64,000 nucleotides of DNA, taken from Diphasiastrum complanatum (lineage: Eukaryota; Streptophyta; Lycopodiopsida; Lycopodiales; Lycopodiaceae). Location of the stretch: the NCBI GenBank assembly GCA_029204225.1, contig CM055110.1, forward strand, positions 41,149,862-41,213,861, written 5' to 3'. The position numbers were made by a program, and so were the translations under genes. Shown piece by piece: positions 1-64,000 of the stretch (positions are counted from its first letter, which is position 1; each line of letters opens with the position of its first letter). The notes below the pieces were generated by a model. That model did no database searches, had not been told where the DNA came from, and was given only the letters and a program-made list of their open reading frames with translations.

Positions 1-2800
1 ACACACTCACCAGTGTGAGGGCTCACCTTGTCGGTTCATCAGATGGGGCCACAGTTGGCATACGAGGTTGCCCCATGGTTCTAGAGGCGGAGCGGCATCG
101 TTTGATTGAGACTTACTCACGATCAGGCATTGCAGTTCCTATAGCTCCCACACCTGTTGTTGCACCAGTTGTTAGTCGGGGCCCCTCCTCTAGTCATGAG
201 CCACCAGTCGCTCCTATGGGCATTCTTGAGAGGATGAGGCAGGCAGTGCTGCTGCATTTGCTTCCACTAGCTGACCATCCACATCTACGACACCTCCTAT
301 CACATCCACAACACCTCCCACTAGATCGGGGCATCCTGAGAGACCTTCCACTTCTGCTACACTGGTAGTGTCCCACTTTCGTTAGACGCAGAGCCTGTTG
401 TCGATGACCGAGCACCACCCCGGGCACCTCGTCCACCTTGAGTGAAATCCACCCCACTCTCCTACCTCAGAGCACCATTCGTCAGTCCTTTCGACGGGGC
501 AATGATGAGGTAGCTGAGAGGGCATTGGCAGACATGTTCTATGGCCTGAACCTACCATTTGCTATAGCGGATACCCACCTATTTCGAGATGCCATTGCTG
601 CTGTAGCGGCCCCAACCACTGAGGCCCTTCGCACCACACACTTTAGGGCAGCATACGACCGTGTTGATACACAGTTGCAGCAGCTTAGGTCAGGCTAGGA
701 GGTTTTTGGTTGCTCCATCATGGCAGATGGATGGACTGACATGCGGAGTAGGTCAGTCGTCAACATCTTGATTTCCAGTTGCATGGGCACCATGTTCTGG
801 AAGGCAGTTGACTCCTCTCGTGGGGGTGCCATCCAGGACGCTCGCTATATATTTGAGCAGATTGATGGAGCCGTATTGCATGTTGGCCCCACTCATGTGG
901 TGCAGGTTGTCACAAACAATGCATCCAACTGCTTTGAGATGGGGAGGATTTTGACAGCTACTTACCCCCACATTGTCTGGACGCCTTGTGCAGCCCACTC
1001 CATTGACTTGATGTTCAAGGAGATTTCGCGTCTAGATTGGGTCACTGCTATCACATCTAGGGCCATGACTGTAGTGAACATTGTCAGACGGAAACGTCGA
1101 GCCTTGACCATGTTTTGCATGCACAACAAATTGGACCTGCGGAAGCCTGCTTCCACCAAATTTGGATACCATGTATTGGTGCTTGAGCGCTTGCTCAAGT
1201 GTCGAGAGCCACTAGGTAGGATGGCCACATCTATGAATTTCATTGCTTGGGATCAGAGCCAGGGACCAGATGGCGTGGCCTGCATTGCTACAGTTTTTGC
1301 CACGGACTTTTGGCGTGATGTGGAGCAGCTCGTCACTGCTTTGCGCCCATGTATGCGGTTCTTCGGCTGGTGGATTGAGAGGGCAGTACCATGGGGCTGT
1401 GTACGAGTTCATGGACCGCATCGGCGAGGCTTTGCAGCGGCCACTTCTTCCACAGGCCAGGTATGTATGTCACTTCAATTCAACATTATATTCAGGCATT
1501 TTCATTTCATTGTATGACCTCATGGCTGTTGGTGATCGTTTATGGTTTATTGCTTGCACGTTTTTTGCTTGTAGGATGGCGGAGCTCAAATCCATATGGC
1601 TACGACGATGGAATAAGTTCCATCGACCCATTCACGCAGTGGCTCACCTACTACACCCATTGTGGCAGTCACCTAGCCAGCTGCAGGACGAGGAGCTATC
1701 AGGTGATTGGGACACATATGTGTCGCAGATCTACACAGGACAGGGGCAGCTATACGAGTTGGAGGTTCAGTACAGCAGGTACAAGAGCCAGTTGGGAGCG
1801 TTCTCGAGGGAGTTGGCGAAGGAGAGAGATAGCCGACTTCGTGCAGTCACATGGTGGGGTATTTTTGGGGGACCTCACCCCGGTTTTGATGAGGCTTGCG
1901 CTTCGTGTCCTCTCACAGGTATTTACCATACTTTTTTTCTTGATGTTCATCGTTGTCTTCTTTTCAGTCTTAGGTGGTGTTTTCGAGAAATGTTCTTACT
2001 TGCTTGTAATGTGCATATTGTTTCTAGGATTGCTCCGCATCGGCATGTGAGAGAAACTGGAGCACCTGGGCGCTTGTTCACACGAAAAAGCGCAACAGGC
2101 TATCAATGGAGCAATGCGAGAGGTTGGTGTTTTGCAACACCAACAGCAGGGTACTTCGTCGCATCGGGGGGAGTTCTTCTTCCATCTTGGAGGTGAACCC
2201 AGATCATTGTATCATGTTTCCTGAGGATGGGACAGAGCCAGCTGCACCGGAGGAGGATATCATGGCCCAAATTTACGAGGATATCCAGGGTGAGGCGGTC
2301 TACTATGCCTACTCAGGTAATGAAAATCTTTGGTTCAAGTTGTAGTTACAAATCAAGTTCTTGTTTTGCTTATGTGTTCTCTGAATGTGTTGGCTTTGTG
2401 GATGTACTGACATTGTGTCCTCGATGTGTAGGAGGATTAGCATGCGCGCACATTGGAGGATGTAGACCATGGGCAGGAGGAGGCAGCAGCGGGCTTTAGC
2501 TTCACACTTCCCCTACCCCTCCTAGGCCCCGGTATGTCGATCCAAATGCAGAGACCCAGGTAGAGCCAGATGACGAGACATTGGATTGCCTACTGGAGAC
2601 CATGTTGAGCACGGAGGGATTTTTGATGGCAGGGCCACTCGCAGTGTACGAGCCAGGGGTACTTTCAGATCTAGCAGTAGGCCCAGCCTAGCCGATCTGT
2701 ATGTGCGGTTTGGAGCATGTGCCCCCAGTACCTCTACCGCCCCATCGATACCTAGGGGTAGGGGCAGACCTCGAGGGTCAGGCGTTGGATCTAGCTAGGG
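1..2800 (+). pseudogene. hAT transposase, multi-exon and frameshifted
   Basis: Bases 15-110 encode the end of a BED finger (VRAHL...GC). Bases 438-698 encode the N-terminal conserved block. The DUF659 domain runs from 720 to about 1350, with ADGWTDM, VVTNNASNC and WTPCAAHS. A frame change near 1360 moves to YEFMDRIGEAL. An intron runs from about 1461 to 1574. The next exon has FHRPIHAVAHLLHPLW, then a second frame change near 1866. After an intron (about 1917-2028) comes the hATC signature CERNWSTW followed by HTKKRNRL. The tail (2433-2800) is acidic and then Gly/Arg-rich. Two frameshifts make it a pseudogene unless the assembly is wrong. The DUF659 block is uninterrupted here, unlike in hAT element 4. 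Confidence 0.75.
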
Positions 2801-3438
2801 CATGAGTCAGTTTGCTAGAGCTAGAAGCAGAGGCAGAGGCAGAGGCAGATCTAGGCGGCTCGTGGCCCCCTCACCAGACATTATAGAGAGTCCCGTCTTA
2901 GCCTCAGATGACGTCTCACCATAGGATTCATTTTCATAGTACTATTTTATCAGACATGACATGTTTCTTTTTGTATCGGATGTACGGCGAGCTAACTATT
3001 TTATGGATGTTTTTTGCTTACATTTATGGCTCTTCCCTAAACTCTGCTCTCATTATATGATGGTTATTCTCCAGTTCCGTCAGGTTTCATCAAGAATGTT
3101 TCATGGTTTCTAAATAATTTCATGGTTTTGTTGATAAATTTATGGTAGTAGGTCAGATCATATTTTAAATGCAATAATTAGCCGAGCACTGTAGGTTGTT
3201 CTTATTGACATGAATCCTCAGGTTAATTTTACTCCATTCCCAACACTCCTAGTTAATATCAAATTATTGTAGTTAATTGTCTGCTCTTTAGTAGATCTGT
3301 TTATTGTAGTTAATTTTCTGTTTTTCAGCTAATTAGTTGCATTTTATATGAATTAAATCCTTTGTAAAAAAAGGTATTTTTTTTTTGAGGGCATTGTTCT
3401 GGAACGGAACGCGTTCTGTTCCGGAACGGGCAACTAAG
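2801..3438 (+). other. 3' non-coding part of hAT element 1
   Basis: After the Gly/Arg-rich tail and a short purine-rich stretch near 2820-2850 the sequence is AT-rich and without coding potential. Near the end, inverted GGAACG/CGTTCC units (about 3399-3428) form a strong palindrome next to the putative terminus. Such subterminal repeats are normally transposase-binding sites in hAT elements; that role is inferred. Confidence 0.5.
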
Positions 3439-3955
3439 GTTCAAATTACAATCTTCTTAAGTTATGACTTTATAACAAAGAGCACTGTAGCCGCTGAGCA
3501 TTTGTGATTTAGGAATCAACAATTAAGAGATAGGACTGGATTCTATAATCAATGTATGGCGTATGATGTGACCGCCATTGTGTTCGGAATCTTGCGTAAA
3601 AGCTAAAGTGTAAGGTCTAATGTCACTGATCAATCATCAAGAAGTTGTAACCTAAGACCTAATAAGTAATTCCGAAGAGCTCTTCTAATTTCAGTCTTCT
3701 CAACGTATGACTATAACATTGAGCTGCATTGAAGCAAGTGGCCATTGAGAGCACTCAGCTCTGAGCATATGTTATCTAGGAATCAACCATAAGGACTTAG
3801 GAGTCCAGACTCAAGAGATAGGATGCAACAAGCGATTGATTATAGTCTACACTGTGCAAAGTTGTAATTGCACCCTTAACACTAAACTAACACTTGTTTA
3901 TGCTGTGATGACATGCTAGGACTATAATCGGCAAAAGGAAAAAAAGAACCTAAAA
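3439..3955. other. no gene seen; AT-rich spacer
   Basis: This stretch between hAT element 1 and the subterminal repeats of hAT element 2 has no reading frame with recognisable motifs, no clear splice-bounded exon and no repeat that I could match elsewhere in the window. Confidence 0.4.
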
Positions 3956-4029
3956 CGATTCCATGGTTCAAACCTGGCCTGGGCCAATACAAATGTGATT
4001 CAAACTGCCGATTCGAACTTTGTTTCTTA

Positions 4030-5954
4030 TAACATGAAGTGAAAAAGTTCATAAGTCAGGAAAGTAGGAAACACTTCCAGCACTTCCATTATTTAAATTT
4101 TATTGTTTGAGTTATAGAGTGGAAAAGAACCTTTGCAAAGGTTTTTGTTCCGCCTAATATTACATCCAATCGTCAAATTAGGTGACAAATGTGATTAGCT
4201 TTATGTGCTACCTATACATGTTAGGAAAGTAATAGTAGTGCAATTTGCTTTGGCCCATTTGCATAGCAAAGATAAAGTAGAATTTCAACAAGTAATCGCT
4301 GACACACTTTGACCCAAGCTGTTCACCATTCTTGTCATATAGATAAAAAGTTTTGAGCATAAGTTTTTTCACTGTCAAGACAGGTTTCGCAACCATTATA
4401 AAAAATTCCGTAGAAGGTTTTTAGCAGGTGATATCTCATGATGAGATGTAGTTTTCTTAACATAGAATTTTGTAGCCACCACTCTATTTGAAGCTAACAA
4501 TAGAATGTGGATGTTTTCTTCTTGGCTTTCAGATTTGTCTTATTGTTGGAGTTAGCCTGGACTGGATCTGTGGTTGGAGTTTATATGTGTAAGTGCATGA
4601 TTTTTCTTTGCAGATTAAGAAGAGATGATAATTGCAGACTTTTGGTATTGTAGATGGCTGTAGGCGTATGAAATGAAGTTTGTACATCTAGAGAGGAAGT
4701 TTTAATCTGTATGCATGCCATATTTGTCCAAATGAGAGCTCCAAGAAATTAGCTGATAGTTTGTAAAGTGAGGATGCCCTGGAATTCTTATGAAGCTCTT
4801 GCAGACATCATCTCAAATTTAGAAATTCTCTTATCTTTTTTATTCACAGACATATGCCAGTGGAACTTTTAAAGCTCACTACAACTAAGGCTTTACAGTT
4901 GTATTTATACATCCACATGGATTGTTTCTCATTATTTTTTACAACTATTTAGTTTATTCCTACATGCTATGTTTTCTTACCATATCTAGCCGTTGCTGTT
5001 GTCATAATTAAGTTTAACTGATTTATTCACAAAAATCGGTTGCTTAGAAAATCTTGTTTGAGGAATTCTTCCATCATCCATGAAACTTCCCTTTGTGATG
5101 CTAATAGCTATCTCCTTCAGAGCTCAATGACAAATAGTCCTCCAAAAGAGCACTCAGTAACAGTCTACTTAGTACTAGTAGATTTATTGAAAGCCCTTTT
5201 CATGACAAGAGTCAGACACTTTTTATAGGATAACTTTACTTGATGGCAGCTGAACTTTCAACTATGGTTTTGCCAAAGTTGAAATAAAAAGAACTTCCTT
5301 TACTATTGAGCTTTATCTGACCAAGTTCCAACTTTACTATTGATAATTGAAGGCTATGTAGTATGTAGTATGTGTATGCTCTTCTTGCTAGCAGCCACTT
5401 CAATATCATTATTCATAGAATAAGTGTCTAGACTCTAGATCACAAAATCCAGATTCCCAGATGCCTGATGGAGAATGCTAACTTAGAACTAACCACTTAG
5501 TAATTCGTAGAACAATGAAAGCAATGAATACAATTTCAAATTAATCATGGATGATGAACTCACAAGTGACTTGTGAGTCGTTAGGCTCATGACTTGATTC
5601 ATTGCGTTTGAAGTTTGAACATTCAAGAATCAACAGCAAATCAAAGTCTAATTTTCTAAAGATTCAAGAATCAAAACAACAAATATAAGCATTATAATTC
5701 AAATGCTTAATATAGACAATAATCATGATTCAACTTCCATAATATCATATAATGAAGTCAGTGAAATGTGATCACAAGTCACCACTGAGTCGTGATAAGT
5801 GACAATCATAGTACATACTACATACAATCATCATTTTTTGAATATTAAATAGTCATTGAGTAGCGACTCATGAGCAATGAGTACTCTAGCATCTAGTCTA
5901 CTGTCTACCACTCCTAGAGGCTAGTACATTGCATAGTACAAAGTCTAAGATGAT
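4030..5954 (-). other. non-coding 3' part of hAT element 2
   Basis: AT-rich sequence of about 1.9 kb between the acidic tail of the transposase and the left subterminal repeats. The only longer frames (about 4208-4396 on minus and 5040-5228 on plus) lack any recognisable motif and look like chance frames. Part could be an older unidentified repeat. Confidence 0.4.
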
Positions 5955-6195
5955 AGATCTATGCTCGTCTGCTAGTCCTCGAAAGCTGCCTTGTAGCACC
6001 ACTAGGCTCCTCATCATCCCCAGAGTCCTCATCATCATCATCACTTGAGGAACCATCATCCTCAGACTCTTCCTCAATGTACTCCTCATCAGATGTCTCT
6101 TCATCGGAGGACTTGATAAGCTCGTCTTCCTCAATGGGAGCTGGGCTAGGAGCATGCCTTCCACCCCTCCTGTGTGTGTGCGTGATGCTGCAGCC
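5955..6195 (-). pseudogene. acidic C-terminal tail of hAT 2 transposase
   Basis: Read on the minus strand, one frame gives a run of Glu, Asp and Ser ending in a stop near 5958. This matches the Ser/Glu-rich tail coded at 51340-51415 in hAT element 4. Position and composition identify it; no catalytic motif is expected in this part. Confidence 0.5.
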
Positions 6196-7179
6196 CTCAT
6201 AGTAGATCCTGCAAAAGAGAATTGGCCAATGGCGATGATTACAATCTACAAGTCATAGCTTCGAAATTCAAACTTCCAACTTGGCACTTGCCAGTTGCAA
6301 GTCATTACACTGTAGTATGTATAGTACTTATAGGCTATAGCGGCTGGCCTACAAATAGCAGACTACAATTTACTACTTACAAGTTCAACTTAGACGTTAG
6401 TAATTTAATTGGAACTTTCAAGTTCCAAGTTGAGACTTGTGGGACCTTAAGCAATGGAGATAAATCTGCAGTCGGTAAGACCACCTGGTGTAGATCTGGG
6501 CCCTACCAATGCCTTCCAATGTTTTGGAGAAGGTTGTGAGACCTTGAACCAAGTTTTGGCATCCAAAAGCTATTCCCCTTCCAAGTTTGGGCAAGCCTAA
6601 GAATTGCATGTGGCAAGAGAAGGTTGTAGGATTGGTTTCCTTACCCTGCTACTTGCATTCAAATACACTGTAGGATGTCAGTAACGTTGATTGAGCATAA
6701 AGTAGGATAGTTGAAGTACAAAGTACCTCTTGTACTTAACAAGCTAGGCGTATATTCTCTAGGACAGAGTAGCTATCATTAGGGTAGTGGCTCAACAAAA
6801 GACTAGAGCAGAGGTCTCATAGACAAAAAAGGCACGTTATAAGCTCTTGCCAATCTTTGTAACACCTTCCTTTAATTAAAGGTTTTGTGGTTTTGTTACG
6901 AAGTGGGGGATCTCATGCTCATGTGAATGTTGCATTTATTGAATTCATGTTGTTTAAACTGTTAATCATTAAAAAGGTTCGTAATATAGCTGTGCTTCGT
7001 ATTGTTCGTGATTTCTGCCCACGGAGAAAGGCGGAGTCCTAGCCAGCTCTTTGTTTTTCAGCAGGAGCCTGGTAAATTTATCAAGATTCAAGAATCAATA
7101 AATTTATCAAAAATCAAGCAACTTAGTAACTTCCATGAACGATGAAGTTTGGACTTTGAAGTTTGAATAGTGAATAGTG
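6196..7179 (-). other. degenerate interior of hAT element 2
   Basis: This interval should hold the hATC exon region by comparison with hAT elements 1 and 4, but the CERNWS-type signature is not readable. It contains many short repeats of the type CAACTTG/CAAGTT like those in the introns of hAT 4, so much of it is probably intron. It is too eroded to place exons. Confidence 0.35.
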
Positions 7180-7859
7180 TTACAACTTCAATATACATAT
7201 TACATACCTCTCAGAGCTGATGGTAGTGCAAATGCGAAGCTGCTCGCCCAGCCTGTCCATGAATGCGTATAGAAGGCCTAATGTGCAACCCTGTCTATCT
7301 TTAAGGTGTAGGATGTTGTATACCGGTTGCAGCCCAGTGATAGTCCAATGGTCTGAAACAACCATTTGCCTCAAACTTGCATGAACTTTCAGGAGGCGCT
7401 CCAGAACAATGAACATGAATGCAAATCTGGACAATTTGACAATGGTTTCAAGTTAGTAGTTACTGAGTTCTAACTTCTAAGATGGCTCTCAAAACCATCG
7501 TGCCCATGTAGGAAGACGCCAAGATATTCAAAATGTGCCGCTTCTTACATTAGTTCCAGCCATCGGGTATGATGGTACACCCATACCTAGTTTCCAAGCA
7601 GCCAATGGCCATTTAAGTTCAACATTGTCAGTCGATGATTGTGGCAATTAAATTTTTAGTAGAATTATTACTTATAGATAGTAGATACTTATTACTAGAT
7701 ACTAGATACATTCAAACTTCAAAACTTAAATAATAAAGTTGAAACCCAAAACTTGATAGGGCTTACTTTTCCCATGATTTCTTGATCGGATGTAGGTTCC
7801 GATCAATTGGGGCCTGCTCGTCAAGAAGTATTCTCCTCCGCAGATGATTCATGTTGAAA
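7180..7859 (-). pseudogene. hAT 2 transposase, DUF659 and middle exons
   Basis: On the minus strand, 7780-7859 encodes HLRRRILLDEQAP, matching the exon end of hAT 4 (HLRTKGLLDERA). Bases 7480-7620 encode YGCTIIPDGW and RHILNILASS, the start of DUF659, with one TAA stop. Bases 7180-7434 encode FIVLERLLKVH, LRQMVV and GCTLGLLYAFMDRLGEQ. About 35 residues present in hAT 4 between LRQMVV and GLQPVY are missing. Splice-like AG and GT dinucleotides bound the blocks. It cannot encode a working transposase. Confidence 0.7.
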
Positions 7860-7864
7860 CTCTC

Positions 7865-8307
7865 AGTTACGAATAAAGCCACAGCTGATCTAAAGCTAAG
7901 CTATGAAAGCATCACATAAGCAAGACTTAAGCTATGAAAGCAGCACATAAGCAAGACTTAACCCTAGAAAGCAGGAAAGAGAGAGATTAAGGAGACTAAA
8001 GAGAGAGATCAATATCATCAGCTGAATAACAAATGACACACTTTCCCTACTTATAGCCAAGAGGAAGCTCTAAAAGGAAGCTTTTGGTGGCTAGGGCCCA
8101 ACTGGGAGGGAAAATAGTGCGCCCTCCAAGAAGGTCCCCACTCTCCAGTAATATGTCCAAATGGCCTAATAATGAATAATAAGGCCAAAGGCCAACCATA
8201 TAGTCTAAGTGTCACTAATGAATAAAAAAGGGCCCAAGGCCTGCTTATGCATAAAGTAAAGTAAATGTAAATGGACGCGGCGAATGTAATGAGCTGAGTC
8301 CATAACT
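7865..8307 (-). repeat. gypsy 1 3' LTR
   Basis: This matches 12401-12843 with about nine substitutions, mostly transitions. Near its left end it contains a 31-bp direct duplication (AGCTATGAAAGC...AGACTTA). It ends at a polypurine tract, which makes it the 3' LTR for a minus-strand element. Confidence 0.85.
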
Positions 8308-8379
8308 CTCCCTGGCACAAAAGAAAAAGACCCAACTGCTGAAAAGAAACTGGATCAAGGAGCAGCAAGCCCTGGTGCA

Positions 8380-9045
8380 TCAACAACTAGAGCAACATCT
8401 GATGTAGAGGAATCAACAAGTGCAGCAAGAGCACGAGCCTGATCCGCAAGTGATGGTGTATGATAAAAGACATCAATAGGCTCCCATGTGGCCTCCTCAA
8501 TAGGACGGCCATCCCACTGGACCAAAAACTGAATCTGCCGACGGCGTCGACTATGGTATAGACGAACCTGTAATATAGCAGCAGGTAAAAATGGAAATAA
8601 CTCCACCAACAATGATCGTAGTCTCTTGAACTGTGTGGGCGTTAACTGTTCTCCCACATGCTGTAGGAAACTCAGCATCACAAGGAGCGTCATCCTCAAT
8701 AGCAGCACGTAATAAACTGACATGGAATACATCACAGGTGCGTGTGGAAGCAGGAAGCTATAAGCGATATGTAACTGGACTAAGAACCTCCAAAATGCGA
8801 TAAGGCCCATAATAACGTGGTGCAAGCTTCTCAGTAGAAGCATGGCCCTGGACAAAATGATGACGTGCAAACCGTAGGCGTAGATAAACCATATCTCCAA
8901 GCTAAAACTCAACATGGCGGCGGTGACGATCAACTGAGGTCTGATAACGCTGCTGAACATGCTGTAAATGAGAACTGGCCCGGGTAATAAGCTTTTGGAG
9001 CACCAAGGTATCCAAAAAGCCCGAGAAGGTAGAACAATCCATCAT
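8380..9045 (-). pseudogene. gypsy 1 integrase C-terminal tether and chromodomain
   Basis: Minus-strand frames contain HVQQRYQTSVDRHRRHVEF, then GDMVYLRLRFARHH, LAPRYYGPYRILEV and a DVFHVSLL block. These are the end of a gypsy integrase. After a frameshift near 8600 comes a chromodomain, FLVQWDGRPIEEATWEP (about 8470-8560). Chromodomains steer chromovirus integration to marked chromatin. At least two stops or frame changes interrupt the reading. Confidence 0.7.
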
Positions 9046-10120
9046 AGGATACACCAAAAACGGATGGAGAATCGGATGACCCATCGGAACTGGCCGCAAG
9101 TGTAATCCCAAAGTACACACCAGGTGCAGAAGTGAGGAATAGAAGAAATGCACTGGAATGAGGAACAGGATCCGCAACATCAGTAGCAAGCATCGGAGCA
9201 ATATCCACGTGTAGCTGGGAATGAGTATCAAAGCACATATGAGCAACACTGAACTATGTGGCGGCAACATCCCCAAAAACTATCCAAGAGAGGAGAAGGA
9301 ATTCTCTCAAGGTACCCTGATGGTCTCGGAACACTAGAACAAAGTGGCAACTCAGCATCGGAGACCAAGCGATATGGAGCAACCTAAAATGACAGGGAAC
9401 TTGAAGATCACCCAGACATACAGTAGCTGGAACAAAGGCAATAACCCAAGCCAAAAGGATATGCCAAGCCTGACAATGAGCAACAATCCAAGGATTAGAT
9501 AGAGAGCCACATGCATAATCATAGAGATATCCGCACCATAGACGATCAGTAATATGGAACCGTAGAAATATCATGAGGCAGATCACAAACCTCAAGCAGA
9601 GATCCATGGAGTAAAGCGAAAGAAGATACAACCTGATCACCAATAGCGAGGGAACCATCAAACGTGGACCCATGAAGAACCCCATAGAAATCAGCAGGAA
9701 CATCGGCCATAACAGACTCAAGAGATGGAGATATAGAGACCAATGGAGAAGATACTGCACCAACCACCGAACCAGGAAGGGAATCTGAAGTATGCGCAAA
9801 AGCAATAGTAGAAATACCACCAAGGTATACGGCCTCAATATCAATGAAACCAGGAATGACCACTGAATACGATATCTGTGAATCAAGGCATATAGGCGCA
9901 AGGCACACAGCAACAACCTATAAATCCGAAGCAACATCAACCTGAGGAAGACGACCCACGGATGGTGAAAGTGAAGCAACAACTGATGTACTCTGAATGG
10001 AAAGAAGAGCTGCATCGTTGGCCTTTGGCAGGGTACACATAAACTGCTTCCCGGTAACCAACTGGAAGTCTCCCTGAGAATCAATGCCAACAAGTGAGTG
10101 TGTAACTGCATCAAGTACAA
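9046..10120 (-). other. gypsy 1 segment with no recognisable RT, RNase H or integrase
   Basis: Only about 1.1 kb separates the protease region from the integrase tail, against roughly 2.5-3 kb in a complete chromovirus. None of the three minus frames shows RT motifs, an RNase H DEDD pattern, or the integrase HHCC or DDE signatures. Some frames are long (120 and 288 residues) but hydrophobic and low in complexity. The sequence may be unrelated filler acquired by recombination. Confidence 0.5.
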
Positions 10121-10138
10121 ATGTCAATGTCTGCTATG

Positions 10139-10498
10139 TCAAGTCCAGTGTAACGGCTCCAAGAGATGCAAACCAATCAGCACCAAGGATAAGATCATAA
10201 CGCTCCATAGAAATAATGTAAAGTTCTGCCTGTCCAGAAAAATCTCCAATGCGGTATGGCAAACGCTGAAACATCTAAGAACTAGGAAAAGAATATGGGA
10301 ACTGGCAACCTCAACTGTGAGAGGCTGTGAAGCAGGAACAGGTGAAGCACGTATCCGACGAGTGATATAACTGCTAATAAAAGAATGAGTGCTGCCAGTA
10401 TCAACTAAAGCAGTATACTCACGACCTGTAATACGTACATGTAACCGAATGGAGCAAGGACCAGGACGCCCTTTCCAAGTAGCCTTTCCAAGTAGCAT
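10139..10498 (-). pseudogene. gypsy 1 aspartic protease region
   Basis: The minus frame encodes a retropepsin active site, ALVDTGSTHSFIS, preceded by VRITGREYT. After a frame change, the end-of-protease motif ERYDLILGADWFASLGAV follows at about 10145-10205. The protease would process the Gag-Pol precursor in the virus-like particle. It continues from the gag zinc knuckle after stops. Confidence 0.7.
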
Positions 10499-10639
10499 AG
10501 GCAGCTGAGCATGGCAAGTAGCAGGAAGTAAATTAGTGGAAGGCTAAGAGGATAGGTCAGGCTCATCAGAAATATGAATGTAGATATTGGAATCATCTGG
10601 AGTAGTGCCCTCATGGTAAAAAACAGCAGTAGTAGTAGG

Positions 10640-11761
10640 GAGAGGCTGACGGCAATCACGGGCAAAATGGTCAGGACTCTTACAACGAAAGCAAAGACGC
10701 TGCTGCTGAAGGTCAGCGAACTCTGTAGACGTGTAACGTCGGACAAAAGCAGGTCGAGGAGTCGGAGGACGAGGAGACGAAAGGACAATGGAGAGAGCTG
10801 GAACAGAAGGGGCAGGTGTAGGGGTGGATGCAGCGGGAAAAGATGAAGCAGGAGGATGGGGTCAGGAGAAGCGGGAAGGAAGAGTGTCAGAGTACTTATG
10901 CTGTAAAGTACTGGCAAGAGACATCGCCTCAACAAGTGTGGGAGGACGGAAGGAAGAAACATCATAACGTAAAGCACCACGAAGCCCAGCAATGTAACGA
11001 GAAATAAGCTCAGTGGGCTGTAGATCTATGAAAAGATAAGAAAACTCCATAAACTGATATGTATAAGAAGCAAGATCACTGGTCTGAGTGAGACTACGGA
11101 ATGTATCACGTTGGCGGTCGAGCCACTGAGGGTCAATCATAGCATGACGGAGGTCACGGCCAAAAGTATGCCATAAATGGAGCCCTTCCCGATCAAGAAC
11201 AGCTCTATAAACTCGCCACCACGTGGCGGCGTGTCCATCTAAATGTAAAGCAGCCACCTGGATCTTCTGAGGATCAGTCTTAGGGTAGATTTGAAAATAT
11301 GTGTCAAGCTTAGCAAACCAATTCTCTAATAAGTTCCCCTCAGAGGAACCGGAATAGGTAGCAAGCTGTACCCTATCACGAAAGTTTCGAGCAAAGTGTG
11401 GCTCGGGAAGTGGGGGATGTGAAAAGAAACCAGGAGATGGGTTAGGTGGAATGATCGGTCCACCACCAGGCTGACTAGCAGAGGAAGATGGAAGTCCAAA
11501 TGGAGGGGGAGTCCCAAATGAAGGAAAAACAGGAGCTTTACCAGGACCATGAGGCTGTAAAGAATCAATCTGTGACTGCATAGTAGCAAAGCCGGTCATA
11601 ACGGTATCGAAGCGAAGAACGAGGCCAGAAAGGGTCTCATTTATGCGACGAAACTGATCGGATAAGGTTTCCTGAGTAGTCTCACTCGGGGTAGGTGAAT
11701 GTGCCATAATGATAGTGGAAGGAATAGACGAAAACTTGAGAGAGCGGACTCTTGTCTTCAC
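10640..11761 (-). pseudogene. gypsy 1 Gag with CCHC zinc knuckle
   Basis: A frame of 299 residues (11761 to 10862) starts with a Met and contains the gypsy Gag core: FRDRVQLATYSGSSEG, WFAKLDTYFQI, LHLDGHAATWWRVY and LISRYIAGLRGALRYDV. After a stop or frame change, a CX2CX4HX4C knuckle (CFRCKSPDHFARDC) is coded at 10652-10693. Gag forms the particle and the knuckle binds RNA. This is the best preserved part of the element; most of Gag is uninterrupted. Confidence 0.8.
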
Positions 11762-11929
11762 CCCAAATTAGTCTATTAAAACCACTATTATCACAACTAA
11801 GAAAGGACAGCAATCAGCAAATGAAAAAAGTGAAAATGAAGGCTACGAAAATGCGCTGGACAGCCAGGAGGCAAGTGACAAATGGGAGTATCAAACGGAG
11901 TTAGAATTTTGTGAAATTTGGTTGAGGAT

Positions 11930-12120
11930 GGGCGATGGACAGCCTGCAAACAAGGTGTGAAAAATGGCTGCAAACGGAGACAAAAACGGACGAAAGTGAC
12001 AAGTATGAAGCGGCTGGACAGCCTGCAAACAAAAGTGAGAGGGCTGAAAATGGGAGGAGGAACGGATGAAAGAGATGAGGGAATTGGGCGCTGGAGAGCC
12101 TGCAAACAAGCTGGAAATGG
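11930..12120 (-). repeat. gypsy 1 leader with three ~78-bp tandem units
   Basis: The motif GGACAGCCTGCAAACAA, with small changes, recurs at 11938, 12016 and 12093, spaced 78 and 77 bp apart in the untranslated leader between LTR and gag. Overlapping open frames here are a by-product of the repetition. Confidence 0.6.
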
Positions 12121-12400
12121 GTGATAGAGGGTTGGAACTTGGGCGCCGGAAATGATCTGCCCATAAATTTTTTTTTTCCGGCCGCCAAATTTAGCGGAAG
12201 TACTTCCGCTAACTATCTGCTAAAGCTCCGCCAAGGAAAATGCTTTGATAGGAGCTGGTCTTCCTCCAAACTGTGCTGAATGTTGCTGAAGCAAAGAGAC
12301 GAAAGCCCTCAGCAAAGAGAGAAAAATCAGCAAGGAAAATGGGCACCCAATCAGAAAATCAGATAAAAAATTCAGCAATCAGGAAAGTGCTCTGATACCA

Positions 12401-12843
12401 AGTTACGAATAAAGCCACAGCTGATCTAAAGCTAAGCTATGAAAGCATCACATAAGCAAGACTTAAGCTATGAAAGCAGCACATAAGCAAGACTTAACCC
12501 TAGAAAGCAGGAAAGAGAGAGATTAAGGAGACTAAAGAGAGAGATCAATATCATCAGCTGAATAACAAATGACAGAGTTTCCCTACTTATAGCCAAGAGG
12601 AAGCTCTAAAAGGAAGCTTCCGGTGGCTAGGGCCCAATTGGGAGGGAAAATAGTGCGCCCTCCAAGAAGGCCCCCACTCTCCAGTAATATGTCCAAATGG
12701 CCTAATAATGAATAATAAGGCCAGAGGCCAACCATATAGTCTAAGTGTCACTAATGAATAAAAAAGGGCCCAAGGCCTGCTTATGCATAAAGTAAAGTAA
12801 ATGTAAAGGGACGCGGCGAATGTAATGAGCCGAGTCCATAACT
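12401..12843 (-). repeat. gypsy 1 5' LTR with adjacent primer-binding site
   Basis: This 443-bp LTR lies directly beside the reverse complement of TGGTATCAGAGC (12389-12400), which pairs with the 3' end of initiator tRNA-Met. In minus-strand reading it begins AGTTATGG and ends CGTAACT. Confidence 0.85.
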
Positions 12844-12848
12844 CTCTC

Positions 12849-13085
12849 CCACTCCAAATTGATCCTAGAAATGACTCTCATCATCTTACTTCATGCAGGG
12901 GTTGCAGCAACGTGAAATGGGAGGTTACATGTGTAAAAGCACCTTCTAAGAGCAATCTCAGCTAATTCCTTGTTTGATTGCGTCCAGGAGGCCATATAAT
13001 ATTCCCTGCGTTTGTCCTCGGCCGACTTTACCCCTTGATGGTGCACGATCAGATGGTGCTCTAGAGGAACCAATGCCACTAACAT
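12849..13085 (-). pseudogene. hAT 2 transposase, N-terminal conserved exon
   Basis: The minus frame encodes REYYMASW, LRRCFYTCNLPFHVAATPA, corresponding to EYYVSSF and VRQLFYTCDLPFHLARTP in hAT 4 (48240-48350). The exon continues, across the gypsy 1 insertion, at 7859. Confidence 0.65.
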
Positions 13086-14123
13086 TGCTTAGGTCTTGTG
13101 TCACCGTAAGTCCCAACATTTCCAGGAACTAGTCTCATGAGCTACAAAAGAACGCAACAATGTGGAAGGCTCTTGTCGCTCTGCTGAATCAAAAGCTACA
13201 ACTTAGAAAAATTATAGCACATGTAGCAGGCATCAGTTTCCAATATACATAAAAGACTCACGAATTTGGAAATTGGAATGTTCAATGAGTCGTGATTTAC
13301 ATTCATAAGGGACAATTGAAAGAAATTAGAAATATGAATCAAATAATCTAAGTCTCAAACCTTGAGCTTTTGACTTCAAGCAACTTACAACAAAATTCAA
13401 ATTCCATAATACATATTCCAAAATCCAAATTTCAAAGTAATAGGTTCAAATAGATTATAGGACTCGGGAGTCAGGAGAGTTACCTCTAGGCATCGGAGGA
13501 CTTCGAGTACTTAGGAGGTAGGGCAGGGGCATGGAGAAGCTCTTGTAGTGACTCTGGTGCCTGTGTGCAACCTGCAATCTCATGTCCTTGTAAACATAGG
13601 AGACCTACTTACTACTTACCAAGTTCTAACACACTCCCTCCTCTCAACTTTGAACTTTCATGGATGATGGCTCAAGCCTCACGCTCCTAAATTCTAATGA
13701 ATGCCTCTAAGCTCTCTCACTCTCCCTCGCCCTCATACTCACACTCTCTCTCCCACACACACACTCCCTCTCCCTCTCACTCCTACCAATGATCATTCAA
13801 TGATTCACTCAAGTTCCAACTCTCAATGGCAAAAAGAAATCCATCACCTATCCATAATCTCCCCTCTCCTCTAAGCTCTTCTCTCACTACCTCAAAGACC
13901 CAAACTCCCTCTCCCCTCTTCTCTCACTCCACTCCCTCTCCTCTTCGCTCCTCTCAAAATGTGCAAAAATTCAATGTTTCAACTCCCCCAGCCTCATCGT
14001 GACCTAGCAGAAAATTGGGTGTTAACAGTGATTTGAACCGACCCGTAGTTAGAACCGGGCCAGTTTGAACCACGATTCATGGTTCAAACTACAATTCAAA
14101 CAAACCATGTTTTCAACCACTGT
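13086..14123 (-). other. 5' part of hAT element 2 with CT-rich tract
   Basis: Intron-like sequence, a CT-rich low-complexity tract (about 13730-13960) and terminal repeats of the GATTTGAACC / GGTTCAAAC kind (14030-14110). A BED exon would be expected around 13480-13600 but I could not read one with confidence. Confidence 0.45.
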
Positions 14124-14447
14124 GGTCTTGTTGTGGAACTTTACTGGATGCACAATATGCTCTGAATACTCAACTGGCTATTGTTTAATAAACTTAATCA
14201 AGGGTTACATTTAGCTATACATGTGTATTGCAAGATTGATTGTTTGTCATTTGTAGTGATTTGTCATTGCTGGCAAGGTGTTGCAAGGATCAATCTCCTT
14301 ATATTCCCACTTATAGATCATAGTTTCTCAGTTTCTTCCTACATGCATTCTAAATCAGGTTTCAGAAAGAGTCACTTGTTTCTTTGTAGATTGAATTTCT
14401 ATCTTCAATTATAAGGGCTAAAATATTGTGGGCGCTTTTCAATGCAG

Positions 14448-14541
14448 GGAAGGTTCACGTCCACAATTCATCACATATGCAGCCTGATGCAGTAAATTTA
14501 TTACACTCTGTCATGAGGCCATCCACTCTTGGAGATTTAAG
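14448..14541 (+). CDS. host gene exon candidate a (coiled-coil protein)
   Basis: Acceptor TGCAG precedes and donor AAG|GTTGTA follows. Of the three frames only one is open. It starts after two leftover bases and encodes KVHVHNSSHMQPD then AVNLLHSVMRPSTLGDLR, a protein-like sequence with no transposon motif. It ends with two leftover bases (AG), which fits exon c at 20407, which begins with one base. The upstream exon was not found. The protein may belong to plant afadin/alpha-actinin-binding-like proteins; that is a memory-based guess. Confidence 0.58.
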
Positions 14542-14748
14542 GTTGTAACCATGTCTAATTAGTCTATAAGTTACTGCTTATCTTTGGAAATTTAGTTGGA
14601 TTTGTGCAAGAAGTATGGCTCATTTAAAATGCTTGCCGAGTTTGCTCTGTTATGAACAGATTCACAGATATTAGCAATGAAGCATAAAACAGCAAAAGTC
14701 ATTCACATAACATTCTCCAACTAAGAAAATTGTATGTATACCAAGGCC

Positions 14749-14853
14749 CACCGATAGCTGAGGCAGATCTCCAAAACAGTACAACTCCCCTGCAAGAAGC
14801 TCAAGACTCAAAAATTAGAACTACCAAATGACTAGCCTTAGTGGCTATTTATA
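14749..14853 (-). repeat. dispersed repeat, inverted relative to copy at 43534-43682
   Basis: The reverse complement of this stretch matches 43534-43682, including CTAGTCATTTGGTAGTTC and GGAGATCT. The other copy carries an extra duplicated GATCTTAGTTGGAG block. The family is unknown; an LTR end or leader is possible. Confidence 0.6.
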
Positions 14854-16318
14854 GTGGACAAATCCTACCTCCCTTCATATTGAGTTGGAGGGAAGGTGAA
14901 CTTCAAAAATGAGGGCCAAAATATAAAACCATGTAAAATAGTATTTCTAGGCTTGCTGTCACATGTAATATAAAATACGTGTCCAGTAATAATGGTCAAA
15001 GGTAGAGAAGTATGGACTATAATGCATGTCCATAACATGCGCACACTTGCATTTACTCACACTCACACTCACACTGACACCTATATATAACATGGGTATT
15101 ACATGATAATCAAGCCAAAATGCACGGCATGCAATGCCATCACTTGTCAGAATTATATTGACCTTAAGTTAAATTTTCCGTTTTAATTTTTGTACTGTAA
15201 AATGCTCTTTGTTTGATACAAGGTCAATATTCAGATGGTCTTTCGTTTTGGTAACTTGTAGACTCTTAAGTTTTAGGAATGAACTGCTATCGTCTCATGC
15301 TCTAAGAGCTAAAACTTATTCTGGTAGAAATAGGTAGTGTAGTGGCCTAGTTTATGTTGATGGGCCTCTTTGTTGTGAGAAGGGTTAAGAATTGGAAGGA
15401 CGCTTCTGAAATTTGAAATTGTTGACTCTGAGCAAATTACATATGATCGGGGGCTATAGCCATGGGGCCGATGGATCCAAAGACAATAGACTTGGGTTAC
15501 TTGCTTCAGATCAACCGAACCTGCCTCCTAAAGACCTAATATTTTGGATCCTGTTTCTAAGACTGTAAAATTTTATAAGGTTTGTTAGTCTCTCAAGTGC
15601 ATGTTGGCATATGAATGATTCAATCTAACGCAGTTTTTGTGTGTATTGATTGGCTAACGTTCAAGCCAATGGCCATGACATCTGATCATTGGCATCAGAT
15701 GTAGGTATTATTTTTTTGAGTGTTTTAGTTGACTTGAATTGTTGCTAGAGAAAAGTGTTGACCTAAGTCAATAATTGCCAGGAGGTAATTGCTAAAATGG
15801 ATTTTTGCAAAAAATAACATATAAGTAATTTTCTTTTGCTTTTTTGCTTTATTGCCTAAATTGGAAAAAATTATTAGCTTCTTAGTAGAGAACAACCTCT
15901 ATATAAGAAGTTAGGCGTGGAGGAGAAGAGTCTTCCCATTTATGTCTTGAGAGGGGAGATCATTCCTTCTCATCCTCTTTGTGGGAGTTTACTAGGGTGG
16001 TGAGAAAGATAGAGTGAATGGAAGTTTGATTTAATCTAAGTCTAGTCAAGTCTCTAAGTTCTCGAGGTTGATCATCAACACAGTGTCTTATGGATGATCA
16101 TTTGTATCTTAGTATCTCTTAATGGAATGAGATCCTTGTCAAGGGAGTCCACATCTAGACCCCCAACATTGTGTAGCTTGGTGAATGCTTTTATGTGATG
16201 TTTTGATTATTAGTTTGTTGAATGTGACATTGTTTTGGTCAACTTGATTACCTAAAGCACTTGTCAATCGTGGCACTAAAGTTAGTAGTAGAATCGTATT
16301 TCATGTATTGAGCTACTG

Positions 16319-16323
<5 letters not shown>

Positions 16324-16354
<31 letters not shown>
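16324..16354. repeat. (GT)n microsatellite
   Basis: About fifteen uninterrupted GT units. They produce a spurious Val/Cys frame on the plus strand. Confidence 0.95.
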
Positions 16355-16355
<1 letters not shown>

Positions 16356-17757
16356 ACGCACGCACATCTTCATGCTCACAGATGCTTATGCATGCAAATG
16401 CTCGTCCCTAAGTTGAATGTGTGGACATGCACAATTGTTAATGCACAAATTCACATGATGGACCACAATTTACCCTTCATAAACTATCTCAAGGAATTTG
16501 TCATTATGCATCATCACAATGTTGGAATCAAGGACACCTAATTTCAAGCAAGGGCCAATTTTGTTTTGTAAAGCTCAACGTTTCTAGTGGATAAAGAACA
16601 CAAAATGGCATCCTACAAATATACTATGCTAGGCTCACAATTGCAGCGAATCGCAATTTGCGACTTGGATTGCAACTTTTTTTATTTATTTATTTATTTG
16701 TTTGTTTTAGAAAAAAGACTAGTGGCAATTTTTTTATTTTAAAGTTTAGTTTATTTAGTGTTACATGAGCTCATAAATCATCAATCAAGGCATCAAAAGA
16801 ACAAAATACTCATAAAGTAGAATGTTGCAAAAATAATATTGCATAGAGGCTAGAGCTATATTGATCCCGTCAATTATAGATAGAGATACATTGCAAACCA
16901 AAAAGATATTGGAGTGCAATAGCTCATGGGGCTTCCCTCAATATGCACTTTAGACTTGTTTAATAACCTATTGCCAATAAATTGGCATACCTCCACTCTT
17001 TTATACAGTTCTCCCAAAAAAGTTTCAAGGAGACAAAAATAAATTAAAGGCAAAGTAAGAACAAGAATTTTTTTCCTCCATTTTAGAAAAACTTAACCCT
17101 AATTTCTGGAACATGATCTAGATCACATTTCGGAATGTGGCTTGCAAGGATGTAACTTAGGCTACATCTATTTCTCTGTCATTTAGCTCATCACTGAGTA
17201 TGTTTGAGGATCTTTATGGAATGTTTATGGGTTCAACATTTGAGCGGATCTACTTGTTCTTTATTGCTCTACAATTGTTAAAATCCATTCTTTTTCCATT
17301 TTGACATGCTAAAAAGTGAAGTTATTATGAAGTCAAATTAGGAATGTTTCATTCACTATTCTACAAGATTAAGTTCAAATTTCAAGTGGATTTAAAGTTC
17401 TATATCATTAGACAACTTCATAGCACTTTCAAATTCGTCCATCGGAGCTTTTGATCACAAGATCTTGCTAGTCAAAGTTTGGTCAAATATTATTTTATAT
17501 GTTTTCTTTCATTAAGATTCAGATTGGTTGATGTGTTGACCTTCGTATTGTTTGTATTGATTGGATATTCCTAGCTCAAGATATTGCATTTTGATGTTTT
17601 TGCACATGTTTAGCACTCCATTTGATACCTTGTGCTTTTGTTTCCTTGAAAAAAAATTAAGGCATTGTGTTTCCTTCACTAAGATTCAAGTAATATACTT
17701 CACAATTTTTTAAGATTTGATTCTTGAAAATTGAGATGCTGTTGACTCACTTTTTAG

Positions 17758-17829
17758 GTAGATGTGCCACAAGAAACCACAAATGAGTTAGAGAATGGTG
17801 CCTTTGATGAGACCAAGCCTCAATCAGAG
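17758..17829 (+). CDS. possible exon b, phase conflict with neighbours
   Basis: Seventy-two bases between TTTTTAG and GAG|GTTTTT stay open in one frame and read VDVPQETTNELENG then AFDETKPQSE. The composition is protein-like. However, exon a leaves two bases, and joining it here gives an immediate TAG. The exon also ends in phase 0 while exon c needs two leading bases. It could be a cassette or poison exon, a sign of a missing exon on each side, or a chance frame; 24 open codons are not rare by chance. Confidence 0.35.
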
Positions 17830-20406
17830 GTTTTTTTAATTTAGCAAATGTTCTAGATGATAGTAGACATGATATTTTAGTTGTGGTAGGGATTGCATGT
17901 ATAGATGGGACAAGGAGCATTTGGATTTTCCTTCTAGTTTTATAGCTTGGGCATAGGTATGTGTGAATGCATATACATATGGGCAGAGGATCAGTTAAAT
18001 TTGGTTTTATTGCTCATGATCCGATATGCTTGGATAAATATTTCGTTAGTCTTTCTCCATTATTGCAATATATTGTTGCAAATGCTATAGATGGAGCTTA
18101 GATGGTACCATGCATCTCTAGTGTAGTTAGATGAGTTTGCTTCAATTGAGGTTCAGGGGTTGTGTGATGAAGCACACATCTATTATGTTAGTACTCTCCT
18201 TCCTCTACTTTTCTTAGAGGCATATGTTATTCCTATGTTTCATTAGAGATTTATGTTCCTGTAATGGTCAAGGTACATGCCAATGTCCTCTTTGTTCTAC
18301 ATAAGTTCCTAGTTCATTGGGATCCATCTCATTTGTATAGTGCTATTCATTATGATATAGGTTATTGCTTTGCTTCACATGGTGCTATTCTTGCTACTAT
18401 CTCTTCTGTGTCTGTGGATCTAGTTCTCGACGATCGTGACTTACATTCGTCGGCCTTATGGATTGCTTGGGTTCTCTATATGCCACCATGTTTACTTGTT
18501 CATGTCGCTACTATGAGGCAATTTTGGTCTAGATGACTAGCTTGGGATGTTGTACATCGTTTTCAGCTGATGTTGTAGGACAATTTTGGTCTTTATGGAT
18601 TGCTTGGGGCATATGTACATCTCCAACTTGATTATTATCTATCGTTGTGTGGCATGTTGATACAATTGAGATGGTCACTTCACATAGCTTGGGATGGTTA
18701 CTTCTACTTGATGCAATGGAAGCATGGTGGTATGTACATGTCGGCACACTTGTAGATCCCTTTGCATTCAGTCGTTTTCTTACACGACAGTTCTATGTAT
18801 TAGGGTGGTTCGGTCAAAGTTTATGGTACATACTATAGGTCTGGTGTCCTTAAGCTATCTCTTTAGAGTCCTTTATAGTAGATGTTTTTTTATATGCATG
18901 GTCCCTTTGGATGCTTTGGAATCTACATGGTTGGAGGTTATTATTTTTTTTATGGTTTCTAGTGTACTCTTTAGGTGGCAAGCTCTGTCTCTTAGGTTGT
19001 CCTTGGGTGTGCCAATTTGATGTTATATTTCGATGATTAGACAAGGTTGTTCCACTTGAGCTAGATGTAGATATGAATCATGACCCACATACATGCATAG
19101 TTCAGGAACCACCATCGGTTTCTACCTTAGCAAATGTAGACGTTTTTCTTCTTCTCAAGGTTTGTTTGCTAGTAGTGTGTCAATGATATGCAATTGTTTA
19201 TTCTTCAAGGAAGTCTTGCTACACGTCCTAGATGACCATGCCTCCATCTATGGCGTTGTTCACTATACATTTGTGGAGCCAATTCTTGTTGGTTCCATAT
19301 GACATTCTTGTTCTATAAATGCTTTGAGCTAGCTCTTGCACATGATGTCTTACAATTAAAAAAGTTGCTGGATTGCAATCACTCTAGTTCTTGGTGCATA
19401 TGTTCACCATCTTTGGTTACTTCATCTGGTTTGGGCTCCATTCTTTGCTGCTCATGTTTGGTTTACTAGCGGTAACCATCTTCATGATGGTCACCATTTC
19501 CATCACATAATTGGTCCTCTTATGTTCATACTGATTCTTTCATGTATCATCCTTGGTGTATCAAAATGACATCGGATCTCCTTATATGTTGCGACATTTA
19601 GTGTGGTGCTCTTCTCCAGCTTTACTAGTTGGCATGGTTCCTTTGTATGGCAACATTTCCCTACAACATTTGTTTTTCCAAGCTATTTTTTCCACTGTTC
19701 CTATTGATGCCTTTCTGAAGGATCTCTATGGTGTTATAAGTATTTTTCACTCTTTATGTTCTTATGGTATACCTTGTGTACATGATTTGCTTGGCTTGAG
19801 ATGCATATGATTGATGATGCTAGCTTGTTCATTTAATTGGCATGGTTTGCCTTTTTACTATGTGGTATAGGAGTCCTTTCCATCGTATTTGGCAGCCACA
19901 TTTCTCATCAATATTTGAGGTATCAAGTGCTCATTGATATCCTTTGGTATTCTTGGGCCATATGATTGGTGTTCATGGAGCATTGATACAATGATATGGT
20001 CTATTAGTTGCAATCGTTGTTAAGGGGTTGGTTCCTTGATGGATCTATTGATACCTTTATGTGGTATTCTTGGGCCATATGATTGGTTTGGTATATCCCG
20101 CATTTGTAGTCACCTTGTGGGAGACGTTTACCATGATGCCTTCAATCTGCATTTGTTGGGCATCACATTTTTGGGTTGCAATTGGGTCTAATCTGCACAT
20201 GTCTTGCTTACTGTCAAGCAGTCTACTTTGATGTTTGATAAATTGTCATACCATATTCGAAGTCGTGTTCATATTCGAGACCCTTGTAGTACGTAGACAA
20301 CGATCATGTTAAACACTAGTCATGTAGTATAAGTTTTTACGCTATATCTGACAATAGTACCATGTCATTCCCCATTCGCCATGTCACTTACTCATCAACC
20401 TTGTAG
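17830..20406 (+). other. intronic region, old unidentified repeats
   Basis: No motif-bearing frame. Several plus frames of 60-98 residues exist but have no recognisable domain. The phrase GTATTCTTGGGCCATATGAT recurs at about 19946 and 20063, and the wording suggests an old, eroded repeat. I cannot name its family. Confidence 0.4.
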
Positions 20407-20491
20407 GTACACTAATGGAGGTGGTTTGTTGGAGCTACAAGCTACACTTTTACACTATCAACAAGAGAATTTATCTTACTTGAACAAAGAA
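20407..20491 (+). CDS. host gene exon c (coiled coil)
   Basis: Acceptor CCTTGTAG and the strong donor GAA|GTGAGT bound 85 bases. After one leading base the frame reads YTNGGGLLELQ then ATLLHYQQENLSYLNKE, a clear heptad-type coiled coil. It begins with one base and ends in phase 0, matching exon a before it and exon d after it. The other two frames contain stops. Confidence 0.68.
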
Positions 20492-21640
20492 GTGAGTTAA
20501 CTTTTGTGAGTTTGAAAAGCAAAGTTTGCATATTTGATTTTGCCACCTTGGAAAGGAGGTTAGATTTGATAAACATTTGCATGGCTCTAATCTATTTGAT
20601 TATATTAATTAGTGAGAATGGACTTTTGTCAAGTATAGTGTAATGTCCTCAAGACATATGATGATTCATGATTGCTTAGGTCAGGGGCATGATTGTGTAG
20701 GGCACTCAGCAAATTGCAATGTTTGTTTATTTTTAATTTTAATATTTTTAGGCCATTCACAAGCAAGTTTCCTCGATCCATTGGCTTGATTGTTCTCCAT
20801 TTTTTCTACTTGATGTATGGCCCAATACTACAAGGAGCTTAGTCAGACATGAGGTGGATTAGTGCATATGCTCTTACATATCTAGTCTCTCCTTGCATCT
20901 CAATCCTCCTCATTGTAGCATTCATAGTAGGTGTTAAGTGATTCTGAAGGGCTTTAAGCCACCATAGGTAGGTTTCTCGTACGTTTGCCTTGCAACCCAA
21001 AGAAGACAAGATCACTGAAAGGAATGGTGCCTACAAACATCCGAGACTAGAATTTAGGCACTGTTTATTTATTTTTGGATTACTTAAGGTTTAAAATCCA
21101 CCGATAGGACGTAATGCATTAAGAAACTAGCCTCTAGATCATAACACATAGGCTTGGTTGATTTAGGGAATAATAGGGTGAGATATAAAATTACATAATA
21201 GTAAAGATCATTTCACATTTTGTGTAACGAAGAGTAACTCTAATTTCCTTCGTTGAGGCCTTTTCGCCAGTGTGTTACTGTGAAGCCAAACATGTCTCCA
21301 TATTCTTCCTGTTTATACATTTGATTTTTCTTGCTTTTGTTGGAAAGTAAAGCCAATTTTGGAGAGATTTTCCTACATGAAGCAATTTGTATCTCAAAAT
21401 CCGGAATGCATGATCAACACTTTTGGAGATGACGGGCTCGATCAACAACAGCTTCTAGAGCCCCTTCAACATTAGAACCTCATAGAGCTGTCACTGTAGT
21501 ACGGCCAAGCACTACTAGGCTAGTAGATGTACCGCACAACGGTATTCGCCCCAACACCACTTGGGTACAACCGTTCTTCCACCAATTGACCCTCCACTGC
21601 TGTACCAACCGCCACTTGACCATCTACCTCTATAAACGCA
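20492..21640 (+). other. intron sequence between exon c and LINE debris
   Basis: No recognisable gene. A minus frame at 21515-21697 has no motif. The sequence becomes LINE-derived from about 21650. Confidence 0.4.
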
Positions 21641-23153
21641 TCGTCTACCAATCCAATTGTGATCCCTGACATATCTATCTCTAAAAAGTGAAGTCAATAG
21701 AAGTCATGTTTGACACCCAATTGGCGATGTCAGGCTCGATCAAGATAAGCTCTATAGATGACCCGTCTAATGTAATCATGGGTACTTGAGGGAAGGGCAA
21801 TAATAGAGATGCCAAGTGTGTCAAAGAGGCGGGAGGTCTAAGAGAACCAAGCCAACTGATAACCCTGACTATGTTAGCACTAAGATGAGAGCAAAATGCG
21901 TGTGACTTTTCTCACAAGCTTGAGACTCACTAACTCCCTTGGATATACGTGATGAGTTGGAGTATGGCATCAAGGTACATGGGCGGGACCACAAAGTCTA
22001 CGAGGATGACTTGGTGAGGGACTGAGGGCTTAGCTCATATCATACAGGAAAGCATAGTGATTTTAAGTTGCTAGATATTGGACCACTCAAATGAAGATAA
22101 GACTAGGCTATCATACCCGTGAACTACCTCTAGTACTCTCTGAATAGAATTTTGATATAAACATGCCACATCTCTTGATCCACATCCTCCCGCTTATCTG
22201 GTCTCCACTCTAAAGATTGACTCCCACTAGAAACCTGGAAAAGATGGTAGACCTTACTTTGCACTCTCATGTGTCTCTGTGAAAAATAGAATATCCCCGC
22301 TATCTATGAAGTCAAGAAAATCTCTTGCTGAAGATGAGATATGAATCCCATTACAATTCTAGACACCAAAAGAAAGTGGATGGATCTTTGGGTTGCTCCC
22401 ACACCCGAGAGACCCAAATCCCTATTTCTTACCATCCGGGTATTTCACTTGGCCATATTCGTAGATAACTTTCCTTCTTGAAATTTTGGCATCTTCAAAA
22501 GCGTTCCTCCTTTTGGTCACTTGCATAGAGCTAAGATTGTCATCCAAGAATATACGGTTGTGCAACCTCCGAGAGTGATCTGAAAGAGCAGTGGTGGAAA
22601 TACAAAAATCTGAGATGAATGGAATGAAAGAGGGTGATCCCTCACTATCCTTTGAGTCTGGATCAAGCCGTGACAGCTCGCGAGAGAAAAAGGATGTGAT
22701 CTGGCGCTGCATGTCAGAGTGACTAGATTGAGCTGGATGACATAGATCCTGTCGCAGAAGTAACATCTCTCTAATCATGAGTGTAACACAACGTGGATCC
22801 TCATATGATGTAGTCGACCGTACAGTGACTGGAGAATCTCGAAAAAGAGAGTGATATCTCCCTCTGATCTCATAGTATGTTGGACATCTGAATAAGAAGT
22901 GCTCCTCAGACTCTATCTCGGATAGTGAGCACACCGGGCAAATCCGCTCCTCTCGTGGGGTACTCTGAAAATGACTAGTCTCAATCACAAGCTGATGTGA
23001 TGAGGCTTTGAACTGACCTAGTATGAACCTCAAACCATGCGATAATCCTGAATCCAAATAACAAGGAAGAATTGGGAACCCCACTATATCCAACTCCAAA
23101 AAGTGAATCCGATGGTAGTCAGCTTACGCTCAACTCAAGTATCCTTTGTATAG

Positions 23154-23156
<3 letters not shown>
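21640..23156 (-). mobile_element. LINE fragment A, rearranged (minus strand)
   Basis: Minus-strand reading gives, in order: the C-terminal zinc-binding segment of ORF2, a piece of endonuclease end, the end of ORF1 (together 22422-23099), the endonuclease start (about 22040-22400; GDILFFTETHES) and then an ORF2 segment lying between RT and the zinc segment (about 21650-22030), similar to 37330-37462. The order shows joining of parts from more than one LINE copy. The right edge meets a (GA)n tract. Confidence 0.65.
22422..23099 (-). CDS. 225-residue mosaic LINE frame
   Basis: An uninterrupted minus-strand frame. Residues about 30-75 hold a CCHC-like zinc segment, ICPVCSLSEIESEEHFLFRC, typical of the end of LINE ORF2. 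Next comes YEDPRCVTLMIREMLLLRQD, also found in fragments C and D. Then GSPSFIPFISDFCIS and ALSDHS match the end of the endonuclease. The frame closes with RIFLDDNLSSMQ and a basic helix, the usual end of ORF1. The three parts are normally far apart, so this is a fusion product. The frame being open may be chance. Confidence 0.6.
   Translation of the reverse strand: MELDIVGFPILPCYLDSGLSHGLRFILGQFKASSHQLVIETSHFQSTPREERICPVCSLSEIESEEHFLFRCPTYYEIRGRYHSLFRDSPVTVRSTTSYEDPRCVTLMIREMLLLRQDLCHPAQSSHSDMQRQITSFFSRELSRLDPDSKDSEGSPSFIPFISDFCISTTALSDHSRRLHNRIFLDDNLSSMQVTKRRNAFEDAKISRRKVIYEYGQVKYPDGKK

Positions 23157-23227
<71 letters not shown>
23157..23227. repeat. (GA)n microsatellite
   Basis: About 71 bp of GA units between LINE A and the 5' LTR of Copia 1. 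The LTR lacks its first 14 bases (TGTTAGAAATAAAT) at this join. Confidence 0.95.
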
Positions 23228-23229
<2 letters not shown>

Positions 23230-23513
23230 ATGCTAAAGTTAATCCATAGGTTACTTTGACCCAAAAGGTCGATATTTGTGTAACCATGGGTATTTAGTTA
23301 TTTAGGCCATGTTAAGTTTGTCTTTATTTGTGATGGACCCAATTTTGGTCATGTACTGACTTGTGGGTCCTTAGAGGCCTAATTTGGTTTAGGGGCCCTA
23401 TCTTGACTTTTGGGGGTGCCCTACATTCAGTAAGTAGGTAGAGTACATATTGGCTTATTGTGTCACATTTTTCAGTTTTGGCTAAGCATTGCTCATCATT
23501 ACTTGTGTTGCTG

Positions 23514-23553
<40 letters not shown>

Positions 23554-23641
23554 GAGGAGGGCGCCCAGCCTCTTCTCTCTTGTGTCTTGTGGAGATTGAT
23601 TGATAGCTAGATCTTGGTGCCTTGACTCTTGTTTTCCTTCA
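23226..23641 (+). repeat. Copia 1 5' LTR
   Basis: Matches 28862-29244 but lacks the first 14 bp. It includes a (CT)n run (about 23517-23551) and the palindrome-bearing GGAGGGCGCCC (23556-23566), and ends TTTTCCTTCA directly before TGGTATCAGAGC. The 3' LTR has a deletion of about 49 bp relative to this copy. Confidence 0.8.
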
Positions 23642-23888
23642 TGGTATCAGAGCCAAGTTAGACCTAACAGTTCATGGTGTCAAAGCCATGGTTAGGTGGC
23701 CCAAGTTGTGGGGCAGGTGACAGCTAGGACCCCAACCAAGTGTGGCTTGAGGGGGGGTGTTGGAATATCAATCCGCACTCTAGAGAGAACTATCAAATAG
23801 GGCGGATAGCTCAGTGGTAGAGCATCCCGAGGTCCTAGGTTCGAATCCTAGTCTGTCCATCCATAATATGATCTATGGATTTCTAACA
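23642..23888 (+). mobile_element. TRIM-like unit inserted at the Copia 1 primer-binding site
   Basis: The unit starts with TGGTATCAGAGCC (a primer-binding site), has about 100 bp of non-coding interior, a polypurine tract GAGGGGGGG (23749-23757), and then a 131-bp LTR-like segment (23758-23888) that begins TGTTGGAA and ends TTCTAACA. Immediately after it, TGGTATCAGAGC recurs (23889-23900) and the usual Copia leader follows. Copia 3 has a single such site here, so it shows the state without the insert. Size and layout are those of a terminal-repeat retrotransposon in miniature lacking its left LTR. A template switch at the shared primer site would produce it. Confidence 0.7.
23800..23859 (+). 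other. tRNA-like sequence inside a 131-bp LTR
   Basis: A 7-bp acceptor stem (GGGCGGA with TCTGTCC, two G-U pairs), a D arm (GCTC...GAGC) and a perfect T arm (CTAGG TTCGAAT CCTAG) are present in tRNA order and spacing. The A box TAGCTCAGTGG and B box GGTTCGAATCC match Pol III promoter consensus. Only 11 bases separate the D and T arms, so the anticodon arm is deleted. The body resembles plant tRNA-Cys, a tentative match. It is not a functional tRNA gene. Confidence 0.75.
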
Positions 23889-24631
23889 TGGTATCAGAGC
23901 TAACGGATCTGCAACAAGCTTGTATGTTGGTGCCGTACCAGAAGAGGAGCTACTCTACTTTTTTGTTCTGAAATTTCAGCATCCTGCTGATTTTTCCAAG
24001 TGGAGTTTGGATCAGCTTTTTTGTCTCTTTTCAGGTTGAAGGAGGGCGCCCATCATAGATCTTGGAGGAGCAATTTTGCTGCTCAAAAATCAGCATCTCA
24101 AATCTGAATTTTTTGCAGCCAGTTTTCAGCAAGTTTTGTTTGGAGGAGGGCGCCCAAAAATCTGCTTCTAATTTGGGGTTTTGGAGCCTCTTACCTTGCT
24201 GTTTTTTTTTTCAGGTTTGCAGTTGTGAAGGAGGGCGCCCAATATTCAGCATACCGTATTTTGGGTTAGGGCAAATTTGTGGCTGGAAAATTGCAAATTT
24301 TCAGCAAGCAGTAGGGTGCTTTCAACAGCCCTATTGAAGTGTGTGTTGATCACACTATTTGGCTTCCTAATTGGGTTTCGGTGTAGGCTTCATTCGAAGC
24401 TAACCTAATTTTCAAGAAGCTGGTTTTTTTGTGCAGAAAAACAACCATCTATCCATTATCTTTTGGGCACTTTGGTTGCAAATTGGAAGACATCTGTTGC
24501 TCCTATTTTCAGCTTATTGTTTGCTGCAAATTTTTGAGTAGATTTGGTTGTGGAACGGCTCTCTTTTCCTATCTACTACAAGCTGAAATTCTATTGGAGG
24601 TAAGGCTAAAGAATCAAAAGCTATCGGTTCT
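23889..24631 (+). promoter_or_regulatory. Copia 1 second primer-binding site and untranslated leader
   Basis: TGGTATCAGAGC (23889-23900) pairs with initiator tRNA-Met. The leader carries GGAGGGCGCCC at 24041-24051, 24145-24155 and 24230-24240, besides one in the LTR; each contains the palindrome GGGCGCCC. The same motif is kept in the Copia 3 leader. A role in RNA dimerisation or packaging is inferred only. Confidence 0.55.
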
Positions 24632-25720
24632 TTGTTTAGTGAAGATCGGTTGGATGGCACAAACTACTCCTTGTGGAGTTACATGATGAAGAATCTTCTC
24701 ATAGCGAAAGGGCTGTGGGATTTGGTCAATGGTGATGAGGAAAGGCCTCCTTCTTTGGCACCTTCTACACCTCGTGGATCATCATCATCAACATCATCTT
24801 CTACATCTTTGGAAGAACAAAAGAAGTGGGATAGAAGGGATGCACAAGCACATTCTATGGTTGCTCTTGCTGTGAAAAGATCTATCTTACCGCTTATTAA
24901 GCCTTGTAAGACATCTAAAAGTGCGTGGGATACACTTTATACTATGTATAGAGTCAAAAATCCAGCAAGAGTGGTGTATCTCAGAAATCAACTTTCTTTG
25001 TTGAAGATGCAAGAAGGGGATCAAGTGACCAATCACTTGACGAAGATGAAGGATCTTCATGAGGAGCTTTTCAATATTGATGAGATAATTGAGGATGCTC
25101 AATTTGTTTCCATTACACTCAACTCATTACCTTCCTCTTATCTTCCATTTGTTTCATCTTTGAGTATCTCTCTTAGAGAACATCAACTCTCCTTTGATGA
25201 ACTTGTTGGGCTGCTTCTTCAAGAGGACCAAACGAGGCAAAATTTTGCGGGTGACACTCAACAAGATCGAGCTTTCTTCACGAAAGGCAAGGGCAAAGAC
25301 AGATCAAAAGGAAAGGGGAAGCCTCCTTCCAAGGATGAGCTCAAGGATTGTAAGAAGAAGCTTGCGAAAGAGGAGAGTAAAGGAATTGATACTAGTGCTT
25401 CACTTGCTACTTTGGAGCAAGAGTTTGAAGCTCGTGGTGATCTCTTCAACCAAGACTATGCTTTTGTGTCTAATATTACTTCTACTAGTACTTCTACATC
25501 TATGAGGAATTCAGGTTCTGTTTTGCAAGTTGCTGATTTTCAGCCCATTGAATGGGTGATTGATAGTGGCACTACTAGTCATATGACTTCTCGGAAAGAA
25601 GCATTCACTAAATTAGTGAAAGTGCAAAATGGAAGCAAGGTACAATGTGCGGATAATGCATCTTATTCTGTTCATGGAATTGGAATTGTAGCCATCATTT
25701 TGCCTAATGGTGAAGAATAG
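24632..25720 (+). pseudogene. Copia 1 Gag and protease start
   Basis: A 362-residue frame. The Copia Gag signature LDGTNYSLWSYMMKNLL is near the N-terminus, followed by AWDTLYTMY, VVYLRNQLSLLKM and LVGLLLQEDQTRQ. A Lys-rich part (KGKGKDRSKGKGK) stands where a zinc knuckle would be; I see no CCHC. The protease site WVIDSGTTSHMTSRKEAF is at about residues 310-327. The frame stops at 25720. The rest of the protease and the pre-integrase segment, seen in Copia 2, are missing by deletion. Confidence 0.8.
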
Positions 25721-25737
25721 TTTGTGGTCCAATGAGG

Positions 25738-26430
25738 ACCGAATCCATTGAAAAGTGCATCTATTTTGTGACTTTTATTGATGACTTTCCCCGTTTTACA
25801 TGGATCTATCCTATGAAGGCTAAATCGGAAGTTTTTCAACATTTCAAAGATTTCTAGCAATGGTGGAAAATCAGTTTGGGCATTCTTTGAAAGACCGTAC
25901 ACACCGATCGAGGAGGGGAATACATTAAGAGTACGTTTGGTGCATTTCTTCAAGAGAAGGGAATTCTACATCAAATGACAACTCCCTATATGCCTCAACA
26001 AAATGGTGTTGCCGAGCGAAAGAATCACACACTTATGGAGATGGCCCGTTGCATGCTCAAAGCAAAGGGGCTGCCTCACAAGTTTTGGGCTGAAGCAGTT
26101 ATAGCGACAGCATACATAAGCAATCGTTGTCTTACTAAAGCATTGAAAGTATTAACTCCTTATGAAGTTTGGTATGGGAAGAAGCCTTCAATATCTCACT
26201 TTTGCATTTTTGGTTGTACGGCTTATGCTTTTGTTTCGGATAAACTTCGTACAAATCTTGAGGATAAAGGAGTTAAATGCATTTTTGTTGACTATGGTAG
26301 TGAAAGCAAAGGCTATAACCTGTTTCATTTGAGCATTAACAAGATTATTGTTAGTCGTGATGTGCATTTTGATGAAAAGAATTCATTAGGCCCCATCTCA
26401 TATCTTGAAGGGTCCGCCCACATAGTGTGA
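25738..26430 (+). pseudogene. Copia 1 integrase
   Basis: Starts at GPNPLK/GPMRTESIEKCIYFVTFIDDF after a frame change. A stop interrupts near 25857. DRGGEYIKSTFG, HQMTTPYMPQQNGVAERKN and ARCMLKAKGLPHKFWAEAV follow, the conserved D-D-E region of Copia integrase. It ends with IIVSRDVHFDEKN. At least one stop and one frameshift are visible. The same region occurs in a shortened, inverted state in Copia 3. Confidence 0.78.
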
Positions 26431-27775
26431 ATGTTGAAGTTTTTCCAGATTTGGTACTATCTTTTATTTCTGGAGATAAGGAGCAGCAATCAACCAGTTT
26501 CGAACTGCCCAACACCTCATCAAGTTTAGAGCCTAATGTTCATCAAGAACCGCCCATTGTTGCTCAAAATCAGCCTGCAGGAACTGTTGGACAGCAAGGA
26601 CCAATTTTGGAAGATCTTGGACAGCCAAGTGCAGTGTCGGAAGATCTTGGACAGCAAATTGCAAGAAGAGACATGGCTGTTGGACAGCCTAAAACAGTCT
26701 CACGGTGGCTGTTGTCGACTTTGCGGGACATCAAAGTAAGTTCATTTATTCATGGAAAGACACGTGCCTCTACAAAATCAGTGGACTATGTTGATTTTTC
26801 AGATTTTGCTCTTACATCTCATGGAGACGTTGCGGAAGAACCTGATTTTTATGAGCAGGCCAAGGGAGTAAAATGTTGGGGGGATGCGATGCAAGATGAG
26901 TATGACTCACTCATGAGAACCAAATTTGGGTTCTTGTTGATCTTCCTCATGGGAAGAAGGCAATTGGTTCTAAATGGGTATACAAAATCAAGTATAAGGC
27001 AGATGGTACCATTGAAAGGTACAAGGCAAGGCTCGTTGCCAAAGCCTATGCTCAGCAAAAGGGGATTGATTATGAGGAGACTTTTTCTCCTACTGCTCGG
27101 ATGACTACCGTGAGGGTAGTAACCTCTTTGGCTGCCCATTTTGGTTGGTGTTTGCGGCAACTTGACATAAAGACAGCATTCCTCAATGGTGATCTCAATG
27201 AGGAAGTGTACCTTCAAAAACCTGCTGGTTTTTTGGTTGAAGGCCAAGAAGATAAAGTTTGTCTTCTCAAGAAGACACTTTATGGACTGAAGCAAGGTCC
27301 GAGGATGTGGTATCAAAAGATACATGCCTATTTTTGTGATCGTGGGTTTACTAATAGTCCTAGCGAATCTACTCTTTATGTCAAGTATAGTTCAGATTAT
27401 ATCATCATTATTTTGCTTTATGTTGATGATATTATTGTTACGGGAAGTAATGAGCAGCAGATTGATGCCCTAATACTTGATCTTGGTATGGTTTTTGAAG
27501 CCTCAGATTTAGGCCTATTGCACTTTTATCTTGGTCTTAAATTTGTACAAGAAGGGGCTGGAATTTTCATCTCTCAAGAACGCTACATTGGGCAGATTTT
27601 GAAGCGGTTCAAGATGGAAGATTGCAAGCCGGTTGCTACACCTATGGAGACAGGCCTGAAATCAGTCAAGATGACGATGAACCATTTGATACTACTTTAT
27701 ATTGTCAAGCTATTGGCTGTCTCATTTACCTATGGAATTCAAGACCAGACATTTCTTATAGTGTCTCACTCATGA
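26427..27775 (+). pseudogene. Copia 1 reverse transcriptase
   Basis: 26427-27104 covers the variable linker and the RT start, with a frame change within the segment. From 27101 the frame reads FGWCLRQLDIKTAFLNGDL, LYGLKQGPRMWYQK and the catalytic ILLYVDDIIVTGS (about 27412-27450). LLHFYLGLKF and ISQERYIGQILKRF follow. It ends at a frame change before the solo LTR. The YVDD motif is intact. Confidence 0.82.
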
Positions 27776-27800
27776 GTCAATTCATGCATGCCCCAATGAC

Positions 27801-28244
27801 TGTAGGAATCCAGAATCAAGACTATTCATTAACACAAAGTATTCTCAAAGAGAAGAGAGAGATGGTTAGATGACCCTCTTGTAGAAACTTGTGGACCAGC
27901 CAATATGAACAATAGATTGCTTAACAAAAGTGTGTCTCATACAAATGAATGGCTACATATAAGTAGTCCAAGATGGCTATCTACCTTCATGACTGTTGGC
28001 TGTCCAATAACTTGACTAATGGCTATCTAGCTACCATAAGTTACATAAAATAATTAAGTACCCCAAATAACAAGTTAGGTACTTAATTCACATGTATAGG
28101 CCCCTAGTGGACCCACGAGTCCCTGCAAGTTAGTTTCATACTAACTTGGGCCTAAAATATAAATGACCATGGTTACACAGATGTCGACCTTTTAGGTTAT
28201 AGTAGCCTATGGCTTCTACATCATTTACATTTATTATTCTAACA
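27801..28244 (-). mobile_element. solo LTR (444 bp) in Copia 1
   Basis: The segment begins TGTAGGAATC, ends TTCTAACA and is flanked by ATGAC (27796-27800 and 28245-28249). Removal joins MHAPMT to SHWKALKRIF, restoring the Copia RT to RNase H reading. Its right part resembles the Copia 1/3 LTR in reverse, so it belongs to a related, diverged family, oriented minus. No internal sequence remains. Confidence 0.85.
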
Positions 28245-28249
28245 ATGAC

Positions 28250-28822
28250 ATCACATTGGAAAGCGTTGAAGAGGATCTTTCGATATCTCAAGAAACAAGA
28301 AGTCATGGACTAATTTTTCCTGCTTGTGATGATGCATGTTTGGTTGGTTTTAGTGACTCGGATTGGGGTGAAGATCAAGACACTAGACGCTCTACAAGTG
28401 GACATTGCTTTTTCTATGGAAATTTTGCAATTTCCTGGTCAAGTAAAAAGCAGCCCACTGTTGCTACTTCTTCTAGTGAGGTAGAATATAGAGCGATATT
28501 TTCAGCCACAATGGAGTGTTTATGGCTGAGAAGACTACTTGTTGACATGAAGTTTGGCGAGCCCTCAGCCACTCTTATCTTGAGTGATAGTCAGAGTGCT
28601 ATTGCCATTGCACGAAATCCTGTTTTTCATGCGAGGACGAAGTACATCGAGATCCATTATCACTTTGTTTGGGAGAGACTTCATGATGGCGACATTTTAC
28701 TTGAATATTGTCCTACAGAGGATAATATTGCAGACCTCTTCACTAAGGCGTTGCCTAGAGTCAGATTTGAAGCTTTATGCAAAGCTTTAAATTCAATACC
28801 ACGTGGTGGATTTTTTACATAG
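28250..28822 (+). pseudogene. Copia 1 RNase H
   Basis: After SHWKALKRIFRYL and a frame change, the frame from 28256 reads GFSDSDWGEDQDTRRSTSG, ISWSSKKQPTVATSSSEVEY, LILSDSQSAIAIARNP and CPTEDNIADLFTKALP. These are the standard RNase H blocks of plant Copia elements. The stop at 28822 precedes the polypurine tract. Confidence 0.8.
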
Positions 28823-28861
28823 TGAAGATTTCAGTTTTTTCGCATTGTCATTTAAGGAGGG

Positions 28862-29118
28862 TGTTAGAAATAAATGACTATGCTAGAGTTAATCCCTAGG
28901 TTACTTTGACCCAAAAGGTTGAGATTTGTGTAACCATGGGTATTTAGTTATTTAGGCCATGTTAAATTTGTCTTAATTTGTGATGGACCCAATTTTGGTC
29001 ATGTACTGACTCGTGGGGTGCCCTACATTCAGTAAGTAGGTAGAGTACATATCGGCTTATTGTGTCACATTTTTCAGTTTTGGCTAAGCATTGCTCTTCA
29101 TTACTTGTGTTGCTGTTT

Positions 29119-29165
<47 letters not shown>

Positions 29166-29242
29166 AGAGTGCCCAACCTCTTCTCTTGTGTCGTGTGGAG
29201 ATTGATTGATAGCTAGATCTTGGTGCCTTGACTCTTGTTCTC

Positions 29243-29244
<2 letters not shown>
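28862..29244 (+). repeat. Copia 1 3' LTR
   Basis: Starts TGTTAGAAATAAAT after the tract AAGGAGGG. It lacks about 49 bp relative to the 5' LTR, has a (CT)n run at 29126-29161, and ends a few bases early at TTCTCCT, where a (GA)n tract begins. Confidence 0.8.

Positions 29245-29289
<45 letters not shown>
29245..29289. repeat. (GA)n tract at LINE B 3' end
   Basis: About 45 bp of GA units, which are CT units on the LINE's own strand. They lie where a poly(A) tail would be expected and abut the Copia 1 LTR. Confidence 0.9.
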
Positions 29290-29291
<2 letters not shown>

Positions 29292-29841
29292 AGAATTATT
29301 ATTATTAACGTCTTTTGGTACCCAAAGGTACATAAGACAAAAGAGAGTACAAACGTGAGGAGCATTGTGTGCCGTAGAAATGTATCTTGACCCTATCAGG
29401 ATCAGGCTGTGACCATATAGTGCGTATGTAGCTCCGGTAAATCTGCTGTCTGATTTAAGCATGGGTCCCACTCATAAGATCAAGTGCAGATAATCCCCAA
29501 GTCTGAAGAAGGGCTGAGACACTACCATACCAAGAATGTTTGGCTCCCTGACCAGCAATGGTACGGGATGAAGTGAGAGCAACAACAACGTATCTGGAAG
29601 TATCCAAATCTGATATCCTGTGAAGAAAGGTAATGATCTGGAACATAGCACCGATAACCAAGGGAGGGGAATCAAACTCCGCTAGTATGATACCATGTGG
29701 CACCAAGGGCTTAGCCCGAATCATCCTGTTGAGCATGAGAACTTGGATACGAGTAAGATCCCTCCACGTGTCGCGTGATAAATCAGGGCACCAAGTCTCA
29801 GCATAGTATAGAACAACTGGGAAGAGAGTAGCTGAGAATAG

Positions 29842-30907
29842 TTAGCATTTGGTAGCAGGGTCCTGCACATAATATGTGGAACAGAATCTCTCCATATGAA
29901 CAAGAGCAGAATGCCCCTTGCGGAGCCTGGTGAGGGCTGCTGGACGAAATGTGAGTAGTGGACCAAAGAAAAGTACTCCCAAATAGGTGTAAGAGGTCAC
30001 GATCTCAATCGGCAGCCCGTCATAGTAGAATACCACATCTCTCATATGCTGTCTATTAGTGTTGAAAACCATAATCTTGGTCTTCTTAGTGTTAACCATC
30101 AATCCCCAAAGCTGACAAAAGCGATGTAAAGCAGGAAGGTGTCTCTATAAACCAGTTGAGGATGAGAGAAGAACCACATCATTAACATATAAGAGAATGG
30201 GGATAATAATGTCCGCTAAGGGAAAGCCCTCTCCACCTTCCTCACGAATAATCCGCTCGAGATCATCAATATACAGTGCAAAGAGAGTGGGTGATAAGGG
30301 ACAGCCCTACTTCACTCCAACGGTAGAATGTATCAGCAGGGACCAGCCAATACCATCTCTGAAAGGCGCCAAAACTCGCTCATATAAAGTGATGATCGCA
30401 GCTCTCCTCTGTAAAGCCAAGTGAAGATAATCTCTGGAAAAGGAGATGTCTCGGAACAGAATCAAAAGCTTTGCGAAAGTCCACAAAGCAGCAGTAAACT
30501 CTCTATCTCTGATGTCGTGCCTCCTCAATAATGCATCTCAAAATGAAGATCTGATCTGAGGTAGAGTATCCTGGTTTGAACCCAGCCTGACCCATAGCAT
30601 GTAAATCCTCAGTCTCAGCAAAAGATCCAGTAACCGTCTGTAATATAGAACCATAAATCTTAGCTAGAGTGTGACCAATCATGATGATGCGGTAGTTTTC
30701 TACATTTATGGGATCACCTGCCTTGAGGATGGGGTGAAGGATATTAGTACACCATGTCGTGGGAAAACCAGAAGTCATAGCGGTGTTAAAGGCGTGAGAA
30801 ATGTAGGGAGAGATAAGGTGTGCTACAGGCTTTAAGAAGTCTACGTTTAAAGAGTCATAATTAGTGGCTTTATGAAGTTTGGCATGTTTAATGGCATTTT
30901 CAATCAT
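29842..30907 (-). pseudogene. LINE B reverse transcriptase
   Basis: The minus frame 30907-30503 reads HAFNTAMTSGFPTTW, NILHPILKAGDP, ENYRIIMIGHTLAKIY and GQAGFKPGYSTSDQIF, the fingers and palm start of non-LTR RT. The next frames include GCPLSPTLFALYIDDLE. The catalytic box reads LLYVNDVVLL where fragment D has LLYADD, so the first Asp is replaced by Asn. TKKTKIMVFN follows, then TYLGVLF. Confidence 0.72.
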
Positions 30908-31045
30908 GTGTGGAGTAAAAAGTGAGCAGTGGGCAGGTCATGGTGAGAGTAAGGTAGGAGGAAAGTCCATGGTATATGTTTTGTATTCGATCTAGGATTT
31001 GGTAGCTATGGGGGCTAATGTCGAAGAGTGTCTGGTGAAGTGCTT

Positions 31046-32520
31046 TTAGAAAAAGGAGGAGGAAGGGGAATCTAAAGAGTCGATCAACCTTTGGCAAACT
31101 GATCGTAGGTATGTTATCTTCTTTATTCTTGTGGTTCTATGATATTCTTTCTGGTGTTGTTTGAGTATTGCAAGGGAGTGTAACCTGGCATATACCACAT
31201 GCTTGTGAAGAGAGCGGCATTTTGCATCATACCATCGGTTGTGAACGCGTCTATGAGATGGTATCGTTTTGGTGGGGAAAGATGAGGACACATCAATTAA
31301 AAGGGATTTAGAGAGAAAAGTGGCTTGTTGGTCAACTGATGCCGTGAAGGGGAAGTTAGCAAGGAGTTGGGACAAGGTTGTGGTGTAGTTTGTAAGTCCA
31401 GAGTGGGTAAAAGGGACACGTTTACGAGTGGAAGAGGAGCATGGAACTTTCGAAGACGGGGTTATGTGACCAAGTGAGAGGCGTAAAAGTGAGTGATCAG
31501 AAATGGTAGGAGGTGTAATGGAGAAATCAGAGATGTGAGGGATCAAGGCATGTGATCCAATAAAGTAGTCAACTACACTATGCCCTCCACCATGAGGATA
31601 ACATGTAAATGCTGATGAGGAAGGCCATTGTGTGAGGCCATTCAAGATGGCCAGAGCGTGTGTCTTCGCAAGAGTGATCAACTGCTCCCAAAAGTTGTAG
31701 CTGAAGTGTATGCATCCTATGATACCCGATTTAGTCCTGTATCCAGAGGGTGAAGCCTAAGGAAATCAGTATCTGCATGAAATTCCGTCTATCTGGAGCT
31801 TGTGCGGGCGTTGAAATCTCCTGCTAATAAAATGTAACCCTGTTGAGAAAAGATAGCAATATCGTCTGAAAGTGCCTGAAATGGGTCCCCACCAAATTTA
31901 GCAAACGCCGAAGTCTATAAGGCGAAATAACACACAGCCATATAAATTTCCTGAGATAATCTCAATAGTGACCCAATGATGTGTAGCCAAATATAGCGAG
32001 CATATGGATCTTGTTTAACCATCTTAACTACAGTGTCTTTGTATAAACAAGCTACTCCTCCAGATCCTCGACAAGTTTTTCCCCTCACAAATGGGCGAAA
32101 AACAGAATGCCAAGAGTAGTCCTGTATATGTGGAAGAGGATGATATAAGGATTCATGGGTTTCAGCCAACAACAAAATGTCACATTTGCTAATAAAATTA
32201 GCAAAGTCTCCTGCTGATGATGATGATAAAATCACCAAAGTCTCCTGCTGATGATGATGATAAAAAACCTTTGCAATTCCAGAAGTCAAGTCTCAAAGTG
32301 GTAGGGGATCTCGGGCAACTCCTATACCTGGGAGCCCCGAGTTCATATTGTGAAAGGAGGTCAAAATATCGCGGTTTGCCGTCGATTAAAATAACCGTTT
32401 GGCCTTTTTCTTTTGCTTCTTGAATAATCTTTTTTTCTTGCCAACCATTGAGTGTTTGTCAAATCATCATCCATATAAATGAAGGTGCCTTTAAGCTTTG
32501 CCCTTTTGCCGGAGGGCTGC
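31046..32520 (-). pseudogene. LINE B endonuclease
   Basis: Minus frames: 32289-31915 reads CDILLLAETHES and GSGGVACLYKD; 31681-31046 reads GGGHSVVDYFIGSHALI, then ITPPTISDHSLLRL. ETH carries the catalytic Glu and SDH the closing Asp-His pair of an APE-type nuclease. Between them stops are frequent. A 33-bp duplication of the CTCCTGCTGATGATGATGAT block lies at about 32205-32270. Confidence 0.72.
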
Positions 32521-32530
32521 ATTGTGTTGT

Positions 32531-33175
32531 TGAAGAGAGCGAAATTTGAAAGAAAGCTTTATTAATGTCTTTTGCATGCCAAAAGGCATATAAGACCAAA
32601 AGGAGTACATGTCAAGTATGTGAAAACCATGGGAGCGTATATAAATGTCTCCAAGAAGAAACTATGCATAAAAGAAATGAGTACTACAACTGTAAACTAC
32701 AAATTGCCAACTGTCCATAAATGGGAGCAAGAATAGCTGCCAGGAGTAAAGTAGTATCATATAGTGCTGCTGCTGAAAAAAGATGTGATATGAGTTGTAT
32801 CAAGAGGTAATATGGACCGTCGCTGACGTCGTCTAGGGGGGGGGGAAACTGTGTGCTCTCGTAACAAGGCGGGAAGTGCAAACTGCTACATGACTATGAG
32901 TGATACGCTGTCTCTAACATCGGTGAGGTGGTATGTCGTCGTCATCGTCATCAGACCGTGTTCGTCTCCTGGTGAAGAAAGACGTAATCTGAGCCTGAGA
33001 GCTAGGATGTGGCTGGTGAGCTGACTGGTACATATCCTGGCGCAGCAAGACCATCTCTTGTAGCATAAGTGCCACACAACGAGAGTCCTCATATCCAACC
33101 AGTGCTCTGAGTGTAGTAGGCATGTCACGGAATAGACAGTGATATCTCCTCTCGTGCTCCCTCTCCCACACACTC
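32531..33175 (-). mobile_element. LINE fragment C, 3' end (minus strand)
   Basis: Minus frame 33171-32914 has YHCLFRDMPTTLRALVGYED, then RCVALMLQEMVLLRQDMY and an Asp-rich end, the C-terminus of ORF2. A non-coding 3' region follows, with TTGGTCTTATATGCC and AATAAAGCTTTC near 32545-32600. No long CT tail is present. The high-coordinate end meets LINE D head to head at 33175/33176. Confidence 0.65.
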
Positions 33176-34245
33176 TTTCAATTATATATCGATGAGCTTG
33201 AGCGTGTCATTGATCAGCATGGTAGCATCATCTGTAGACTTGGCGACATTCTTCTCTCTAATTTATTATATGCAGATGATGGGGCACTGATATCACCTAC
33301 AATAGAGGGATTGCAAAGACATTTGGATAGACTACACTCATTTGGAGATAGATGGGGTCTGACGGCACACACCAACAAGATGCAGATCATGATCTTTAAC
33401 ACCTCTAGGGCCAATATGCAGTGATACCCTTTTACTTTAGATGGTCAGCCATCAAAGATTGTATCTCTTACACACATTTGGGCACACTCTTCACTGGTCC
33501 AACATTTTATGTACATTAAACGAGGTGGAGTCTGAGGAGCATTTTCTATTCAAATGTATTGCTTATTATGAGATCAGAGGACATTACCACTGCCTTTACC
33601 ATGATTCTCCATTCAAACTATGCTCTCTTATTTCTTATGAGGATCCATGTTGTGTTACTTTGATTATGGGAGATGTTTCTTCTATGCCACCACTTATGCC
33701 AGCAGGATCAGTATGAAAATTTAGGACAGCCCCAAATTCCATCTTTTTTCTTGAGGAGACGTTCCAGAGTAGATACTAAGAGGGAGACATTATCTGAGAA
33801 TGAGGTAGATATCCCATCCCTTGATCGGAGACAACATTCAATATTGAGGCCAAGTGTCACTCATCGATCTTTGTAGAATATGAGCATTCGTCTTAGAAGA
33901 CAACACCCCCCATCTTCAGCATCAACATCAACATCATCTACAGTACCGAGACTATCTATCCTTTCTTACTTCAATAGAGCTCCAGTTTCTCTAGACCAAG
34001 ATATTTGATAGTTCCATTGTATCGATTATTGTATCATTGTACTAAACTGCATTGCTTTTTTCATCATATTTCACTCGGATGATCAAAGACAAGTTCTCTG
34101 ATTGATTTAGTCTAGTTCATTTTGAGTTTGATTTTGGAGACATATTTATGCTCCAAGATAGACTATCACACTTGAGATGTGTTATTTGGTCTTATATGCG
34201 TTTTAGCATTGAATGACAATAAAGCTTCTCTCTCTCTCTTTCTCA
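33176..34245 (+). mobile_element. LINE fragment D (plus strand)
   Basis: Reads LYIDELERVIDQHGS, then LLYADDGALIS (about 33262-33295), the intact RT catalytic box, and TNKMQIMIFNTSRANMQ. After an internal deletion near 33500 it continues in LNEVESEEHFLFKC and RGHYHCLYHDSP, the ORF2 zinc segment. The 3' end has TTGGTCTTATATGCG, AATAAAGCTT and a (CT)n run (34227-34244). Confidence 0.72.
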
Positions 34246-35671
34246 TTAGTTGGCTATTGAGACAGGCAGATTTCAGGGTACAATAGTACTAACGAATTGG
34301 GAGACACCCTCATCTGTCTTGACACAACGCCATTGCTAGAAAGCATCATGGTTGATTCTTTGCAGTATCATGACAATAACCAAGTAGTTGAATCGATTGT
34401 GTGAGGAATATAAAAAATACATGCAACATCCAATTTTGCACATGCAAGCTATTATAGCTTTTACTCCCTATCCCAGTTATTTACAGTTTTCGTAGACATT
34501 TAAATGTACATTTTGTAACTATTGTAATTATTGAAATGGCTAGGTCACCAATTTGTCGTGACCTTTGTAAGTAGATTGCCAATAAATTGTGATTAGAGCT
34601 ACTAGACTTCAGAGTTGCATGCTAAGCGTTGGTTTAGGGTACGGGGTCATAAATTAGGAGTGGCTGGACTGCCTCCTAAAAAGGAGTGGGTTGATTGGTG
34701 AACAAGACACGTGTCATATGCTCACTGGGATACTTGGTCCAGTGTTTGAGTGACGCATGTCGGGGTTGACTGGTCAAACATGACACGTGTCATATGCTCA
34801 CTAGGACACTATGTTCAGTGTATGAGTGACACATGTCTGCCTACTCGCATGTGTCAAGGTATTGCCAATTGGCAAGTGTCGCCTGTGCATGGAGTTTGCC
34901 ATGTGTCAATGTTGGGATGTGTCAGGGTTAAGGGGTGCTCGAGGGTTGTGTATACGTGAGCCTAGAGAGGCAGTCCGCTTGAGATTTGAGATCAATCTAT
35001 CTACGTGGGTTGGATAGCTTCAAACCCTATTGTGATTTCGAAATTGGTGAACCTGCTGTCCTTTTGTAGCCCGCCATTGAGGTGAAAACATTGTTTTACA
35101 GCTTGCTATTGTATGTAAACAGTTGCTGCCTTGCTTGGAGTGTAGATTGCTGGTTTTTTGCAGTTTTTTACACTTTTACAGCCCGTTTGTAGCTGTAGCA
35201 ACTCACAGATCCTGCCTACATAAGATGTGCCCTACTGTTGGAAACTTTCAGGACTTTCAGCTCGTTGAAACTTTGTAGTCAATTCATTTTGGGTTAGGTT
35301 AGGGTTCGAACGTTTTTCAACAAATGTCAGATTTGTTTTTGCAAATACCAAGTTGTACCTTGGTGTAAATCAATTTTCAGATATGATTTTTAGGGTTCCT
35401 TGGGCAAAAAACGAATTTTCATATTTGGCTTAAGGTTTGTATAGTTGGATAAGGTTTTTACATATTGTAACAAAGTGTGATTTTCAAGCAAAGGCATTGA
35501 TTCTGTCAGAATGGATCTATTGAAAGGCTTTACCGAAATGTTATTGACAAAGTGGAAGTTTTGTTACGATAAACTGTGTTTAGAGAATTGATCTTACCCT
35601 TCTGCATGAACCCAACAAGCTGATGGACTTTCAATATAACAGCATTAGGTCCAACTTTCCCGTGTTTGCAG
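34246..35671 (+). other. intronic region with a tandem repeat, no gene
   Basis: No motif-bearing frame. A 75-bp tandem duplication lies at 34690-34839. The remainder (about 34980-35500) is T-rich and resembles an LTR-element leader in style, but I cannot assign it. Confidence 0.45.
34690..34839. repeat. two ~75-bp tandem units, each with CACGTG
   Basis: Units at 34690-34764 and 34765-34839 share GACACGTGTCATATGCTCACT and a second block CAGTGT.TGAGTGAC.CATGTC. Each contains CACGTG (34708-34713, 34784-34789), the core of plant G-boxes. Whether it acts as a promoter element is unknown. Confidence 0.7.
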
Positions 35672-35734
35672 ATTTTACGGCTGCAGGAAATCCTTAGTAA
35701 ATACGAATGCTCTCAAGATGGCAGTACACCACAG
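35672..35734 (+). CDS. host gene exon d (coiled coil)
   Basis: Acceptor TTTGCAG and donor CAG|GTCTGT bound 63 bases. The phase-0 frame reads ILRLQEILSKYECSQDGSTPQ apart from its ends, an amphipathic helix followed by a polar turn. It follows exon c (…YLNKE) in phase and leads to exon e in phase 0. Confidence 0.72.
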
Positions 35735-35951
35735 GTCTGTTGAAATTTTTAAACATCCAATTTAAAGCCAACATTTGCTTTTGATCTAGAAGGTAGATTA
35801 TGCATGTGATGCTAAGGATCATCTTAGAGGACAGTTTTGTATTTTCTTTATCCTTGTGGGGATCTTTTTATTTTCAATGCAGTAACCAGTAAGTACACTT
35901 TTATCGATTTAATTTTCTGTCATGGATGGTTTTTGGGTTGGATATCACCAG

Positions 35952-36011
35952 GTTGATGTGGTGCATTTGTTGGGAGCTCGTGAGCAAGAATTGCGTGCTG
36001 TTGCAGCTGAG
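35952..36011 (+). CDS. host gene exon e (coiled coil)
   Basis: Acceptor ATCACCAG and donor GAG|GTAATA bound 60 bases. Phase 0 gives VDVVHLLGAREQ then ELRAVAAE. The intron before it is only 217 bp. A LINE 3' end begins 58 bp after the donor. Heptads continue into exon f. Confidence 0.75.
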
Positions 36012-36065
36012 GTAATACGACACTGCTGCTATTGAAATTTAGGTACATTACGTTAATTGAAATGG

Positions 36066-36069
<4 letters not shown>

Positions 36070-36126
<57 letters not shown>

Positions 36127-37462
36127 CATTAACGTCTTTTCCATGCCCTGAGGCATATAAGACCAAATAATGCATCAAAAGAATTAGAACTCGACGGATC
36201 AATGCCGTCAAACAATTTAACTAAAAATAGATTAGCTAACTAAGAAGAGAATTCTATGGCCAGGATTATATGGTGCAAAGACCATTTACAGGTTTAACGG
36301 GACATCTCTTCATTTCTCTAACTTTGATTCTATCTCAGAATTCAAACTCCCATTAATACCATTAGATTAACTGGACATCTCAAACTCAAACTCAACTGTT
36401 CTAGCTCCAAATTCAAAATTGACCCAATACTTATTTCGTTTCAGCTAAACATTTAGCTTCAACAAAACGGATTTTACCGTCTCTATATATGAGGTGTTTC
36501 CCTATATCTTTCTCTTTTTCCAAAGCCTCTTTTCTTTCCAACACATGTACAAAGGTGAGGTCTTCATCTAGGAAGATCTTGGTATCTTTCAGTTTATATC
36601 TTTGATGCAATACATCCCATCGAGACTCCAATTAGGTGAAGCGCAGGACCAAGGTGCTAGCATCTTTCTTGGTACGCCAGGCTGAGTCCAAACCTTTGTC
36701 ATGATGATGAAGAGTAGCTTCCAATTTTTTTTTGGCTTTTGTAAGGGCATCCTGAGAATCCGGGATGCCTCTGGCACAAACATTGAAGGCCTGTTGCTCT
36801 AGCAATCAACTCTCAGTAAGTGTAAAAGAAATGAAAGAAATTGGAGCATCCGATTTACCTGGACCTTTGAGCACATTTGCCCAAGATTGGACAGCCATAT
36901 GATGCTGCACCACTTTACTTTGGAGTTGCTGGATCTTAGGTGAAGTAGCCACATGAGCTGTAATTTCATATTTTAGTTCTAAGATGGATGCATCTATCCA
37001 CTGCAGGTGTAATTGAACTGATAGGATCAGTTCGCGGTGAGAATCCATCTCTTTCCAGTGGCTGACAAGAAGTCCGAAGACCCTTATCATATCTACACTG
37101 AGTGAAAAAAGCATTGTAGAAATCGATGGAGGTGCTTCTTGTTGTGGCTCTGACATGAACATTGAGGGCCTTTTGTTCTCCGTAAGTGTAGTAGAAAGGA
37201 AAGCAACTAAAGCATTTGATTTACTTGGACCCTTAAGAATATCTACCCAAGATTGGATAGCAGCATATCGAGGTGATAATCCTGAGGTCAAATATCGAGG
37301 TAGAACTGGAAAGCCATCTGTATCCTGGTCCAAAAACTGAACCCGGTAGTAATCATGCTTAACACCCAACTGACGTCGCCAAGTGCGATCAAGATATGCT
37401 CTGTATAAAAATTGTCTAATGTACTGGTGTGTACCCGAGGGGAGGTTTGTGATAGTGATACC
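36070..37462 (-). mobile_element. LINE fragment E, left part (minus strand)
   Basis: Low end: (GA)n (36070-36124), then the 3' region shared with other LINEs. An ORF1-like part follows (36431-37240). The upper end (37250-37462) is ORF2 C-terminal sequence, YLDRTWRRQLGVKHDYYRVQ and GFPVLPRYLTSGLS. Copia 2 splits the element at ATACC; the rest continues at 42842-43020. Direct fusion of ORF2 tail to ORF1 sequence again indicates recombination. Confidence 0.7.
36431..37240 (-). pseudogene. LINE E ORF1-like region with internal duplication
   Basis: Minus frames read AIQSWVDILKGPSKSNALVAF, then a helical stretch, then AVQSWANVLKGPGKSDAPISF, so one ORF1 segment is present twice. The end is IFLDEDLTFVHVLERKEALEK and GKHLIYRDGKIRFVE, the typical close of ORF1 here. 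ORF1 proteins of LINEs bind RNA; no zinc knuckle is visible. A frame change lies near 36790. Confidence 0.6.
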
Positions 37463-37858
37463 TGATAATTTGCAAGACCCAGCTATGGAGTATCTTAACT
37501 CAAATACTAGATCAACTATGAAAGCTTGAGAAACTTGGCTATGGAAAACATCACACACAAGGAGAATTGCATAAGCACCTCACAAACTCAAAAGTCTGAA
37601 GAAGAAATGAATTGCTAGAGAGAGAGAGGAGGGCGTGGGTCCTCCAAATCCCTTGTGAGGCAAGCACCTCCTTTACATGCATGGAAAGTCTAGGTGTCAA
37701 CCATAGGAGTGAGCTACTTGGCCAAGTGGGCCACTTGCACTAATTTACTCAACTTACAAAAGGGGGTCTCATGCATTTAATTAAAACATGCCCCATGAGT
37801 TATGTACAGCTTAACTAATGCTTAGCCAAAGGGGTAAAATAGGCATTACTCTTCAACA
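37463..37858 (-). repeat. Copia 2 3' LTR
   Basis: 396 bp. Differs from the other LTR by GGGCGTGGGTCCTCC against GGGTGTGGGTCCCCC near 37630-37650. A C-rich stretch (polypurine tract on minus, 37859-37866) adjoins. Confidence 0.92.
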
Positions 37859-39825
37859 CCCCCCCTTAATGGCAATTTTATTCAAACTGACACCCAACAA
37901 AGTTCTGCACTTTTCAAACTTATCTTTACTAAGTGGTTTAGTAAAAATATCAGCTATCTGGTCGTTGGTGTCACAATAAACTAGCTCGATCTCCCCACTG
38001 TGCACTTTCTCTCGTATAAAATGCTGGCCCACCTCTATGTGTTTCGTCCGTGCATGATAGACTGGATTCCTCGCAAGCTGAATGCAACTTTGGTTATCAC
38101 AATGTAACAATGTAGGTCTTACTTGAGCAATCTGCATGTCCTCAAGTAGACGGCGTAACCAAATGGCTTCACAGGCGGACCTCGTAGTCGCCCTGTACTC
38201 AGCTTCGGTAGATGTTAGAGCAATAGTAGGCTGCTTCTTACTGCACCATGATATAGCCCCTGAACCTAGGCTGAAACAATAGCCTGTTGTCGATCTCCGA
38301 TCGTCTCTATCACCTGCCCAATCAGAATCTGAATAACCCTCCAGCTGAAGGTCCCCATCATCTGTGTATCCAATCCCATAAGTCACTGTCCCTCTCACAT
38401 ATCGTAGGATCCGCTTGGCTGCCTTCCAATGTGCTTCGATAGGCTTACTCATGAATTGACTTGCAATCCCAACCGCATAAGCAATATCTGGCCTGGTGGT
38501 AGTAAGGTAAATCAGGCTGCCCACTAACTAACGATAGAGCGTCTCATTTGCAAATGCTGGACCATCATCTTTTGATGGCTTGTTGCTTGCATCCATGGGT
38601 GTGCTGATTGGTTTGCTTTCTTGCATGTTAAACCTCTTTAATAATTTCTGTGCATACTTTGCCTGTGAGATAAAAAGACAACGCTTCCCTTTCCAGACTT
38701 TAACTCCTAGGCAATAGTGTAGCAAACCCAAATCTTTCATCTCAAACTCACTAGAAAGATTCTTCTTAACACAAGCAATAAGCTTCTTATTGCTTCCCAT
38801 GATGAGTAGATCATCCACATAGAGCACAACAACCACAAAGTCTTCTCCTTCCCTGAAGACATAAAGATTGCAATCAGACTTACTCTTATCAAACCCTTGC
38901 CTTGCAAAGTACTCGTCAATTCGGCTATACCAAGCCCTTGGCGCCTGTTTGAGCCCATACAAGGTTTTCCTAAGCCTGCAAACCAGATTCTCCTTGCCTG
39001 TTATTTCAAATCCCTACGGTTGTTCCATGTAAACCTCCTCCTGTAGGTGCCCATTCAGAAAGGCACTCTTGACATCCATTTGATGGACATCCCAATCAAA
39101 ATATGAGGCTATAGCCAAAACGGTCCTGATAGATGTCATCTTAGCAACAGGTGCGAATGTCTCATCATGGTCTAGCCCCTCCTGCTGAGCATAGCCTTTC
39201 GCCACCAACCTTGCCTTGTACTTGTCCACTGTTCCATTGGCATGAAACTTGGTCTTATAGACCCACTTGCAACCTATTGGTTGCTTCCCTTCTGGCAATG
39301 TAGTGAGCTCCCATGTGTCATTCTTGACAATGGAGTCGTACTCCTCTTGCATGGCATGTTGCCATACCTTTCCTTCACGGCTTCGTGAAAGAACTGTGGC
39401 TCATCTGCATTCATAATAGTGGACATAAGAGCAAAGTCAGTCTCTTGTCTCTCATGAGACCTACGAGATCTTCTGACACCCTGTTCACTGCTCTCTCCTT
39501 CTTCCATCATTTGACCTTCTTTGATTGTTTCCCAATACCACCTAGGTAGCTTCTTCCTAGCAGTAGGTGATGTGGATGGTGACCACGTATCCCATGGTAC
39601 TGTCTTAGTCTTCCGTTTGTCCCCAACTTCGGCTTCTGGTACTTGGCCAAAAAGAGGTCTCGAACTAGTAGGTTCGATTTCCTGTTGTTGCTCCTGCACT
39701 TGAGGCTCACAGGACTCTTGACTAGGATCCTCATCCGTGGAATCAATCAGGGGTATGAACTCAGTAGTTCCTTCCTTCTCCTGCTCCTGTATCTTGGGTG
39801 AATGCTCTTCATCAAAGATGACATC
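37859..39825 (-). pseudogene. Copia 2 reverse transcriptase and RNase H
   Basis: Minus reading: linker (39699-39274), RT start GCKWVYKTKFHANGTVDKYK and DVHQMDVKSAFLNGHL, a TAG at 39014-39016 after YMEQP, then MYGLKQAPRAWYSRIDEYF, VVLYVDDLLIMGS, a TAG at 38528-38530 between YR and LVGSLIYLT, then RNase H with GYSDSDWAGDRDDRRS, LTSTEAEYRA, LHCDNQSCIQLARNP and DIFTKPLSKDKF. Both TAG codons replace expected CAG. Confidence 0.85.
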
Positions 39826-40782
39826 TCAACTTAGGATCTTCTTCCTGTTTTCGAGATCATAGAGCACATAAGCTTTCTCACCTTCACTATACCCAAGAAA
39901 GACACACTTTACGGATTTTGCATCAAGTTTCTTCCGCAAGTCCTTTGGTATATGTGCATATGCTATACACCCAAATACTCGAAGGCTGCCCACTTTGGGC
40001 TTGTTGCCACTATATGCTTCTTCTGGCGTGATTCCTTCAACTGCTTTGGTTGGACTTCTATTCATTAGAAAAACAGCAGTTGCTACCGCTTCCGCCCAAA
40101 AAGAATTTGGCAACCCCTTTGCCTTGAGCATGCTCCTCGCACACTCAACTATAGAACTGTTTTTCCGCTCAGCCACGCGGTTCTGCTGCTGTGTATGTGG
40201 AGCAGTAAACTGTGTCTTTATCCCACATGCTTTGCAAAGATCTTTGAACTCATCAGAAATATACTCACCACCCTTATCTGACCTGAGAGTCTTTAACCTC
40301 TTCCGTGTGTGGTTTTCCACCATAGCTTTCCACGGTTTAAAGTATTTGAACGCTTCAGATTTCAGTTTCAAAAAATAGACCCATACCTTCCGTGAGAAAT
40401 CATCTACGAAGGTCATGAGATAGTATGCCCCCCCTGCTGATTTGACCTGCATGGGACTGCATAAATCTGAATGCACAAGTTCAAGAATGCCCTTGGCCCT
40501 GGTAGCTTTCTCCTTTGGAAACTTTTTCCTCTGTTGCTTCCCTAATGCACAAGCCTCACATGTATCTGAAGAAGACTTAATGCTAGGAAGATCTACCACC
40601 ATTTTGTGCCTGTTCAAAACTTGCAAACTTTTATAACTCAAATGACCATATCTCTCGTGCCAAAGCTTGTCCCGATTAGTATCTCTTGCAGACAAGGCCT
40701 CTTGGCTAGGAATGGTTGTGAAAAGCTTGTAAAGACCTCCTTCTTGCATTCCCTTGGCTACCACCTTGAAGCAACCAAACAT
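39826..40782 (-). pseudogene. Copia 2 pre-integrase and integrase
   Basis: A 318-residue frame. The pre-integrase HHCC finger is seen as HERYGHLSYKSL and CEACALGKQQRKKF. Integrase follows: VHSDLCSPMQVKSAGGAYY, FVDDFSRKVWVYFLK, RSDKGGEYISDEF, QFTAPHTQQQNRVAERKN and SFWAEAVATAVFLMNRSP, giving D, D and E of the catalytic triad. The stop (TGA, 39826-39828) stands where relatives read SRDV, so CGA became TGA. Confidence 0.85.
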
Positions 40783-41968
40783 GTAGAATCATCAAACTCT
40801 ACTACCATGTTCTGTTTGGTAATGGCACCAACAGATAGCAAGTTCTTAGCCAACCCTGGTACATGCAACACACTTTTAATTTCCTTCACCTCGCCTGATG
40901 ACAGCTGTACTGCAACTGTGCCTTTGCCCCTCACCATACGTGTAGAATTATCTCCAAGGCAAACATGCTGACCATCTTCTGTCTCCTCATAGGTGCTGAA
41001 CCAATCTCTATGAGGTGTCATGTGCTTTGAGGCTCCAGAATCAATGTACCATCCACCAAATGTGGATTCAGATGATAGGGCTGCGTTGAATAGCTCAAGC
41101 ACACCAGATTGCTCTTCCTCTGCAACTTTGTCAACAAAGTGACCCTGCTGGTTCTTTCCCTTCTTCTGATCACTTTGCTTCTTCCTGCATTCAAAGGCAA
41201 AATGCCCATACTTACCACAATAGTTGCAGTTGCCCTTCCTCTTGGGTGTAGATGAGGAATTGGTGCTTGACTCCTCTCCAACCTGGACACCTGCTGCTCC
41301 AAGCTTTGCTTTGAGTTCTTCTTTTTGCCTTTACCTTTCTTCTGAAAGTTTTGCTTCTTCTTAGAAGCAAAAGCAAGCTCTGGATTATCTTCCCTTTCAG
41401 AAAGATTCTTCCTTCTCATCTCCTCCTGTAAAAGAAGACCACATAACTCCCCAAAGGTTGGGAGTTTCTCCCTAGCAGAAAGGGACATCACATAGTCTTG
41501 ATAGTTGAATGACAAGTTGTTCAAGACTATGGGGACAATACTCCTGTCACTTACTTTCTCTCCAACTGAAGCAAGTTGATCCATTAGGTCCTTGACCTTT
41601 GTAATATGATCACCAATTGTTGCACCTGCTTCCATCTTGAGAGTATGTAACCTGTTTTGCAAATACACCAACTTGGCTGAATCCACTGTTTCAAACATAG
41701 ACGTTAGAATTGTCCAAGCATCAGTTGCATCCCTTGCATTGCAAATGTGAGGAATAATATTGTCCTTGACAGAAAGATTGATTATCCTATGAGCTTTCTG
41801 TCTCCTGTTCATGTAGTCCTTCAATTCAGGATCAGCTGTTGGTACAAGTTCTGTACCTGTCATCACCTCCCAGCAATTCTTGTCCATCAAGATATTAGCC
41901 ATCTTGAACTTCCACACTCTGTAGTTTGTGCCATCTAGTTTGCTAGATACCCAGCAAACTCTCCCCAA
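40758..41968 (-). pseudogene. Copia 2 Gag, zinc knuckle and protease
   Basis: Gag reads KLDGTNYRVWKFKMANILM, AWTILTSMFET, LVYLQNRLHTLKMEAG and LCGLLLQEEMRRKNL. Near 41200-41240 another frame gives CNYCGKYGHFAFEC, a CX2CX4HX4C knuckle, so a frame change lies between. The protease frame (41102-40758) has GGWYIDSGASKHMTPHRDWF and VLHVPGLAKNLLSVG. It runs out of frame near 40770 before the integrase frame. Gag may start upstream of 41968, since no intact ATG frame was certain. Confidence 0.85.
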
Positions 41969-42445
41969 GACTAGCCATGCTAAAATCTGTGCTCAAACAG
42001 AAGCTCAACCTAAAAAAGATCAAGAAAGAAACAACTTCCAGCAACAAGGGTTTGACCCCAAACTAGGGTATGTAGCCACTTCAAGGCAACCCTTCAGCTC
42101 CTGCTTTTGTCTTTGCCACTTGGTATGGCCTCACTAGCACAAGCACTAGGCCCCACTGGAACAGAAACCAGAAGCCCCTACAGAAAGTGCACCTTACTTT
42201 TGTGTAAGCTCCTCCAGAAAGACTTCCCAAAACTTAGCCAAATTTAGAAAGTTTTTGGATCATCCCACTCCCCTTGCCAATAGCTCTCCAACAGTGCAAG
42301 ACTCCACCTGATCTGACACTTGTAGATCAAATGCTCCCTCTTTCAAGATTGAGGTGCTTGTACAAGATGAGAATCTTCTCAAGAATCTAAGCACTGAAGT
42401 TTCTCACTCACAGACTCACAGGCTAGACAACCTGCTCTGATACCA

Positions 42446-42841
42446 TGATAATTTGCAAGACCCAGCTATGGAGTATCTTAACTCAAATACTAGATCAACT
42501 ATGAAAGCTTGAGAAACTTGGCTATGGAAAACATCACACACAAGGAGAATTGCATAAGCACCTCACAAACTCAAAAGTCTGAAGAAGAAATGAATTGCTA
42601 GAGAGAGAGAGGAGGGTGTGGGTCCCCCAAATCCCTTGTGAGGCAAGCACCTCCTTTACATGCATGGAAAGTCTAGGTGTCAACCATAGGAGTGAGCTAC
42701 TTGGCCAAGTGGGCCACTTGCACTAATTTACTCAACTTACAAAAGGGGGTCTCATGCATTTAATTAAAACATGCCCCATGAGTTATGTACAGCTTAACTA
42801 ATGCTTAGCCAAAGGGGTAAAATAGGCATTACTCTTCAACA
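42446..42841 (-). repeat. Copia 2 5' LTR
   Basis: 396 bp, next to the tRNA-Met primer-binding site. The near identity to the other LTR shows recent insertion. Confidence 0.92.
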
Positions 42842-43020
42842 ATACCAAATGTCTCCATGAGGAAATGTCATGCCTGAGAGAACCAAGACAATCAGTATCC
42901 CTGAACTTGAAGATGGTGGGAAGACATGAGTGCAGTCTGTGTATACCTCTGCTCTATGTGATAAGCTGGGTCTTCATCTTTTGGCGAATCTTTAGCTCCC
43001 TCTTTCTAGACAATTTTTTG
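42842..43020 (-). mobile_element. LINE fragment E, right part
   Basis: Continues from 37462 across the Copia 2 insertion. Similar words (AGAGAACCAAG.CAA, ATCAGTATCCCTG) occur at 21835-21865 in LINE A, placing it in ORF2 between RT and the zinc segment. Confidence 0.6.
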
Positions 43021-44046
43021 GCCATTTTCTCTCTCTAGCCGTTTTCTCGTTATAGCAATTCTTTTTGTTCACATTTTTTGTCATAACTTTTTCGTTTGTG
43101 AGCGGAATTGAGTTTTGTCAATTGCATTGGTGCGTAGCAAGTCATTGCCTATGATGATGTGATTTTTTTTTTGCTAGCCGTTTTTGGGAAACCCTAATTT
43201 TCAGTTTTTGGAAAAAATCATCTTTTCATCGTTTTTCACAAGTTCGAAATAATCATATGGATGAGGGTGCTAGGCTGAAACAAGACTATTGATCCAGGTT
43301 TCATGTCAAATGGAGTTCTACATCTAAAGATCTTGCAAAGTTTTCCAAAGGGGTGTTCTTTTTAATTTTCATTTTTTAGTTGTTCTTTTTGCATATGTGA
43401 TTGGATCTTGTTCTTTCCTATCATTCCTTGATTCTTAAGATCCATTTTGTATCCATTTTTGACCTTTTAAAAATGAAGGTTTTAAAAAGTCAAACCTTTT
43501 TCAAATTGGAATATTCTATTTTCTGTTCTACAAATAAATAGCCACTGAGGCTAGTCATTTGGTAGTTCTAATTTTTTTAGTCTTGAGCTTTTTGTAGGCG
43601 TGTTGTACTATTTTGGAGATCTTAGTTGGAGCTATTTTGAAGATCTTAGTTGGAGATCTAGATGCCTGCGCTATCGGCGGCCATTGATATTCATACAGTT
43701 TTCTTAGTTGAAGAATGCATCAACAATTTGCCTCTTGTTGACGTCTCTTTAGGAATAACAACCTCTGCAGCTCTTTAGGAATAACAACCTCTGCAGCGAA
43801 AAGCACTCCTGATTTTGAGACTCTTTGGTCAGAGACTTGTCCTCAGAATGCTGGTTCACAACTGATAAGCGATGATTAACAAAACAGCTCCAATCTGCGC
43901 TGACCTCCTCTTCAACACAATTCAGAATCTGACAACTTTATTGCGCAGACTGTGACTCTCTCCCTCCCTTTCAGAAAGCCTTGCTATGCCCTCACTTCAG
44001 CAACCTATCTACAAACATACTTCTTTTTAACAACTTGTGGACAACT
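43021..44046 (+). other. intronic region with repeats, no gene
   Basis: Contains the dispersed repeat 43534-43682 (inverse of 14749-14853) and a perfect 26-bp tandem duplication, CTCTTTAGGAATAACAACCT plus CTGCAG, at about 43745-43796. No motif-bearing frame. Confidence 0.5.
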
Positions 44047-44621
44047 CATAGTTACCAGGGAATGCGTTCCCACCCCCTGGCACGGGAACGCCGTCCCAGC
44101 AAAAAGGGAAAAAGGGAACGGTGGGAATGCTAGGGAACGTTCCCGAAGTAGCGGGAATGCATTCCCATCACGTTCCCAGGTTTGGGAATGTGTTCCCAAA
44201 CCAAAAAAATTTAAATTGTTTTTGGGTTCCAGTTCGATCCACGTTCCCTCACCACTCACGCTCTCTGACCACTCGAGCCTGACTTCACGCTGCCCTTGCG
44301 TGTGCCTGTCTCGGGCCTCGCGCTTCCTCATGCTGCCCTCACGAACTACCCTGCTGCCTCGCGCTACTACTGACCCGATCAATCAGTTTCCTCCGTGCTC
44401 GATGGCAGATGATGTGTCCATGGATCGTGCTGGTGCCTGGACTCTGTTGCGCCCTCAAAGCTCAACGCTTGTGCGTGTATGACCAGTCACCAGTGGCCCC
44501 CCCTTGCCCTCACGGATTCTGATCCTTGAACCTTCAATCTAGATTCTCTTGTGCCCCCCCTCCATCCTGCTGACTGTAGCCTGCTTAGAAGTTTGGAGAA
44601 TCTAGAGGCACTCATAGAATT

Positions 44622-44933
44622 TTGAAGATGTCCAGCTCAGCCTCGCAATCGAGATGGTGGGAAGAATTAGAGGTTGCTAGCAAGTTTGCTAGTAAGGGAG
44701 GGGCGAGAAAATGGAAATGTATATATTGCAATAACGAAAAGAGTGGAGGTGCTGATAGAGTTCGTGCCCATCTTCTTGGAGAGAAGGGGAAAGGGATCAA
44801 TGCCTGTTCTCATATTCCAGAGGTGAAGAAGGCTGCACTTGCAACCCTTGCAGCATACTTGGATGCCCCACCTGCGACACGGCCTCTTGCTCCTGTAGAA
44901 ATCACAATTGTAGATAAAGCTTGTAGAATGTAA
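44622..44933 (+). CDS. BED zinc-finger exon of hAT 3 transposase
   Basis: An open frame beginning MKMSSSASQSRWW. It encodes KWKCIYCNNEKSGGADRVRAH and GKGINACSHIP, a C-X2-C...H...C BED finger that binds the transposon ends, then ALATLAAYLDAPP. An in-frame stop near 44932 may lie just past a missed splice donor. It aligns with the BED end at 15-110 of hAT 1. Confidence 0.72.
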   Translation: MKMSSSASQSRWWEELEVASKFASKGGARKWKCIYCNNEKSGGADRVRAHLLGEKGKGINACSHIPEVKKAALATLAAYLDAPPATRPLAPVEITIVDKACRM

Positions 44934-45072
44934 ATAGTAAAATATCCTCATTCATGATTGACGTGCATTGTGTAGGCAAAGAATGCTATAGAATTGTGCT
45001 TGATGACTATTTTTGGGGCCAAGTACATCATGTGTTTTCCATTGTTTCTCACATCATAGCATGATGTGACCC

Positions 45073-45372
45073 TTGCATTGGCAAGGTATATCTGGGCCTA
45101 GACAAAATGAAAGAGCACATCCAAAGGACAGAGCTGGATTTGAGGAGTTGCAAGAGCTATTAGTCACAATGGGACAGCTACCACCTCTCCATGCAGCAGC
45201 ATCTGTTTTAGACCCTGAGTTTCTGGGGTCTCACAAGAACAAGCGAGGTCTCTTTGGATATGATGATGCCTTGCGTGACAGGTTTATTGTGGGATCGGCT
45301 TTATGGTGGGAGGATTATGGAGCTGACTCCCCAGAGTTGAAAAGGCTACCTAACTCTGAAATCAAGCACTAG
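45073..45372 (+). pseudogene. hAT 3 C-terminal fragment
   Basis: Reads FEELQELLVTMGQLPPLHAA, VLDPEFLGSHKNKRGLFGYDD and SALWWEDYGADSPELKRL. The WW..YG...P.LKRLA pattern is the start of hATC. It ends before the expected CERNW motif. Most of the transposase between BED and here is deleted. Confidence 0.6.
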
Positions 45373-45415
45373 AATCTTGAACTTGAGTCTAACTAGATTC
45401 TAACTTGACTTTACT

Positions 45416-47700
45416 AAATATAGATAAAGGCCCCTAGAATTAGCACGCAGGCATGGCCCAATAATCCTAATTAACCCTAGATGACAACATTAGGGGTAAC
45501 AATGTGAACATCAATTCCTCGTTCACTTCATTGGTATGCTTTTGAGTGCGAAGAATACGGTGATAGTACATCTAGCATAACGAAGGAGATAGGGTGAGTG
45601 ACTTGCCTGTTGATGGTAATGACAATTAGCGTCTTTCCAAATTTGCTTAATAGATCTAGCTGAAGAGGATATAGGTCAATGCCGATGGGAAGGGAAGGCA
45701 ACGGAGGCAAGTGTACGATCAAAACAATATCTCGGGGCACGGTTTGGGATAGAAAGAGGGTGCATCGTAGGGGGTATGATGTGACCAAGACAAAAAGAGA
45801 GGCGTGAAGGTGGTGGGGGGGATGTTGTGAAAGTTAGCGATGAAAGGGATAAAAGAGGGTGACCCCATGAGATAACCCACCACGTTGTGGCCACCACTAT
45901 GAGGGTGACAAGTGAAACTTCCAGAGGACGACCAATAAGCTAAGCCATTAAAAAGGCTAACTCATGGTCTTCTCTGAAATGAAGCAAGTGCTCTCCATAC
46001 ATCATGATTGGTCCCATCTTATCAGCAAAAATCCTGGTAATACCATATTCTCATTATAAATAGCCTCTATGTGAAGTGAATCGGTAGCATCGTGAAATAC
46101 AATTTGATGAGAAGCAGTTGTGGCTATAAATTGCCAATCAATAGTACCGGCCTTACTCTGAGTAACGAATAATATTTGAGCATAGATTGGCATATGGAGA
46201 ATTGGCACAATCGGCAAAAGAGGATGCCTTATGAGGAAATTAACATACTGCTACGAAGGTATCCGTATCCAATTCAACACCCCGTCTAATGAGACAAATC
46301 CAAATCTAGCAGGCACATTCATCATGAGTAATGAACTCAAAATCAGTTGTAAGGTCAATTGAGTTTTATTATGAGCATATTGAGAAATCTTCCTAGAAGT
46401 GAAGGTGCCCAAAGTGTCGACATGAAGCAATTCGAAAGCAAAGGAAGACAAAATCTTGGGCTCACATAAATTGAAGAAAAAGAAATCGAAGGAGATTCAA
46501 AAGCCTGTCGAAGATTTGTCGAGGACTATAAAAGCATCATTTATCGATAATATAAAATGTGTTTTTCCTTATAATAGGCATGATAAGAAGTACTATGCCC
46601 TGCCCAAGATGTAGCAGATGACGTGGAAGAACTCATTTTCCAAGAGTCAATCAAAGGATCTATACTCTCTGATGTAACTATGGATTCGGGTTCAGTAGTC
46701 AATATTATGATTGAAGAAATAGCCTATGGTGTGGGATTGACAAACATTCAACCTACGAGCAAACACATATGGTTAGCTGATCAAAGACCAATGGGAATAC
46801 TTGAGAATGTCTAAGTTTAAATTTTTTGAAACTATCCAACATAGCATTGTAGAACAGTCTCTATTGTACATTTACTCTATTTTTTATCAAGTTTTTTGGA
46901 GTTGCCTACAGCTTTGTGTTATCATAGTAATGGGATAAATGCTATGCTGAATGTGAATCTATATCATCATTATTTATCTTGATCGTCATATTTTGAGGAA
47001 TCAAACTTCTCACGGCTGCCATAGACACCTTAGAAGATTGCAATTATCGCTATTTGAGATGCCTACAATCCACAACAGTAATTTTAATTTTCGTTGAGGT
47101 GTAACTACTGGCCAAAAACTGTTAACTCCGCATCTAAAACGCTATCTCATCAATTCTTGAGCTCACTGCAGTTAGGCACTTCAAGAAATCAAGAGGAATT
47201 CACCTAGCTGCTGATCTTTCCCAACAGCATCCTCACTAAGCTTGTGCTACAATGGAAAGGATGAATTTAGAATGAGCTTGTTGAATTTTGTGATTTAGGC
47301 ATGCAACACCACCTGAATCTCTGCCACTCACTGGTCGTGTCTCTTCTCTATATGCTAAATACCATATGAACCTAGGAAACTTGGGTGAATCATCCCCATG
47401 GCTCTCATGTCTCAGTGAACAGCAATATATCCCCCTGTCTGATGAAGTCCAATAAGTCCCTAGCTGTGGATGATGAGTGAATCCCGTTACAAGTCCAAAC
47501 TCGAACCTGAATTTAAGCGGTGGGGGACCCAAGGTGCTCCCATTCCCTGGGGCCCCAATTACTTCTTTTTACCATCAATATATTTCACTCGCCTATCTCT
47601 ATTAATGGCTGTCTTGTCTGATTTACAAGATTCTTGGAAGGCTTCCATCTCTCTTCAACCTGTATATAAGTAAGATCATCATTTAAAAACAATCTTACAC
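45416..47700 (-). mobile_element. LINE fragment F (minus strand), internally interrupted
   Basis: Minus reading from 47700: end of ORF1 (RLFLNDDLTYIQVEERW, RVKYIDGKKK), endonuclease start (47240-47560; GDILLFTETHES, GRDSGGVACL), then after other DNA the endonuclease end (45530-45960; GGHNVVGYLMGSPSFIPF). The 5' side joins hAT sequence at about 47700. A plus-strand gypsy protease piece lies within. Confidence 0.62.
46540..46830 (+). pseudogene. Ty3/gypsy protease fragment
   Basis: The plus frame reads SDVTMDSGSVVNIMIEEIA, then GLTNIQPTSKHIWLADQR and GILENV. This is a gypsy retropepsin (active site DSGS, then LAD and a G...V end). No neighbouring gag or RT of the same element is visible. Confidence 0.6.
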
Positions 47701-47977
47701 TACTGGAGGGCCCACATGCATCAGGGCACATTTGTTACGTATGAGGGGGTATGAGATTGCCCCTTGCATGCATGCTCCTGTCGCATCGGAGGAGGTTGGC
47801 CCTTGGAGGATGGGGCCCAGACCGAGAGGTAAACATTCAACTCTAAGACTCTTACACTTCAAAGTTCAAACATTGATCAAGTTTTAAGTTTTAACTACAT
47901 AATACATCAAGTTTGAAGTTTCAATTTCATTGATCATCTAATTTCTAAATTGTATTGTAATTTCAAATTTGTTTTTT

Positions 47978-50900
47978 TTTGGCAGATCGAGATGCAGTCA
48001 CGGCGACACACCTAGAGGCCAACACATCACGCCCCCCAATTGCCATCCGCTCACCCCTCGCTTCCCATGGCCTAGAGGACAGAGCTGCAGATGAGACAGG
48101 GCCTAGTACCCGGCCTGACCTGCCTTCTGGTGCAGGATCTTCGACACCACCTCCAGCCATGACCATACCGGCACCACATCATCCACCTGAGAGAGGGAGA
48201 GGTAGACGGGGCCGCACTACACAGATGGGGGGTAGGGAGTACTATGTGTCCAGCTTTGCTCCCAGAGCCATGACAGAGGCAGAGGTTGCCGTTCGACAGT
48301 TGTTCTACACCTGCGATCTGCCATTTCATCTGGCTAGGACCCCGACATGGAGGAGGGCAATGAGTGCGGTGAGTGCGATTGGGCAGCTGTGGCAGGGGCC
48401 ATCTTGCGAGCACCTGAGGACGAAAGGGCTTCTTGATGAGCGGGCCAGAAGCTAGAGCCTCTCAGGAAGGCATGGGCCCAATACGTACTACTTGCTTTTA
48501 ACTTTATGCACTCTAAACTTTAAAGACTTTATGATGATTGATCTGAAATCATTGATACGTATTATGTATTATGTAATAATAAGTATGTACATTGTAATTT
48601 GTACATTAAGTTTTAACTTTTCATACATTGTGCCATGTGGTGGCATTGCACATGCGGCATGCCACAATGCATACTTATTACTTGTTAATTGCAACTAGCT
48701 ATTTATGTTTAATCATGAATCATGAATCATGATTGTAATTTGTCAATATTCAAATGATCATTTGTCATTGGAATTTGCCATGAAATTTGAGTTACAATTT
48801 AAGATCTATCATCTTGTTTTGTCACCTGTAAGTTGTGCAACACTGCAACAATGCAATGTGAGTCGTGACCACGGTCCACTGACTTGTCACTTGTGAACTT
48901 TCAACTAGGTATGGTTGCACCATCATATCTGATGGTTGGAGCGATACGAGGAGGTGCCACATATTGAATATCCTGGTGTCTTCGTGCATGGGGATGATGT
49001 TTCTCAGATCCATCGACACCTCTGGGGAGGTAGTCACGGGTGAGTACATGTTCTCACATATTCGAGCTGCCATTGAGGAGGTCGGACCACAACATGTTGT
49101 ACAGGTATATATATTATACTTATTACAATTTAGTATTTACGGTTAACTATAATGTTAAATGGTATTAGGTAATTACTAATTTGTAAATGTCAATGTTGAA
49201 TGTTCATTGTTCAATGGCGATTTCGGATTGATTAACAATGGATTATGGTTCACTAAGCAGTTGCCACTGAGCACTTGAGTCTTGAATTCGGAATTCCAAA
49301 GTCATGCACATTGCATTGTATGGTTGTGCAGGTGGTCACAAATAATGCGTCAAACTGTGTCTCCATGGGTAGGCTCGTTAATGAGACCTACCCCCACATC
49401 TTTTGGACACCTTGTGCTGCACATTGCCTAGACTTGTTGGTTGAGGTTGTGGCCAAGATTCCATGGATTGCGGAGGTGGTGTGTACTGCACGGTTCTTGG
49501 TGAGATTTGTTACCAAGAAGCCTAGGACCTTGGATGTGTTGAGACCTGCCCCCACCAGGTATGCAAGTTGCAAGTTGCAACTCGAATTTGATTCTTGAAT
49601 GCGCTTCTGTAGACTGTTGGTAAGTATTTACTGTTTAGTTAGTAGTGGTAAATATTTCATGCAATGATGCATGTGCCATGTATTGTCTTGACTCTTGTCA
49701 GAAGTTAGAACTTAGAATTTGTCACTTGTGCAATGTGCCCTATGTAGGTTTGCATTTATGTTCCTGGTCCTGGAACGACTGCTGAAAGTTCATCAGGGCT
49801 TGAGGTAGATGGTTGTTGCCGTTGACTAGGCGCAGTGGGGGCCGTCACAGGAGCCCAAGAGTAAGAGATTCGAGCGGACCGTTATGTATTCACCATTTTG
49901 GGATGAGGCTCGATCCATTGTGGTGGGCCTACAACCCATCTACACTGTCCTGTGCCTTACAGATCGAGAGGGCTGCACATTGGGCCTCTTGTACGAGTTC
50001 ATGGACAGGCTGGGCGAGCAGTTGAGGCTTTGCACGACCATTAGCCCAGAGAGGTATATCAAGATTCAGATTTCAAATGTAGTATGTAGACAGTAGTATG
50101 CAGTATGTACTATCATGTACATTGTACTATATTGTATGATTATTACTATGTCTTCAATCTTGATTCTTGTAGGCTTGCGGAGGTCCGACTCCTTTGGCAG
50201 AGCAGGTGGGAGTGGTTTCATAGGCCCCTGCATGCCATGGCCCACATACTCCATCCACTTTGGAGGAATGAGGAGCAGTTCACAGATAGGGAGCTTAGGG
50301 ATGGCTGGAATGCCTATATCTCCCGAGTTTATCCTGATGTACGCGAGCAGGATAACCTGCTGAATGAGCTTCAGATTTTTAGGCAGGAGACCTTGGGGTT
50401 CGCCACTGGCCCGATGCTTTTGAGAGAGGGTAATAAACTGACCATGTGGCATGGTCCATTACAGTTTAAACTTGTTACTTCACATTTTATTGCATAGTTA
50501 GTCAATCATATTGTAACTTGTTGGAACTTGGAACTTGGTTGCAACTTGCTAGTAGTAAGTACTAACTGCCCCTTGAACTATGATTCAGGCCAGCTACGTC
50601 CCGTGTCATGGTGGTCGAAGTTTGGGGTTGACATCCCCAAATTGCGTCGCCTTGCCATCAGGATTCTCGCATAGGACTGCACTGCAGTCGCTTGTGAGAG
50701 GAACTAGAGTGTCCATTCCATGATTCACATGAAGAAGAGGAATCGACTATCATCAGCGTAGTTGAAGAGGTTGGTGTACGTACACGCCAACCTGAGACTT
50801 TTGGGTAGACTCCAGACCACCGCAGAGCCTATCCAGGTAAGTTGTAACTTGTAAGCCATAAATTATAGTTTCCAAATTCTAACATGTGATCCATCATCCC

Positions 50901-51158
50901 AGGTGGCAAGACCCAGTTGGCAGTTAGTAGATACTAAATAGATCATACTACATACTACATAGTAGATACTAGACTGTAGCTAAATTTTAACTTTTGTCGG
51001 GACTCGGCCCTCCAAATTTTGTCTTGATTTCAATGTGCATTGTGACATGTGCGTAGGTTAATCCCGATCTGATCGATGTGGCAAAAGTTCCAGAGTTGCC
51101 ACCTAGAGACCAGTCAGAGGAGGACGTGTACGCATTCCTCCATGAGGAGGCCATGTAG
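47978..51158 (+). pseudogene. hAT 4 transposase, at least six exons with TAG stops
   Basis: Exons read: 47978-48450 (VRQLFYTCDLPFHLARTP), 48909-49104 (YGCTIISDGWSDTRR, HILNILVSSCMGMM), 49332-49558 (VVTNNASNCVSMGRL, WTPCAAHCLDLL), 49748-50054 (LVLERLLKVHQGL, GCTLGLLYEFMDRLGEQ), 50174-50430 (WQSRWEWFHRPLHAMAHILH) and 50589-50836 (PVSWWSKFGVDIPKL, ACERN, HMKKRNRL). The acidic tail follows. Stops are TAG at 49806, 49827, 50672, 50705 and 50759. Splice sites are well kept. The transposase is DUF659/hATC type. Confidence 0.78.
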
Positions 51159-51740
51159 AGTGCAGGTGAGAAATTAGGATTGTCTAAGGTCTTGAATTAA
51201 ATTTTCGAAGTTCGAAGTTACTAATTATTGTACTAATTTGCAGGCAATAACACGTTTGTCCCTCTTTGTGTGCACTGTTCAGGGCTTGTCACTCGAGCAG
51301 AGCATAGGAGGAGGGCAGGAGAGGGTAGCAGCTCCCGTGCTCATAGCCCCGAGTCTGAGTCTGAGTCTGAGTCTGAGTCTGAGGCATCGTCAGGGTCAGA
51401 GTCCTCAAGTGAGCACTTAGCAGATCCTTGTATCTGGGTAGTAGGGGGCCAGGGCCACTGGGCCAGGACATGGTTACAACTTACAAGTTAGTAGTTACAA
51501 GTAAGTTACAACTTACAACTTTGAACTTTCAAGTTTCAACTTACTGCAGTTCTCTTAAACTTGGGTCATAATGTTATTCTAATTTCTGTAAATTCTGTTT
51601 TGAATCTTGATACGACAAGTCACACCGTCACAAGAGATCTGATTATCCTAAATTCTGATATCTGTAAATTTAGAGGAAGATTGAAATTGTTTAGCTATTA
51701 AAATTTAAGTATCTGTACTATTAGTGAATATTTGACTTTT
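51159..51740 (+). other. Ser/Glu tail exon and 3' part of hAT 4
   Basis: A last coding exon (about 51242-51420) has repeated Ser-Glu dipeptides from GAGTCT units (51352-51386). The rest is AT-rich without coding potential. Confidence 0.5.
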
Positions 51741-51872
51741 TTTTTGAAGAATTGGAAAAAAAAAGGTTCGAAATGTTTTCCGATTCGAACCTGGCCTGGC
51801 GGTTCGAACCTCAAAGAATCGGTTCGAACCGGCCGGTTTGAATCGACCTGTTCGAATTGGGATGCAACCTTG

Positions 51873-52330
51873 AGACGAACAAGTACATCAGATAAGTTGG
51901 GGACACAAGATGGATCAGTTCCGTCAAAGCAAAATAACAAACAAAACTAACTAAGAAGAGTCATATAGCCAGGATTATATGGTGCGTAGACCATTTACAT
52001 GTTCAACTGGACATCTCTTCATTTCTATATCTCACCCAAGGGAGTTGGCTCAATTGGTTAGCTTGACATCCGAAGTTTCTTTGGTCTCAAGTTCGAGCCT
52101 TCCCTTGGAAACCAAGAAGCATTTCTATATCTCAGACTCTATCTCAGAATTCTTCTCATTAACTATAGGCTTCCGATCTACCAGTCTTTGCGACGTGGCA
52201 TTATGAGGGATCTTATTGCGATGGAGGAGGGCGCTCAAACCTGTAGAGGTACAGATCAGCTATCCGCGGATCAATAGCGAGGGCACACCTGCAGCGGCAG
52301 GGCACTAGCGATGGGTAGTGATGGAGAACA

Positions 52331-52332
<2 letters not shown>
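51873..52332 (-). mobile_element. LINE fragment G, 3' region (minus strand)
   Basis: Aligns with the 3' region of LINE E at 36160-36370 (shared words CCAGGATTATATGGTG, GACATCTCTTCATTTCT, CTATCTCAGAATTC). It holds the tRNA-like insertion, and a (GA)n tract follows at 52333. It begins directly at the end of hAT 4. Confidence 0.6.
52035..52119 (+). mobile_element. 85-bp tRNA-like retroposon with 15-bp target duplication
   Basis: CATTTCTATATCTCA flanks it on both sides (52020-52034, 52120-52134). LINE E at about 36300-36345 shows the uninterrupted site. The insert starts and ends with CCAAGGGA / TCCCTTGG (52036-52043, 52101-52108), an acceptor-like stem with tRNA spacing. It contains an A-box-like TGGCTCAATTGG and B-box-like AGTTCGAGCC. 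A short GAAACCAAGAAG tail follows. It is a minimal SINE or a retroposed tRNA copy; D and T stems are imperfect. Confidence 0.78.

Positions 52333-52400
<68 letters not shown>
52333..52400. repeat. (GA)n microsatellite
   Basis: About 68 bp of GA units, 157 bp before the acceptor of host exon f. Confidence 0.95.
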
Positions 52401-52406
<6 letters not shown>

Positions 52407-52557
52407 AATGCAGTACATCAACATATGAAAGCTGTAACTATTGAGAAAGTCTAACTCTAGCTAGCTCACTCTAAAGTACCTTATATCATAGTATGCTAAA
52501 AATATGAGTTGCTTTTTGTAGCTAATCTTATTGTTTATTGAATTCTCATGTGGGCAG

Positions 52558-52650
52558 CGTGATCAATTGCAATCTGAAATACGTCTTGCAAGGAGTCTCA
52601 TTGCTGACCGGGATGCTGATGTTCTTCGAGCTAGAACCACAAATGACAAG
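52558..52650 (+). CDS. host gene exon f (coiled coil)
   Basis: Acceptor GTGGGCAG and donor AAG|GTAAAT bound 93 bases. The phase-0 frame reads RDQLQSEIRLARSLIADRD then ADVLRARTTNDK. Together with exon e the junction reads AVAAE-RDQLQSE, which I recall as a conserved stretch in plant coiled-coil proteins annotated afadin/alpha-actinin-binding-like. The next exon is not seen in the window, so the gene should continue beyond 64000. Confidence 0.78.
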
Positions 52651-53354
52651 GTAAATAGTTTCCCACATTCGTGATCACCAAATTGCATTTTTGTTAAAGG
52701 TGCTGGACATGGGTGAGAATGTTGCATCTTTTAAAAACAAATAGCAATATGATGTTATTGTATGGTCCTTTTTATAAACATGAAGTTTGTATTCTTAGGT
52801 TTTTGACATGGTGTTTCAAGGGTCGAAACTCCGTTTGAAACTTTCATTTCAAATAGCTTGTTATTGCTAAAATGCTAGTTTTCGTAATGAGTATCATGTT
52901 GACATCAACTGTCAACTGGTGTGCTAGTGTATAAATGATCACATAACATAAATTTTGATAACTTGATAAGGGTTGTACTTCTAACTTTTTGGTGAGGAAT
53001 AATTCCCCCTTCAAAAAAAAAGAGAGAAAAAAAGACCCTAAAACCAAAACTTCATTTCAAAAAGGCAAGCACCTAAACACATTTTCTAGGTTCAAAATGG
53101 CCTTTCAAAACATATTTCAAAAAGGTACCCTAAACCTGTTTGTATTGCACCCTCCCGACCTCTTGAAGTTAGTCTTCTTATATAATGACGTTTCAAGTTA
53201 GTAGGAAGGTTGTAGATCAAGTCATTTTGTACCACACTATTTCGAAGCTCTACCTCCTACAAAACGATTTCTTGGTTAAGACAAATCATGAGAGCCTTAA
53301 TTATTTCTCACCCGACATCCTATCCGAGAAAAACATGTCAAATGTTTAATGGGT
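52651..53354 (+). other. intron after exon f, no gene
   Basis: AT-rich intron sequence up to the gypsy 3 fragment. One plus frame (52989-53201) is Lys/Phe-rich and lacks motifs. Confidence 0.5.
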
Positions 53355-53798
53355 AAACTTCCTTAATATGCAAGGACAGTAAGTTTGCTGACGCTTTGTC
53401 CAGAATACCTAGAGTTTTCAACCCCTGTCAAACATACGTTTGCGTTTGCCACTGATATAGACTTCAAATATATCTTTGAGACTCTAGTGAAAGGTCTAAA
53501 CCATAAGGATTGTATCTTGAAAGATGACTATCTATTTAAAGAGAATAAGTTATGGGTACACATGGCTTTTAGAACTAGAATCCGAAATCCTCCATATGCT
53601 AGACATAGAGGAATACCTTCTACACTTGAAGCATTACAAAGGTTTTTCTATTGGCCTATCAACCATCGAGACACAACATCCTATAAATGCATGTTTACTA
53701 TGCCAACATAACAATGACGAGTGAGGAGTGAAGACTCCAGGATTGTCACACTTTTACTCTAAAACTCCATAGGAACATATTGCCATGGACTTTGTCTC
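53355..53798 (+). pseudogene. gypsy 3, RNase H end and integrase zinc finger
   Basis: Reads GKDSKFADALSRIPRVF (end of RNase H), then ARHRGIPSTLEALQRFFYWP and a Cys pair (H2C2 finger of integrase), then EHIAMDFVS. The reading stops at GTCTC, where Copia 3 is inserted, and resumes in phase at 63527. Several stops are present. Confidence 0.72.
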
Positions 53799-54210
53799 TG
53801 TAGGAAAACAAGAGTCAAGGCACCAAGATCTAGCTATCAATCAATCTCCACAAGACACAAGAGAGAAGAGGCTGGGTGCCCTCCTCTAAGAGAGACAGAG
53901 AGAAAAAACAGCAACACAGGTAATGAAGAGCAATGCTTAGCCAAAACTGAAAAATGTGACACAATAAGCCATTATGTACTCTTCCTACTTACTGAATGTA
54001 GGGCACCCCCGAAAGTCAAGATAGGGCCCCTAAACCAAATTAGACCTCTAAGGACCCACAAGTCAGTACATGACCAAAATTGGGTCCATCACAAATTACG
54101 ACAAACTTAACATGGCCTAAATAACTAAATACCCATGGTTACACAAATCTCGACCTTTTGGGTCAAAGTAACCTATGGATTAACTTTAGCATAGTCATTT
54201 ATTTCTAACA
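53799..54210 (-). repeat. Copia 3 3' LTR
   Basis: 412 bp, from TGTAGGAAAA to ATTTCTAACA. CCCTCCTTAAATG, a polypurine tract on the minus strand, follows. The CT-rich run seen in other copies is reduced here. Confidence 0.85.
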
Positions 54211-54241
54211 CCCTCCTTAAATGACAATGCAAAAAAATTGA

Positions 54242-55490
54242 AATCTTCACAATGTAATAAAGCCACCACATGGTATTAAATTTAAAGCTTTGCATAAAGC
54301 TTCAAATCTGACTCCAGGCAACGCCTTAGTGAAGAGGTCTGCAATATTATCCTCTGTAGGACAATACTCAAGTAAAATGTCGCCATCATGAAGTCTCTCC
54401 CGAACAAAGTGATATTGGATATCGATGTGCTTCGTCCTCGCATGAAAAACAGGAATACGTGCAATGGCAATAACACTCTGACTATCACTCAAGATAAGAG
54501 TGGCTGAGGGTTCGCCAAACTTCATGTCAACAAGTAGTCTTCTCAGTCGTGGCTGAAAATATCGCTCTATATTTTGCCTCACTAGAAGAAGTAGCAACAG
54601 TGGGCTGCTTCTTACTTGACCAAGAAATTGCAGAAATTTTATAAAAAAAGCAATGTCCACTTGTAGAGCGTCTAGTGTCTTGATCTCCACCCCAATCCGA
54701 GTCACTAAAACCCACCAAACATGCATCATCACAAGCAGGAATAATCAATCCATGACTTCTTGTTCGTTGAAGATATCTAAAGATCCTCTTCAACACTTTT
54801 CAATGTGATGTCATCGGGGCATGCATGAATTAACTCATGAGTGAGACACTATAAGAAATGTCCGGTCTTGAATTACATAGGTAAATGAGACAGCCAATAG
54901 CTTGACAATATAAAGTAGTATCAAATGGTTCATCGTCATCTTGACTGATTTCAGGCCTGTCTCCATAGGTGTAGCAACCGGCTTGCAATCTTCCATCTTG
55001 AACCGCTTCAAAATCTGCCCAATGTAGCGTTCTTGAGAGATGAAAATTCCAGCCCCTTCTTGTACAAATTTAAGACCAAGATAAAAGTGCAATAGGCCTA
55101 AATCTGAGATATCAAAAACCGTACCAAGATCAAGTATTAAGGCGTCAATCTGCTGCTCATTCCCGTAAGAATAATATCATCAACATAAAGCAGAATAATG
55201 ATGATAAAATCTAAAGTATGCTTGACATAAAGAGTAGATTCGCTAGGACTATTAGTAAACCCACGGTCACAAAAGTTGGCATGTATCTTTTGATACCACA
55301 TCCTAGGGGCTTGTTTCAGTCCATAAAGTGCCTTCTTGAGAAGACAAACTTTATCTTCTTGGCCTTCAACCAAAAAACCAGCAGGTTGTTGAAGGTACAC
55401 TTCCTCATTGAGATCACCATTGAGGAATGCTGTCTTTATTTCAAGTTGGCACAAACAACAACCAAACTGGGCAGCCAAAGAGGTCTACCC
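54242..55490 (-). pseudogene. Copia 3 reverse transcriptase and RNase H
   Basis: Minus frames: 55478-55137 reads CLCQLEIKTAFLNGDL, LYGLKQAPRMWYQK and ILLYVDDIILTG; 55092-54835 reads HFYLGLKFVQEGAG and YIGQILKRFKMED; 54796-54242 reads GFSDSDWGGDQDTRRSTSG, LILSDSQSVIAIARIP and CPTEDNIADLFTKALP. YVDD is intact, but the frame changes about four times. It is broken at 55490 by gypsy 2. Confidence 0.82.
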
Positions 55491-55500
55491 TCACGATAGT

Positions 55501-55994
55501 TGTCATGCCCATGACTGGTCTCGAGTAGCGTGTCCACGCTAGTGATCGGTAGACCAACAACCCGCAAGTTAATTGTGACTATAAGGGAATTGGGGCCTTT
55601 ATGTGTACATGGTCATAATTAATGGTTGTAGGCCTAAACACTTGATGGGGGATTTGTTTGGGTCTATCAGTGAGCCATTGGGGAACAAGATGATGTGGCC
55701 CAGATAGGTTGCAGAGGTGTCCAGTGAGGTGTCACAGTGCACTACTAGTGGTGCATGGGCCTTGGAGGGTATAAGTATACTTATTGGGCTCTCACTAGTG
55801 TATGCTTGATAGCATGACCGGTGGCAGGATGCTGCTGGTGTGATGCCATACTCCTCTTTGTGATTGATCCATAGCTTGGGGGCTAAATCCGTTCCATCTA
55901 GGTTTGGTTGGGTTGGTTTGTCCACCATCAGGTTCCCTCATGTTGCTTGTGTTTGGCATGCTTAGAATAGGATCCTTGGATTGAGGAGTTTATA
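55501..55994 (+). repeat. gypsy 2 5' LTR
   Basis: Starts TGTCATGCCC; its first 350 bp match 60362-60711. The 3' limit is set by the primer-binding site. Minus frames of about 100 residues in both LTR copies are non-genic. Confidence 0.75.
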
Positions 55995-56279
55995 TTGGTA
56001 TCAGAGCCAATTTTGAGCACGGTTTTGCCATTGATTTGTGTTCAAGAGAAATCTCAAATTGTGTGGAAATTTTTCCGTTGTGTGATACGGAATCTCGACA
56101 TTCTTTGAGAAGATTAGTGGAGTAAGTAACAAGTGGGGAAAATTCGAGCGCCTCTTCTCGAAAATCACTTTTTTGAGGTACAATCGGTGGGTGGTATGAG
56201 TACTACCGGATATTGAATCGATTCGGCTTTTAAACACTTCAAATCTGTGGTTAGTGAAGTAAGGTTCGATTTCTTGGAT

Positions 56280-57150
56280 CCACATATGTTACCGTTTGCT
56301 TCATTAGGAACACTTTTCTGTTAGCAATTGGATTAATATACCCGAAATGACTACAACGGAACGCAAATTTTTTATATAATTTTTCGGTTTTCATATGCAA
56401 ATGGATGAATGAAATTCTAGAGAAGGGGTGGCAAATGAAAATTCGCCCGGCATCACTCGACTATGATGACCCCATGTAATATTCAAACACATGGTTGCAA
56501 ACTATGAACCACGATGTGTAGGAATTTTATTAGTGCAATGAATAGAAAAAATCGAATGCAAAATCTATTCAATTATTAGCCAGTATGTGATACAGCTTGG
56601 GCTAACAACCGGAAATTTTTCCGGCAATTGAAAGCCCCGAAGTTACTGATGACTGGATAAATTGTTGGACAAGCAACGTCCCAGAATAAAAAAAGTGAAT
56701 TTCGTCGGTTTTTTGTGTTGGGTAAGGCGGCCTCGTGGTGGAGGACGCAACCCATAGAAATGTGATTGGGCTGAATTCCTGGCGGAATTTCGTAAGGCTT
56801 TTTTCACAATTGACGAATTGTATTCGCTTTATTAACTGCTGTGGACAACCGAGAACATGAGTTCTTCGATTTTTTTGAAACAGACACGGCTAAAAACGGC
56901 CTAGAAGCCTAGATGGAAAGAACAAATTGGAACGAAAAAAAAAAGTTGTTGTTTTTAGTGTGCTTGAAGCTGTGGGCGTACCAACACTGTTTGTTGTTTA
57001 GAACAAGAAAAAGCCGGTTCATTCTTCCCCATTTTAACATCTGTCACTCAAGGCATAAATACTTTGATCCTTTCGGTGACCGTAAAGATTGTGAAAGGGG
57101 GCGAAAGAATGTTTGTTTGAGTTGAAGTTGGAATTTTTTTAAATTCCCGA
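56280..57150 (+). pseudogene. gypsy 2 Gag remnant
   Basis: Broken plus frames contain FVGFL, KAAS/ASWWRTQP and WAEFLAEFRKAFF at about 56690-56810, the core of gypsy Gag. Stops and frameshifts are dense. The remainder of this stretch is not readable. Confidence 0.5.
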
Positions 57151-57539
57151 GAACTTCATATACTTGTATTATTTTTTTCTAACACTTTGATCAGGAAGGG
57201 GAGGGCCTTCGTGGCGGAAGAACCTGGGGTATGAGATGTAGACAATTCCAAAATGAAGATCTGAAAATAATTGGATCAGTTGACCGTAGTATGGCCGTAA
57301 ATCTTAGAGATGCCAAATACTGTCGGTCATAAAACGGGTGTTTTTGTCGAAAATTTGAGATATTGGTCATAACCTGATGGGGCAAGTTTCTTCATTTCTC
57401 ATAGATCCTAGTCATAACTATGAATCAAAAAACCAATTCCAAAAAGTCCTATGACATTCAACAAACCTTTGTGATCTACATTCCGTGAGTCCCAAGAAGT
57501 AAATACATTGTCCAACAATGAGGATTCCGTCACTTTCCA

Positions 57540-57900
57540 TACCCATAATGTATTTGTTTTTCTAAATGGTATTGTTTTCCCGGCGCCACTGTGACTAGAA
57601 TCCAACCGGGGAGCCGACAACTATGCAGTTTGGAAACTCAAACTGAAAAACATTTTGATGGAAGCAGCAGCCAGACTCCTCCAACGTGGCGGAATTCAAG
57701 GAGCAAGATACACATTTGTTAATGGCTTACAACAACAATAGCGAAGACTGTGATAGCTGGTACTTGGACAGCGGCGTTATCCAACACATGACCTCTCGCA
57801 AGGAATGATTTACTAAGTATGCATCTTACAGCAGAGATCAATTCATCTACCTCGGAGATTCAAACCCGGCAAGCTATTTCAATATAAAAGATATATTGGT
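57540..57900 (+). pseudogene. Copia gag-protease remnant inside gypsy 2
   Basis: NYAVWKLKLKNILME (57616-57663) is the Copia Gag start. SWYLDSGVIQHMTSRKE (about 57750-57806) is the Copia protease site, followed by a stop and IYLGDSNPA. The pieces are much closer together than in an intact element, so a deletion lies between. It is an old insert or a recombinant. Confidence 0.6.
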
Positions 57901-60000
57901 GAATTTCTTAACTCATAAATCAACCCGACTTTTTTGTGATTCCTTGGAAGGTAATTCTGATTACTCGTTGACCATGGACGATGTCAAGAAATGGTTAATG
58001 AAACCGTTTTCTAAATTTGTTTTCTCTACTTGAATCTTCAAGTAATCCTTTTCTGATTTACGGGTCAATTCTCAAGCTTGGTAATAACGAAGATCTTTTG
58101 TTAAAGTCATTGTGTTGGGACATCATTGGTATTTACTTACAATGATGCAACACTTCTTTTGGCTTTCAAGATTTTCTCAGATCTCTTCTTTGACTTTGCT
58201 CCTGGGCAAATCTCGATTGGTCTGCACCCTTTAGAAACTCGGGCATGCTAACAATATATTCTTTTAAGATAATCTCCGGTTGAGATTTTGGATGTGAAAT
58301 AACACTCTTTGACTCTCTCTTAAAAGATAACCTAGTTACAGGATTCTCGGTTATGATGTTGTGTACAGATCAGGAGATATTTGTAGAGATATGCTATGTA
58401 GTGTGTGGGATCATAAAGCCTTTTGTACAAACTTTTAATCCTATGGATCTACAAAGTATTCCATAAACTAAGTTATTCACATGCATAAACTAGTTGTTGG
58501 TACATAGGCATATTGATGAGAATTGTGTTTGAGACAATTTCTTGCTAGGTTATGGTAATTTCTCTTTGAGAATTGCTTATTAACCTAAGATTGATTTAGA
58601 ATCAGAATAGATGTGGTGTTTTGATACCACATCGAAACATTTAAATATTTTCTAAATCCGATACAGCTAGCTGAGTCAGGAGCGCTACTTCTGTGTTAGT
58701 TGTTGTAAATCAACAATAGAAATCTTACTTATGGATATTATTGTTGAAATGTATTGCTTATAAGTCACAACATTTATGAGTCGTTTTGGATTCATTTAAG
58801 ATGAGTGTGCATAAAATACTTGAAAACTTTTGGGACTTATCTTTTCCCGTTCGGAAAGGATGGAATGCTATCCCGGAAGACTCAGGAGAGTTGGATAGTT
58901 GTGGGTTGCCAAAAGTTAGAACTTCACGTAATGAGGTTCCGGTAAATCTTAAGTTATTCTAGATTAGAACTTAAGAGGAAAATCTAGACGTATTCTAGAT
59001 TGGGACCCTAACTTTGGAATGACAATTCGTGCCATGTCTAAAGTAAGGGCATTATTTTTTAGATTACAATCCTTATATTGGCACCGTATGTGAGTTGTAA
59101 AAGTCTGGAACTTTCCAGATGAAAAGAACTTTGTGAACAGCTCACGTGTCTTTTAAAGAATTGTATTGCACTCTTATGATATGGTATGGTCTCAGGAATC
59201 TGGAGAGTTGAGATTGGTGAATCATAACTCAGATTCTAAGATATACCTAATCCATAGGAGGAGATTGTGTTCACGGTAGATTACCCCGGATGAATAAACA
59301 AGATAGTGGAATTTTGGTAATGACTGGCCATCTTATCAAATCGACTATGTTTATTTGGGTAAAGACCAAGTAATTAGAGCATTTGGTTAGGCTTTACGGA
59401 TTACCAAAGTGACATTATGAACATTCGCGATGAAGTTCACTGGTCGCTTTTGGTGGCCGTATTTGCTAAACTAGAGATGACTCTGAACTTAAAGTTCTTC
59501 TAATCGTTGGTAGTTACCTTCTTTTATTGAGTATATAGGACAAGAATCCGATGAATTATGATTGACGAATCATAGTTCAGATTCTAGTTATACTTGATCG
59601 GTAAAAAGAAGGATTACCTACAAGATCAGAAGATCAGTTAAGATATCTATTCATATTTTCTCCTCGGAGAGGTAATCACCTTGATGGAGATTGGATTATA
59701 GTAAGCATTTCGCTACCGGTTATAGCCCGTGCGTACTTTCGTATAATTTTAAACCTATATCACCCATTGTGGTAGAGACTCGGGCGTTCAAGTTTCAGGA
59801 AGCAGTGGATTGATATGCGGGAAATGCAAGGGATTGCACATGAGAATGTTTAGTGTACCTGGATGGGGACCGACATTGTGCAAGTCTGAAAAGATCACCG
59901 AGAGACTTCCAAGTGGGGGATTGGGTATTTTTGAGAATCCCGAAGGATTCGAGTGTAATGCGTATCGGCAAGCATTATTAATTGTCTCCTAAAATTTAGA
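57901..60000 (+). other. gypsy 2 interior, pol region too eroded to read
   Basis: The RT, RNase H and integrase core would be expected here. I could not find YVDD-like or D-D-E motifs in any plus frame. The DNA is AT-rich with many stops. Confidence 0.4.
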
Positions 60001-60345
60001 GGACCGTATAAGATCTTGAAAAGATCGGATCCTTAGCTTACCAATCGGAACTCCCGGATGGATCTCAAATGTATCCCGTATTTCACATAAGTCGTCTCTG
60101 AAAGAGTCTACGTGAAGGAGAGCATCTTGGATCTGGAGATCAATTGGACCTGTTGGATGAATCATCAGTTGTATCTCGTCTAACCCAAAAAAATCTTGGA
60201 TACGAAAACTAAACGATTGAGAAATCGTATGGTTACCGAGTATCTGGTTCGATGGAAAGGATGTACAGACGATGATGATTCCTGGGAACAGGAAGGAAGC
60301 TTAAGGAGGAACTTCTCCAGTTTTAAGTTATGAGGACAAAACTTG
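60001..60345 (+). pseudogene. gypsy 2 integrase tail and chromodomain
   Basis: Broken frames give GPYKIL, FHISRL-like and PKKILDTKTKRLRNR, then EYLVRWKGCTDDDDSWEQE (about 60233-60290), a chromodomain with its W-K-G-Y/C and W-E-x pattern. It ends before the polypurine tract. Confidence 0.68.
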
Positions 60346-60361
60346 AATAAGGGGGGAAGAA

Positions 60362-60711
60362 TGTCATGCCCATGACTGGTCTCGAGTAGTGTGTCCACGC
60401 TAGGGACCGGTAGACGAACAACCCGTAAGTTAATTGTGACTATAAGGGAATTGGGGCCCTTATGTGTACATGGTCATAATCAATGGTTGTAGGCCTAAAC
60501 ACTTGATGGTGGATTTGTATGGGTCTATCAGTGAGTCATTGGGGAACTGGATGACGTGGCCCAGATAGGCTGCAGAGGTGTCCAGTGAGGTGTCACAGTG
60601 CACTACTAGTGGTGCATGGGCCTTGGAGGGTATAAGTATACTTATTGGGCTCTCACTAGTGTATGCTTGATAGCATGACCGGTGGCAGGATGCTGCTGGT
60701 GTGATGCCATA
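60362..60711 (+). repeat. gypsy 2 3' LTR, truncated
   Basis: Follows the tract AAGGGGGGAAGAA and matches 55501-55850. The last 140 bp or so are absent; Copia integrase sequence begins at once. Confidence 0.78.
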
Positions 60712-61197
60712 TTGAGCAGCCAGAAGGGCATGTATGCGAGGGGTGCATACTTGGAAAGTTTCGAAGGAAACCTTTTCCAATTGATGGCACTATAAGGGTT
60801 CTTGTTTGTGGTCCAATGAGGACCGAATCCATTGGAAAGTGCATCTATTTTGTGACTTTTATTGATAACTTTCCCTGTTTTACATGGACCTATCCTATGA
60901 AGGCTAAATCGAAAGTTTTTCAACATTTCAAAGATTTTCTAGCAATGGTGGAAAATTAGTTTGGGACTTCTTTGAAGACCCTACGCATTGATCGAGGAGG
61001 GGAATACATCAAGAGTACGTTCGGTGCATTTCTTCGAGAGAAGGGAATTCTACATCAAATGACAACTCCCTATATGCCTCAAAGCAAAGGCTATAGGCTG
61101 TTCAATTTGAGCACTAACAAGATTATTGTTAGTCGTGATGTGAATTTTGATGAAAAGAATTCATTAGATATGGCCCCATCTCATATCTTGAAGGGGG
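60712..61197 (+). pseudogene. inverted Copia pre-integrase/integrase piece
   Basis: On the plus strand: CEGCILGKFRRKPFPIDG, CGPMRTESIGKCIYFV, DRGGEYIKSTFGAFLREK, MTTPYMPQ, then an internal deletion and GYRLFNLSTNKIIVSRDVNF. Orientation is opposite to the rest of Copia 3. It supplies the pre-integrase part that Copia 1 lacks. Confidence 0.75.
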
Positions 61198-61393
61198 ACA
61201 GCCCACATTCCCAAGATGTAGAAGAAGATGATGATGATGATCCACGAGGTGTAGTAGGTGCCAAAGAAGGAGGTCTTTCCTCATCACCATTGACCAAATC
61301 CCATAGCCCTTTTGCTATGAAAAGATTCTTCATCATGTAACTCCACAAGGAGTAGTTTGTGCCATCCAACGATTCTTTAGCCATTACCTCCAA
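61198..61393 (-). pseudogene. Copia 3 Gag start
   Basis: The minus frame reads MEVMAKESLDGTNYSLWSY and LFIAKGLWDLVNGDEERPP, nearly the same as the Copia 1 Gag start. It is cut after about 60 residues at the inversion join. Confidence 0.8.
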
Positions 61394-62085
61394 CAGAATT
61401 TATGCTTGTAGTAGATAGGAAAGAAAGCCCTTCCAAAGCCAAATCTACTCAAAAATTTGCAGTAAACAAAGAGCTGAAAATAAGAGCACAAAATGTCATC
61501 CAATCTGCAACCAAAGTGCCCAAAAAATAATGGATAAATGGCTGTTTTTCTGCACAAAAAGCCCAGCTGCTTGAAAATGAGGTTAGCTTCGATTGAAGCC
61601 TACACCAAAACCCAATTACGAAGCCAAATAGTGTGATCAACACACACTTCAATAGGGCTGTTGAAAGCACCCTACTGCTTGTTGAAAATCTGCAATTTTC
61701 CAACCACAAATTTGTCCTAACCCATAATAGGGTTTGCTGAATTTTGGGCGCCCTCCTCCAAGTTTGCAAACCTGACAAATCAGCAAAGTAAGAAGGTTCT
61801 AAAACCCAAAATAGAAGCAGATTTTTGGGCGCCCTCCTCAAGACAAGACTTGCTGCTGGTTGCAAAAAATCAAATTTGAGATGCTGATTTTTGTGCTCCA
61901 AAAATTGCTCCTCCAAGATCCATGATGGGCGCCCTCCAACCTGAAAAGAGACAAAAAAGCTGATCCAAACTCCACTTGGAAAAATCAGCAGGATGCTGAA
62001 TTTTCAGATCACAAAGTAGAGTAGCTCCTCTTTTGGTAGGGCGCCAACATACATGCTTGCTGTAGATCTGGTTGCTCTGATACCA
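61394..62085 (-). promoter_or_regulatory. Copia 3 leader and primer-binding site
   Basis: Minus leader with GGGCGCCCTCC at 61746-61756, 61827-61837 and 61927-61937 (plus one in the LTR at 62161-62171), at the same relative places as in Copia 1. The primer-binding complement GCTCTGATACCA is 62074-62085. A single primer site exists, without the insert seen in Copia 1. Confidence 0.65.
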
Positions 62086-62394
62086 TGTAGGAAAACAAGA
62101 GTCAAGGCACCAAGATCTAGCTATTAATCAATCTCCACAAGACACAAGAGAGAAGAGGCTGGGCGCCCTCCTCTAAGAGAGAGAGAGAGAGAAAACAACA
62201 AATGCAAGTAATGAAGAGCAATGCTTAGCCAAAACTGAAAAATGTGACACAATAAGCCAATATGTACTCTACCTACTTACTGAATGTAGGGCACCCCCAA
62301 AAGTCAAGATAGGGCCCCTAAACTAAATTAGACCTCTAAGGACCCACGAGTCAGTACATGACCAAAATTGGGTCCATGACAAATTAAGACAAAC

Positions 62395-63414
62395 CATAGT
62401 TGCACCACGATTCAGAATCGCGATTCAGAATCGCATTTCGGGATTTTCCCAAAATCGTGCAGAATCGGTTTTTTTTTTTCTGAAATTCTTTTAGGCAATA
62501 TGGGTATCAAATGAAAGCTTTGATTGAGAGCATTATGACTGTGTAGTTTGCCGACTGTTTCGGGTGCAAGATGGTCCAGTTTAGGTGCATTAATCCTATT
62601 ATAATTGACAACAGAATTTAGTGTAGACAAGAAACAATGAACATGAATCTGAAATTTTGATTATAATAAAGCAAGTACATATGATGGTGCTATCCAACCA
62701 TGCATCCTGGAGAAGGGCTTCAATGGCAATCTAGAATAGACTTTGGATGACTAATTTACACAATAACAGAATGTTGAGAGAGCGAACAGCCAAAGGACCA
62801 AGAGGATGCGAAACACCAAAAAGTGTGTTTTCACTCACGGAGTTGGAAGGCCAAAAAGTTTGTTGCTCCTCGAACCCCCCACAGGGGGGCTACCGCCCCC
62901 CAGACCCCCTGTTTCTCGGGGGGCTACCGCCCCCCAAACCCCCTGTTTCCCAGGGGGCTACTGCCCCCCGAACCCCCTAGGACTTCCTGCTATATAGACA
63001 CTGTAGATAAAAATGCTACCGCCCCCCCTAAGATAAAAATGGGGTCCAAATGCGCGCTGAGAAGGGCCCAATATTTATGCCCCCAACTGTATGCACATTG
63101 CACTCACATCTCCAGTGAAATGATTGCAAAAGTGATCATCATCCATACAGTTGATAGCCCAAACTGTAGGATTAACATTTACTGAAAACCAGAGCAAATA
63201 ACAACCAGATAGCTACTGAAAATAAGATCTGTTTGTGCCCCATCTACTGCACTTCTGAGAGGCAAACTGCTAGTTTGACCATTGATAAAAAAATTTCAGC
63301 CATAAGCTATTTTTCCAAAAAAACAAAACAATTTTTTTTTTTTTTGCGATTCTGGGTTCAGAATTGCGATTCGTGAATCGCGGACCCAGCGAATCGTGAT
63401 TCGCTGCAACTGTG
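62395..63414. mobile_element. non-autonomous hAT element (1020 bp)
   Basis: Termini CATAGTTGCA and TGCAACTGTG are inverted repeats with one mismatch. AGACAAAC flanks both sides (62387-62394, 63415-63422), the 8-bp duplication usual for hAT. Subterminal GATTCAGAATCGCG-like units occur at both ends. No transposase is coded. The centre has GC-rich hairpin repeats (62884-62980). A hAT 4-type transposase is a plausible mobiliser, given similar ends. Confidence 0.85.
62884..62980. repeat. tandem GC hairpin units inside the small hAT
   Basis: Three units of about 34 bp begin at 62884, 62918 and 62953. Units 1 and 2 contain GGGGGGCTACCGCCCCCC, a 7-bp GC stem with a TACC loop; unit 3 has a 6-bp version. 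A half copy lies near 63015. Proline-rich plus frames here are by-products. Confidence 0.8.
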
Positions 63415-63526
63415 AGACAAACTTAACATGGCCTAAATAACTAAATACCCATGGTTACACAAATCTCGACCTTTTGAGTCAAAGCAACCTATGGATTAAC
63501 TTTAGCATAGTCATTTATTTCTAGCA

Positions 63527-64000
63527 GTCTCTGGGTTACCAAGACCAAGAATGGAAATTTGGACAATCATTGATAGGTTTGATAAACAAGCTCATTTCAT
63601 TCTATGCAAGAAGAAACTTGAAGGACCTGAAACCGCTCACTTATTTATCCGATACATCTTTAAGCTACATGGTTTGCGAAGAGCATTATATCTAGCAAAG
63701 ATACAAGATTGACCAGTGACTGTTGGAGGACCTTGTTTGACAACTTGGGAACCACTTCCTTCCATCCTCAAACTAATGGTCATTGTGAGATAACTAATTG
63801 AACCATCATAGATTTACGAAGAAGTTATGTTAGTGAGCAAAAGAGTAAATGTGAACACTATCTTTCCATCCTAGAGTTTGCTTATGATAACGAACTCCAA
63901 AGCACCTTTTGAAGTCATTAATGGAAAGCTTATTATGCCTCCCATTTTGAAAACTGAAGAGAAGATTTTTGTCTCGGATAAATTTGTTTAGCACTATCAA
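63527..64000 (+). pseudogene. gypsy 3 integrase core, continuing beyond window
   Basis: Continues the frame of 53793: SGLPRPRMEIWTIIDRFDKQ then AHFILCKK, ETAHLFIRYIFKLHGL, later frames FHPQTNGHCE-like and ANELQSTF-like pieces and PFEVINGK. Broken by stops. The element runs past the window end. Confidence 0.75.

Follow-up and report, generated by a model that had tools for sequence, protein, structure and literature searches.

A Helenus-type TRIM unit at the primer-binding site of a Copia element in Diphasiastrum complanatum, and reciprocal composites of TRIM and Copia elements

One extra unit at a Copia primer-binding site

How did a short segment with a tRNA-like body, bounded by two copies of the same primer-binding site (PBS), come to separate the long terminal repeat (LTR) of a Copia element from its leader? 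We addressed this question in a 64,000-nucleotide stretch of D. complanatum DNA, hereafter the window. The initial annotation had described a primer site, an interior of about 100 bp, a polypurine tract (PPT), a 131-bp segment and a second primer site. Both PBSs were found to be exact, and these boundaries were borne out. The relevant features are the following.

23226-23641, plus strand: 5' LTR of the Copia element, matching its 3' LTR (28876-29244) and copy B (54196-53799); a (GA)n microsatellite takes the place of its initial ~14 nt
23642-23653, plus strand: primer-binding site 1, exact PBS TGGTATCAGAGC, between the Copia LTR and the TRIM interior
23654-23757, plus strand: TRIM interior, 104 nt, with the G-rich polypurine tract GAGGGGGGG at its 3' end, ending at 23757
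23758-23888, plus strand: LTR of the Helenus-type TRIM, 131 nt, TG...CA; other copies have paired LTRs with 5-bp target-site duplications (TSDs)
23800-23859, plus strand: tRNA-like block with A-box and B-box regions (Rfam RF00005, 50.8 bits); 13 nt of the anticodon arm deleted
23889-23900, plus strand: primer-binding site 2, exact PBS TGGTATCAGAGC, between the TRIM LTR and the Copia leader
23901-28861, plus strand: leader and interior of the Copia element; the frames of its gag, integrase and reverse transcriptase pieces are broken, and the leader aligns with that of copy B
28862-29244, plus strand: 3' LTR of the Copia element, start set by eye; the last ~3 nt are lost into a (GA)n tract
62074-62085, minus strand: PBS of copy B, a junction without the TRIM unit (alignment and BLAST)

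We could confirm 23642-23888 (247 nt) as a single unit (PBS, interior, PPT and LTR) of a Helenus-type TRIM. This element is a non-autonomous LTR retrotransposon, about 404 nt long, with a tRNA-derived block in its LTRs. Full interiors at other loci are 97 to 100% identical to 23654-23757, and the interior of one array unit is 94% identical.

In the host Copia element, open reading frames of the interior matched the Pfam families Retrotran_gag_2, SH3_retrovirus and RVT_2, and for the last piece (28196-28819) no family was matched. (GA)n tracts at 23157-23227 and 29245-29290 stand in place of the outer ends of its LTRs. Because these ends run into (GA)n, the TSD of the element is unreadable. The two LTRs differ by a K2P distance of 0.046 and have no derived site in common when compared with copy B. 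A protein search with the gag piece gave 5 matches (best, 56%), and the integrase piece of another Copia element in the window showed about 46 to 59% identity to proteins among the 120 matches listed. Several of the integrase matches carry Gb_ names, which we take to stand for Ginkgo.

Copy B of the same Copia element lies on the minus strand at about 53.8 to 63.5 kb, contains nested inserts and has GAGAC on both sides (by eye). Its LTR, PBS and leader are joined directly at 62074, which thus represents an empty site, and the window copy differs from it by exactly one extra unit at the PBS. Together with the further genomic junctions reported below, this uninterrupted copy substantiates the earlier suggestion that the unit was captured at a Copia PBS.

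The leaders of the window Copia and of other elements follow the same PBS TGGTATCAGAGC, meaning that an autonomous element shares the PBS of the TRIM. Apart from the PBS, no similarity between the TRIM and the Copia element was detected in the window, and recombination between their LTRs would therefore not be expected to make the joint. We also considered whether the TRIM interior derives from any of five leaders in the window, Copia leaders or others, and rejected this, since no score exceeded the best of 100 shuffles.

A TRIM family with a tRNA-derived block in its LTRs

We searched the window unit against the 1.74-Gb assembly of the host and obtained at least 80 matches, the best 40 of 1205 candidates being scored. 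Thirty loci were cut out (numbered with the prefix L), and 16 of these are full single elements. An LTR of 144 nt, an interior of 116 nt and a second LTR of 144 nt were found exactly in 13 of the 16 full copies. The 5-bp TSD was perfect in 13 copies, had one mismatch in two and was absent from one. The LTR pairs showed K2P distances between 0 and 0.043 (median, 0.025) in these copies, which were picked by their likeness to the query. Among the remaining 14 loci, L024 and L003 have the same flanks as L023 and L002, L027 overlaps L011, and L001 is the window itself. Tandem arrays (LTR-int-LTR-int-LTR) are present at L011, L018 and L025, that of L011 having five LTRs and a TSD, and the left LTR is wholly or partly missing at L002, L013, L016, L020, L022, L026 and L030. 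At L022, the TRIM starts at the PBS, without a left LTR, inside a Copia interior, the overlap of the flanks being at most 3 bp (by eye). The repeating unit has 247 nt in the window and mostly 260 nt at the other loci. As the TRIM reading of the initial annotation had anticipated, the host's own genome contains full copies, TSDs and arrays; the confirmation asked for beforehand, namely intact elements in the source genome that have two LTRs and 5-bp flanking duplications, was obtained. Exact patterns gave 0 matches in the collections of viral contigs and genome contigs.

Within the window LTR, cmscan matched the Rfam tRNA family at 23800-23859 with 50.8 bits (gathering threshold, 29; E value for the window, 6e-8). 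In the covariance alignment, the D arm, the T arm and the acceptor stem are kept, and 2 nt replace 13 model positions of the anticodon arm. This is in agreement with the first description of the block as a tRNA body with T arm, D arm and acceptor stem and without an anticodon arm. ARAGORN called no tRNA over the window, and the folding energy of the block was not better than that of its own shuffles (z = -0.97), so that its likeness to a tRNA rests on the covariance model.

The full LTR of the family harbors a 73-nt cloverleaf. Indeed, 10 Rfam tRNA matches of 36 to 53 bits were obtained for 10 TRIM LTRs (six loci scanned), and most full LTRs measure 144 nt and contain a 73-nt tRNA match. Aligned with the family LTRs, the window LTR is short of 13 nt in the anticodon arm; the absent arm is a 13-nt deletion peculiar to the window copy. 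Run on 13 family loci, ARAGORN named the cloverleaf Thr, Pro or Ile depending on the copy, and with an identity that varies in this way the cloverleaf is unlikely to serve as a tRNA. A probable role of the block is that of an internal promoter for Pol III. Extra conservation of the block within the family was not seen (2.4% versus 0.9 and 0.6% in the LTR flanks, at loci selected for resembling the query, a limit of this comparison). The absence of TTTT was rejected as a mark of Pol III selection, as 24 to 32% of the window stretches of equal length likewise lack it. No 5S rRNA-like sequence was found in the LTR; 23700-23950 matched the tRNA family only (E values up to 0.1).

The tRNA block of L073, used as a genome query, returned at least 41 matches (best 40 of 880 candidates scored), and two places were read. 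L121 (G000:C20:2666360-2666930) consists of an LTR of 153 nt, an interior of 69 nt and a second LTR of 153 nt, with CAAAT on both flanks and Rfam tRNA matches of 57 and 54 bits in the LTRs. At L122, the interior lies between the terminal part of one LTR and another LTR, in which the tRNA match scores 52 bits. The tRNA blocks of the two families align well, the unusual anticodon arm included, and the rest of the LTR is unalike by eye, as would be expected if both had taken the block from one kind of tRNA-derived source. L073 had also been considered as a SINE insertion, that is, a tRNA block in an LTR with a duplication of TTTTCACA. This was discarded: the genome search showed TTTTCACA to be part of the repeat itself, and L121 and L122 identify it as the LTR end of the second tRNA-bearing TRIM family.

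TRIMs with tRNA-derived LTR blocks have already been named Helenus (TRIMp3; Kojima 2024, PMC10886601), and in our literature search a Helenus retrotransposon with a tRNA was found in this article alone. The present family resembles Helenus in having a tRNA-like block in both LTRs, a PBS, a PPT and 5-bp TSDs, the TSD length reported for plants and fungi (PMC10886601). Its size is that of a TRIM (<1000 bp), it has two LTRs, and their tRNA-derived sequence includes A and B boxes. Association with an autonomous element that shares the PBS, as found here, has likewise been reported for Helenus, and tandem arrays have been described for the zebrafish Helenus LTR-11_DR (PMC10886601). The dimensions differ: the sole plant listed in that article, Selaginella moellendorffii, has an LTR of 120 and an interior of 85, whereas those found here are 144 and 116, plus 153 and 69 in the second family. 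Pol III transcription of Helenus is regarded there as expected, though unproven (PMC10886601). The present TRIM is thus a new Helenus member, and the genome holds a second such family.

Cassandra (PMC7215508) is similar in its small-RNA gene block in the LTR, its tandem arrays and its PBS, which is the same TGGTATCAGAGC, but it carries 5S rRNA in its LTR where the present TRIM has a tRNA. The initial annotation had proposed an analogue of Cassandra. That a tRNA block lies in the LTRs of a real TRIM family holds true; the kind of element, however, is not new, as it had already been described as Helenus (PMC10886601).

Junctions and mirror composites across the genome

We favor, with a probability of roughly 0.7, the explanation that the TRIM unit was joined to the Copia element during reverse transcription, through co-packaging of both RNAs and a switch of the reverse transcriptase at the PBS. 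A TRIM RNA and a Copia RNA would be packaged in one Copia particle. Minus-strand synthesis on the Copia RNA would then reach the PBS and, rather than stopping, switch to the identical PBS on the TRIM RNA. There, the TRIM U5-R would be copied, followed, after the usual R-to-R jump, by U3, the PPT and the interior up to the next PBS, on which the plus-strand strong-stop DNA of Copia would land. The predicted product, Copia LTR-PBS-TRIM interior-TRIM LTR-PBS-Copia interior-Copia LTR, corresponds to the anatomy of the window. A start on the TRIM RNA would lead to the mirror order, TRIM LTR-PBS-Copia interior-Copia LTR-PBS-TRIM interior-TRIM LTR, which was also observed (see below). If both RNAs were TRIM, a switch at the PBS would yield tandem arrays; both reciprocal products would contain a complete internal LTR. 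We infer the order of the switches, the co-packaging and the Pol III transcription.

Junctions were searched in the plant's own genome with exact patterns, the window being counted; reversed patterns served as controls and gave 0 matches each. At 53 places, the base after the TRIM LTR end and the PBS is not the C that the TRIM itself has there (control, 0). Reading 46 of these revealed the TRIM's own interior with an altered base after the PBS in 8 cases and foreign sequence in 38. The foreign continuations lead into the leader of the window Copia (17, window included), into a leader type on contig C5 at 49.6 to 51 Mb (7), into a third type (5) and into others (9). Beyond the window Copia the leaders were grouped by eye, and the partner leaders fall into at least 8 groups. 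At L081 to L083 and L091 to L094 (G000:C5, 49.6 to 51 Mb), TRIM-LTR/PBS copies sharing a single leader type are clustered, perhaps in a centromeric region.

For the other joint, AACA, with which the TRIM LTR ends, stands before the PBS and TRIM interior at 516 places; among these are L076 and L077, where the body of the LTR is that of Copia. At 72 places the base at -4 is other than A (control, 0), and 11 of these read GACA, obtainable by one point change. Exact junctions between the Copia LTR end, the PBS and Helenus number 32, the window among them (control, 0). The two joints seen in the window, in the order foreign LTR-PBS-interior-TRIM LTR-PBS-foreign leader, were found together at L001, L020, L065, L073, L076, L077, L079, L084, L086 and L102. 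LTR and leader are both those of the window Copia at L001, L020, L076, L077, L079 and L102, the leader match of L102 stopping after 26 nt, and L065 and L086 have a common other LTR end and a common other leader. Joints away from the PBS were seen at L018, L022 and L064, and one 12 nt upstream of it at L076, which count against the switch reading; since the search targeted PBS junctions, the share of the PBS among all joints is not an unbiased estimate.

Some arrangements stand apart. L064 and L105 involve another Copia family, in which the 3' half of the TRIM LTR replaces the end of the element's own 5' LTR; at L064 the TRIM probe matched once, so the 3' LTR seems to be without the TRIM part. 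At L088 (G000:C10:31627300-31628800), the TRIM LTR end and PBS run, at CAGAGC, into sequence coding for a Copia RNase H (by eye). By pattern search, four places of this type lie on C10, 971 to 997 bases apart, and two on C1072, 975 apart.

The insert corresponds in length to precisely one circle (247 nt in the window, mostly 260 nt at other loci), as would also result if a one-LTR circle of the TRIM (or of Copia) recombined, after integration, into an element via the 12 to 14 nt shared at the PBS. TSDs around the host element would persist, and one-LTR circles have been discussed as a source of tandem LTR elements (PMC11899658). However, the left joint of L076 lies 12 nt upstream of the PBS, inside the LTR, and the junctions are more numerous than this kind of event would suggest. 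Moreover, by textbook standards 12 to 14 nt is short for homologous recombination. We consider this route unlikely.

Could a single ancestral Copia-TRIM chimera, formed once and then multiplied as an element, account for the junctions? The 32 Copia-type junctions, the shared variants CCTATA (L020 and L079) and CCTTCA (4 of 32) and at least four pairs of right-junction loci with common upstream sequence would fit. Indeed, the loci of these pairs (L071/L072, L063/L106, L104/L107 and L064/L105) are probably copies of one event. The left joints vary, however (CCTTCA, CCTATA, CCTAACA and CTCT/GGATTTCTAACA). This variation, the eight or more leader groups (by eye) and the occurrence of both orders point to several events, some of which may then have been copied, and a single origin appears improbable to us.

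At other loci the order is reversed, with a TRIM LTR beside non-TRIM DNA, then the PBS and then a Copia leader. Here, the switch model predicts an element ending in Copia LTR-PBS-TRIM interior-TRIM LTR, with a TSD. We fetched the far ends of five such mirror loci, on C4, C6, C13, C14 and C17. A TRIM LTR was present at the far end in all five, and the order Copia LTR-PBS-interior-TRIM LTR lay within the stretch in 4 of the 5. The Copia LTR of C6 was located in L095, beside a partial interior, and the right-hand PBS of C13 has lost one base. Three mirror composites end in host DNA, with the TSDs TATCT/TATCT (C4), ATTGC/ATTGC (C14) and GTATA/ATATA (C13, one mismatch). C6 and C17 run on into a further TRIM unit, and C17 also has an array on the left. 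Between the composite ends, Copia was read in part in C13 alone; the joints are 4.6 kb (C4) and 9.4 kb (C14) apart. The outer TRIM LTRs of the three composites differ at 9/144, 7/143 and 12/144 positions, no less than LTRs of different loci. For L109 (contig C2579), none of the Copia and TRIM probes matched L111, the stretch 4.5 to 5.7 kb further on in which the Copia end should lie. The differences between the outer TRIM LTRs, the result for L109 and the lack of a common derived site in the two LTRs of the window Copia do not favor the switch model.

Ordinary nesting followed by deletion, in which a TRIM inserted beside the Copia PBS and subsequently lost its left LTR, would be compatible with L022, L026 and L030, which lack all or part of the left LTR. 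This scenario nevertheless demands insertion at the same base in several partners and a precise loss up to the PBS, and both reciprocal orders occur; we therefore regard it as highly improbable. A template switch at the shared primer site, as suggested in the initial annotation, is the best of the readings weighed, and the reciprocal composites strengthen it.

Relation to known complexes and implications

Template switching has been published as the source of three-LTR complexes (Sabot and Schulman 2007, PMC1950507). Like the composites described here, these have two interiors, an internal LTR and an outer LTR pair. They are also flanked by TSDs; here, the duplications are perfect in two of the three mirror composites that end in host DNA and one mismatch off in the third, and the ends of the window element are eroded. 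Against the high likeness of outer LTRs that marks such complexes stand a K2P distance of 0.046 for the window Copia and 7 to 12 differences in about 144 nt for the mirror TRIM pairs. In the published complexes, close relatives are joined through a switch between R regions (PMC1950507), whereas here unrelated families are joined at the PBS. Tandemly arrayed TRIMs (PMC4717578) and tandem LTR elements (PMC11899658) have the same LTR-int-LTR-int-LTR structure as L011, L018 and L025. The arrays in the consulted parts of these two articles are of a single family, whereas the cross-family version found here separates a switch from LTR recombination. The consulted part of PMC10886601 describes no PBS-joined Copia composites for Helenus, and no TRIM-Copia composites joined at the PBS were found among literature titles and abstract openings. 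The reciprocal PBS composites thus extend template-switch complexes from close relatives to unrelated families, which looks new as far as the literature was searched.

With these data, the origin of tandem LTR arrays becomes testable. In rice, a 2025 study of arrays could not separate an origin by LTR recombination from one by retrotransposition (PMC11899658). The composites join families without LTR likeness and therefore point to a retrotransposition-type route for arrays. Which autonomous element moves a TRIM becomes testable as well: PBS-joined composites may represent fossils of co-packaging that name the partner. For Cassandra, there is no indication of a mobilising autonomous element, according to Kojima (PMC10886601). 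Furthermore, two Helenus-type families are added from a plant genome, where PMC10886601 lists one plant species. More tentatively, and with somewhat less than even confidence, we suggest that in this plant unrelated LTR retrotransposons may regularly be joined into reciprocal heterodimers through strand switching at a shared PBS. TRIM arrays would then be the corresponding homodimers, the genome would keep a record of which autonomous element packaged which TRIM, and Copia could integrate between putative Pol III-type TRIM ends.
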